From Parcubacteria group bacterium GW2011_GWD2_42_14 (lineage in GTDB: Bacteria > Patescibacteriota > Minisyncoccia > Phycocordibacterales > UBA12088): 36,544 nucleotides of DNA. The stretch is taken from contig LCCS01000003.1 of NCBI GenBank assembly GCA_000998045.1, forward strand, positions 1-36,544, read 5' to 3'. Shown in pieces: positions 1-36,544 of this stretch (positions within the stretch are counted from its first letter, which is position 1; each line of letters starts with the position of its first letter). A model generated the notes under the pieces. That model was not told the origin of the DNA. It did not search any database and was given only the letters and a program-made list of their open reading frames with translations. Both the position numbers and the translations under genes were made by a program.

Positions 1-103
1 GTATCCACTGATATCGCTCCATTTGGATTGTTTCGTTCATTTTGACGGTCATTTAGCTACTCTACTAAATCCGCCATATGTGTGTGCACATTACCCGTTG
101 CTA

Positions 104-131
104 TTGACTTGTGATGTAAATGTTATATAAT
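104..131 (+). promoter_or_regulatory. Sigma70-type promoter of the first orphan gene
   Basis: A TTGACT -35 box (104-109) and a perfect TATAAT -10 box (126-131) are separated by 16 nt. Transcription should start near 138, leaving a leader of about 64 nt. The leader holds a small hairpin (ATCTCA, loop, TGAGAT) just before an AGAAGGA ribosome binding site. Nothing else was recognised in bases 1-100. Confidence 0.7.
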
Positions 132-201
132 ATTACTTAGGTAAACATCGGCAATAATGCCACACCCGTGAGGGATCTCAGTGATGAGATAGAAGGAAAA
201 A

Positions 202-618
202 ATGGAAAACGCAATCACCGTGCGCAATATGGTCGAAGGGCAAAAGAATTTGGACAGGATGAAAGAGGAGATTAATACTGTTACAAGTGTCCTGCTGGGA
301 CTTGCAAACGATTTTCTAGAAACTTATACATGTATTGAAATCCCATCAAAAAACTGCTTGTGGAAACTGCAAGAATATCGGAGTGGCTTGATTTGCAATG
401 GCGAATTTGAACTTGATTGTAGGGTGTACAGCATGTATCTGCCAACTGTAGACGGGAGGTACAAGTTAAATCCAAAGTCAAAATTTTCTCTGGCTCTAAA
501 GCATGTTGAGTTGGTATATAACGACCTACCAATTTTCTTAGAAAGGATTTTCCAAAAGTTTCCCCAACTTCATGATACTGTTAAATGGCACGTGAGCGCT
601 GCTAAAAAACAGTTCTAG
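202..618 (+). CDS. Orphan hypothetical protein, 138 aa
   Basis: I do not recognise this family. The product is a soluble mixed alpha/beta-looking protein with no signal peptide or membrane segment. The N-terminal 40 residues look helical and possibly coiled (LDRMKEEINTVTSVLLGL), followed by a segment with scattered aromatic residues. The ATG start is supported by an AGAAGGA ribosome binding site 6-7 nt upstream and by a consensus promoter. The gene ends in TAG and is followed at once by a rho-independent terminator, so it is a single-gene transcription unit. It sits beside the repeat-rich tail of a tRNA gene, a place where accessory genes also lie elsewhere in this window. Confidence 0.7.
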   Translation: MENAITVRNMVEGQKNLDRMKEEINTVTSVLLGLANDFLETYTCIEIPSKNCLWKLQEYRSGLICNGEFELDCRVYSMYLPTVDGRYKLNPKSKFSLALKHVELVYNDLPIFLERIFQKFPQLHDTVKWHVSAAKKQF

Positions 619-627
619 GTTCAGTTT

Positions 628-668
628 CCACCCGAAAGTCACCTTGATTTTCGGGTGGCTTTTGTTTT
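628..668 (+). terminator. Rho-independent terminator of the first orphan gene
   Basis: A perfect 10-bp stem (CCACCCGAAA at 628-637 with TTTCGGGTGG at 649-658) is followed by a T-rich run, 10 nt after the stop codon. Confidence 0.85.
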
Positions 669-681
669 ATACCTACGTTCT

Positions 682-710
682 TTATGAAGAAGGTTGAACC
701 TTCTTCATAA
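682..710. repeat. Perfect palindrome with 14-bp arms
   Basis: TTATGAAGAAGGTT (682-695) and its exact complement (697-710) flank a single G. It lies at the far end of the tRNA-Leu tail region and could be a cruciform or one of the short REP-like hairpins scattered through this genome. Confidence 0.7.
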
Positions 711-931
711 GTGCGCAAGAGAGGACAGAGAGGACTTTTTCCTTACCCTCCGTCCGCGCAAAGCTACGAGCGGGCAAGCAGGAACGACTATAAACCCTTG
801 TTTCGCAGGGAGAAGGCTTCTCTAATCGACTTTATAAGTCCCCTGCGCAGGCAGGCTCACGCGAGCAAAACAAATTGCTCGCTTTGCACACAAAAACAGA
901 AAATCCGCCAGCTGGCGGATGTTCTAGTTTG
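711..931 (-). repeat. tRNA-Leu tail element with copies of the tRNA 3' end
   Basis: Read on the minus strand, this region follows tRNA-Leu. It begins with a terminator hairpin (CCGCCAGCTGGCGG core) whose flanks GCACAAA and TTTGTGTGC include the tRNA end. A hairpin GCGAGCAA..TTGCTCGC comes next, then GGACTT, matching the complement of the tRNA T-arm. After a CTTGCCCGCTCGTAG REP-like hairpin (741-778), the element ends in copies of the tRNA 3' strand. TGCGCAAGAGAGGAC at 712-726 is identical to 932-946 inside the tRNA. The same plan recurs at tRNA-Ser, tRNA-Arg(GCG) and tRNA-Lys. Confidence 0.65.
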
Positions 932-1015
932 TGCGCAAGAGAGGACTTGAACCTCCATGCCCTTGCGGGCGCTACCACCTCAAGGTAGTGCGTCTACCAA
1001 TTTCGCCACCTGCGC
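932..1015 (-). tRNA. tRNA-Leu (GAG anticodon)
   Basis: The complement gives GCGCAGG at the 5' end paired with CTTGCGC and discriminator A73. Anticodon stem CTACC/GGTAG encloses the loop TTGAGGT, giving anticodon GAG (reads CUU and CUC). A long variable arm (GCGCCCGCAAGGGC) is present, as in all tRNA-Leu. CCA is not encoded: A73 is followed by CAA, so a CCA-adding enzyme is needed. Confidence 0.95.
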
Positions 1016-1089
1016 ATTAAGAGGCTCTAAGATAATACAGAGTACGAGAGGATTTGTCTACAAAAAAACTGCTTTCGCAGTTTTAATGA

Positions 1090-1641
1090 TTACTTAGTTT
1101 CTTCAGCTGGAGTTTCCTCAGAAGCAAGTGCTGGTTCGACAGGTATTTCCTCCTTGCTCGCTGTAGCTTCAGCGGAGGCGAGTTCTTCCATCCGTTTCTT
1201 TTCTGCCTCCTCTGTAGCAACCTTGGCAGATGCCTCTTTTACAATACGCTCCTTTTCAGTAGTATCAGACTCAATAGAGGTACCCATCGCAAATGCCTTA
1301 CGCATCGCACGACGAATCTCCTTAGTAGCCTTTTCTCGAATATAGTACAATTTCGCTCGTCGAACCTTTGTTCGCTTCACAATCTCAATCTTATCAATCA
1401 TTGGAGAATAGAGTGGAAATGTCTTTTCTACACCTACCCCACTTGCAACCTTACGCACCGTGAATGTTGCTCCTGCTTCTGTACCGTGTTTAACCATAAG
1501 TACAAGACCCTCAAAAACCTGAAGGCGAACTTTTCCTTTTTCTTTGATTTTTTGTGTCACACGCACAGTATCGCCTGAGCGAACGCCAAGCTCTTTTCGT
1601 GCTTCAATGTTTACTGGTGAAATGACTTCTTGTGTGGTCAT
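1090..1641 (-). CDS. rplS: 50S ribosomal protein L19 with acidic C-terminal tail
   Basis: L19 sits at the 30S-50S interface in the large subunit. Residues 1 to about 115 match the L19 fold: the [20 protein letters not shown] segment, EGLVL, the [12 protein letters not shown] segment and the basic [11 protein letters not shown] region. The start at MTTQEV is chosen because it is the family start; the frame stays open upstream, but that stretch is hairpin-rich and non-protein-like. The product is 183 aa, about 65 aa longer than typical L19. The extra tail is rich in Glu, Ala and Lys and looks disordered. No neighbour overlaps it, and it seems to have its own leader (1642-1830). Confidence 0.93.
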
Positions 1642-1830
1642 AGTGCGGGGTACTGTACCACAAGGATGAGCCCCGTGCAAATGCGAAAAGTTGAATGTTA
1701 TAAAGTTCATAAAGCATGCCCCGTACCAAGTCACGCATGACTTTGGTACTGGGGTTGAAAGCTTGCCCCGCTGTGGAGGGGTGAAAGCCCTGTACCGAGC
1801 TATGTTTCTTACCAAGCTGTAAAAGTCTAA
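1642..1830 (-). promoter_or_regulatory. Hairpin-rich leader upstream of rplS
   Basis: On the minus strand this leader contains GGTAC...GTACC bounded structure, a CCAAAGTCA/TGACTTGG hairpin with a four-base loop, and two direct repeats of the type GCTTTCA(A)CCCC. A -10-like TACAGT lies 10 nt before the rplS ATG. The region could be an autoregulatory r-protein leader or a cluster of REP hairpins; the sequence alone does not decide. Confidence 0.35.
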
Positions 1831-1832
1831 TG

Positions 1833-1856
1833 AATACTAGAATTATTACTAGTATT
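1833..1856 (-). terminator. AATACTAG/CTAGTATT hairpin after the pseudouridine synthase gene
   Basis: Eight-bp arms AATACTAG (1833-1840) and CTAGTATT (1849-1856) lie just after the stop codon of the gene at 1859-2587. Hairpins with the same arms occur at 27146-27177 and 33738-33763, so this is a repeated terminator-like family. The U-tract is weak here. Confidence 0.5.
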
Positions 1857-1858
1857 TA

Positions 1859-2587
1859 TTAGACATCTTTCCCTTCAAAAAGGGCAAGCGCGTTTTTAAA
1901 GTCTTGGGGCAAAGGTGCTTCAATTTCCATACGGTCCCCATTGGGATGAATGAAAGAAATCATATGCGCATGAAGTGCCAAACGTTCAAAGCTAAGAGCG
2001 GTACCCTTCTCGGGTGCATATCGCGTATCACCTACTACGGGGTGTCCTATAGCTTTTAAATGTACTCGTATCTGATGTGTGCGACCTGTTTTGGGCTCTA
2101 GGGCAAGATATGAAAAACCATTTTTACTCATAAGAAGCGTCCAGCGTGTGACCGCTTCTCGTAATCTTCCACCTGCAGACGGTCCTGCACTCCATAGCCG
2201 AAAGTCTTTACGTGAACGTCCTATCGGTTTGTCTATGGTGCCATGTGGCTCCCTGATCTCACCCCACACAAATGCATGGTAGAGTTTTTTTATTTCTCTA
2301 TTTTTAAATTGCTCTTTTAAAAACAAAAATGTTGTTTGATTCTTGGCGAGGAGAAGAACACCACTCGTATTCCTATCGAGACGATGGACAATTCCAGGCC
2401 TGTCTATCACCTTTCCATTTTGAAGGGTCATTTCTTCCCCAACACCAACCACATGTGGGTACTGTGCGCGTACCCAGTCTGTCAGAGTCCTCTCTTCCGT
2501 TCTCCCGTCCTCGTGAACCGCAAGTCCTGGTGGTTTGTTCACCACCAGTATGTCATCATCTTCAAACAGTACGTCGGGTTCATTCAT
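1859..2587 (-). CDS. RluA/RluD-family 23S rRNA pseudouridine synthase
   Basis: The enzyme isomerises specific uridines in structured RNA, usually 23S rRNA. The RluA-family active-site motif GIVHRLDRNTSGVLLLAKN is complete, with catalytic Asp in HRLD. N-terminal VLFEDDDILVVNKPPGLAVH and later GRTHQIRVHL, IGHPVVGD and LALHAH are family hallmarks. At 242 aa it lacks the N-terminal S4 domain of RluD, so it is a short RluA-type form. It starts 6 nt after the upstream polyprenyl synthetase stop, so the two are co-transcribed. Target position cannot be assigned. Confidence 0.9.
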   Translation of the reverse strand: MNEPDVLFEDDDILVVNKPPGLAVHEDGRTEERTLTDWVRAQYPHVVGVGEEMTLQNGKVIDRPGIVHRLDRNTSGVLLLAKNQTTFLFLKEQFKNREIKKLYHAFVWGEIREPHGTIDKPIGRSRKDFRLWSAGPSAGGRLREAVTRWTLLMSKNGFSYLALEPKTGRTHQIRVHLKAIGHPVVGDTRYAPEKGTALSFERLALHAHMISFIHPNGDRMEIEAPLPQDFKNALALFEGKDV

Positions 2588-2593
2588 AATTAA

Positions 2594-3643
2594 TTACATG
2601 GGAGGTGTCTCTATAGTACCAGCTACGCGAGCAACCTTCTCAACAAGTGCCACAAGAATGCCTTTTGATGTATCGTCGAGAGGAAGACTCCGAGCAATAC
2701 TTCGTGCATTTTCAATATACGTATGGGCGTATGCCTCTGTCGCCTCACGCGCTCCTGATTTTTCAAAAATATTCACAACCTCACGAACCTCATCCTCAGT
2801 AAGGGTTTCTTTCTTTTCATAGAGTGCTGTGAGGCGCGTGGCATCTCCATGGTCTCTGGCAAATAGTGCAGGGTATGTTTTCTTTCGTTCTATGATATCT
2901 CCATAGGCTCTTTTACCCGTTGCACCAGTTTCTTCCCAGATAGACACATGGTCATCTACAATTTGATACGCAAGACCGAGTGATTCTCCGTACGTAAAAA
3001 GTTTCTGCACTACCTCATCATCACATCCTGCCGACATCCCACCCGCAGACGCTGCAGCGCCCACGAGAACTGCAGTTTTCTTACGTATCATTTCTAGGTA
3101 CGCTTCAGGAGTCACAAGAGGGTCATGGAGCGCATACTTCGTGAGTTCAAAGTCAAGATACTGCCCTTCGCATATCTCTAGGAAGTACTGAGTCAAGAGC
3201 TGCGCAGTGGCTACCCCATACACTGCATCTTTACGCGCAGCTTCAAGAAGGACCTGATTGGTAAGGAGAAGCTGAGCGTCGCCCGAGTTAATACCATGAT
3301 CCTTCCCCCACAGCTTCCAAAGTGTCGGTTGACCACGGCGCATTTCATCATTATCGACTATATCATCATGAATAAGTGTAAAGTTGTGAAAAAGTTCAAC
3401 AGCAGCGGCGAAATCTACAGCAACTGAAGAACCTCCAAAAAGTTTCGCAGTGAGGAGGAGGAGTGACGAACGGGTACGCTTGCCATGAGTGCCTTGTGTA
3501 GGATGACGCAAGTCGTTGCCATACCCCATAAAATACCGAAGCATGTGATACATCGGCAAGCTCCCTGCCTCATGCAGAAGCTGTTCTATTTTCGCATCAA
3601 CTCGCACACTCTCCTCTTGTAAAAATGTTTGCATATCAATCAT
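2594..3643 (-). CDS. Polyprenyl diphosphate synthase (trans-isoprenyl synthase)
   Basis: Condenses isopentenyl diphosphate onto allylic diphosphates to make the long-chain carrier precursor. The first aspartate-rich motif is intact (LIHDDIVDND, then RRGQPT). The second is DDHVS, lacking the final Asp of the usual DDxxD. The start is placed at MIDMQTF, whose ATG lies 1 nt after the uppS stop; a longer frame would overlap uppS by 32 nt. Product about 349 aa. Directly follows uppS, which uses prenyl diphosphates to make undecaprenyl diphosphate, so the operon is a lipid-carrier module. Chain length cannot be read reliably here. Confidence 0.88.
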   Translation of the reverse strand: MIDMQTFLQEESVRVDAKIEQLLHEAGSLPMYHMLRYFMGYGNDLRHPTQGTHGKRTRSSLLLLTAKLFGGSSVAVDFAAAVELFHNFTLIHDDIVDNDEMRRGQPTLWKLWGKDHGINSGDAQLLLTNQVLLEAARKDAVYGVATAQLLTQYFLEICEGQYLDFELTKYALHDPLVTPEAYLEMIRKKTAVLVGAAASAGGMSAGCDDEVVQKLFTYGESLGLAYQIVDDHVSIWEETGATGKRAYGDIIERKKTYPALFARDHGDATRLTALYEKKETLTEDEVREVVNIFEKSGAREATEAYAHTYIENARSIARSLPLDDTSKGILVALVEKVARVAGTIETPPM

Positions 3644-3644
3644 G

Positions 3645-4370
3645 TTATTTACCAAAGTTACGCTTCCTGTTTGCAAACTCTTTAAGTATCAGAAGAAAGT
3701 CCTCTTTTGAAAACGCAGGCCAGTGCGTATCAAGAAAAAAAAGTTCAGAATAACTACTCGACCACGCAAGAAAATTTGAAAGTCTTTTTTGCCCTCCTGT
3801 TCGAACAATTATGTCTGGGTCGGGCATTCCGCTTGTCCACAATGCTTGTGCAAACTCTTTTTCCGTCACACGCTCTTTCCCTTCAGTACCTGCACTTGTG
3901 CATGGTTCTTGTGCCCTTTGGGTAAGGAGCTTGTTCACTCCTGCTAGTATTTCAGAACGTCCACCATAACTCGCCGCAAGCCAAAGAGTAAATTCGGGGT
4001 CTTTTGGATTGGCAGTATGCACCTCTTCAATGAGTTCTTGTATATCAGGAGGGTACAGGCTCAAATCCCCGATAGCTCGTACCGCCCAGTTTTTTTGTCG
4101 TATCTTGACCACCTCTCGTTTAAACAGCACACGTGTCAGCTCGAGCAGGTACCCAACCTCTTCTGTCGTACGCTTCCAGTTTTCAGTAGAAAACACATAT
4201 GCAACAACGTGGTGTATACCAGCCTCATGACACCATACTATGGTCTCCTTGAGCCTTGCATACCCTTCCGTATGTCCTTCAAGTGTCGGCAAATTGCGCT
4301 CTTTCGCCCAGCGCCTGTTGCCATCTAGTATAAAACCTACACAGGTAGGGATGTACGTTTCTGAATCCAT
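3645..4370 (-). CDS. uppS: Undecaprenyl diphosphate synthase
   Basis: Cis-prenyltransferase making the C55 carrier for cell-wall glycans. Signature blocks are all present: FILDGNRRWAKE near the N-terminus with the catalytic Asp, the STENWKR segment, and the C-terminal RTGGQKRLSNFLAW...YSE block. Length 241 aa is normal for the family. A TAGTAT -10-like box ends exactly 6 nt before the ATG, suggesting a leaderless mRNA. The stop is 1 nt from the downstream synthase start, giving tight translational coupling. Confidence 0.95.
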   Translation of the reverse strand: MDSETYIPTCVGFILDGNRRWAKERNLPTLEGHTEGYARLKETIVWCHEAGIHHVVAYVFSTENWKRTTEEVGYLLELTRVLFKREVVKIRQKNWAVRAIGDLSLYPPDIQELIEEVHTANPKDPEFTLWLAASYGGRSEILAGVNKLLTQRAQEPCTSAGTEGKERVTEKEFAQALWTSGMPDPDIIVRTGGQKRLSNFLAWSSSYSELFFLDTHWPAFSKEDFLLILKEFANRKRNFGK

Positions 4371-4376
4371 ACGTAA

Positions 4377-4382
4377 ATACTA
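4377..4382 (-). promoter_or_regulatory. -10 box 6 nt upstream of uppS (leaderless start)
   Basis: TAGTAT on the minus strand is followed by six bases (TTACGT) and then the ATG, placing +1 on the A of the start codon. No good -35 box is evident. Confidence 0.45.
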
Positions 4383-4390
4383 CTCCTTGC

Positions 4391-4672
4391 TTACAGTATG
4401 ATAAAACGATCAAACTTTCTCGAAGGTTCCCTCCACTCTTCATACACAGTTCCCACTCGAGCTTCAGCGGGACCTTTTTGTAAATGATTTTTGAAAACCT
4501 TGAGTACACCATACTCTCCTTGTGCAAGTACCTCTACAGAACCATCGGGAAGGTTTGCCACAAATCCCTTTATAGAAAGGTCGACGGCAATGGCTTGTAC
4601 GAAGTTGCGATACGCGACTCCTTGCACACGCCCTGTGACAATGCAATGTAATTCTGATTGTTTTTCAGACAT
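4391..4672 (-). CDS. acyP: Acylphosphatase
   Basis: Hydrolyses acyl phosphates such as carbamoyl or acetyl phosphate. The diagnostic GRVQGVAYRNF segment carries the phosphate-binding Arg, and the central KGFVANLPDGSVEVLAQG block gives the catalytic Asn. The start at MSEKQS gives 93 aa, the standard length; the open frame extends upstream but not with family-like sequence. It is first in the minus-strand run acyP-uppS-prenyl synthase-RluA. Confidence 0.93.
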   Translation of the reverse strand: MSEKQSELHCIVTGRVQGVAYRNFVQAIAVDLSIKGFVANLPDGSVEVLAQGEYGVLKVFKNHLQKGPAEARVGTVYEEWREPSRKFDRFIIL

Positions 4673-4710
4673 GATGCTACTAGGGTACCATAAAACACAG
4701 AATTGTTTTA

Positions 4711-4905
4711 AGGACCTACACAAACGGCGCATTTCTTTGTTGCCCTACACAAAATGTCTCTCGTAGCATTGTTCACACAACTCATTCCATTTTGCTTGGG
4801 CGCCGTGAACTGCACCACGAGAGCATTTCCATTTTTCTAACTCTCCGCCCTCTCCGCCCGCTGCGGATCGTAAGAAAAATTGGTCGCATCCGTTGCGTAA
4901 GTCCT
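4711..4905 (-). mobile_element. MITE-like repeat, copy A (195 bp)
   Basis: Terminal inverted repeats AGGACCTACACAAACGG and (complement of the right end) AGGACTTACGCAACGG bound a non-coding 195-bp unit. Internal ACAAAAT/ATTTTG-type segments match copies at 12348, 26472, 28270 and 31269. It carries an extra 70 bp or so compared with the 121-122 bp copies. No transposase is encoded. Most of the 305-bp gap between acyP and the next gene is this element. Confidence 0.7.
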
Positions 4906-4913
4906 AGTACTAG

Positions 4914-4948
4914 AAAACCGCCCCATCGAAAAGTTCGGGGCGGTTTTT
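4914..4948. terminator. Bidirectional terminator, first of two copies
   Basis: AAAACCGCCCC (4914-4924) pairs with GGGGCGGTTTT (4937-4947) around the loop ATCGAAAAGTTC. The same hairpin recurs at 6061-6094 after the paralogous gene, so it was duplicated with the gene. Confidence 0.85.
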
Positions 4949-4978
4949 ATACATAAAGAGCAAAAGTATGAGCAAAAT

Positions 4979-5923
4979 CTACAGCTTGAAAGTTGTACCA
5001 CCTTCGGGGAAATTATCTTCTCCAATGTGGCACCAAAGCCATTTCTCCACGACTCCAATAGGCCTTATTACTGTCGTGAAGTATTGTTGCCAATGATCAA
5101 CTACACACATGTTGAAGCGACCCATAAACGCGGGGAAGATATTTTCTCTTGTCACTGCAGAACCGAGATAGACAGGGTCATTGTCTCGAATTAAATTTGA
5201 ATGTTGTATTATTTTACATTCGTCAAACAAATTACCACACAACTGCAAAGTACGGTTATAACGAGACAACACCACTCGGTCTGCAGATAAAATTTTTGTA
5301 CCGTCTTCAGTTACTGCCACTGCCCCATCAAACTCCTCACCTTCCTCGTCAAGCACATACTGAATACGTCTTTCAAGCCACGTACAGAGAAAGTTTCTTG
5401 CTTGCACTATATTCCGTAAGCTGTGAGAATTCTCCCACGTAGAAAGTGCACTGACCAGCACGTCGGAGCGAAGAAGACTGGTGGTGTAGCTTCCACTATT
5501 TTTACCTCCCACAATATGTAGCACCTTTTTGTCACGTGAAATTATAACAACTCCAGTATTGGCGACACGAGCCTCGCCTCTGATTTCAAAATCGTCTTGA
5601 AAAGTTGTAATGATGTCCTGAATCTGGCGCATCTGTGAAAGTCCCTTCTCAGACATATGAGCCATTCTGGCAGGCATTCCATATAGACAAATAAGTTCAG
5701 TCAATGATTTCTTACCCACGTCACTTCCCCTCTTGTCTGCATTTTTTAGAATAATTTGAGTCCAAATGTCCGTTTGGGGTCTTAAATTTTTCCTTTCTTC
5801 CAAACACCAGTCTTTCACGTCAGCCATTTCAAAATACTTCTTTTCTTTACATCTTTCCTGCAAATACTGAGTGCGTTTTTCCAACAATTCACTACCTCTT
5901 ACAAACAACTTTTGATTATTCAT
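4979..5923 (-). CDS. Orphan protein, 314 aa, paralogue of the next gene upstream
   Basis: I do not recognise the family. The start at MNNQKLF follows a strong TAGGAGG ribosome binding site; a 17-residue longer frame has none. The product is soluble-looking, without signal peptide or membrane helix. Shared with the gene at 6126-7100 are: an N-terminal KRTQ-L-RC helix, GSDVG, SGSYTTSLLRSDVL/GGTYTAGILRSDVL, a CTWLERRIQYVLDE block, ADRVVLSR, and an identical C-terminal EKWLWCHIGEDNFPEGGTTF end. Conserved Trp, Cys, His and Arg residues could suggest an enzyme or nucleic-acid-binding role, but this is speculation. Both copies keep the same leader and terminator, so this is a tandem duplication including regulation. 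Confidence 0.75.
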   Translation of the reverse strand: MNNQKLFVRGSELLEKRTQYLQERCKEKKYFEMADVKDWCLEERKNLRPQTDIWTQIILKNADKRGSDVGKKSLTELICLYGMPARMAHMSEKGLSQMRQIQDIITTFQDDFEIRGEARVANTGVVIISRDKKVLHIVGGKNSGSYTTSLLRSDVLVSALSTWENSHSLRNIVQARNFLCTWLERRIQYVLDEEGEEFDGAVAVTEDGTKILSADRVVLSRYNRTLQLCGNLFDECKIIQHSNLIRDNDPVYLGSAVTRENIFPAFMGRFNMCVVDHWQQYFTTVIRPIGVVEKWLWCHIGEDNFPEGGTTFKL

Positions 5924-5998
5924 TTTGCGTCCTCCTACAGACGTACGAGCTTTCTTACATAGTTTATGCACCATTTTCTGATACAGCTTCTGCCTCGC

Positions 5999-6026
5999 AG
6001 AGTACCATTAAAAATGAGTTTGTACA
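5999..6026 (-). promoter_or_regulatory. Promoter of the downstream orphan paralogue
   Basis: On the minus strand TGTACA (6021-6026), 16 nt spacer, TACTCT (5999-6004). The same boxes and spacing occur before the other paralogue at 7193-7220, which supports the call. Confidence 0.5.
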
Positions 6027-6060
6027 GAGATTTCAAAGTTATTGCTTACTGGAAAACTGA

Positions 6061-6094
6061 AAACCGCCCCATCGAAAAGTTCGGGGCGGTTTTT
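6061..6094. terminator. Bidirectional terminator, second copy
   Basis: AAACCGCCCC (6061-6070) pairs with GGGGCGGTTT (6083-6092) and is flanked by T/A tracts. It matches the hairpin at 4914-4948 almost base for base, including the loop. Confidence 0.85.
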
Positions 6095-6125
6095 ATACAC
6101 AAAAGAGCAAAAGTATGAGCAAAAT

Positions 6126-7100
6126 CTAGAGCTTGAAAGTTGTGCCACCTTCGGGGAAATTATCTTCTCCAATGTGGCACCAAAGCCATTTCTCCACTTT
6201 TCCACTTGGCATTTTTACCGTAAAGTATTTTTGCCAATGTTCAAGTACGGATAGACTAACGGGCCCCATAAAGGAGTTAAATCGACCTTTAAATGCAGCG
6301 AGAATGTTTTCTCTCGTAACCTCGAGGGCGATTTCGACAAGAACATTATCGCGAACAAGATTTGATTGTTGTAAAATTTTCCTTTTCACAAACAAATCTT
6401 TTTCGTACATTTGGAATGTTTGGTTAAGGCGGGACAACACTACTCGGTCTGCAGGTACAATTTTTGCACCGTCTTCAGTTGCTGCTATAGCAACATCAAA
6501 CTCCTTCCCCGCCTCGTCAAGAACGTACTTAATGCGCCGTTCAAGCCATGAGCAGAGAAAATGTTTTGCCAACAAGGCTTGATGCTGACCATTTCCATAT
6601 TTCCATGATAAAAGTGCACTCATCAACACGTCGGATCTGAGGATGCCGGCGGTGTACGTTCCGCCATTTTTACTTCCTTCAAATCGCATGACACTCTTCT
6701 CATCTTGTGAAATAAAAAACAACCCTGAGTCAGTGATAAACGGTTCATCAAAAATTCCGATAGTGGTATCAATAAAATCACGAATGCCTTGAAAATCACC
6801 AATTGAAGGAAGTTCATCTTGTGAAAGAGTGACTTCATCAAGTCGAAGACCGAAGCTATTCAAAAGTTCTGGTAACGACCCTTCGCCGACATCACTGCCG
6901 ACCATGTCGGCGTTCTGTTTTATTATCCGAGTCCACGCTTCAACATCTCTTGGTCTGTTATGCTCTCTTTCTAACATTAGCCAAGAGGCAATGTTTTTCA
7001 TCCCGAAATACTGACTTTCTGCGCACCGTGTCCGCAAAAACTGAGTGCGTTTCTTCTTCAGATCTTCACCTGTTACAAAGTACGTTTTTTTAGTTTCCAT
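6126..7100 (-). CDS. Orphan protein, 324 aa, tandem paralogue
   Basis: Paralogue of the 4979-5923 gene; family unknown to me. The start METKKTY sits behind the same TAGGAGGACGCAAA ribosome binding site and leader. It shares the N-terminal KKRTQFL-TRC helix, NADMVGSDVG, the central GGTYTAGILRSDVLMSALL segment, WLERRIKYVLDEAGKEFDVA, ADRVVLSRLNQTFQ, and the C-terminal WLWCHIGEDNFPEGGTTFKL. The last 100 bp and the terminators of the two genes are almost identical while the middles have diverged, which suggests gene conversion or strong constraint at the 3' end. No transmembrane or export signals. Confidence 0.75.
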   Translation of the reverse strand: METKKTYFVTGEDLKKKRTQFLRTRCAESQYFGMKNIASWLMLEREHNRPRDVEAWTRIIKQNADMVGSDVGEGSLPELLNSFGLRLDEVTLSQDELPSIGDFQGIRDFIDTTIGIFDEPFITDSGLFFISQDEKSVMRFEGSKNGGTYTAGILRSDVLMSALLSWKYGNGQHQALLAKHFLCSWLERRIKYVLDEAGKEFDVAIAATEDGAKIVPADRVVLSRLNQTFQMYEKDLFVKRKILQQSNLVRDNVLVEIALEVTRENILAAFKGRFNSFMGPVSLSVLEHWQKYFTVKMPSGKVEKWLWCHIGEDNFPEGGTTFKL

Positions 7101-7192
7101 TTTGCGTCCTCCTACAGACGTGCGAGAAGTTTCCTAGGCTTCTTACAATTATGTGTGACCGAGCTCTATAGCTCAGCCCTTCTTCTGCACGC

Positions 7193-7220
7193 AGAATACT
7201 ATGAAAAATGGGTTTGTACA
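7193..7220 (-). promoter_or_regulatory. Promoter of the upstream orphan paralogue
   Basis: TGTACA (7215-7220), 16 nt, TATTCT (7193-7198) on the minus strand, giving a leader of roughly 85 nt that ends in the conserved TAGGAGG ribosome binding site. Confidence 0.5.
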
Positions 7221-7266
7221 GATGTGGCAGTAAAGTAACAAGCCTCAAAAGGACCCTTACAACTTA

Positions 7267-7295
7267 TTGACTTATTATAACAAATTTGTTATATT
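7267..7295 (+). promoter_or_regulatory. Toxin-antitoxin promoter with an 18-bp palindromic operator
   Basis: TTGACT (7267-7272), 17 nt, TATATT (7290-7295). The spacer and -10 box are covered by the perfect palindrome TATAACAAATTTGTTATA (7276-7293). This is the expected geometry for autorepression by the HTH antitoxin encoded just downstream. Confidence 0.8.
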
Positions 7296-7326
7296 AGTCT
7301 CACTAAAAAAGGTCGATACATTATTT

Positions 7327-7677
7327 ATGGAGTTTGAAACGTGCAATATACCAAAAGAACGTAACTATGTAGACGAGTTTCTTCAAAGCCTTAATGACCA
7401 TCCCGAAGAGGACAAAACCACGGCTTATAAAATCGTTTGTAAACTCTCTGATTGGGAACAGTTAGATTTCGGTTCACTCTTGAAAGCTGAACATATAAAA
7501 AAAGTGGAGGGTAAACTTTTTGAAGTAAGAGTAAAAATAAAAGGTGATTGTTATCGTTTTTTAGGGATAATAAAGGGTCATACATTTTTACTGTTGCATG
7601 CTATAAAAAAGAAAAGACAAAAATTACCTAGAAAGGATATTGAACTTGCAAAATATAGAAGTAAACTAATTACTTAA
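7327..7677 (+). CDS. higB: HigB-type toxin (RelE superfamily, phage Gp49-like)
   Basis: Predicted ribosome-dependent mRNA interferase of a type II toxin-antitoxin pair. The 116-aa product fits the Gp49-like/HigB family: YVDEFLQSL, a leucine-rich helix, HIKKVEGKLFEVRVK with the family's L-E-R core, CYRFLGIIKGHTFLLLHA, then the basic KKKRQKLPRKDIELA tail. The ATG start at MEFETC is used because the frame upstream runs through the promoter. The toxin comes before the antitoxin, as in higBA. Its stop is 1 nt from the antitoxin ATG. Confidence 0.88.
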   Translation: MEFETCNIPKERNYVDEFLQSLNDHPEEDKTTAYKIVCKLSDWEQLDFGSLLKAEHIKKVEGKLFEVRVKIKGDCYRFLGIIKGHTFLLLHAIKKKRQKLPRKDIELAKYRSKLIT

Positions 7678-7678
7678 A

Positions 7679-8083
7679 ATGAAAATAAAAGACTTAAAAA
7701 ATAATATTGAAAAAAATAACCCGGATCTCAAACTTGCGGTTCAGAGTGATGTTGGTTTTCAGATAGGCAAAAGTATTGAAATAGCGCGCGCTCACAAAAA
7801 AATGACTCAAAAAGAACTTGCGGAAAAAATAGGTACTCAACAACCAAGTATTGCTCGTATTGAGAGCGGTTCACTCTTACCTAGTATTAGTTTTTTAAAA
7901 AAAATAGCTGAGGCGTTTGATACTCAGCTAGTACCCCCAAAATTTGCTTTTATGGAAAATACTAATCAACAAAGTATTACTTACAATAATTTTAAAAGTA
8001 GCATTTCAAAAACTAATGCCGTACTTAGTCCTTTTCAAAAACGGCAAAACTTTCAAGGAGAAATAAAAATTACTCAAGCTTAA
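7679..8083 (+). CDS. higA: HigA-type antitoxin with Xre helix-turn-helix
   Basis: Neutralises HigB and likely represses the operon. Residues about 24-85 form an HTH_3 domain: IGKSIEIARAHKKMTQKELA, then TQQPSIARIESGSLLPSI and IAEAFDTQL. About 45 residues follow the HTH (from VPPKFAF to the end); longer C-terminal tails of this kind occur in antitoxins that depend on a chaperone (TAC systems), but a tail alone is not proof. The palindromic operator at 7276-7293 is the likely binding site. A third gene starts 10 nt downstream. Confidence 0.88.
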   Translation: MKIKDLKNNIEKNNPDLKLAVQSDVGFQIGKSIEIARAHKKMTQKELAEKIGTQQPSIARIESGSLLPSISFLKKIAEAFDTQLVPPKFAFMENTNQQSITYNNFKSSISKTNAVLSPFQKRQNFQGEIKITQA

Positions 8084-8093
8084 GAAAGCAACC

Positions 8094-8570
8094 ATGCCTA
8101 CTAAAAAAACAAAAAAAGAGTTCACCCTTGAATGGTCACTCCTTTGCTCACACTCACTCACCGATGCTGATACGATGAATGCTAGTCTTATCAATCTTAT
8201 TGATCAGATTAACATTAATGCAAACAGAAAAGATAAATCGAAAGAGTTTAATGAGAAGGAGGGTGAGGTGTTCCCTATAAACATGGTTTTGGTAAGCAGA
8301 TTTAGAAAACTCATTGATGAAAACACCATTGTTAGTGTTGATGTTCGATATGATGTTTTAGATCCAAAAATGAAAAAACTCGGCTCATTTGAAAGTTCCT
8401 TTACAATGGAAAAAGGTATAAAAAATTTTCGTGCAGCGAGTCACGTTAATGGATTTAAGATAACCACATCAGGAATGTACGCAATTGTCGTAAATACAAA
8501 AAAATTAAATGATACTAAATACACAAAAGTTGGGTCAGTGCCATTAGATGTAAATTTGAAAGTAACCTAA
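8094..8570 (+). CDS. Third gene of the toxin-antitoxin operon, 158 aa, function unknown
   Basis: Starts 10 nt after the antitoxin stop, so it is probably co-transcribed with higBA. The N-terminus is lysine-rich, followed by EFTLEWSLLCSHSLTDADTM and SLINLIDQININ, then beta-strand-like segments (INMVLVSRFRKL, TIVSVDVRYDVLDPKMKK, KITTSGMYAIVVNTKKL). This resembles small beta-sandwich proteins of the DUF6941 kind. The length is close to SecB-like chaperones (about 155 aa) found in three-gene TAC systems, but I see no clear SecB motif. Function is not assigned. Confidence 0.7.
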   Translation: MPTKKTKKEFTLEWSLLCSHSLTDADTMNASLINLIDQININANRKDKSKEFNEKEGEVFPINMVLVSRFRKLIDENTIVSVDVRYDVLDPKMKKLGSFESSFTMEKGIKNFRAASHVNGFKITTSGMYAIVVNTKKLNDTKYTKVGSVPLDVNLKVT

Positions 8571-8592
8571 CAGTGTCCCAAAGAACAATCTC

Positions 8593-8655
8593 AGCGTGCA
8601 CAAAAACAAACAGGCGTGTGCTACCGCACTCCGCCTGTTTGTTTTTGTGCACGCT
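8593..8655 (-). terminator. tRNA-Val terminator whose stem includes the tRNA acceptor strand
   Basis: A perfect 24-bp stem (8593-8616 with 8632-8655) encloses a 15-nt loop. The outer 8 bp are the last acceptor bases and discriminator of tRNA-Val (8648-8655), so the transcript can pair this strand either in the cloverleaf or in the terminator. The stem is A/U-rich in the middle, and the hairpin also faces the end of the 8094 gene, so it may serve both strands. Confidence 0.8.
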
Positions 8656-8720
8656 AAGGGACTCGAACCCCTGACATCTTCGGTGTAAACGAAGCGCTCT
8701 ACCAACTGAGCTAAGCGTGC
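8648..8720 (-). tRNA. tRNA-Val (UAC anticodon)
   Basis: GCACGCT pairs with AGCGTGC, A73. Anticodon stem CTTCG/CGAAG, loop TTTACAC, anticodon TAC. D-arm TTAGCTCAGTTGGTAGAGC and T-arm GGGGTTCGAGTCCC are canonical. No encoded CCA. Confidence 0.97.
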
Positions 8721-8750
8721 AATATCAACTGGTGGAAATACTACCACAAA

Positions 8751-8783
8751 AGGAGTAAAAAACACTAGTAGCACCATCGGTGC
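8751..8783 (-). terminator. tRNA-Arg(UCU) terminator overlapping the tRNA 3' end
   Basis: On the minus strand the last three tRNA bases (GCA) plus CC form a GCACC/GGTGC stem with loop GAT (8771-8783), followed by a TTTTTT run. As at tRNA-Val, the terminator stem begins inside the tRNA. Confidence 0.6.
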
Positions 8784-8852
8784 CTTCGGGGGGAATCGAA
8801 CCCTCATCCCGGGCTTAGAACACCCTTGCTCTATCCATTGAGCTACGAAGGC
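8781..8852 (-). tRNA. tRNA-Arg (UCU anticodon)
   Basis: GCCTTCG pairs with CGAAGGC, A73. Anticodon TCT within loop GTTCTAA. The anticodon stem AGGGT/GCCCG has one G-U pair and an A-G mismatch at its base. T-arm GGGTTCGATTCCC is normal. No encoded CCA. Confidence 0.93.
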
Positions 8853-8910
8853 ATGTCCAGACACTCACAAAGTAAGTGTGTGGGCAATATTAAAAGTATA
8901 CGCTATTTTA

Positions 8911-8975
8911 AACACCCTTACTCTATCCATTCTTGCCCGCCGTAGCTTTTGCGTAGGTGGGGAGCTACGAAGGCA
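8911..8975 (-). pseudogene. Broken copy of the tRNA-Arg(UCU) 5' half split by a REP hairpin
   Basis: Positions 8911-8931 plus 8962-8975 reproduce the first 35 or so nt of the neighbouring tRNA-Arg with a single change. They are interrupted exactly once by a 30-nt insert (8932-8961), a REP-like hairpin beginning CTTGCCCGCCGTAG. The anticodon loop and 3' half are missing, so it cannot be a functional tRNA. Confidence 0.8.
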
Positions 8976-9049
8976 GAAGACTTCACTTTATCCTTTTTTC
9001 CATTCACGCGCCAGAGTGATGGAAAGTACTATACACGAAAAAAATCTTC

Positions 9050-9472
9050 TTACATCTGAGGTACAGGCGGTTCTTGTGATTCCTGCACACCACCTTCTTC
9101 TTTACTTGTTTCCTCAATTTCACTACTTATTTCAGCAGTTTCAGACATTCCGGTAATTGGTACGTCGGGGACATTACTTCGCATTTCATTAAAAAGTATA
9201 GTCTGATTTCTGAAGTGTTCAACAACCACATCAAGTCGAGCATCGCTCAAGAAAGATTTGGTGCTGGTAGCAGTGTTTTGCTGAATTATTTCCTCGTTTT
9301 TTGAAAAAAACAGAACATAGATGCCAACGCCACAAAGAAGTACTGCAACGCATACCGAAAAAACAATATTGATGAACCAGCTCTTGGTTACCTTATGAGG
9401 CGCACTCTGAATGGACTTTTGGACAAAAAGGTGTGTGATGCGTTCAATAAATTTTTGGTACGATTCTTTCAT
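9050..9472 (-). CDS. Small inner-membrane protein of the pilus operon, function unknown
   Basis: Last gene of the minus-strand pilM-pilN-pilO run, starting 12 nt after the pilO stop. About 30 cytoplasmic residues precede one membrane helix (SWFINIVFSVCVAVLLCGVG, then IYVLFF), followed by an outside domain that becomes acidic and proline-rich at the end (EETSKEEGGVQESQEPPVPQ). The position recalls PilP, but PilP lipoprotein features (lipobox Cys, beta domain) are missing, so I leave it unnamed. 140 aa. Confidence 0.75.
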   Translation of the reverse strand: MKESYQKFIERITHLFVQKSIQSAPHKVTKSWFINIVFSVCVAVLLCGVGIYVLFFSKNEEIIQQNTATSTKSFLSDARLDVVVEHFRNQTILFNEMRSNVPDVPITGMSETAEISSEIEETSKEEGGVQESQEPPVPQM

Positions 9473-9484
9473 ATTAAGTAAATT

Positions 9485-10021
9485 TTACCGAGCACTACAG
9501 AGTAGATCAATCTGACCCTTCCATGTATCCGCACTCCCTTCATCCACGGTAAACGTTGCACTCGCTATGGTTGCTACGTACGGCATATGCTCCAAGAGCG
9601 ACATAAAGTGATACAGTGATTTCCATGATCCCTCTACAAAAAGGACGACTTTCATATTATCACCAACACTCTTGCCCTCATCGGCACTCACTGGATCAAT
9701 AGAGATTGCTTCCACCTCTAACGTGACTCCTGCGTCCTTTCCAAGTGTTTCAACAAGCTCAAGAAACGGGGTGGGATCCTCTTCAGAGATGAAATATGAA
9801 GCGATTTCTTCACGTCCTGCTTTGGTCCTGTTGAGCAAGGCTTCTGTTTCAAGCTTGTGTGCCTCAAGCGTATCAACGACAGACAATTCAGAAGTAATCT
9901 CCGAAAGCTTATCTTGTAAAACAGCTATATGCTTAAACAAAAACACATATCCAGCACAAACCAGTAGAAAGATACTCAATGCGAAAAAAGCTATTTTTTG
10001 TGATTTGGTAATATGCTTCAT
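9485..10021 (-). CDS. pilO: Type IV pilus inner-membrane assembly protein PilO
   Basis: PilO forms the inner-membrane alignment complex with PilN and PilM. The 178-aa product has a short cytoplasmic N-terminus, one membrane helix (IAFFALSIFLLVCAGYVFLF), a periplasmic coiled coil (about residues 30-65), and an alpha/beta ferredoxin-like domain including VVLFVEGSWKSLYHFMSLLE, a typical PilO motif region. Its ATG overlaps the pilN stop by one base (TAATG), so the two are translationally coupled. Confidence 0.85.
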   Translation of the reverse strand: MKHITKSQKIAFFALSIFLLVCAGYVFLFKHIAVLQDKLSEITSELSVVDTLEAHKLETEALLNRTKAGREEIASYFISEEDPTPFLELVETLGKDAGVTLEVEAISIDPVSADEGKSVGDNMKVVLFVEGSWKSLYHFMSLLEHMPYVATIASATFTVDEGSADTWKGQIDLLCSAR

Positions 10022-10563
10022 TATTTTTTTACATCCTCAAGAATGATTGAAAGATTGAAGTCTAAATTTGTGTTTTTGGCGAGGTTGGAGATAGGTACGG
10101 GCGCCTCTTCAAAATACTGATTTGCTTCCAGTGCGCGTGCAAAGGGTACCACTAAGTCCCTCGTTGAGGCTATTCCTTGAAGTGCGAGCACCGAATCATT
10201 ACGCTTGTAGGAAAACCCAGTGATACTTATTCCCGAAGGTCGCTCTTTAAATACCTCATCAAGCAAAGTTGTAAGTTTTTCTTGCGAATACTTTTCCTCA
10301 AGAAAAGTCAACATCAATGAACTTTGCGATACTTCTTGCACTAAAGAGCTATTGTCTTCCACATCTTTCTGATGTAGTTCGTACGTCGCTTCACGGAGAC
10401 GCAGTTCTCCCGCCACCTGCATATATGCAGGCACAAGTGCAACACAACCAACTATCACTGCACCCGCGAGGGTGAATGCTACCACTGTTGCCAGTCGTAC
10501 GTAGTACTCTCGTTCAAGTATCTTTTTTTGTTCTTTTGGAAGTAAATTTTGCAACATATACAT
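10021..10563 (-). CDS. pilN: Type IV pilus inner-membrane assembly protein PilN
   Basis: Partner of PilM and PilO. The product starts with a short cytoplasmic segment (MYMLQNLLPKEQKKILEREY) of the kind that in PilN binds PilM. One membrane helix (VVAFTLAGAVIVGCVALVPA), a coiled coil and a C-terminal small alpha/beta domain (SGISITGFSYKR, VLALQGIASTRDLVVPFARA) follow. 180 aa, typical size. It lies 9 nt after pilM and overlaps pilO. Confidence 0.85.
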   Translation of the reverse strand: MYMLQNLLPKEQKKILEREYYVRLATVVAFTLAGAVIVGCVALVPAYMQVAGELRLREATYELHQKDVEDNSSLVQEVSQSSLMLTFLEEKYSQEKLTTLLDEVFKERPSGISITGFSYKRNDSVLALQGIASTRDLVVPFARALEANQYFEEAPVPISNLAKNTNLDFNLSIILEDVKK

Positions 10564-10572
10564 ACAATGCGA

Positions 10573-11679
10573 TTAGCCACTTCGCATAAGACTTCGCAAT
10601 GCAAGCCCTATAGCAGTCGTGTACTCGAGCGAACTCCCCCGTGGTATAGCTGGTACATACTCTTCAAATGAAAAAACATTCTTCCATACGTTTCCTATCT
10701 CGACAGACACATCGAGTGTGGTCTCAAGATACTCAGCTAGCCCAATGACGTTTGCATTACCTCCGACGAGTACAACTTGAGAAATTTCTTCTTTCGCCGA
10801 CGTCGTTTTGTTCATATGCATTTGCCAGTACATCACATGCTTGCGGATAGATTCGCCAAATTTCTCAACAACAGGAAACAATCCATCAAACACCAATTTG
10901 TCCTCTTCTGTGTCTCGAAAGCCATGTTTCCGTTTGAGATTTTCTGCTTCTTGGAAAGAAACATCAAGACTGCGGGCTATGGCGCGTGTGAAGTAGTCCC
11001 CGCCTATTTCCAGGTTTGCGGTAAACGTGACGACGCCACCCGTGGATATGGAAAGACTCGCATCATTACGCCCGATATCAATAATGAGCATGGGGGCAGT
11101 GTCGCGTACGCCTATGAGCGCCCGCGCGGTAGCCTGCCCTTCTATCTCTATGGAGATAGGGGTATAGCCCGCATCCTCGACAACATTCACATACTGCATC
11201 GCAATATTCGCAGGGTAAACAGACACATTGAGTTCAATGTTTTCATCTTTTTCTTGTATGATTCCATAGTCAAATAGTGCCTCGTCTGCCCCAATAGGTA
11301 CGTTTTCCTTCAGGTGGAATTCCAATTTTTGTTCAATCTCTTCCTTACTCCCTTGTGGAAGGGTCATTTGAAAAAGGTACGCGTGTTCTTCAGGAAGTGC
11401 GAGATGGGCAAACTCCACGTGATTGTCTTCTCTTATCCTGGAGAGTAACTTTACAATGGTTTCAGAATCTTTTATCTCTCCTCGCTCTATCACATCCAGA
11501 GGTAAATCAACCTTACCATATGCTTGTAGCTCCATACTTCCCTTTTTCCTGCTGAGCGCCACATATTTGATAGCATAATCGGATATATCGATACCAACTG
11601 CAGGCATAGTCAAATACTCCGGTGCTGGAAACGCACGTGCGAATGTACCTGAACTTTTATAGATAGAACGTGTACTCAT
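10573..11679 (-). CDS. pilM: Type IV pilus assembly ATPase-fold protein PilM
   Basis: Cytoplasmic actin-fold protein that docks on PilN. Motifs include VGIDISDYAIKYVAL (phosphate 1 region), MLIIDIGRNDASLSISTGGV (phosphate 2), GGDYFTRAIARSL, and VVLVGGNANVIGL (adenosine region). The start at MSTRSIY is preferred; a five-residue longer frame exists. First gene of the pilM-N-O operon. No pilin or PilB/PilC/PilD gene is in the window, so the rest of the machinery must lie elsewhere. Confidence 0.9.
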   Translation of the reverse strand: MSTRSIYKSSGTFARAFPAPEYLTMPAVGIDISDYAIKYVALSRKKGSMELQAYGKVDLPLDVIERGEIKDSETIVKLLSRIREDNHVEFAHLALPEEHAYLFQMTLPQGSKEEIEQKLEFHLKENVPIGADEALFDYGIIQEKDENIELNVSVYPANIAMQYVNVVEDAGYTPISIEIEGQATARALIGVRDTAPMLIIDIGRNDASLSISTGGVVTFTANLEIGGDYFTRAIARSLDVSFQEAENLKRKHGFRDTEEDKLVFDGLFPVVEKFGESIRKHVMYWQMHMNKTTSAKEEISQVVLVGGNANVIGLAEYLETTLDVSVEIGNVWKNVFSFEEYVPAIPRGSSLEYTTAIGLALRSLMRSG

Positions 11680-11746
11680 ATATACCTGTATCAAATTAAG
11701 TATACACGCAACAGGAGGAGGAAACTTCTTCGTAGTTCACAGCGCG

Positions 11747-11876
11747 AAAGCCTGACTGCGCAGGCAGGTTGAAAGTATAAAGTTAAAAAGTTAAAAGCCC
11801 TTTCGCCTTCGGCGAACACACAAGTCCGCGTATGCGGACTTGTGAGCATTCAACTTTAAACTTTTAACATTCAACT
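11747..11876. repeat. Cluster of REP-like hairpins between pilM and the tRNA-binding protein
   Basis: The region contains CTGCGCAGGCAGG, the small hairpin TTCGCCTTCGGCGAA, and a perfect CACAAGTCCGC/GCGGACTTGTG stem with loop GTAT (11819-11844). These are framed by AT-rich inverted segments of the type AAAGTTGAATGTTAAAAG. A related AAAGTTGAATGTTATAAAG segment lies near 1687-1705. No coding capacity is seen. Confidence 0.6.
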
Positions 11877-12296
11877 TTAGTTAAGTTTTGTTCCCAGTGA
11901 AATCTCTCCCTGAGTTGGTTCAAGGATAGAGAAAACACCCTCCTTTGAATGTGCCGCCACAATCATAGCTTCACTTACGAGCCCGCGTATTTTGCGAGGT
12001 TCAAGGTTGGTTACAAAAGGGCATGATATGTTCACGAGTACTTGTGGGTCTTCAAAAAACTCCGCAATGCCGGAAATGACTTGTCGTATATCACGCTCTT
12101 CAAGCGAACCCTCAGAAACTGTGGGTTGTAGCTCAGGAGAGGTTTCTGGGCTAAAACCTTCTGTTTCCGAAGCAGAAGGTTTTAGTCCAAAATCAACTCT
12201 AAGTTTGAGAAGTTTGTCAGTATCTGGCACACGTTCAACAGATATTATCTTCCCTATTTTCATTTCTATTTTTTTGAAATCATCTATAGATACCAT
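11877..12296 (-). CDS. tRNA-binding (EMAP/Trbp111-like) domain protein with an in-frame palindrome insert
   Basis: Stand-alone OB-fold tRNA-binding domain like the C-terminus of bacterial MetG or Trbp111. Family landmarks are IDDFKKIEMKIGKIISVERVPDTDKLLKL at the start, RQVISGIAEFF, then LVNISCPFVTNLEPRKIRGLVSEAM. About 30 residues (from GLKPSASETEGF to SLEE) interrupt the strand that normally runs directly into the RQVISGIA block. That insert is encoded by a 13-bp-arm palindrome (12151-12185). The frame is kept, so the protein is probably functional. 139 aa. Confidence 0.85.
   Translation of the reverse strand: MVSIDDFKKIEMKIGKIISVERVPDTDKLLKLRVDFGLKPSASETEGFSPETSPELQPTVSEGSLEERDIRQVISGIAEFFEDPQVLVNISCPFVTNLEPRKIRGLVSEAMIVAAHSKEGVFSILEPTQGEISLGTKLN
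12149..12188. repeat. Palindromic repeat inside a coding region
   Basis: Perfect 13-bp arms (12151-12163 with 12173-12185) around a 9-nt loop, beginning GGGCTAAAAC. The same GGGCTAAAAC start is seen in two hairpins at 13239 and 13295. It is translated in frame in the tRNA-binding protein. Confidence 0.8.
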
Positions 12297-12347
12297 ACGT
12301 TTTTAAGTTAGTTACAATGCACAATACTTATTGTATAGGAATTATGG

Positions 12348-12523
12348 AGGACCTGCACAAACGGATGCAGTTCTAGGAAAACGAACAAAACGGAGTGAGC
12401 TGTACTCGTCGTACAGTGAACGACATTTTGTGAAGTTTGACAACGAAATGCGACCAATTTTTGTTAGCTGTAGGCATTACAAAAATGAAGTACTCTTTGT
12501 GGTGCGCCGTTTGAGTAGGTCCT
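12348..12523 (+). mobile_element. MITE-like repeat, copy B (176 bp)
   Basis: Ends are AGGACCTGCACAAACGG and the complement AGGACCTACTCAAACGG. The internal first 110 bp are about 90 percent identical by eye to copy E at 31269. The right end abuts the stop codon of ruvX (12524) with no spacer. Confidence 0.75.
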
Positions 12524-12934
12524 TTACAAGCGTTTATCATCTAAATAAGTCTGTAGTATAATAGCCGCCGCTGCCGCATCAACAGGCACCTTGGTGTCTT
12601 TGCGTGTTTTTACTTTTGATTCCAGTGCTCGTCTGGCTTCCGCGGTTGAGTACGCCTCACTTATCTGGTCTACTGGCAAACTAGTGCGTACTTCGAGTGC
12701 TTTACTAAAGATGATGATTCTTCGCATGATAGTGTTTTCTCCCCCGAGAGGATTATCCGACTCACCCACCACAAATCGTTCCACATTTTCCTCTTCTGCC
12801 AACTGTGCCAGAGAATCCATCAGATGTTCATCATTTGGATAGATATCTTTCGCAAACGCAAACAGGTGTGCATCATCAGAAAGCGCTACACCTACTCTTT
12901 TCGCTCCGTAGTCTATGCCGATAATTCTCCCCAT
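12524..12934 (-). CDS. ruvX: Putative Holliday junction resolvase / pre-16S rRNA nuclease YqgF
   Basis: RNase H-fold nuclease acting in rRNA 5' processing and possibly recombination. IIGIDYGAKRVGVALSDD gives the first catalytic Asp, FVVGES the second strand, and the C-terminal VPVDAAAAAIILQTYLDD carries the last acidic residue. The start at MGRIIGIDYG is the family norm; six extra residues are possible upstream. About 136 aa. TATGCT lies 8 nt before this start. Confidence 0.92.
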   Translation of the reverse strand: MGRIIGIDYGAKRVGVALSDDAHLFAFAKDIYPNDEHLMDSLAQLAEEENVERFVVGESDNPLGGENTIMRRIIIFSKALEVRTSLPVDQISEAYSTAEARRALESKVKTRKDTKVPVDAAAAAIILQTYLDDKRL

Positions 12935-12969
12935 GTACATGGAGCATAGCACCTTACAGGTGTGGGTGG

Positions 12970-12975
12970 TAGTAT
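12970..12975 (+). promoter_or_regulatory. -10 box 6 nt upstream of the DUF5652-like gene
   Basis: TAGTAT is followed by six bases and the ATG at 12982, so a leaderless mRNA is predicted. Confidence 0.45.
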
Positions 12976-12981
12976 TATTTT

Positions 12982-13173
12982 ATGGAAACACTTCTTGCAA
13001 TGAACCCCTATACGCTCATGGCGATAATTCTTTGGACGCTCCCGTGGAAAGCGTGGGCGCTCTGGCTTGCTGCACGCCGTGGAGTGCTCGTCATCAGCGC
13101 GCTCGGGATTCTTGAAATTTTTTATATTTTCTTTATCGCAAAACAAAGTGATAAGGTGGTGGTGAAAGAATAA
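12982..13173 (+). CDS. DUF5652-like small membrane protein
   Basis: 63 aa with two hydrophobic helices (YTLMAIILWTLPWKAWALWL and VLVISALGILEIFYIFFIA) separated by a short basic loop, and a charged C-terminus. The PWKAWALW segment is the recognisable part of the DUF5652 family, common in Patescibacteria. Function unknown. It is divergent from ruvX, from which it is separated by fewer than 50 bp. Confidence 0.75.
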   Translation: METLLAMNPYTLMAIILWTLPWKAWALWLAARRGVLVISALGILEIFYIFFIAKQSDKVVVKE

Positions 13174-13189
13174 CTGTCGCCTTTTGGTT

Positions 13190-13218
13190 TTGACTTATGT
13201 ATATGGTATAAGTACTGT
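13190..13218 (+). promoter_or_regulatory. Promoter of tRNA-Ser
   Basis: TTGACT (13190-13195), 17 nt, TACTGT (13213-13218). Transcription would start near 13225, giving an unusually long leader of about 130 nt before the tRNA. Confidence 0.55.
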
Positions 13219-13220
13219 AC

Positions 13221-13350
13221 TTTCACGTATGTGAAAGAGGGCTAAAACAAATGCGATACATTTGTTCGCCCGAACATTTGTAAAATTGGATTTAGGGCTA
13301 AAACATGACGTAAATCATGTTCGCCCGATTATCTTGCTGGGCAAGATAAT
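13221..13350 (+). repeat. Four consecutive hairpins in the tRNA-Ser leader
   Basis: In order: TTTCAC/GTGAAA (13221-13236), two GGGCTAAAAC...GTTCGCCC hairpins (13239-13271 and 13295-13326) with different inner stems, and ATTATCTTGC/GCAAGATAAT (13328-13350). The middle two share ends with the palindrome at 12149. Confidence 0.6.
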
Positions 13351-13354
13351 ACAA

Positions 13355-13439
13355 GGAGGGGTGGCAGAGAGGTCGATCGCGCCTGTCTTGAAAACAGGAG
13401 TCTGTAAAAGGACCGTGGGTTCGAATCCCACCCCCTCCG
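13355..13439 (+). tRNA. tRNA-Ser (UGA anticodon)
   Basis: GGAGGGG pairs with CCCCTCC, discriminator G73 as expected for serine. Anticodon stem CCTGT/ACAGG, loop CTTGAAA, anticodon TGA. A long variable arm is present. No encoded CCA. Confidence 0.95.
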
Positions 13440-13440
13440 C

Positions 13441-13723
13441 AGGAGGCAAACGGGTTATGCTGAACAAGCATAACCCGTTTGGCGCCTATAGGCGCGCGGG
13501 ATTCGAAGGCGACTTGAGCGCGCGAAGCGAAAAAGCTCAAGCGGTAGGCTTTGGAGGAGAGAGATTTTGATGTTTCCGCAGGAACCAAAATCTCTCGGGG
13601 GAAAAGGAATCCCACCCCCACGTCCGCTAAGTATTGGTCCGAGCAAAAGTCAGAGGCTCGAAGGGAACTTTTCGAGTATATCGCTTTGCGATTCGAGAAA
13701 ACGGAATGAGAGGAATCCCACCC
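13441..13723 (+). repeat. tRNA-Ser tail element
   Basis: Begins with GGAGG (complement of the tRNA end) and a 13-bp hairpin (13448-13460 with 13468-13480). A GGCGCC-type hairpin then precedes GGGATTCGAA (13498-13507), the complement of the T-arm. A CTTGAGC/GCTCAAG region and an AGAGATTTTG/CAAAATCTCT hairpin follow. GAATCCCACCCCC (13607-13619) is a 13-nt direct copy of the tRNA 3' strand, and GAATCCCACCC (13713-13723) is a second. Same plan as the tails of tRNA-Leu, -Arg(GCG) and -Lys. Confidence 0.65.
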
Positions 13724-13804
13724 TTTCAACTAAATATGGTTCACTGTTTATTTTGTGAAGTAAATTTCGCTGCACCAACTACCTTTTTATGATAGGCTGC
13801 GATT

Positions 13805-14500
13805 GTGATTAAAATCTTAGATGACATATTAAGCTACAGAGAGATGTGTGATGCTGAGAACACTCAGACAATGCAAAGAGGGATGAATTATCGCATGAAC
13901 CCTACATATTCGGTTTTTCTTATGTCTCAAAAACCAAATGCGCCCTATTCGGATAGTGTGCATAACGATGGGGTGACCATTGAATACGAAGGGCATGATT
14001 TGGCCAAAAACTATACTGTAAATCCAAAACATGAAGATCAGCCAGAAAAATTACCAAGTGGTAAAATAACTCAAAATGGCCTCTTTATAAAAGCTGTTGA
14101 TGAATATAAAAGTAATAAATCTAAACCTGAAATAGTTAAGGTTTATGAAAAAATACAGGAAGGTGTTTGGTCGCTAAAAGGTTTTTTTAATCTTATTGAT
14201 TATAAGATTGTAAATGATGGTAAGCGTAATGTTTTTAGATTCATACTAAAACTATCAGATAGAATTGAGAATTTTAATAATCAGAATCTAAAATTAACTC
14301 ATACAAGATTAATTCCTTCGCAGATTAAAAAAGATGTATGGAAAAGAGATCAAGGAAGGTGCGTACTATGTGATGAATCAAAGAATCTACATTTTGACCA
14401 TGATTTGCCTTTTTCCAAGGGTGGGACAAGCCTCCTTGTAAACAACGTTAGATTGCTTTGTGCAAAATGTAATTTAAAAAAATCAGACAAAATTGAGTAG
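13805..14500 (+). CDS. HNH endonuclease
   Basis: A C-terminal HNH domain is clear: IPSQIKKDVWKRDQGRCVLC, then the H of LHFDHDLPFSKGG, NVRLLC, and CNLKK, giving the CxxC...CxxC zinc ligands and the His-Asn-His metal site. The 170-residue N-terminal part is not recognised. The start codon is GTG, with no clear ribosome binding site. The gene is AT-rich compared with the core genes and lies just after the tRNA-Ser tail, typical of an accessory gene. It could be a homing or restriction-type nuclease; no partner methylase is seen. Confidence 0.85.
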   Translation: MIKILDDILSYREMCDAENTQTMQRGMNYRMNPTYSVFLMSQKPNAPYSDSVHNDGVTIEYEGHDLAKNYTVNPKHEDQPEKLPSGKITQNGLFIKAVDEYKSNKSKPEIVKVYEKIQEGVWSLKGFFNLIDYKIVNDGKRNVFRFILKLSDRIENFNNQNLKLTHTRLIPSQIKKDVWKRDQGRCVLCDESKNLHFDHDLPFSKGGTSLLVNNVRLLCAKCNLKKSDKIE

Positions 14501-14604
14501 TTATCATTTTACATAACGTTCTTTTTTTTCACATTCTATTACTGTACTCACAGAACTAGAGTTTCATATTTCTTATACAAATGTAACCTGTATACTTACT
14601 TTAT

Positions 14605-15345
14605 ATGAAAGATAAAAAAATTATTGTAGGTAGTATCTTTGGAGTAGTTGTAATTGCACTATTAGTAGTTACTCTATTCTTCTTTGCCAATAAAACCCAA
14701 ACCAAACAAGCAGTATCAACTGACAATCCCACTGATATTGTTTTAGACTTCTATGGTGACTGGTCAAACGCCGTACAATCAACGAGTACTAATCCCTACC
14801 AAGAAGGATTAGCAAAAACACCAATCTTAAGTAAAACATTGCGAGACCGACTTCTCGCGACACCTGAGAACCCAGAGATTGACCCAGTACTGTGCCAAAA
14901 CATACCACCAACAAAAGTATCGAGTAGAACAATAATTGAAGAAGCAGATACAATACAAATCCTTGTTATGTCTAAAGAACCAATACAAACTGGTCAAGCA
15001 GTTTTTATGTTGTCCCGTTTGGACGACGGTTGGTACATCGATGACATCCTATGCGCGCAAGGAGAATCCGGTACTCCTGGTGAATTTAGTTTCGCACATG
15101 AAGGAGGATTGTTTAAAAGTGTTTCCGATCAGTCCCTGCCCGACCAAGAGTATTGGAGTATTTTGTATATCCAAGATGCAAAAATGTACACCGCACGACT
15201 TCTTTTTACTGCTGACAGTATGTGCACCAATCTTGCTGGAACTGAAGCCGTATGCAACCCAGATCAATTCACAGAAACAAAGGTCCAGGTACGAGGTGAA
15301 ATGTCGGAAAATGGGGTTACGGTACAACAACTTTCATTCAATTAA
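14605..15345 (+). CDS. Membrane-anchored extracytoplasmic protein, weakly DUF3828-like
   Basis: 246 aa. A basic start and one helix (IIVGSIFGVVVIALLVVTLF) form a signal anchor; no lipobox Cys. Outside, PTDIVLDFYGDWSNAVQST followed by a PILSKTLRDRLLA segment resembles the start of DUF3828-type exported proteins. Four Cys are spaced so that two disulfides are possible (DPVLCQN, DILCAQG, SMCTNL, AVCNPD). TATACT lies 8 nt before the ATG, so a nearly leaderless mRNA is likely. Function unknown. Confidence 0.75.
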   Translation: MKDKKIIVGSIFGVVVIALLVVTLFFFANKTQTKQAVSTDNPTDIVLDFYGDWSNAVQSTSTNPYQEGLAKTPILSKTLRDRLLATPENPEIDPVLCQNIPPTKVSSRTIIEEADTIQILVMSKEPIQTGQAVFMLSRLDDGWYIDDILCAQGESGTPGEFSFAHEGGLFKSVSDQSLPDQEYWSILYIQDAKMYTARLLFTADSMCTNLAGTEAVCNPDQFTETKVQVRGEMSENGVTVQQLSFN

Positions 15346-15379
15346 CGCTGTTTTGAAAGGAAGTGTTCATATAACAAAC

Positions 15380-15402
15380 CAAGCGATCCTTTGGATCGCT
15401 TG
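15380..15402 (+). terminator. Hairpin after the exported-protein gene
   Basis: Perfect 10-bp arms CAAGCGATCC and GGATCGCTTG with loop TTT, followed by TTACTATA. Flanking AACAA/TTGTT extends the stem. Confidence 0.65.
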
Positions 15403-15462
15403 TTACTATATATTAAATTTAAACGAACCACTCCCACGTACCTCAAATTCATGTTATTTAAA

Positions 15463-15766
15463 TAACAAAAGGACCGACGATAGCAACCGCCGGTCCTCGG
15501 AGTAAAGCTCCTCACGTTTAGGATTACGAAGAGATTTTTTGATCTCACGATCTTAGTGTGTCTTCTTCGTAGATTCACAAAGCAAAACGTGCACATTTTA
15601 CCTTGTTACTCAGGAAACCTTTAGGCTCTTGTGAATCCCCTCCCCTTTGGAGGTTCTTCAGTTTGATACCAGATTAAGGTCCTTCAACCCCGTACTTACG
15701 CACGGTTTGTCCTGCTCCCTTCTTAGGGGGAATCGCTTTTGCTTTATTCGTAAAGAACTTTGCTAA
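15463..15766 (-). ncRNA. Candidate structured non-coding RNA, about 300 nt, class unknown
   Basis: Read on the minus strand, the region has its own promoter (15772-15800) and ends in a strong terminator (GGACCG/CGGTCC at 15471-15476 and 15491-15496, then CTTTTGTT). Internal structure includes a six-pair hairpin with a GUAA tetraloop (15690-15705), CCTCC-AAAG-GGGAGG, a GATC-GUGA-GATC hairpin nested in an 8-bp stem (15525-15532 with 15564-15571), and directly next to it a 9-bp long-range stem (15572-15580 with 15629-15637). GGAG/CTCC precedes the terminator. No RNase P CR-I/CR-V, tmRNA ends or SRP GGAAGCAGC motif was found. It follows purN on the same strand but is more likely independent. Confidence 0.65.
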
Positions 15767-15771
15767 CAAGA

Positions 15772-15800
15772 AATATATATTATTCCAGATAACAGAGCAA
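15772..15800 (-). promoter_or_regulatory. Promoter of the candidate ncRNA
   Basis: TTGCTC (15795-15800), 17 nt, TATATT (15772-15777) on the minus strand. Predicted start near 15765, after the purN stop. Confidence 0.55.
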
Positions 15801-15836
15801 GCAACTCGTTACACTTAATACATACCACATGGCCAG

Positions 15837-16520
15837 TTATACCGTAGCGTACTGGTCGATTGCGTACCACAAAGGAACTTCAAGCGAATCGGGATTGACT
15901 CCGTCCCAGGTTATCAAACTGTTTACGACCATATCGGTGATGATAGGTTGGTAGATATGCTCTTGTGCGTTGACCTTTGAACCTATGCTGTCCGCTGTAT
16001 CGTCGTCATTAATTTCCACATGGCAGCGAAAGAATACCGGACCTTCATCGAACTTGTCAGTTACGAAGTGCATGGAAAGACCGGTGTGCGTGATCTCGCC
16101 GCGCTTGTACGCGGCAATGACAGCTTCATGCACATGGTGCCCATGCCACCCCTTGCCACCAAACCCTGGTAAAAGACCCGGATGAATGTTGATGACCGTC
16201 TTCGAGTTGAATCGAGTATTCGGGTCGAGTCCTTCGACCAGCTTCAGCCAGCCTGACAGTGCGAAGAAATCCGCTTGAGAGTTGTACGCAATTCTTTGAT
16301 ACTTCTCGGCTGTCCACGGTTTTGGAAAAAAGAAAAACGGAATGCCGTACTTCTCGGCGAGTGTTCGTACCCCACCATGTTCATAATTTGAAACTACTCC
16401 CGAAATGCTGGAGTCTAATTTGCCGTTCCGAGATGCCAGAACGAGTTTTTCGAATCCTGATCCTCCACGATTTGGGAACCGAGTTCCTGATGCAAATACA
16501 AGGATCTTTGGTTTGTTCAC
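15837..16520 (-). CDS. purN: PurN-like phosphoribosylglycinamide formyltransferase
   Basis: Transfers a formyl group from 10-formyl-THF to GAR in purine synthesis. The formyltransferase core is intact: VINIHPGLLPGFGGKGWHG carries the Asn-x-His pair, TGLSMHFVTDKFDEGPVFF carries the catalytic Asp, and VNAQEHIYQPII is the family C-terminal motif. The start is GTG, fixed by a textbook GGAGGTGG ribosome binding site 6 nt upstream, stronger than most genes here have. No other purine gene is nearby. It could act on another amino-sugar or glycinamide-like substrate; PurN itself is the closest match. Confidence 0.85.
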   Translation of the reverse strand: MNKPKILVFASGTRFPNRGGSGFEKLVLASRNGKLDSSISGVVSNYEHGGVRTLAEKYGIPFFFFPKPWTAEKYQRIAYNSQADFFALSGWLKLVEGLDPNTRFNSKTVINIHPGLLPGFGGKGWHGHHVHEAVIAAYKRGEITHTGLSMHFVTDKFDEGPVFFRCHVEINDDDTADSIGSKVNAQEHIYQPIITDMVVNSLITWDGVNPDSLEVPLWYAIDQYATV

Positions 16521-16717
16521 TTGTCCACCTCCATTTGTTTGATGTTTACCTGCTCTAACTAACCTGGTCCGAAGTATATGTAAAAAGCACTCATATGCAA
16601 CATTCGCATGTCTGTCTAGCTTTTAATTACAGCATTAATTCTAGTACAAGTTCTAGTATTATTCTTGATCCATCTGGTATATTCTTTGTGGTACTATAGA
16701 CGGAACACACAGCCAAT

Positions 16718-17932
16718 ATGAAAATTGATACAAACAAAGAAAAAATCGAAGAACTCCTAGCTCGTTCCGTGGCGGAGATACTGCCTACGAAGGATGGTTT
16801 GCGAGAAGCACTCTTGTCAGGCAAACGCTTGCGTATATATATAGGTACGGACGCTACGGGCACTTCCCTACACCTCGGACATGCAACCAACTACATGATT
16901 TTGGAAAAATTGCGTAGAATGGGGCATGAAATTATTTTTCTTGTTGGTGACTTCACTGCACGTATAGGTGACCCGACAGATAAGAGTGATTCGGCACGAA
17001 AACAACTTACCCGAGAACAGGTCATTGCAAACGTAGAAACGTGGATAGCTCAAGTAAAGCCCGTGATAGATGTCGCCAACAAAGACAATCCCGTACAGGT
17101 ACTCTACAACCACGATTGGCTCGCAGCGCTCACCTTCGAGGATGTACTCAATCTCGCGTCAAACTTCACGGTACAACAGATGATTGAACGAGACATGTTC
17201 CAAGAGCGGATACAGAGCAACAAACCACTTTACCTGCAAGAACTATTTTATCCACTCATGCAAGGTTACGACTCGGTCGCTATGGATGTGGATGTAGAAA
17301 TGTGTGGCACGGATCAGAAGTTTAATGCACTCGCTGGACGCACGTTACTCAAGAAGCTAAAGAACAAAGAAAAGTTTGTGTTCATCACAACCCTTCTTGA
17401 AAATCCAGTCACGAAAGAAAAGATGATGTCCAAATCATTAGGTACAGGCGTCTTTCTTGATTTTGATGCAGACAAAATGTACGGCGCTGTTATGGCACAG
17501 GCGGACGAAAACATGAAGCAACTCTTTACAGACTGTACGTGGCTTGATCTCACGGAGATAGATACGATATTAGAAACAGCAAATCCCCGTGATGCAAAAA
17601 TGCGTCTCTCATTTGAAATCACCAAAATATTTCACGAAGAGGAATTAGCTACGCTCGCAGAAAAAAACTTTGTACAAACATTCCAGAAAAAAGAGCTCCC
17701 CGACGAAATTCCCGTTTTTGTGGCACATGACGGCGCAACCATTGTCGACGTACTAGTTGACAGCAAGCTGGTAGTAAGTAAGGCAGAGGCACGTCGTACA
17801 CTCTCCCAAGGAGGGGTGAAAATAAACGGCAACAAGCTTACTGAAGCAGATGCCACTACCCCACTCAATCTTTCGGAAAAAACTATAGTACAAAAAGGTA
17901 AAAGAAGTTTTTTAGAAGTAGTGTGTAAATAA
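16718..17932 (+). CDS. tyrS: Tyrosyl-tRNA synthetase
   Basis: Class I aminoacyl-tRNA synthetase charging tRNA-Tyr. The HIGH motif appears as LHLGH (about residues 51-55) and the KMSKS loop as KMMSKSLG, with one extra Met. DATGTSLHLGHATN, FLVGDFTARIGDPT and QGYDSVAMDVDVEMCGTDQK are typical of the TyrRS catalytic domain of the longer (TyrZ-like) group. The C-terminus (VVSKAEARRTLSQGGVKING) is an S4 RNA-binding domain. 404 aa, normal. No Shine-Dalgarno sequence is visible. Confidence 0.97.
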   Translation: MKIDTNKEKIEELLARSVAEILPTKDGLREALLSGKRLRIYIGTDATGTSLHLGHATNYMILEKLRRMGHEIIFLVGDFTARIGDPTDKSDSARKQLTREQVIANVETWIAQVKPVIDVANKDNPVQVLYNHDWLAALTFEDVLNLASNFTVQQMIERDMFQERIQSNKPLYLQELFYPLMQGYDSVAMDVDVEMCGTDQKFNALAGRTLLKKLKNKEKFVFITTLLENPVTKEKMMSKSLGTGVFLDFDADKMYGAVMAQADENMKQLFTDCTWLDLTEIDTILETANPRDAKMRLSFEITKIFHEEELATLAEKNFVQTFQKKELPDEIPVFVAHDGATIVDVLVDSKLVVSKAEARRTLSQGGVKINGNKLTEADATTPLNLSEKTIVQKGKRSFLEVVCK

Positions 17933-17942
17933 GTTTTCACAT

Positions 17943-19211
17943 ATGACCCTCGCTATTATTCTTCTTTTTATTGTCGGCTATGTCTTTATCACACTCGAAC
18001 ATGCGTTGAAGCTCAACAAGTCAGTTACCGCTGCCGCGCTCGGTGCAGGTCTTTGGGCTCTCATTGCTTTAGTAGAAGAACATGTCGAAGAAGCACTACA
18101 CCCTGTAGCTGCTGAAACATTTGCACTCGTCGTATTCCTTCTCTCTGCAATGACGCTTGTAGAAATACTCGTACACTACAGATTCTTCGACGTGCTTCGG
18201 ACAAAATTATATTCTCTGGGACTAAATGATTACCGACAACTCTGGCTTATTTCAGGAATGGCATTTATTTTTTCTTCTGTACTCGACAACCTCACCACAA
18301 CCATAGTAATGGTTCAAATAGCACACCGATTCTTCAAGGGTAAGAACTTGATTATCGCTGCAGCGTCTATCGTCCTTTCAGCAAACGCTGGTGGTGCGTT
18401 TTCACCAATAGGTGACGTGACCACGATTATGATTTGGCTCGAAGGAAAGTTTACGGCACTCGAGGTTATCAGGTGGGGCTTCCTCCCAGCACTTGCCCTT
18501 TTTGTCGTCTCAACATACCTACTTGCTCGCCAACTCACACGCAACACACCTGATGCACAGCCGACTCGTGAAGAAAAGGTTGCTCTATCAAGCTCTGAAA
18601 AAACGGTCATTACGGCAACGTTTATCTCTTTCTCATTCCCCCTTATCGCACATGTTCTAGGACTTCCCCCATACATTGGAATACTTTTTGGAGTAGGTAT
18701 GGTCGGTATGCTTATCGCTTTGTTTGTTAACATCCGTCCCAAACGGGTGTCACACCTCTCCATGGATATTCAAAGTTTACTTGCACGTGTCGATATTACC
18801 AGCTTAGTTTTCTTCATAGGTATACTCTTTGCAGTTGGTGCACTTGAGCACGTTGGTATTCTATCTACAATATCTAACACAGTATTTGGCGCTACTCCAG
18901 AAGTTGGTCGGCTCGTAGTCGGCAATGTACTGCTTGGTGCATTCTCAGCAGTTGTAGACAATATACCCCTCACTGCTGCAGCACTTAATATACTAAACAC
19001 TACTGATCCTTTGATTTGGGTACTTCTCGCACTCTCGGTCGGAACAGGAGGATCTATGCTTGTGATAGGTTCAGCTGCTGGGGTCGTGGCTATGGGTATG
19101 GTAAAAGAAATGACATTTAAAAACTACATCCGCATCGCAACACTCCCTGCTGCATTAGGTTTCGTCGCATGCATATTAGTTTGGTCTGTTGAGTACTTCT
19201 TTTTTCTCTAG
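17943..19211 (+). CDS. nhaD: NhaD-type sodium/proton antiporter
   Basis: Ion transporter superfamily membrane protein, about 11-12 helices over 422 aa. FSSVLDNLTTTIVMVQIAHRF and SANAGGAFSPIGDVTTIMIW are the NhaD signature segments (conserved Asp, Thr and Ser/Gly in the discontinuous helices), repeated in the second half as SAVVDNIPLTAAALN and GTGGSMLVIGSAAGVVA. It exports Na+ or Li+ in exchange for protons. It starts 10 nt after tyrS, so likely co-transcribed, and ends at a strong terminator. Confidence 0.92.
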   Translation: MTLAIILLFIVGYVFITLEHALKLNKSVTAAALGAGLWALIALVEEHVEEALHPVAAETFALVVFLLSAMTLVEILVHYRFFDVLRTKLYSLGLNDYRQLWLISGMAFIFSSVLDNLTTTIVMVQIAHRFFKGKNLIIAAASIVLSANAGGAFSPIGDVTTIMIWLEGKFTALEVIRWGFLPALALFVVSTYLLARQLTRNTPDAQPTREEKVALSSSEKTVITATFISFSFPLIAHVLGLPPYIGILFGVGMVGMLIALFVNIRPKRVSHLSMDIQSLLARVDITSLVFFIGILFAVGALEHVGILSTISNTVFGATPEVGRLVVGNVLLGAFSAVVDNIPLTAAALNILNTTDPLIWVLLALSVGTGGSMLVIGSAAGVVAMGMVKEMTFKNYIRIATLPAALGFVACILVWSVEYFFFL

Positions 19212-19234
19212 ATCAGGACAACACTTTGAGAATG

Positions 19235-19263
19235 AAAAAGCCCGTCGTTTCGACGGGCTTTTT
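19235..19263. terminator. Bidirectional terminator between nhaD and the VOC gene
   Basis: AAAAAGCCCGTCG and CGACGGGCTTTTT form a perfect 13-bp stem with a TTT loop, serving the convergent genes on both sides. Confidence 0.95.
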
Positions 19264-19271
19264 CGATAGTA

Positions 19272-19709
19272 TTATGTTTTACTTGCACAGTTAAACATCC
19301 ACTTCACGCCAAACTTATCTTCACATGATCCAAAGTAATCTCCCCAAAACATTTCTTCTAGAGGCATCTCGACTTTGCCATCCTCAGAAAGTTTTTTGAA
19401 CAACTCGTCTGTTTCAATGCGCGTATCTGGTTGTAGATTGATATACACATTGTTTCCAAACGTAACAGTAAATCCCATTGATTTCGGCGCGTCCGTACCC
19501 ATGAGTACATGTCCTCCGAGAATAGGTAGAGCAACATGCATAACTAAATTCTTATCATTCTCATCTAGTGGCGGTCGACCATCTTCAGACGGCGTGTCAC
19601 CCATGCGCATAATACCGCCCATAAATTCACCACCAAATACTGACTGGTAAAACATAAAGGCTTCCTCAGTCGAGCGAGGAAAATTGAGATAGGTGCTTAC
19701 GGTAGCCAT
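19272..19709 (-). CDS. VOC superfamily (PhnB/glyoxalase-like) protein
   Basis: 145 aa with the PhnB-like pattern: STYLNFPRSTEEAFMFYQSVFGG at the start, then MHVALPILGGHVLMGTD, and a C-terminal GDYFGSCEDKFGVKWMFN motif that ends most PhnB-like proteins. These beta-alpha-beta-beta-beta folds bind a metal or small ligand; the actual substrate is unknown. Convergent with nhaD and sharing its terminator. Confidence 0.88.
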   Translation of the reverse strand: MATVSTYLNFPRSTEEAFMFYQSVFGGEFMGGIMRMGDTPSEDGRPPLDENDKNLVMHVALPILGGHVLMGTDAPKSMGFTVTFGNNVYINLQPDTRIETDELFKKLSEDGKVEMPLEEMFWGDYFGSCEDKFGVKWMFNCASKT

Positions 19710-19828
19710 AGTAGAATTGTTATGACTAATAATAGAAACCTAATAACCCTAATAAAGGGTATCATGTATCAGCGTGATTTTTCTCTTACCGTACCAGCCT
19801 CATTATGTTGTGATGTCTTTCTAGACTG

Positions 19829-20221
19829 TTACGCCTTAAACTCAATCTCAAAGGAATACATTCCCATGGTACACGTACCCTCAAGTACGGACGCTTCAAC
19901 TGTACCTAGAGCAACATCTGTTGAACCTGACGGGGGAAGATTGGTCCCTATGTCTAAGCTTGGAATACGCACCGCGGATGAACAATCAAATGTTCCATTC
20001 GTAATAAATCGAACTACCGTTGGCACGCCCGCTTGAGCTACACTCTTCCGTGGGAAGTACCCTCCCTTGGCTCGTATCTCAACAATCTGTACACCATCAA
20101 CAATACTCACGTTGTTTTCAGATGCAGTATCGATTTCTGAAGATACTCCCCCTCGAGTCAGCGCAAAAGTGCCACCAATAAGGAGTACAGCCAGAATACT
20201 TGAAATAATAATTGCTTTCAT
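19829..20221 (-). CDS. Exported cupredoxin-like protein
   Basis: 130 aa with an N-terminal signal anchor (IIISSILAVLLIGGTFALT). The outside domain reads as a cupredoxin: VQIVEIRAKGGYFPRKSVAQAGVPTVVRF, then FDCSSAVRIPSLD, and a C-terminal TCTMGMYSFEIEF ligand loop with Cys and Met. The first ligand position has Cys rather than the common His. Last gene of the csoR-copA operon, 10 nt after the upstream stop, which suggests copper binding on the outer face of the membrane. Confidence 0.82.
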   Translation of the reverse strand: MKAIIISSILAVLLIGGTFALTRGGVSSEIDTASENNVSIVDGVQIVEIRAKGGYFPRKSVAQAGVPTVVRFITNGTFDCSSAVRIPSLDIGTNLPPSGSTDVALGTVEASVLEGTCTMGMYSFEIEFKA

Positions 20222-20231
20222 AATATTTATA

Positions 20232-21272
20232 TTAAAAGTTAAATAGTGGTGGTAAAACCCCGATGACTACTAAGCTAGTACTGAGGTTGAGGAGAGCAAA
20301 CATGATAACAATCAGTCCAGCTGTCTTGAAGAAAATTCCCGCCTTTGCACTCTTCTGAATACTAAATGAGCTGAAACTTATGAGAGCGAGGACTGGTAGT
20401 GTGCCCAGTGCGAAAGCGAGCATCGTTAGTCCCCCAGCAAGGAAACTTCCGGTAGTAAGTGTATAGAGTTGCATCGACTGAGTAAATCCGCAGGGCAAGA
20501 AGAATGTCGCTATACCCACGAGTAGTGGAGTGAGTGTGTGATTAAATTTCGATACACCATGCGCATGTTTAGCAATGAACTTCGGCATCGACGGCTGGAG
20601 TTTCTTGGCCCATTGAAAAGTGTCGAGCAGATTGATACCAAGTACCAGCATCACTATGCCGATAATTAGACTCAAGATAAATGTTGTGGATGTATTGAGC
20701 GTGAATACTGATCCTATAGCTCCAATCACTCCTCCTAGAACAAAGAATGACACTATACGCCCAGCATGGAACATAAGTTGGGGTTTGATTTTGTTTCCTT
20801 CTTTTGCAAAAGTAGCAGACATGGAAAGAACCAGTCCGCCCACGACAGCCATGCAGGTGGAAAGTGATGCAATACTGCCGATAACAAATGCTGTACCGTA
20901 CGTGACATTGCCTGTATTGACCAAATGTACGATTCCTATTTTTTGTAGCACTACAAAGAATACTGCGAACCCGAGAGCTATAGGAATCGCAATCTTGAAA
21001 TCTTCCCATGTAGCCTTGTTCGTTTGTTTTTGTTTTTCCACCGAGACTGTGTAGCCATGGGACCTAAGTAGAGTGGTAAACTCTTCCGCAATTTGTTGCA
21101 ATGTCCTATTGCCGAAGTCACCAACAACATCAACCGAATGACTACGTAGATTTGCTGAAACATGGGTAATGTAAGATAAATCCCCAAGCTCGCTTTCTAT
21201 TGTGAGCACACAGGAGTTGCAGTGCATACCATGCACATGGAAAGTATATTGCTGTGTTTGATGTTGTTGCAT
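20232..21272 (-). CDS. HMA-domain fused to a TauE/SafE (DsbD-2/UreH-like) membrane protein
   Basis: Residues 10-75 are a heavy-metal-associated domain with the GMHCNSC copper site. The rest is a six-helix membrane module of the TauE/SafE or DsbD_2 type: SIASLSTCMAVVGGLVLSMS, FHAGRIVSFFVLGGVIG and FFLPCGFTQSMQLYTLTTGS are its conserved helices, with Cys in helix 1 (STC) and in the LPCG motif. It is 346 aa, 6 nt after copA. Known relatives cluster with copper ATPases and are thought to handle copper or thiol electrons across the membrane; the exact role is not established. Confidence 0.88.
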   Translation of the reverse strand: MQQHQTQQYTFHVHGMHCNSCVLTIESELGDLSYITHVSANLRSHSVDVVGDFGNRTLQQIAEEFTTLLRSHGYTVSVEKQKQTNKATWEDFKIAIPIALGFAVFFVVLQKIGIVHLVNTGNVTYGTAFVIGSIASLSTCMAVVGGLVLSMSATFAKEGNKIKPQLMFHAGRIVSFFVLGGVIGAIGSVFTLNTSTTFILSLIIGIVMLVLGINLLDTFQWAKKLQPSMPKFIAKHAHGVSKFNHTLTPLLVGIATFFLPCGFTQSMQLYTLTTGSFLAGGLTMLAFALGTLPVLALISFSSFSIQKSAKAGIFFKTAGLIVIMFALLNLSTSLVVIGVLPPLFNF

Positions 21273-21278
21273 ACGTCT

Positions 21279-23627
21279 TTAGAGTTTTTTAGCTTTAATG
21301 CGAAGTGAGTTCGACACCACAGACACTGATGACATGGCCATAGCAAACCCTGCAAAAACAGGATTGAGCATCCATCCAAAGACAGGATAGAGAGCTCCTG
21401 CCGCAAGCGGTATACCGACAATGTTGTAAACAAATGCCCAGAAGAGATTTTGCTTGATACCACGCATGGTAAGCTTCGAAAGTTTAATAGCTTTCACCAG
21501 TTTTGAAATATCACCTCCAAGAAGAGTAATACCTGCCGACTCTATAGCCACGTCTGTTCCGGTCCCCATAGCGATACCGACGTCTGCCTGTGCAAGTGCG
21601 GGCGCATCATTGACCCCGTCGCCCGCCATAGCGACAATTCTCCCTTCTACCTGAAGTTCTTGTATCTTCGCCAACTTGTCCTGTGGGAGCACGTGAGCAA
21701 CCACATCATCAATTCCCACGAGAGACGCAATATACTTAGCCGCCTTTTCGTCATCTCCGGTAAGCATGACCACTTTGATTCCCAGCGCATGAAGATTTTT
21801 TACTGCTTCGATAGACTCGGCCTTTATCTCATCGGACACCATGACAAAACCGATAACCTTTTCTTTAGTAGCCAGAATAACTGGCGTTTTGCCTTGAGAA
21901 GTAAACTCGTTGAGTTTCGCTACATCAAAAGAAACATTAAGATCGCTTACGAGCTTGGCATTACCGACAAAGTATTCAGTGCCATGTATTGATCCCTTAA
22001 GCCCTTTACCTTGTATACCCTCAAAATTTGACACATCGGATATTGGAATATTCATCTCCTGCGCGTAGCTTACGATGGCATGAGCAATCGGATGTTCTGA
22101 TTTCTTTTCAAGAGAAGCGAGAACTGAGATAAGTTCATCGTCTTTGAGGATTGAGAGATTTTGTATATCAACTAGTGTTGGCTTCCCTTTGGTAATCGTA
22201 CCAGTCTTATCAACTACCACTGTATTTACCTTATGAAGTTTCTCAAGAGTTGCCGCATCTTTGATAAGAACGCCTTCCCTTGCTCCCTTACCCACTCCGA
22301 CAATTATGGCTGTAGGAGTGGCGAGACCGAGGGCACAAGGACAAGCGATGACAAGAATCCCAACAAACGACACAAGTCCAAATGATAAAGCTTGTGAAAA
22401 GCCTAAATATTGTGATCCGATAATGAGCCACGTGCCGAGAGTGAGAAATGCGATCACTAAAACAATAGGCACAAAGACCGATGAGATTTTGTCTGCCAAT
22501 GCTTGGATAGGAGCCTTACTGCCCTGTGCGTCTTCAACCATTTTTATAATCTGAGCAAGAAGCGTTTCGGACCCTACCTTGGTAGCTTTGAACATGAACG
22601 AGCCATTTGTATTAATCGTTCCAGACACAACACTGTCTCCTGACTTTTTCTGGGCTGGCATTGGCTCTCCAGTAACCATGGATTCATCAATAAAAGAGAC
22701 GCCTTCTGTTATAACACCATCCACAGGAATCTTTGCGCCTGGCTTTACAATAATGAAATCACCATGCTTCACATCGTTCACAGAAATTTCCACTTCTTTC
22801 CCGTCACGAATCACCAGTGCTGTTTTTGCCTGCAGGTTGAGTAGCTTCTCTATTGCATCACCAGTCTTTATTTTAGATCGAGCTTCGAGGTATTTACCCA
22901 AAGCTATAAATGTTATGACCACAATCGTTACATCGTAGTACTGATACTCCACATTGACATATGGTTTTAGAATCCCTTCAAAAGCTGTAACTGCGAAGCT
23001 GTACAAAAAAGCAGCAGTGGTTCCAATACCAATGAGTGTATCCATATTCGCTTTGCCATATCGGAGGAACCTATAGAAACCCAGCAGATACGGTTTTCCA
23101 ACAACAAAGAGTATGTACGTGGCAAATATTGGAAGAAGATGATGAACAAATTCTTCGGTTGTTGAAGTCATTGGTGTAACCGCGCCGTACTGTGCAAGTA
23201 CCTCCCACCCCATAACAAACACAGCAAAAACTGCGAGAGGAAGAGCTGAAAACACTTTAGTTCGCATCGCAGCAACTTCGCCAAGTTTCTCTTTCTTTGC
23301 TTGCCCGCCGTAGTCTGCACGAAGGCGGGACTGAGTAATTCCGAGGTGTGTGGCATGCTCATCCGCTGACATACCCATTTCTTCGTCAGATTGTTTACCT
23401 TGTGAAGTCTCTTCGTCTGCTGCAAGAGAATAACCAAACGGTTCAATTTCTTTTGAAAGCTTCTGTGCATTTGTTTTTAATTCGTCAATCGTCACTTTTA
23501 CCTTCTCGGTGCCGTAGTTTACTTCTGCAGAGCTTACACCTTCGACTTTCTTGAAAGTCTTCTCAATAATGCCTGCGCAAGAAGCGCAATGCATACCCTG
23601 TACCCTGTATATTTTTGATGTAGTCAT
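21279..23627 (-). CDS. copA: Copper-translocating P1B-type ATPase
   Basis: Exports Cu(I) using ATP. In order: HMA domain with GMHCASC (11-17), a linker, eight membrane helices, TGE actuator (319-321), CPC metal site (429-431), phosphorylated Asp in DKTGT (473), HP motif (512-513), TGDDEKAA and GDGVNDAPALAQADVGIAMG. 782 aa, normal. The linker carries an extra peptide (SRLRADYGGQA, about residues 100-110) encoded by a REP hairpin (23301-23330) that also occurs outside genes. The gene begins 1 nt after csoR, so copper response is built in. Confidence 0.97.
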   Translation of the reverse strand: MTTSKIYRVQGMHCASCAGIIEKTFKKVEGVSSAEVNYGTEKVKVTIDELKTNAQKLSKEIEPFGYSLAADEETSQGKQSDEEMGMSADEHATHLGITQSRLRADYGGQAKKEKLGEVAAMRTKVFSALPLAVFAVFVMGWEVLAQYGAVTPMTSTTEEFVHHLLPIFATYILFVVGKPYLLGFYRFLRYGKANMDTLIGIGTTAAFLYSFAVTAFEGILKPYVNVEYQYYDVTIVVITFIALGKYLEARSKIKTGDAIEKLLNLQAKTALVIRDGKEVEISVNDVKHGDFIIVKPGAKIPVDGVITEGVSFIDESMVTGEPMPAQKKSGDSVVSGTINTNGSFMFKATKVGSETLLAQIIKMVEDAQGSKAPIQALADKISSVFVPIVLVIAFLTLGTWLIIGSQYLGFSQALSFGLVSFVGILVIACPCALGLATPTAIIVGVGKGAREGVLIKDAATLEKLHKVNTVVVDKTGTITKGKPTLVDIQNLSILKDDELISVLASLEKKSEHPIAHAIVSYAQEMNIPISDVSNFEGIQGKGLKGSIHGTEYFVGNAKLVSDLNVSFDVAKLNEFTSQGKTPVILATKEKVIGFVMVSDEIKAESIEAVKNLHALGIKVVMLTGDDEKAAKYIASLVGIDDVVAHVLPQDKLAKIQELQVEGRIVAMAGDGVNDAPALAQADVGIAMGTGTDVAIESAGITLLGGDISKLVKAIKLSKLTMRGIKQNLFWAFVYNIVGIPLAAGALYPVFGWMLNPVFAGFAMAMSSVSVVSNSLRIKAKKL
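23301..23330. repeat. REP-like hairpin inside copA
   Basis: TTGCCCGCCGTAG...GGCGGG with 6-bp CCCGCC/GGCGGG arms. The same TTGCCCGcCgTAG unit occurs at 8932-8961, 27088-27123 and (complement) 741-778. Here it is translated in frame in the linker after the HMA domain. Confidence 0.75.
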
Positions 23628-23628
23628 A

Positions 23629-23904
23629 CTATTTACGCTTGAGTTTATACACCTTGAGGATTTCGTCTTTTGCTTTCTCTGCCTTCCCTTCTGCTACCTG
23701 TCTAAGCACACATCCACTCAAATGATTCTCAAGTAATAAATCTTCGACGTTTGATAAACCTTGTTTGACTGCTGATGTCTGCGTAATAACATCAATGCAA
23801 TACGTATCGTTTTCTATCATTTTTTGGAGCCCGCGTACCTGACCCTCAATAAGCTTAAGTCTGCGAATAATTTTTTGTTTGCCTGTGTCTTTAATATATT
23901 TCAT
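23629..23904 (-). CDS. csoR: CsoR-family copper-sensing repressor
   Basis: DUF156 family all-helical repressor, 91 aa. RRLKLIEGQVRGLQKMIEND is the DNA-contact helix region. The Cu(I) ligands Cys-His-Cys are present in TYCIDVITQ and LENHLSGCVL, favouring copper over formaldehyde (FrmR) or nickel (RcnR) sensing. The start MKYIKD is chosen because the -10 box ends 6 nt upstream, putting +1 at the ATG. First gene of the operon csoR-copA-HMA/TauE-cupredoxin; it should release its operator when Cu(I) binds. Confidence 0.95.
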   Translation of the reverse strand: MKYIKDTGKQKIIRRLKLIEGQVRGLQKMIENDTYCIDVITQTSAVKQGLSNVEDLLLENHLSGCVLRQVAEGKAEKAKDEILKVYKLKRK

Positions 23905-23910
23905 ATGCAT

Positions 23911-23939
23911 ACTGTATACCCCCTGGGGGGTATAGTCAA
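23911..23939 (-). promoter_or_regulatory. csoR promoter and CsoR operator
   Basis: TTGACT (23934-23939), 17 nt, TACAGT (23911-23916). The spacer is the classic CsoR box: TATACCCCC and GGGGGTATA arms (23915-23934) around two central bases. Repressor binding would cover both promoter boxes. The start codon begins 6 nt after the -10 box, so the mRNA is predicted to be leaderless. Confidence 0.9.
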
Positions 23940-23981
23940 TACACAAGTGTTCGTACCCTAGAATTACATAGGCGCTTACCA

Positions 23982-23987
23982 TACAAT
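23982..23987 (+). promoter_or_regulatory. -10 box 6 nt upstream of the HAM1-family gene
   Basis: TACAAT is followed by GACTAT and the GTG start at 23994, again placing +1 on the start codon. It diverges from the csoR promoter. Confidence 0.5.
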
Positions 23988-23993
23988 GACTAT

Positions 23994-24545
23994 GTGCAAA
24001 AGAAACAGATCACTTTCATAACAGGGAACCAAAACAAAGCCGACCAGCTAGCTCTTTACTTGGGCTTCCCTATTGAGCACATGGAGCTTGATTTGGATGA
24101 AATACAATCACTTGATTTGAAAGAAATTACTGAGCATAAAGTGCGTCACGCCTACGAAAAAACACATTCTCCTATACTCGTCGAGGATGTATCACTAGAA
24201 TTTGAAGCCCTTGGTGGGCTTCCTGGTCCTTTTATTCGATTTTTTGTTGATGCCGTACCGCTTGAGACGATGTGTAGAATGATAGACGGACAAACTCGGA
24301 AAGCAGTGGCTCGGTGTGCATACGGATATTACGATGGTGCAATCGTGCAAATTTTTGAAGGAGCTTTACAAGGAGAAATAGCAGAAACACCAGCCGGCAA
24401 AAGTGGCTATGGTTGGGATGCGATTTTTATTCCCTCGGGGTACAACCGCACCCGTGCAGAACTAAGTAAGGAAGATTATAAAAAAACATACCTGCAAATC
24501 AAACCGATAGCTTCTCTCACATCTTTTTTTGAAAATTTTTCATAG
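23994..24545 (+). CDS. HAM1/RdgB-family non-canonical purine NTP pyrophosphatase
   Basis: House-cleaning enzyme hydrolysing ITP, XTP or related nucleotides to monophosphates. TFITGNQNKADQL is the ITPase N-terminal loop, ILVEDVSLEFEALGGLPGPF the substrate-pocket motif, and KSGYGWDAIFIPSG the C-terminal motif. 183 aa, normal. The GTG start is the only in-frame start that fits the family. Followed by a strong terminator. Confidence 0.92.
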   Translation: MQKKQITFITGNQNKADQLALYLGFPIEHMELDLDEIQSLDLKEITEHKVRHAYEKTHSPILVEDVSLEFEALGGLPGPFIRFFVDAVPLETMCRMIDGQTRKAVARCAYGYYDGAIVQIFEGALQGEIAETPAGKSGYGWDAIFIPSGYNRTRAELSKEDYKKTYLQIKPIASLTSFFENFS

Positions 24546-24555
24546 GAGTTACGAA

Positions 24556-24583
24556 AACCCCGGGTGATAGATCACCCGGGGTT
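24556..24583. terminator. Strong hairpin between convergent genes
   Basis: AACCCCGGGTGA (24556-24567) pairs perfectly with TCACCCGGGGTT (24572-24583). A tract on the left and T-rich sequence on the right make it usable on both strands. Confidence 0.85.
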
Positions 24584-24593
24584 AGACTTTGAC

Positions 24594-25040
24594 TTAGACA
24601 TGGTATGTCTCCTCTATCAGAGAGTTTCCTTGTGGCACAATAGCGCCAACAAAAACTTCTGTTTCTGGAGAGGACGGGGCACTTTTTGGTTTTGGGTGTT
24701 CAACCTGATGCTTCAGGTTAGCGACAATCCCCTCAACTTGGACGTGAGACAAAACCAAATCCTCAGGTAAAATTTTTCTTGCCACGTTGTACCAATTATA
24801 GAGGAACGTACCTTCCGTAAGGTACGTCAACCTCCCGTACACGATAACCATTTTGAGAACCCGTTCGATTTGATTCAGAACTATTCCTACATCCGAAGAA
24901 AAGGGCTCCCATCTACAGATGACTGAACTTTCGTGATGAAAAGCCATTCCGTAATTTCCCGCATTGTTTTTTTCTATCTGAATATGTAATCCATTTGGAT
25001 TGCAGAAAATGAACAATGCATTATAAATCCCAATGTCCAT
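24594..25040 (-). CDS. Orphan hypothetical protein, 148 aa
   Basis: Family not recognised. The start at MDIGIYN is supported by a strong AAGGAGG ribosome binding site; the frame extends 24 residues upstream without one. The product is soluble-looking, with a first half rich in aromatic and hydrophobic strand-like segments (NALFIFCNPNGLHIQIEKNN, VICRWEPF) and a proline-rich C-terminus (EHPKPKSAPSSP). No membrane helix or signal peptide. Convergent with the HAM1-family gene. Confidence 0.7.
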   Translation of the reverse strand: MDIGIYNALFIFCNPNGLHIQIEKNNAGNYGMAFHHESSVICRWEPFSSDVGIVLNQIERVLKMVIVYGRLTYLTEGTFLYNWYNVARKILPEDLVLSHVQVEGIVANLKHQVEHPKPKSAPSSPETEVFVGAIVPQGNSLIEETYHV

Positions 25041-25233
25041 GTTTTCCTCCTTTTTTACACCAGCAAGTAGACTGTGGTTGCTTGGTATTTTTTGAAAAGA
25101 CCCATGCTCCATTTATTTTGGCACATGAAAACATGTTTGTCAAAGCTTTATCCACAAAGAAGGAGTTTTGCTAAGCGTCAGTTCACAAGGTAGAGTGGTA
25201 TAGGAAACTTATTATCTATTAAACACCATTCAA

Positions 25234-25911
25234 ATGCAGGCAGTTATTCTTGCAGCGGGTAAAGGAACCCGTATGCACCCCCTTACCCAAGAGAAACCAA
25301 AACAGCTTATTCACGCTGCTGGAAAACCAATTATCGAACACATCATTTCTTCCCTTCCGAAAGAGATAACAGAGGTGATTGTAGTCGTCGGTTACAAAGG
25401 TGACATGATTATTGATTATTGTGGCGATGTGTTTTGTGGGAGGAAGATGCACTATGTCTGGCAACACAATCCCCTCGGGACGGCGCATGCGCTTGAGCAA
25501 GCACGCCACCTGCTTCATGATTCTTTTCTCCTTATGTATGGTGATGATTTAGTTGATGGCACAGCTATCGGAAGAGCCCTGCAACATAAAAGTTGTCTTC
25601 TTGCATATGAACACCCTGACCCTCGTGCATTTGGTGTCATAGAGCTTAAAGAAGATGGCACACTAAAGACAATTGTCGAAAAACCAGAGAAACCAGCAAC
25701 TAACTTAGTAAGTGCCTCTGGACTTGTCCTCCACACAGACCTGTTTGACTATTACGACGAGTGGCCTGAAACGGGTGAGCGATATATTACTCACGCCCTC
25801 AATCGCTACGCACAAGATCATCCGGTCCATATAGAACAACTTGCTTTTTGGTATCCTATGAACAGTCTCGAACAACTCAAAGAAGCTGAAAAATCGCTAC
25901 AAAGTTTATAA
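25234..25911 (+). CDS. NDP-sugar nucleotidyltransferase (GlmU/RmlA-like N-terminal family)
   Basis: Rossmann-like NTP transferase activating a sugar 1-phosphate. AVILAAGKGTRMHPLTQEKP is the signature nucleotide-binding loop with catalytic Arg and Lys, FLLMYGDDLV the metal-binding Asp, and FGVIELKEDGTLKTIVEKPE the sugar-side motif. At 225 aa it has only the catalytic domain, without a left-handed beta-helix. The sugar cannot be assigned from sequence; envelope polysaccharide synthesis is likely. Confidence 0.9.
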   Translation: MQAVILAAGKGTRMHPLTQEKPKQLIHAAGKPIIEHIISSLPKEITEVIVVVGYKGDMIIDYCGDVFCGRKMHYVWQHNPLGTAHALEQARHLLHDSFLLMYGDDLVDGTAIGRALQHKSCLLAYEHPDPRAFGVIELKEDGTLKTIVEKPEKPATNLVSASGLVLHTDLFDYYDEWPETGERYITHALNRYAQDHPVHIEQLAFWYPMNSLEQLKEAEKSLQSL

Positions 25912-25970
25912 ACGTTTTCTGTGTATGTACTACTGGCGCACGCACCCTACTCTCGTCTATGATTATTCAT

Positions 25971-26468
25971 ATGGAAGAAAACACTGCTTCAAAAGAAGCT
26001 GTAAATAAAAAGCCGATAGAGTGGACTGATTACGAGTACACACACTTTGAGAAAGGAAGTGAGTGGTATTGGGCACTAGGATTAGTATCTGTCGCTGGAG
26101 CAGTCGCTGCACTTATTTTTAACAACGTACTTTTTGCGCTTTTTATTTTAATTGCTGCTTTTGTTCTCGCCATTTTTGCATCACGCAAACCTAACGAAGT
26201 CACTTTTGAAATTTCTCAACGGGGTCTCCGAATTGACGACGTATTGTACCCTTTCCAAAGTCTTAAATCTTTTGGAATCGAGGAACTGACTCCCAAACAT
26301 ATACCAAGACTTATCTTTAAATCAAAAAAGTTATTTGCACTTGATATCATCATTCCTCTTGAGAAGGTCCACGCAAACGAAGTCCATGACTTTCTTATAC
26401 ACTTTCTCCCGCAGGATGATCACCACGAACCACTGGTACACAAAGTCATGGAATGGCTCGGCTTCTAG
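25971..26468 (+). CDS. Conserved small membrane protein, 165 aa
   Basis: Start at MEENTAS is preferred because TATGAT lies 7 nt upstream; four more residues are possible. After WTDYEYTHFEKGSEWYW come two membrane helices (ALGLVSVAGAVAALIFNNVL and FALFILIAAFVLAIFA), then a cytoplasmic domain with strand-like KPNEVTFEISQRGLRIDD. The layout looks like the PH-like membrane proteins often found in Patescibacteria, function unknown. MITE-like copy C begins 3 nt after its TAG stop. Confidence 0.75.
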   Translation: MEENTASKEAVNKKPIEWTDYEYTHFEKGSEWYWALGLVSVAGAVAALIFNNVLFALFILIAAFVLAIFASRKPNEVTFEISQRGLRIDDVLYPFQSLKSFGIEELTPKHIPRLIFKSKKLFALDIIIPLEKVHANEVHDFLIHFLPQDDHHEPLVHKVMEWLGF

Positions 26469-26471
26469 GAT

Positions 26472-26592
26472 AGGACTTACGGAAACGGCACACTTCTTCG
26501 TTGCGCTACACAAAATACTCCTCACCGTATAGACATACGCCTCGTAGTATTTTGTTTGCGCGCCTCGAACTGTATCCGTTTGCGTAAGTCCT
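26472..26592 (-). mobile_element. MITE-like repeat, copy C (121 bp)
   Basis: Ends AGGACTTACGGAAACGG and (complement) AGGACTTACGCAAACGG, with an internal ACAAAATACT/AGTATTTTGT inverted pair. It is homologous to copy E in reverse orientation. Confidence 0.8.
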
Positions 26593-26653
26593 CTACCCTT
26601 CGCATTTGTGGTAATTTTTTATAATCCTTGGTATAGTCTGACAACCAAGCAAT

Positions 26654-26725
26654 GCCCTCGTAGTTCAATGGATAGAACGTTAGCTTGCGGAGCTGGTAAT
26701 CCAGGTTCGAATCCTGGCGAGGGCA
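26654..26725 (+). tRNA. tRNA-Arg (GCG anticodon)
   Basis: GCCCTCG pairs with CGAGGGC, A73. Anticodon stem TTAGC/GCTGG, loop TTGCGGA, anticodon GCG. Nearly all bacteria instead use ACG (deaminated to ICG) for this box, so this is unusual. T-arm CCAGGTTCGAATCCTGG. No encoded CCA. Confidence 0.95.
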
Positions 26726-26770
26726 CAAATAGAAAAAACCGTTTGCAAACGGTTTTTTCTATTTGTGCCC
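26721..26770 (+). terminator. 50-bp perfect palindromic terminator including the tRNA-Arg 3' end
   Basis: The palindrome runs from GGGCAC inside and after the tRNA (26721-26726) through AACCGTTTGCAAACGGTT to GTGCCC (26765-26770), without mismatch. The inner TTTTTT acts as the U-tract. The tRNA acceptor strand can therefore pair with the far arm. Confidence 0.9.
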
Positions 26771-26902
26771 GAGAGCAAGGTGTCTACACACCTTGCGTCC
26801 AGGATTCGAAGATGTTGAGGTTACCGCAACGACTCCGAGTTTGTCGAGGAGGAAGTGAGGTCCGAAACATGTACCGTCCATGTAATGGGAGAATCCTGAC
26901 GA
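26765..26902 (+). repeat. tRNA-Arg tail element 1 with conserved core
   Basis: GTGCCC, an insert hairpin GCAAGGTGT/ACACCTTGC, then CCAGGATTCGAA: together the complement of the tRNA 3' end. The core has two blocks (26801-26835 and 26849-26877) that are identical to the tRNA-Lys element over 35 and 29 nt, separated by a different hairpin. It closes with GAATCCTGACGA (26891-26902), a direct copy of the tRNA T-arm/acceptor strand with one change, able to pair with the left CAGGATTC. Confidence 0.8.
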
Positions 26903-26918
26903 TACCTTCCCCCACAAA

Positions 26919-27140
26919 GTGCCCTCGAACACGATGCTAATGCATCGTGTGTCCAGGATTCGAAGACCCTTGAGCTTATTGAAGGAGCCTCGCAAGGCGA
27001 ACTGAGCCTGCGCGACTTTGTTTACTTACGAGTAAAGCGAGTTAGTAAACAAGAAGTGCCCTTGTGGCAAAAGGTGTACCGTTCCTGCTTGCCCGTCCGT
27101 AGCCTTGGCGCGGAGGAGGGTAATGGAAGAATCCTGGCGA
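26919..27140 (+). repeat. tRNA-Arg tail element 2 with divergent core
   Basis: Starts GTGCCCTCG (26919-26927), insert hairpin CACGATGC/GCATCGTG, then CCAGGATTCGAA (26953-26964). The inner part is different from element 1 and holds a TTGTTTACT/AGTAAACAA hairpin and a CTTGCCCGTCCGTAG REP hairpin (27088-27123). It ends GAATCCTGGCGA (27129-27140), an exact copy of the tRNA 3' strand. The inner and REP parts resemble the tRNA-Leu tail. Confidence 0.75.
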
Positions 27141-27145
27141 TCCAC

Positions 27146-27177
27146 AAAAATACTAGAATTAATGCTAGTATTTTTTT
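27146..27177. terminator. AATACTAG/CTAGTATT terminator
   Basis: AAAAATACTAG and CTAGTATTTTT arms around an 8-nt loop, with A and T runs outside. Same family as hairpins at 1833 and 33738. It ends the tRNA-Arg tail region. Confidence 0.8.
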
Positions 27178-27205
27178 CCTCCTCGCACTTCCCTCCCTAC
27201 TTTGC

Positions 27206-27211
27206 TACACT
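27206..27211 (+). promoter_or_regulatory. -10 box 6 nt upstream of the HD hydrolase gene
   Basis: TACACT, then ACCTCC, then the ATG at 27218; predicted leaderless mRNA. Confidence 0.45.
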
Positions 27212-27217
27212 ACCTCC

Positions 27218-27805
27218 ATGACCCCACTTGAGTCCCTCCTCCAATTTGTCCGCTTCACACACCTGACCCATAAAGTTGAACGTGTGGCTCGGATTCCTGG
27301 GGAAACACGCTATGCAAACACCGTGGAACACAGCTACCAGCTCACACTCCTTGCGTGGTATTTGATTGAAAAAGAAAATCTTCACCTTGATAAGGATTTG
27401 GTTATAAAATATGCACTTGTTCATGACCTTGTTGAAACGTATGCTGGTGATACCTACGCACACGGCACGGAAGGTAAGGAAAATAAGGCACTACGAGAGC
27501 ATGAAGCACAAGAACGAATGGCTTCAGAATTTCCAGAGTTCAAGGATTTGCATGCGTACATCGAAGCTTATGAACTTAAACAAGATCCTGAAAGCCGTTT
27601 TGTGTACGCACTCGACAAACTTATTGACCCTGTCAACATCTACCTAGAAGACGGAAAGCTGTGGCATGAAAAAAACGTAACTCTGCAAGAAGTTCTTGAC
27701 TATAAAACAGAAAAGATAGCAGTTGATGCTACAGTTGCAAAATACTTTGAAGAGCTTGTGGTACTGCTTCGTAAGAAAGAGAATACTCTTTTCCCTAAAA
27801 ATTAA
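27218..27805 (+). CDS. HD-domain hydrolase (YfbR-like 5'-nucleotidase family)
   Basis: Metal-dependent phosphohydrolase, likely acting on deoxynucleoside monophosphates. RYANTVEHSYQLTLLAWYL gives the first His and KYALVHDLVETYAGD the HD pair; FVYALDKLIDPVNIYL carries the last Asp. 195 aa, normal. The long open frame upstream is tail-element sequence and is excluded; the start at MTPLESL follows a -10 box by 6 nt. The Nudix gene starts 17 nt after the stop, suggesting a nucleotide clean-up pair. Confidence 0.9.
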   Translation: MTPLESLLQFVRFTHLTHKVERVARIPGETRYANTVEHSYQLTLLAWYLIEKENLHLDKDLVIKYALVHDLVETYAGDTYAHGTEGKENKALREHEAQERMASEFPEFKDLHAYIEAYELKQDPESRFVYALDKLIDPVNIYLEDGKLWHEKNVTLQEVLDYKTEKIAVDATVAKYFEELVVLLRKKENTLFPKN

Positions 27806-27821
27806 TAATAGTTAGAATCAC

Positions 27822-28271
27822 ATGCAAGAAAACAGTAAGATTGGTGTAGGATTTGGTGTCATGCTTCTTCGTGGGAACGAAATCTTACTCGGACTACGAC
27901 ATACCGACCCCACAAAAGCTGACAGCGAACTTCACGGTGAAGGAACATGGACTATGCCTGGAGGGAAACTCCATTTTGGAGAAAGTTTTGAAGTAGGTGC
28001 TCAAAGAGAAATGTTAGAAGAAACAAGTATACACATTGAAACCAATGATTTGGAAGTAATAAGTCTTTCCAATGACATGGTACCTGATGCTCATTTTGTT
28101 ACCATAGGTATGCTATGTAGAACGTTTCAAGGTGAAGCAAAGGTTGTGGAGCCAAACGAAATAACGGAGTGGAAATGGTTTGATTTAAATAAGCTTCCTA
28201 AAAATATTTTTTTTCCAAGTGCACGAGTGCTTGCTAATTATACTGACAAACGTTTCTACACTCCTGAGTAA
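27822..28271 (+). CDS. Nudix hydrolase
   Basis: Pyrophosphohydrolase of nucleoside diphosphate derivatives. The Nudix box is complete in MPGGKLHFGESFEVGAQREM followed by LEET, with Gly and the catalytic REMxEE Glu residues in place; the final Gly of the box is Ser. TWTMPGGKLHFGES and WKWFDLNKLP favour the MutT/ADP-ribose pyrophosphatase type. 149 aa. Its TAA stop overlaps the left end of MITE-like copy D. Confidence 0.92.
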   Translation: MQENSKIGVGFGVMLLRGNEILLGLRHTDPTKADSELHGEGTWTMPGGKLHFGESFEVGAQREMLEETSIHIETNDLEVISLSNDMVPDAHFVTIGMLCRTFQGEAKVVEPNEITEWKWFDLNKLPKNIFFPSARVLANYTDKRFYTPE

Positions 28272-28343
28272 GACTTACGGACTCTTCTTCCTGTCTGCGC
28301 AGGCAGACGTTGCTCTGTGAACTTACCCGTTTGCGTAAGTCCT
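28270..28343 (+). mobile_element. MITE-like repeat, copy D (short, 74 bp)
   Basis: Left end AAGACTTACGG and right end complement AGGACTTACGCAAACGG. The middle is replaced by a CTGTCTGCGCAGGCAGAC REP palindrome, so this is a deleted or rearranged copy. Confidence 0.6.
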
Positions 28344-28349
28344 AAAAGC

Positions 28350-28373
28350 AAAAAACACCCTCGGGTGTTTTTT
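28350..28373. terminator. Bidirectional terminator between Nudix and rpsT
   Basis: AAAAAACACCC and GGGTGTTTTTT form an 11-bp stem with a short loop. Confidence 0.9.
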
Positions 28374-28387
28374 GTTAAGAAAAATAT

Positions 28388-28693
28388 TTATTTTTCTTCT
28401 GTGGCTTTTGATTTTTTGGTAACCTTCTTCTCAACCTTTTTAAGCAGTGTTCGCGCAAGGAGTGATTTCTTTCGGTTTGCAGTATTTTTCTTGATAACTC
28501 CTCTTTTTGCAGCTTTATCAATAGCTTTGTAGGCTTCAGGAAGTTTTTTCTCAGCTTCTGAAGCATTTCCCTTGGCTACCAATTCTTTTACTTCTTTGAC
28601 AACCTCCTTCATCTCGCGCGTTCGTCGTAGGTTAAAGACATGCTTACGCTTACTTGCTTTGTCGGCTTTTTTTGCTGATTTAATTATTGGCAT
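28388..28693 (-). CDS. rpsT: 30S ribosomal protein S20
   Basis: Helical 16S rRNA-binding protein. MPIIKSAKKADKASKRKHVF is the S20 N-terminus, with RRTREMKEVVKEVKELVAKG, LPEAYKAIDKAAKRGVIKKN and TANRKKSLLARTL following the family. It has 101 aa with a Lys/Thr-rich tail (KKVEKKVTKKSKATEEK), slightly longer than usual. Monocistronic between a shared terminator and its own upstream region. Confidence 0.95.
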   Translation of the reverse strand: MPIIKSAKKADKASKRKHVFNLRRTREMKEVVKEVKELVAKGNASEAEKKLPEAYKAIDKAAKRGVIKKNTANRKKSLLARTLLKKVEKKVTKKSKATEEK

Positions 28694-28845
28694 AGTGCAG
28701 AGAGAATACCACAGCTTAGAGAGAACGCAAGTAAGAAATATGCTTTACAGTGATACCATATCAGTAGTATGGCTAAAGTGGGTGAGGCGCCAGAACAAGG
28801 AGACCGAGCGTCCGTATAAATATAAATTGAGCCTTGTCATGCATC

Positions 28846-28874
28846 TCGCACCTAGTTTTTTAAATTAGGTGCGA
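28846..28874. terminator. Hairpin upstream of ruvA
   Basis: TCGCACCTA and TAGGTGCGA (9 bp) around TTTTTTAAAT-type loop, then a T-rich run. No gene is seen just before it on the plus strand; it may end a short transcript from the 28740-28845 interval, in which I see nothing else supportable. Confidence 0.55.
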
Positions 28875-28930
28875 TTTTCTTTGTTTATATACTCATTCTG
28901 AACAATTTCGCGAAAAGTACATAAGTACGC

Positions 28931-28936
28931 TATGAT
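28931..28936 (+). promoter_or_regulatory. -10 box 6 nt upstream of ruvA
   Basis: TATGAT, then TGAGAA, then the ATG at 28943. Clear leaderless geometry. Confidence 0.5.
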
Positions 28937-28942
28937 TGAGAA

Positions 28943-29518
28943 ATGATAGCTCACCTTTCTGGGACAGTACTCACTACTAAAAACATTTCTATCGTGCTTG
29001 ATGTACATGGGGTTGGGTATCGTGTATTTTGCCCGCAACGGATACTTCTCGAACTCAAGGCTGGCGACGAGATAAGTCTGCATACACACCTCGCTGTACG
29101 AGAAGATGCCATGGATTTGTTTGGCTTTCCTACGGAAGACGAGCTCGAGCTCTTCACCCTCCTAATAGGTGTGAACGGCATCGGACCAAGATCCGCACTC
29201 GGTATTATTGGGCTTGAGAGTATTGATAAGCTCCTCGGTGCCATAGCTCGAGGAGATATCACCTACCTAACCAAAGTCAGCGGTGTTGGAAAGAAAAGTG
29301 CAGAAAAAATTGTACTTGAGCTTAAGGATAAAGTAGGTAGATTTGATATTGCAAACATGGAAGAATTCCGCCATGAAGACGAGGACGTACTCGAGGCACT
29401 CAAAACATTAGGCTATCGCACAGATGAAGCTCGGCAAGCATTACGTCTCATACCAGAAGAAATAAAAGAACAGGGAGAAATTATTAGAGAAGCCCTCAAG
29501 CTCCTTTCACGACAATAA
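28943..29518 (+). CDS. ruvA: Holliday junction branch migration protein RuvA
   Basis: Binds four-way junctions and loads RuvB. The N-terminal OB domain (MIAHLSGTVLTTKNISIVLD, GVGYRVF) is followed by the helix-hairpin-helix pair ELFTLLIGVNGIGPRSALGI and YLTKVSGVGKKSAEKIVLEL. The C-terminal RuvB-binding domain is LEALKTLGYRTDEARQALRL. 191 aa, normal. The Mur ligase gene follows after 4 nt. Confidence 0.97.
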   Translation: MIAHLSGTVLTTKNISIVLDVHGVGYRVFCPQRILLELKAGDEISLHTHLAVREDAMDLFGFPTEDELELFTLLIGVNGIGPRSALGIIGLESIDKLLGAIARGDITYLTKVSGVGKKSAEKIVLELKDKVGRFDIANMEEFRHEDEDVLEALKTLGYRTDEARQALRLIPEEIKEQGEIIREALKLLSRQ

Positions 29519-29522
29519 TCGT

Positions 29523-30800
29523 ATGGAAAAACTACTCAGACGTATCAAACGCATCATACCGAAACAAGTATTCCGTGCGCTTCAACCACTCTACCATAGT
29601 CTACTTGCAACCATAGGTGCTGTCCGCTATAGCTTCCCTTCTCGCAAACTGTACGTAATCGGTATCACAGGAACAAAAGGAAAAAGTACTGTTTCTGAGT
29701 TGGTGACTGCCATTCTTGAAGAAGCCGGTCATACAGTGGCGCTCTCAAATACCATACGAATAAAAATAGCCGACGAATCGCAACCAAACATGTACAAAAT
29801 GAGCATGCCTGGTCGTTTTTTCATACAAAAATTCCTTGCCCAGGCGGTTAAGGAAGATTGCGCTTTCGCTGTACTTGAAATGACAAGCGAGGGTGCAAAA
29901 ATGAATAGGCACAAACACATTGAAATGAATGCACTCATATTTACCAATCTGTCACCTGAACATATCGAGAGTCATGGTTCGTTTGAAGCATACCGTGACG
30001 CCAAACTTCTCCTTAAAGATGCTCTCCTTGCTTCACCGAAGCCAAATCGCATCCTTGTCGCAAATACAGACGACGATCACGGAACTCTGTTTCTTGAAAC
30101 GCATGGTAGCGAAGTTGCTACTCTATCCTACAGTTTGAAAAAGGCAGAACCTTACGTTACGAACGAGCGTGGCACCTTACTCACGTTTGAAGGCACCTCA
30201 ATACACTCTCCCCTCCCTGGAACATTTAATATTTACAACATACTTGCAGCTGCAACGTTAACAAGAGCTATAGGTATCAAACGTGAGGTTATTAAACGTG
30301 CAGTGGAAAAGCTTTCCATCGTAAAAGGTCGTGTGGAACGTATTGAAGAAGGACAGAAGTTTGATGTAATTGTCGACTATGCACATACTGCCGATTCACT
30401 TGAAAAGCTGTACACCTCTTTTCCAAATTCTCGAAAAATTTGCGTCCTTGGCAACTGTGGTGGTGGGCGGGATGCGGCAAAACGTCCTGTAATGGCAAAG
30501 ATTGCTGAGAAATACTGCAGTGAAATAATCCTCACTAACGAAGATCCCTACGATGAGGACCCAAAAAAAATACTTGAAGAAATGCAAGCAGGGCTTGAGA
30601 AGAAAAAAGCTACAGTGATACTCGACAGGAGACTCGCGATACGTCACGCACTCACACGAGCAAGTGAAGATGACATAGTGCTTATCACCGGCAAGGGTAC
30701 CGACCCGTACATCATGGAAGCTAATGGTAAAAAAACTGAATGGAGTGACGAGCGTGTTGCTCGCGAAGAACTAAGCAAATTACTCAATAAGTCTGAATAG
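29523..30800 (+). CDS. MurE-like Mur ligase
   Basis: ATP-dependent ligase of the UDP-MurNAc-tripeptide synthetase type, adding the third residue of the peptidoglycan stem. IGITGTKGKSTVSELVTAIL is the P-loop, EMTSEGAKMNRHKHIE and NLSPEHIESHGSFEAYRDAK are central-domain motifs, and VIVDYAHTADSLEKLY plus CVLGNCGGGRDAAKRPVMA belong to the C-terminal domain. At 425 aa the N-terminal UDP-binding domain is reduced to about 45 residues, unlike full MurE (about 490 aa). Whether it is the main MurE or a variant acting on another substrate is open. Confidence 0.88.
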   Translation: MEKLLRRIKRIIPKQVFRALQPLYHSLLATIGAVRYSFPSRKLYVIGITGTKGKSTVSELVTAILEEAGHTVALSNTIRIKIADESQPNMYKMSMPGRFFIQKFLAQAVKEDCAFAVLEMTSEGAKMNRHKHIEMNALIFTNLSPEHIESHGSFEAYRDAKLLLKDALLASPKPNRILVANTDDDHGTLFLETHGSEVATLSYSLKKAEPYVTNERGTLLTFEGTSIHSPLPGTFNIYNILAAATLTRAIGIKREVIKRAVEKLSIVKGRVERIEEGQKFDVIVDYAHTADSLEKLYTSFPNSRKICVLGNCGGGRDAAKRPVMAKIAEKYCSEIILTNEDPYDEDPKKILEEMQAGLEKKKATVILDRRLAIRHALTRASEDDIVLITGKGTDPYIMEANGKKTEWSDERVAREELSKLLNKSE

Positions 30801-31250
30801 TACAATCCCAGCAGCGACCGCAACATTAAGTGATTCCTTTTCCCCTGCCATAGGTATCTCTACGATTCGATGACACATATCTAGTAGTTCTTGTTCTATA
30901 CCTTTTGTTTCTTCTCCAACAATGAGGGCTATATCTTTTTTATCTGGATACGACTCAGTGTAGGAAACTGAGGAGGCGTCTTGTTCAACTGCCACCACGA
31001 ACACATCTTTTTCTTTGAGTGTTTGAATTACCTCACGAACATCCTCCTCGTGTTTCCACACAACACTCTCCTCTGCCCCGAGTGCAACTTTAGCAATATC
31101 TGCACGCTTCCTTCCAAACCTGTCGATTGGAGCTGGTGTATAGCCACACAGGTACACTTTGCGTACACCAGCAGCATCCGCCGTTCGCAGAATAGACCCC
31201 ACGTTATGGGTACTTCGTATATTATGTAAAATAAGGTAAACAGTTTGCAT
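30780..31250 (-). CDS. SpoU/TrmH-family RNA 2'-O-methyltransferase
   Basis: SAM-dependent knotted methyltransferase. YLILHNIRSTHNVGSILRTA is motif 1 with catalytic Arg and Asn, IALIVGEETKGIEQELLDMC is motif 2 and VEIPMAGEKESLNVAVAAGI is motif 3 forming the SAM knot. The start MQTVYL has an AAGGAG ribosome binding site and gives 156 aa, a minimal catalytic form. Its 3' end overlaps the convergent Mur ligase gene by 21 nt. Confidence 0.92.
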   Translation of the reverse strand: MQTVYLILHNIRSTHNVGSILRTADAAGVRKVYLCGYTPAPIDRFGRKRADIAKVALGAEESVVWKHEEDVREVIQTLKEKDVFVVAVEQDASSVSYTESYPDKKDIALIVGEETKGIEQELLDMCHRIVEIPMAGEKESLNVAVAAGIVLFRLIE

Positions 31251-31268
31251 ACTCCTTGGTATACTTAT

Positions 31269-31390
31269 AGGACTTACGCAAACAGATGCAGTTCGAGGAA
31301 AACGAACAAAATGGAGTGAGTTGTACACGTCGTACAGTGAACGACATTTTGTGAAGTTTGACAACGAAGTGCGCTGTTTCCGTAAGTCCT
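31269..31390 (+). mobile_element. MITE-like repeat, copy E (122 bp)
   Basis: Ends AGGACTTACGCAAACAG and (complement) AGGACTTACGGAAACAG. Inner ACAAAATGG...ACATTTTGTG inverted segments. It lies between two divergent genes, and the doxX -10 box begins 3 nt after its right end. Confidence 0.8.
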
Positions 31391-31393
31391 AAC

Positions 31394-31399
31394 TATACT
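31394..31399 (+). promoter_or_regulatory. -10 box 6 nt upstream of doxX
   Basis: TATACT, then ACCTGT, then ATG at 31406. Any -35 would fall inside MITE-like copy E. Confidence 0.5.
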
Positions 31400-31405
31400 A
31401 CCTGT

Positions 31406-31789
31406 ATGATGTCCCTATTTCCAGCACTGTTTTCTTTTACATTGCCTGTCATTTTTTTACTTCGTTTTACCGTCGGGATATTTTTTCTTATGTTTGGGAT
31501 GCGTCTACTTCAAGCTGCGCGAGTCGCATACGCTCACGGGGTATTTGTAGGGATAGTGGGATATTTGTATGGACTCACCAAGCTTACCGTTGGGCTTCTA
31601 CTGCTAATGGGGGCATATACGCAACTAGCAGCGATATTTGGTATGTTTCTCACTATACTCACATACTTACAAGAATCTTCCTCACGGTCCAACAGTAGTG
31701 CTGAGCAGGTGCAAATTCTTTTGTTCATTATATGTCTCTCCCTTCTCTTCCTTGGTCCCGGGTTGTTTTCTTTTGACATACCTTTGTAG
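31406..31789 (+). CDS. DoxX-family membrane protein
   Basis: 127 aa with four membrane helices: FTLPVIFLLRFTVGIFFLMF, VGIVGYLYGLTKLTVGLLLL, TQLAAIFGMFLTILTYL and ILLFIICLSLLFLGPGLFSF. The final GPGLFSFDIPL matches the DoxX family end (usually GPGxxSLD). Function of bacterial DoxX proteins is not settled; redox and surfactant roles have been proposed. The start at MMSLFPA is chosen over a longer frame inside the MITE. Confidence 0.82.
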   Translation: MMSLFPALFSFTLPVIFLLRFTVGIFFLMFGMRLLQAARVAYAHGVFVGIVGYLYGLTKLTVGLLLLMGAYTQLAAIFGMFLTILTYLQESSSRSNSSAEQVQILLFIICLSLLFLGPGLFSFDIPL

Positions 31790-31870
31790 ACAAAAGGATA
31801 ATTTTATCGTAGTCTTTCTCAATCCGTGGTATTTTATACATCGGTTGTAGACGAAATAAATAAAGTTTTT

Positions 31871-31943
31871 CCGCCCATAGCTCAGTTGGTAGAGCAACGG
31901 CCTTTTAAGCCGCGGGTCGAAGGTTCGAATCCTTCTGGGCGGA
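31871..31943 (+). tRNA. tRNA-Lys (UUU anticodon)
   Basis: CCGCCCA pairs with TGGGCGG, A73; the C1-G72 first pair is unusual for an elongator tRNA. Anticodon stem CGGCC/GCCG region, loop CTTTTAA, anticodon TTT. D-arm TAGCTCAGTTGGTAGAGC and T-arm GAAGGTTCGAATCCTTC. No encoded CCA. Confidence 0.95.
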
Positions 31944-31990
31944 CATATCAAAAAAACACCTTTTGAGGGTGTTTTTTAATATGTCCGCCC
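31937..31990 (+). terminator. tRNA-Lys terminator extended into the acceptor strand
   Basis: GGGCGGACATAT (31937-31948) pairs with ATATGTCCGCCC (31979-31990); the inner AAAAAACACC/GGTGTTTTTT is a standard terminator stem. The outer arm is tRNA sequence. Confidence 0.85.
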
Positions 31991-32140
31991 AAGCGAGCAA
32001 ACCACTTTGCTCGCGTGAAGGATTCGAAGATGTTGAGGTTACCGCAACGACTCAGCACTTTCTAACGGAAAGAAAGTGCTGAGGAAGTGAGGTCCGAAAC
32101 ATGTACCGTTCCCGTAGGGAAAGAATCCTTCTGGAAGGAG
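31981..32140 (+). repeat. tRNA-Lys tail element with conserved core
   Basis: TGTCCGCCC, insert hairpin GCGAGCAAA/TTTGCTCGC, then GAAGGATTCGAA: the complement of the tRNA 3' end, split by the hairpin. Core blocks at 32019-32053 and 32081-32109 are identical to the tRNA-Arg element over 35 and 29 nt. Between them the stem CAGCACTTTC/GAAAGTGCTG replaces the different hairpin of the Arg element. GAATCCTTCTGG (32133 on) is a direct copy of the tRNA 3' strand. Confidence 0.8.
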
Positions 32141-32147
32141 AATAATT

Positions 32148-32684
32148 TTACATCATTTTTTCTTGTAACTTCGTTTGTTCAAGACGTATTTCATCAATAA
32201 TTACTTTTCGTACCTTTGACTCTAGTGACATAGTTTTTGGCGCATAACCTTCTGTGTACCCTGCTTTAGTAAGAATACCCTCGTTGTAGAGTTTTTTAAT
32301 TAAAGCAGAAAGAACTGTGGGGAATGGTTTTATTGGGCAACCATTGACGGCCTTACATCCTTCAACAGCTCCTTTATTATATTTTCCTAGTTCAATCTCA
32401 TTGATTATAGTGTTCCACTTAGCGTAAGCGACACGAGCATCTTTAGCAGTATCATTTTCTTGTTCAACCTTTTTTGTTTTAATTATATTATCTCCTCTCA
32501 AACTTTTAATTTCTGCTTTTAATTCTATATTTTCTGCCTTTAAAGTTGTAATCTGTGCCTTAAGCGAGTTTATGTATTTTGTTACTGTCAAATCGAGAGA
32601 TGAAGCGTTTATTTGAAACGGTGTACTCATTATTCCAATCACGGCGAGGAATATAAATACTTTTATTGTTTTAAATTTATTCAT
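32148..32684 (-). CDS. Exported coiled-coil protein, function unknown
   Basis: 178 aa with a signal peptide (IKVFIFLAVIGIMSTPFQIN, cleavage likely near NAS-S). A heptad-rich helix follows (ITTLKAENIELKAEIKSLRG) and then a domain with two Cys (VEGCKAVNGCPIKPFPTVL) that could form a disulfide. The C-terminus is charged and helical. AT-rich codon use differs from the core genes. It lies just after the tRNA-Lys tail element and before a solo copy of the core, so it may be accessory cargo. Confidence 0.75.
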   Translation of the reverse strand: MNKFKTIKVFIFLAVIGIMSTPFQINASSLDLTVTKYINSLKAQITTLKAENIELKAEIKSLRGDNIIKTKKVEQENDTAKDARVAYAKWNTIINEIELGKYNKGAVEGCKAVNGCPIKPFPTVLSALIKKLYNEGILTKAGYTEGYAPKTMSLESKVRKVIIDEIRLEQTKLQEKMM

Positions 32685-32934
32685 AACTCAAAATTATTTT
32701 TCTTTAATAAATACCCCTAAACACACCAAGAAATTTTTATATTTTAGTGTAATGATTTAGAATACACCTATACTAAAAATATAGAAAGTCACTTTGATAG
32801 ACTTGACCACTTTCTCCACTTACCAAACATGGAATGAATCCTTCTGATATATGACAACAAAACATACTGCCACAATTAACCCTATTTCTAAAAAAAGTCA
32901 CAAATATCAATGTGTATAAAGATAAGGTAACGTG

Positions 32935-32940
32935 TATAGT
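32935..32940 (+). promoter_or_regulatory. -10 box 7 nt upstream of the two-helix membrane protein
   Basis: TATAGT, then 7 nt, then ATG at 32948; almost leaderless. The upstream 32685-32934 interval is AT-rich and I see no gene in it. Confidence 0.4.
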
Positions 32941-32947
32941 ATGAAAT

Positions 32948-33649
32948 ATGGTAGAAGCTGTACAAATCGCTAAACTAATTCAGTCTGTAGTAATTTCGCT
33001 TGCAACAATATCTACAGGCGTCTGGGCTTTTAATACTTTTGCATATAAAGAAAAGATTGTTGAACTAAAACAATTAGCTCGCTCCCTCGTTAATTTTAGA
33101 CATGCTGTGCGCAGAGCCAGGAACCAACATTTTATTGATTGTTTAAGCAAATACACTAAAAATATTTCGACAGAATATTTACCTCCAGAAAAAGCCCCCT
33201 TAAGCACTGAAACAAAAAACATAATATCAATTGCTCAGGCTGAACTTGAAAGTGATTGTGAAGTTCTTCTACACGTACCTCGAGTATTACGTTTTTGGAG
33301 TCGTGCAACAGTAATGCGTTTTATACCAGAAGGAACTGACAGTAGCCCTATTAAAAATGACAGCGAAATGCAAGCTTTTGAAAAGGATATTCAGACTGTG
33401 TTATTTAAAATCGAGGATGAGGCAGAAAAACATGTTGCAATCTTTTACAAGATGAGAAAAATCATTAATAAACTCAAAGTAAGAGATTATGTGTCGCTTA
33501 TATTAATTGGAGGAAGTATTCTTTATCTTGTTTCAATAATGTTTCACTCATTTTTCACATTAAACTATGAACTTTCTTATTGGCAAATATCAACATCTTC
33601 ACTAATACTTTTGTTTGGTCTGGATTTTTACAAAAAAACAAATCATTAA
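32948..33649 (+). CDS. Membrane protein with a long cytoplasmic helical domain, function unknown
   Basis: 233 aa. An N-terminal hydrophobic helix (LIQSVVISLATISTGVWAF), a basic region (FRHAVRRARNQHF), about 120 mostly helical residues, then two helices near the C-terminus (YVSLILIGGSILYLVSIMF and a second from ISTSSLILLFGL). I do not recognise the family. AT-rich and flanked by tRNA-tail repeat copies, so probably acquired. Confidence 0.7.
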   Translation: MVEAVQIAKLIQSVVISLATISTGVWAFNTFAYKEKIVELKQLARSLVNFRHAVRRARNQHFIDCLSKYTKNISTEYLPPEKAPLSTETKNIISIAQAELESDCEVLLHVPRVLRFWSRATVMRFIPEGTDSSPIKNDSEMQAFEKDIQTVLFKIEDEAEKHVAIFYKMRKIINKLKVRDYVSLILIGGSILYLVSIMFHSFFTLNYELSYWQISTSSLILLFGLDFYKKTNH

Positions 33650-33663
33650 CAATATTTTATAGC

Positions 33664-33733
33664 GTCTCCGAGCCTGTCGAGGAGGAAGTGGGGTCCATTA
33701 CATGTACCATGTAATGGAATCCTTCTCCTCCTA
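33664..33733 (+). repeat. Solo, truncated copy of the tail-element core
   Basis: CTCCGAGCCTGTCGAGGAGG matches the Arg element hairpin, followed by GAAGTGGGGTCC, ATTACATGTACCATGTAAT and GAATCCTTCTCC. It has the right half only. The last part resembles the tRNA-Lys 3' strand, although no tRNA is adjacent (the nearest is 1.7 kb upstream). Confidence 0.7.
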
Positions 33734-33737
33734 GGCA

Positions 33738-33763
33738 AAATACTAGAACTCCCACTAGTATTT
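33738..33763. terminator. AAATACTAG/CTAGTATTT hairpin
   Basis: Nine-bp arms around an 8-nt loop; third member of the AATACTAG terminator family. A second hairpin TCCCGC/GCGGGA follows at 33775-33798 toward the convergent gene. Confidence 0.7.
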
Positions 33764-33817
33764 CAAAACACTTATCCCGCACAGTCACCTGCGCGGGATT
33801 ATCAAAGGTATTAGGTA

Positions 33818-34444
33818 TTACTCCTTATTTCGAATTGTTTGCGCAACAGCATCAAGAAATCTTACATCGGCTAACGTTTTCTCCGCAAAGTCTCGTCGTT
33901 GTCTAAGGTAGACCGTGTACTGCTTAGCCCGTACAACACTGTAAATAAGTATGCACGCAAGTATGATTTCAAGAGTAATCTTTATACTGTCAGCAATCCC
34001 GCCAGTAAGCCAACAACAGATAAGCCACACAAAAAGAGATAGTATCGGTAAAAAACTGACAAGTCGTTTTAATTCTTTTCTCAACCACTGCGCGCGGTTT
34101 ACCACTGCAGTTAAGTCAACAAATGAACCCTGATGCACGGACCTGAAGCTTACAATGTTTGCAAATTGTTCACGATATTTTTCAGCAACAATAACAAACA
34201 GCTTCGAATAACACGCTCTACGTCCAAACAAACACAGATTATTGTTCTCATCAATGAGTGGCCTAACCATTTCCTCGAACGTTGTTTCACCTTGCAAAAC
34301 TCGTTGTACTAAAGGGTCATTTTCTGCCCAAATGTTCAGTATTGATTGATACACTTCATGTCGATCAGACTTCTCAAAAAAACCGAGTAAATTCCAACTG
34401 TACTCTACGCATGCGCGAGAATACATTTCTCTTTTTTGTAACAT
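33818..34444 (-). CDS. Orphan membrane protein, 208 aa
   Basis: Unknown family. A strong CCGGAGGAGAA ribosome binding site fixes the ATG. The first 130 residues are cytoplasmic-looking with FGRRACYSKLFVIVAEKY and an ERxx-rich helix. Two membrane helices follow (FLPILSLFVWLICCWLTGGI and IKITLEIILACILIYSVV), then a basic tail (RQRRDFAEKTLADVRFLDA). Convergent with the neighbour at 32948 and separated from it by repeat hairpins. Confidence 0.72.
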   Translation of the reverse strand: MLQKREMYSRACVEYSWNLLGFFEKSDRHEVYQSILNIWAENDPLVQRVLQGETTFEEMVRPLIDENNNLCLFGRRACYSKLFVIVAEKYREQFANIVSFRSVHQGSFVDLTAVVNRAQWLRKELKRLVSFLPILSLFVWLICCWLTGGIADSIKITLEIILACILIYSVVRAKQYTVYLRQRRDFAEKTLADVRFLDAVAQTIRNKE

Positions 34445-34574
34445 TTTCTCCTCCGGTATATGTTTAATGATGTGAGCTAATATATTTCCATTTGGTAGCC
34501 TATAGGTATTTATTTCATTGTCAACAAGGGTTGTATTTCCCCACCCGCTCGCGTGCTGTCACTCAAATACATAG

Positions 34575-34580
34575 TAAACT
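34575..34580 (+). promoter_or_regulatory. -10 box 6 nt upstream of the DUF5665-like gene
   Basis: TAAACT, then ATTGAT, then ATG at 34587. Confidence 0.4.
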
Positions 34581-34586
34581 ATTGAT

Positions 34587-34859
34587 ATGGATTCAGACAC
34601 CCAAAACTTTCAGAAGAAAATTCTTGAGCAAATGGAAATACTGACAACCGATGCTGTTCGTCGTAATTCTGTAAAACATATTTTTTTTACTGGCGTTATA
34701 TATGGGGTTGGATTTTTTATTGGCTCCGCCATACTTGCCACAATAGTACTCGGAATACTCAGCCCTTGGATAGCAGAAATCGATTGGGTACGAGACAACT
34801 ACGAGCGCGGTGAGTCACTTAAAGAAGCCTCTCTACATGCACTCTTCGAAGAGAAGTAA
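34587..34859 (+). CDS. DUF5665-like small membrane protein
   Basis: 90 aa. An N-terminal helix (FQKKILEQMEILTTDAVRRN), one long glycine-containing membrane helix (FFTGVIYGVGFFIGSAILAT, IVLGIL), then WIAEIDWVRDNYERG. The layout is that of DUF5665-type proteins common in Patescibacteria and Firmicutes; function unknown. A weak CACTTTTTTATAAAAAGTA hairpin follows the stop. Confidence 0.7.
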   Translation: MDSDTQNFQKKILEQMEILTTDAVRRNSVKHIFFTGVIYGVGFFIGSAILATIVLGILSPWIAEIDWVRDNYERGESLKEASLHALFEEK

Positions 34860-34928
34860 GGTTGTATACGCACTTTTTTATAAAAAGTAATACTTTAATA
34901 CTACGGACAGGTAGTATACTTATACGTA

Positions 34929-36544
34929 ATGCAGAACAAAAATCCTTCTTCAATCATCGAACTTGATTTTAAACCTCGAGGCACCGTACACCCCTCACCT
35001 TCTGATTGGCGAGATCAGGTAATCTATTTTCTCATCGTTGATCGTTTTGATAATGGAAAAAAAGCGCCACCTTACAACGGTAAACCTGGGAAAGGTACTC
35101 TCAACCCAAAAAAAGGCAACGGTGTCCAAGGTGGTACCTTGAAAGGAATAAAACGCCGTTTAGCGTATTTAAAAAAACTTGGCATAACGACGATTTGGTT
35201 AAGCCCTGTGTTTAAAAATCGTATTGATAAGGGTGGGTCTTTGCATGGTTACGCGATACAGCATTTTCTTGCAATTGATCCACATTTTGGAACAAAAAAA
35301 GATCTCCAGGACCTAATCAAAGCTGCACACAAGCTTGGTATGTATGTCGTTCTTGATATAGTCATCAACCACACAGCAGATAACTGGGCATACTCACACG
35401 ATGACTCACCATGTTACTCAAAGGATGCTCGACATCCGTTTGGCTTTTGGCGAGCAAAGCATCCGCCTGAAAAATACGATGAGGATGACGCGGTATGGCC
35501 GGCTGAGCTTCAGGACCCTGATTGCTATTCACGACACGGGAGTATTGCGAATTGGTTTGATGATGAGCAGGCGTTACATGGCGATTTTTTTAATTTAAAG
35601 GATCTAGATTTGAGTAACCAAAATACTCTCGAGACACTTATTGCTGTTTACAAGTATTGGATTGTAGAGGCTGATATTGACGGGTACCGAGTAGATACTG
35701 TAAAACATGTCGACAATCATCCCGCAGTCACATTCTTTAATAGAATAAAAGAATTTGCTGAGACCATAGGCAAAAAAAATTTCTTACTCTTTGGTGAAAT
35801 AGTTGATGATGATGCAATGATAGCGACGTATGTGGGTCAACAAAAGACAGGCAGTGAGCGACTCCACGCACTCGACGCATCACTTGATTTTCCCTTGTAC
35901 TTTATCCTCGAAGAAGTTATCAAAGGTTTTGTAAGTCCTGCGCGACTGCGCGAGCGGTATGACAAAGTACGACAAATGTATCCTCAAAGTGATGGAAGTG
36001 ACTGTCTCGTCACCTTTCTCGATAATCACGACCAAATGGTGCGTCCATACCGGCGGTTTTTGCATCGGGTTCCAAATAAACAACAGGTGGTGCTTGGTAT
36101 TGGGTATCTTCTAACTGCGCCTGGAATACCCGCAATATACTATGGTACAGAACAAGGTTTTGACGGAGGAGCAGAAGATGGACCATGTCAACACAACCAA
36201 ATTCGTGAGTGTATGTTTGGTGGAAAGTGGGGAGCATTCGGTACACATGGCATGCATTTCTTTAACTCCAAACATCCACTCTATAAAGAAATTGCAAAAA
36301 TAATTCATGTACGACAGTCAGAGCCTGCGTTGCGATACGGTCGGTGTTACTTTCGAGAAATATCTGAGAATGGAGAATTCTTTACCTACCCAGAACTTGG
36401 GTATGGAATGCTTGCGTATTCACGTATCATAGATAACCAAGAACTTGTCGTTGTACTTAATCTTAAAGACACAACGTATACAAACCATATTTCGGTTGAC
36501 AAAGAAATCACTCCACCTGGAACAGCTCTACAAAACTTGTTTAA
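34929..36544 (+). CDS. GH13 alpha-amylase-family glycosyl hydrolase (3' end cut by window)
   Basis: TIM-barrel enzyme acting on alpha-glucans or maltodextrins. All four GH13 regions are present: DIVINHTADN (region I), GYRVDTVKHV with the nucleophile Asp (region II), LLFGEIVDDD with the acid Glu (region III) and VTFLDNHDQ with the stabilising Asp (region IV). The frame is open to the last base, 538 codons, and already reaches the beta-sandwich domain C (LVVVLNLKDTTYTNHI), so only a short end is missing. No signal peptide is seen, so it is probably cytoplasmic. TATACT lies 8 nt before the ATG. The early barrel segment has a GGTLKGIKRRLAYLKKLGIT motif typical of GH13. Confidence 0.93.
   Translation, partial: MQNKNPSSIIELDFKPRGTVHPSPSDWRDQVIYFLIVDRFDNGKKAPPYNGKPGKGTLNPKKGNGVQGGTLKGIKRRLAYLKKLGITTIWLSPVFKNRIDKGGSLHGYAIQHFLAIDPHFGTKKDLQDLIKAAHKLGMYVVLDIVINHTADNWAYSHDDSPCYSKDARHPFGFWRAKHPPEKYDEDDAVWPAELQDPDCYSRHGSIANWFDDEQALHGDFFNLKDLDLSNQNTLETLIAVYKYWIVEADIDGYRVDTVKHVDNHPAVTFFNRIKEFAETIGKKNFLLFGEIVDDDAMIATYVGQQKTGSERLHALDASLDFPLYFILEEVIKGFVSPARLRERYDKVRQMYPQSDGSDCLVTFLDNHDQMVRPYRRFLHRVPNKQQVVLGIGYLLTAPGIPAIYYGTEQGFDGGAEDGPCQHNQIRECMFGGKWGAFGTHGMHFFNSKHPLYKEIAKIIHVRQSEPALRYGRCYFREISENGEFFTYPELGYGMLAYSRIIDNQELVVVLNLKDTTYTNHISVDKEITPPGTALQNLF

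Follow-up and report, generated by a model that had tools for sequence, protein, structure and literature searches.

On the minus strand of the window, by which we mean the whole 36,544-nt stretch of DNA analysed here, lies the gene of a free-standing RNA that is very probably a paralogue of domain I of 23S rRNA (roughly H14 to H22), here termed RNA-I. The preliminary description had regarded this RNA as an orphan, a view that did not survive: it has a family across Patescibacteria (at least 14 loci in at least 13 genomes, window included; at least 13 further free-standing relatives), with members in the order of the window and as far away as Gracilibacteria, Yanofskybacteria and Moraniibacteriota. 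This kind of RNA is not represented in Rfam, and no ncRNA family of bacteria is known to us in which a domain of rRNA exists as a conserved, free-standing paralogue. Searches of the open-access literature, which did not extend to subscription papers and preprints, likewise turned up none. If the identification is true, an rRNA domain can turn into a separate gene with a life of its own. The features of the locus are given below in the direction of transcription, with helix numbers (H14, H16, H18–H22) that we take to follow the E. coli 23S structure.

15772–15800, minus strand: promoter candidate TTGCTC-17-TATATT, called from sequence, weak alone and supported at the family level
15466–15770, minus strand: RNA-I, free-standing RNA very probably homologous to 23S rRNA domain I, ~300 nt with terminator
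15749–15761, minus strand: closing stem P1, 5′ strand AAAGUUCUUUACG (strand-swap test 0/100,000)
15728–15749, minus strand: conserved GAAUAAAGCAAAAGCGAUUCCC, whose counterpart in Geobacillus 23S is GAAGAAAGCAAACGCGAUUCCC
15716–15732, minus strand: H14-like hairpin UUCCC...GGGA, with the 23S loop GUAGCGGCGAGCGAA replaced
15690–15705, minus strand: H16-like hairpin CCGUGC-GUAA-GUACGG, flanked by CAAACC and GGGGUUG
15613–15682, minus strand: variable region where 23S has H18–H20
15607–15616, minus strand: UUCCUGAGUA, same as the 23S motif preceding H21
15577–15606, minus strand: H21-like hairpin, then GUGAAUC as in 23S
15525–15571, minus strand: H22-like helix UACGAAGA...UCUUCGUA with a GNRA (GUGA) hairpin inside
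15516–15524, minus strand: AUCCUAAAC, counterpart of GGCUAAAUAC in 23S
15504–15516, minus strand: closing stem P1, 3′ strand CGUGAGGAGCUUU (strand-swap test 0/100,000)
15466–15498, minus strand: intrinsic terminator, 13-pair stem (pairs 15498–15469) and U tract

RNA-I is flanked by purN (PF00551, 15837–16520) on one side and by a gene at 14605–15345 on the other; the latter is convergent, and a downstream gene on the transcribed strand is absent in the window. A structured ncRNA between purN and its neighbour, with a terminator of its own, had been proposed beforehand, and both points hold: the transcript on the minus strand (15770–15466) has a folding energy far below that of shuffled sequences (z −5.46 with the terminator, −4.87 without it), and the terminator stem forms its 13 pairs at 15498–15469. 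The proposed promoter is also present as described, with a −35 TTGCTC at 15800–15795, a spacer of 17 nt and a −10 TATATT at 15777–15772, but taken alone it is no better than chance, an equal score being reached in 31% of shuffles, and a stricter promoter scan listed none for RNA-I. When the upstream regions of 13 family members are pooled, they score 126.4 against a mean of 111.8 and a maximum of 121.8 in shuffles (n = 200), and near-consensus promoters stand at several members, among them TTGACA-17-TATAAA (G341) and TTGATA-17-TATACT (G336). The RNA-I of the window probably has its own promoter. Elsewhere in the window, an HNH endonuclease-like gene (PF01844, E 6.5e-7) lies at 13805–14500 on the plus strand, near a tRNA-Ser gene.

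The preliminary description had seen no signature of RNase P, tmRNA, SRP or 6S RNA, and the Rfam models agree, with no match to these four RNAs here or at the other member loci. At the RNA-I locus every Rfam family stays below threshold, a relaxed E-value brings up noise only, and the bacterial LSU model (LSU_rRNA_bacteria, RF02541) gives no match even at E 10 in a genome search. The suggested BLAST search of relatives was productive in part: it found one other copy, with 78% over 88 nt, in a genome of another family, and the rest of the members needed covariance models. The copy found by BLAST is similar along the whole ~310 nt and has a terminator at the same position and other neighbours. 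Model R1, built from these two free-standing RNAs, added four members in a search of 397 genomes of the order, and model R2, which was built from six free-standing RNAs (two seeds entered with loop insertions removed for alignment) and spans only the 5′ ~97 positions of RNA-I, added three more, one of them from the window's genus; E-values from these models, and from R3 below, are rough as the calibration was short. RNA-I was detected in 9 of the 397 order genomes, and its absence from most of them may reflect divergence, since diverged copies can be missed.

Named genomes were covered by a pattern scan combined with R2, which gave, among the matches listed, Ca. Gracilibacteria, Patescibacteria UBA6263, Ca. 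Yanofskybacteria and Ca. Moraniibacteriota, together with a second copy in the bin AlinenLipids_bin-6017. The two copies of this bin are diverged (L158 5290–4930 and L183 7950–7625). Family members are ~215–400 nt long, each with its own terminator. The weak R1 matches L051–L054, read by eye, and the match L187 were set aside as chance, and L005, L006 and L008 as coding sequence. Around RNA-I at the 13 other loci of the family no 23S sequence was found, the single match being a tRNA. Pattern scans of IMG/VR, plasmids and phages gave no RNA-I match, hence nothing points to descent from a virus or a mobile element.

The first off-target match of one member (G026) fell inside 23S rRNA domain I. 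This member is colinear with nt 237–530 of the 23S gene in the window's genome, and its alignment to domain I of the relatives' 23S is likewise colinear with a score of 64–70.5, shuffles having a mean of ~31 and a maximum of 57.5. Both R1 and R2, made of free-standing RNAs only, have their best 23S matches at one place, ~nt 190–400 on the sense strand, and R2 places domain I in 16 of the relatives' 22 23S loci (best 38.9 bits). On other 23S sequences R2 reaches 45.8 bits in Geobacillus, 48.8 in Leuconostoc and 50.2 in a Patescibacteria MAG, and such scores of 40–50 bits on 23S of other phyla are inflated because the loci were preselected by motif, the place still being right. In plain pairwise alignment the window RNA alone is not above chance against 23S, thus its homology rests on the family models.

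The order of the motifs is the same in both molecules: Geobacillus 23S has GAAGAAAGCAAACGCGAUUCCC..GGGAACAGCCCAAACC..GGGGUUGUAGGACC..GGAUCCUGAGUA and the window RNA-I has GAAUAAAGCAAAAGCGAUUCCC..GGGAGCAGGACAAACC..GGGGUUGAAGGACC..UUUCCUGAGUA. Like bacterial 23S (RF02541), RNA-I carries in order GAAxAAAGxAA..CGAUUCCC..GGGA, CAAACC-hairpin-GGGGUUGUAGG, CCUGAGUA, an H21-like and an H22-like element and GGCUAAA, and in the G173 member H21 and H22 are nearly as in 23S, up to CCCCCAAGGCUAAAC. Unlike 23S domain I, it is free-standing, ends in its own terminator, is closed by the new stem P1 and varies where 23S has H18–H20. The universal H14 loop GUAGCGGCGAGCGAA, present in nearly all of 30 aligned 23S sequences, is absent in all 14 RNA-I sequences, and because this loop is missing and H18–H20 are variable, some of the domain I contacts must be lost.

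RNA-I lies outside any 23S gene or rRNA operon; the real 23S of the same genome, on contig C18, is complete with its domain I intact. Four of eight other host assemblies have no 23S match, and a missing 23S is common in metagenome bins. The window RNA-I is closer to the 23S of other phyla than to that of its own genus, and GAAGAAAGxAA..CGAUUCCC is the form found both in many bacteria and in RNA-I. Since RNA-I is nearer to the 23S of other phyla than to the unusual 23S of its own genus, it is not a recent copy. The unusual form, GGUAAAAAAUCCUGGCAUUUCC in place of GAAGAAAGxAA..CGAUUCCC, occurs in the 23S of three genomes of the window's genus (G000, G003 and G001; L009, L010 and L011). A tree built on the short region largely separates RNA-I from 23S, with 5 errors of 44 in the best split and support 55, the region being too short to tell a single from a repeated origin.

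Three helices of RNA-I covary, namely P1, the H16-like hairpin and the H22-like helix. P1 is the long-range stem that had been noticed in the preliminary description, and when its 5′ and 3′ strands are swapped between members, none of 100,000 swaps is as good, with nine members and again with thirteen. For the H22-like helix a strand swap is as good in 1 of 100,000, and in the H16-like hairpin all 6 pairs are altered on both sides in some sequences. For H14 and H16 together the covariation score is 0.561, while shuffles give 0.178, none of 500 reaching the observed score, and slid versions of the structure give at most 0.143, on an alignment that had been fitted to the tested structure and so favours it. 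A lack of stem conservation in relatives had been named as a possible refutation; the stems are kept. The two tetraloop hairpins described earlier are also real features of the sequence, CCGUGC-GUAA-GUACGG and GAUC-GUGA-GAUC, and the folding z is negative for all 14 RNA-I cores.

A second free-standing piece occurs in the window's genome, where the Rfam LSU model gives a weak second match (C7:72081–72230, 37.9 bits, E 2.6e-10) sitting in another RNA with its own terminator, which we call RNA-II. RNA-II, which carries ACAGCUAAGGUCUCUAAA and ACCGAAGCUU, is a homologue of domain II of 23S. Plain alignment to its own 23S was misplaced and not significant, so the homology rests on the Rfam LSU match and on model R3, made from RNA-II, which picks up domain II of 23S in 10 of the 12 tested loci. 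RNA-II was found in three genomes, all of genus g1:

L014 (G000:C7) 1405–1760, minus strand: RNA-II
L122 (G001) 9895–10300, minus strand: RNA-II
L123 (G005) 2965–3210, minus strand: RNA-II, 106 nt shorter, matched parts otherwise identical

In the congener G001, RNA-II is directly downstream of RNA-I on the same strand, and its approximate start falls within ~200 nt of the RNA-I terminator. A BLAST match to RNA-II in G315 proved to be the real 23S. In G000 no free-standing LSU pieces were found besides RNA-I and RNA-II, and there were no extra 16S-like pieces in G000 and G026, with one 16S match in each.

As to its role, we tentatively read RNA-I as a 23S domain I paralogue that may act in trans as a mimic of domain I, which we hold to be a serious possibility. 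Descended from domain I and closed on itself by P1, it would stand in for the domain and bind the ribosomal protein(s) or assembly factor(s) predicted to recognise it, and this binding could buffer, time or guide the use of the partner during ribosome assembly. Ribosomal proteins that bind domain I include uL24, uL4, uL29, bL28 and bL34. A trans-acting mimic is the simplest reading, because residues of 23S are retained, P1 closes the RNA on itself and the genome still has an intact 23S gene. The motifs kept by RNA-I (GAUUCCC, CAAACC..GGGGUUG, CCUGAGUA, CUAAAC) are those of 23S, which suggests that partners which bind 23S may still recognise it. The complement of ribosome biogenesis factors in CPR bacteria is about half of what is usual (PMC12641178), which makes an RNA helper for ribosomes plausible, and if the mimic reading is true, RNA-I offers a handle on ribosome assembly in Patescibacteria, with so few of these factors. 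What speaks against it is that no ribosomal-protein gene is consistently next to RNA-I among the member loci; the domain I contacts that must be lost and the detection in only 9 of the 397 order genomes also weigh against it. It is quite doubtful that RNA-I and RNA-II would belong to a ribonucleoprotein of Patescibacteria that derives from the ribosome but is separate from it, in which rRNA domains that left the ribosome now work outside it.

The stable fold of domain I might instead be reused as a scaffold for trans regulation unrelated to ribosomal proteins, through another protein or through pairing via the variable region; this region (15613–15682) and the new stems would give room for a new role, and the neighbour genes differ, but the conserved residues are those of 23S rather than new ones, and we consider a scaffold rather unlikely. 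Overlapping with the mimic reading, RNA-I could be an assembly chaperone whose target is the rRNA and not the pool of proteins, a placeholder that would keep hold of domain I proteins, or guard against misfolding, until domain I of 23S has been made. Homology to domain I, the fewer biogenesis factors in CPR (PMC12641178) and the frequent insertions in CPR rRNA genes (PMC11270868) would fit such a chaperone, whereas the patchy detection of RNA-I does not, and we hold it to be unlikely. The least credible account is a decaying 23S pseudogene or an assembly artefact: metagenome assemblies can misplace rRNA fragments, yet the sequence is diverged with compensatory changes in its helices, which contradicts a decaying pseudogene, and the members have their own terminators in many independent assemblies, leaving hardly any likelihood for either.

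Two known systems bear on the remaining alternatives. Fragmented rRNAs, as in Chlamydomonas mitochondria, have separate genes for LSU rRNA pieces (PMC8660880), and RNA-I and RNA-II resemble them in this respect; in G001 the domain II homologue RNA-II even comes immediately behind RNA-I, the order that the domains have in rRNA. That the two belong to a second large-subunit rRNA, fragmented and at work in a part of the ribosomes, is nonetheless improbable, as a complete 23S is also present, the pieces cover only domain I and, in the single genus g1, domain II, G000 has no further free-standing LSU piece, pieces adding up to a whole LSU rRNA were not found, and RNA-I is self-closed by P1 without the GUAGCGGCGAGCGAA loop. 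Ribosomal-protein leaders are cis regulators that mimic rRNA, 5′ of ribosomal-protein genes (e.g. PMC7247131), with which RNA-I possibly shares the principle of an RNA that resembles rRNA to a ribosomal protein. RNA-I is not a member of this class: it has its own terminator, is very probably homologous to a whole rRNA subdomain and would act in trans, and no ribosomal-protein gene lies downstream of it, with the exception of an S1-domain protein gene in G027. A cis-acting leader or attenuator of a downstream gene could be imagined from G026, where a 72-aa ORF starts ~15–20 nt past the terminator tract, and from G132, where an RNase H gene follows RNA-I; it is very improbable given that both in the window and in G341 RNA-I is followed by a convergent gene and that downstream genes vary by locus.

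The neighbour genes of RNA-I differ between loci apart from dnaX, which adjoins it in two distant genomes (L158 5319–6356; L236 248–1846), downstream in one and divergent in the other. In three genomes RNA-I is preceded, on its own strand, by a tRNA gene (L168 3773–3845, L203 784–856, L100 1648–1719).
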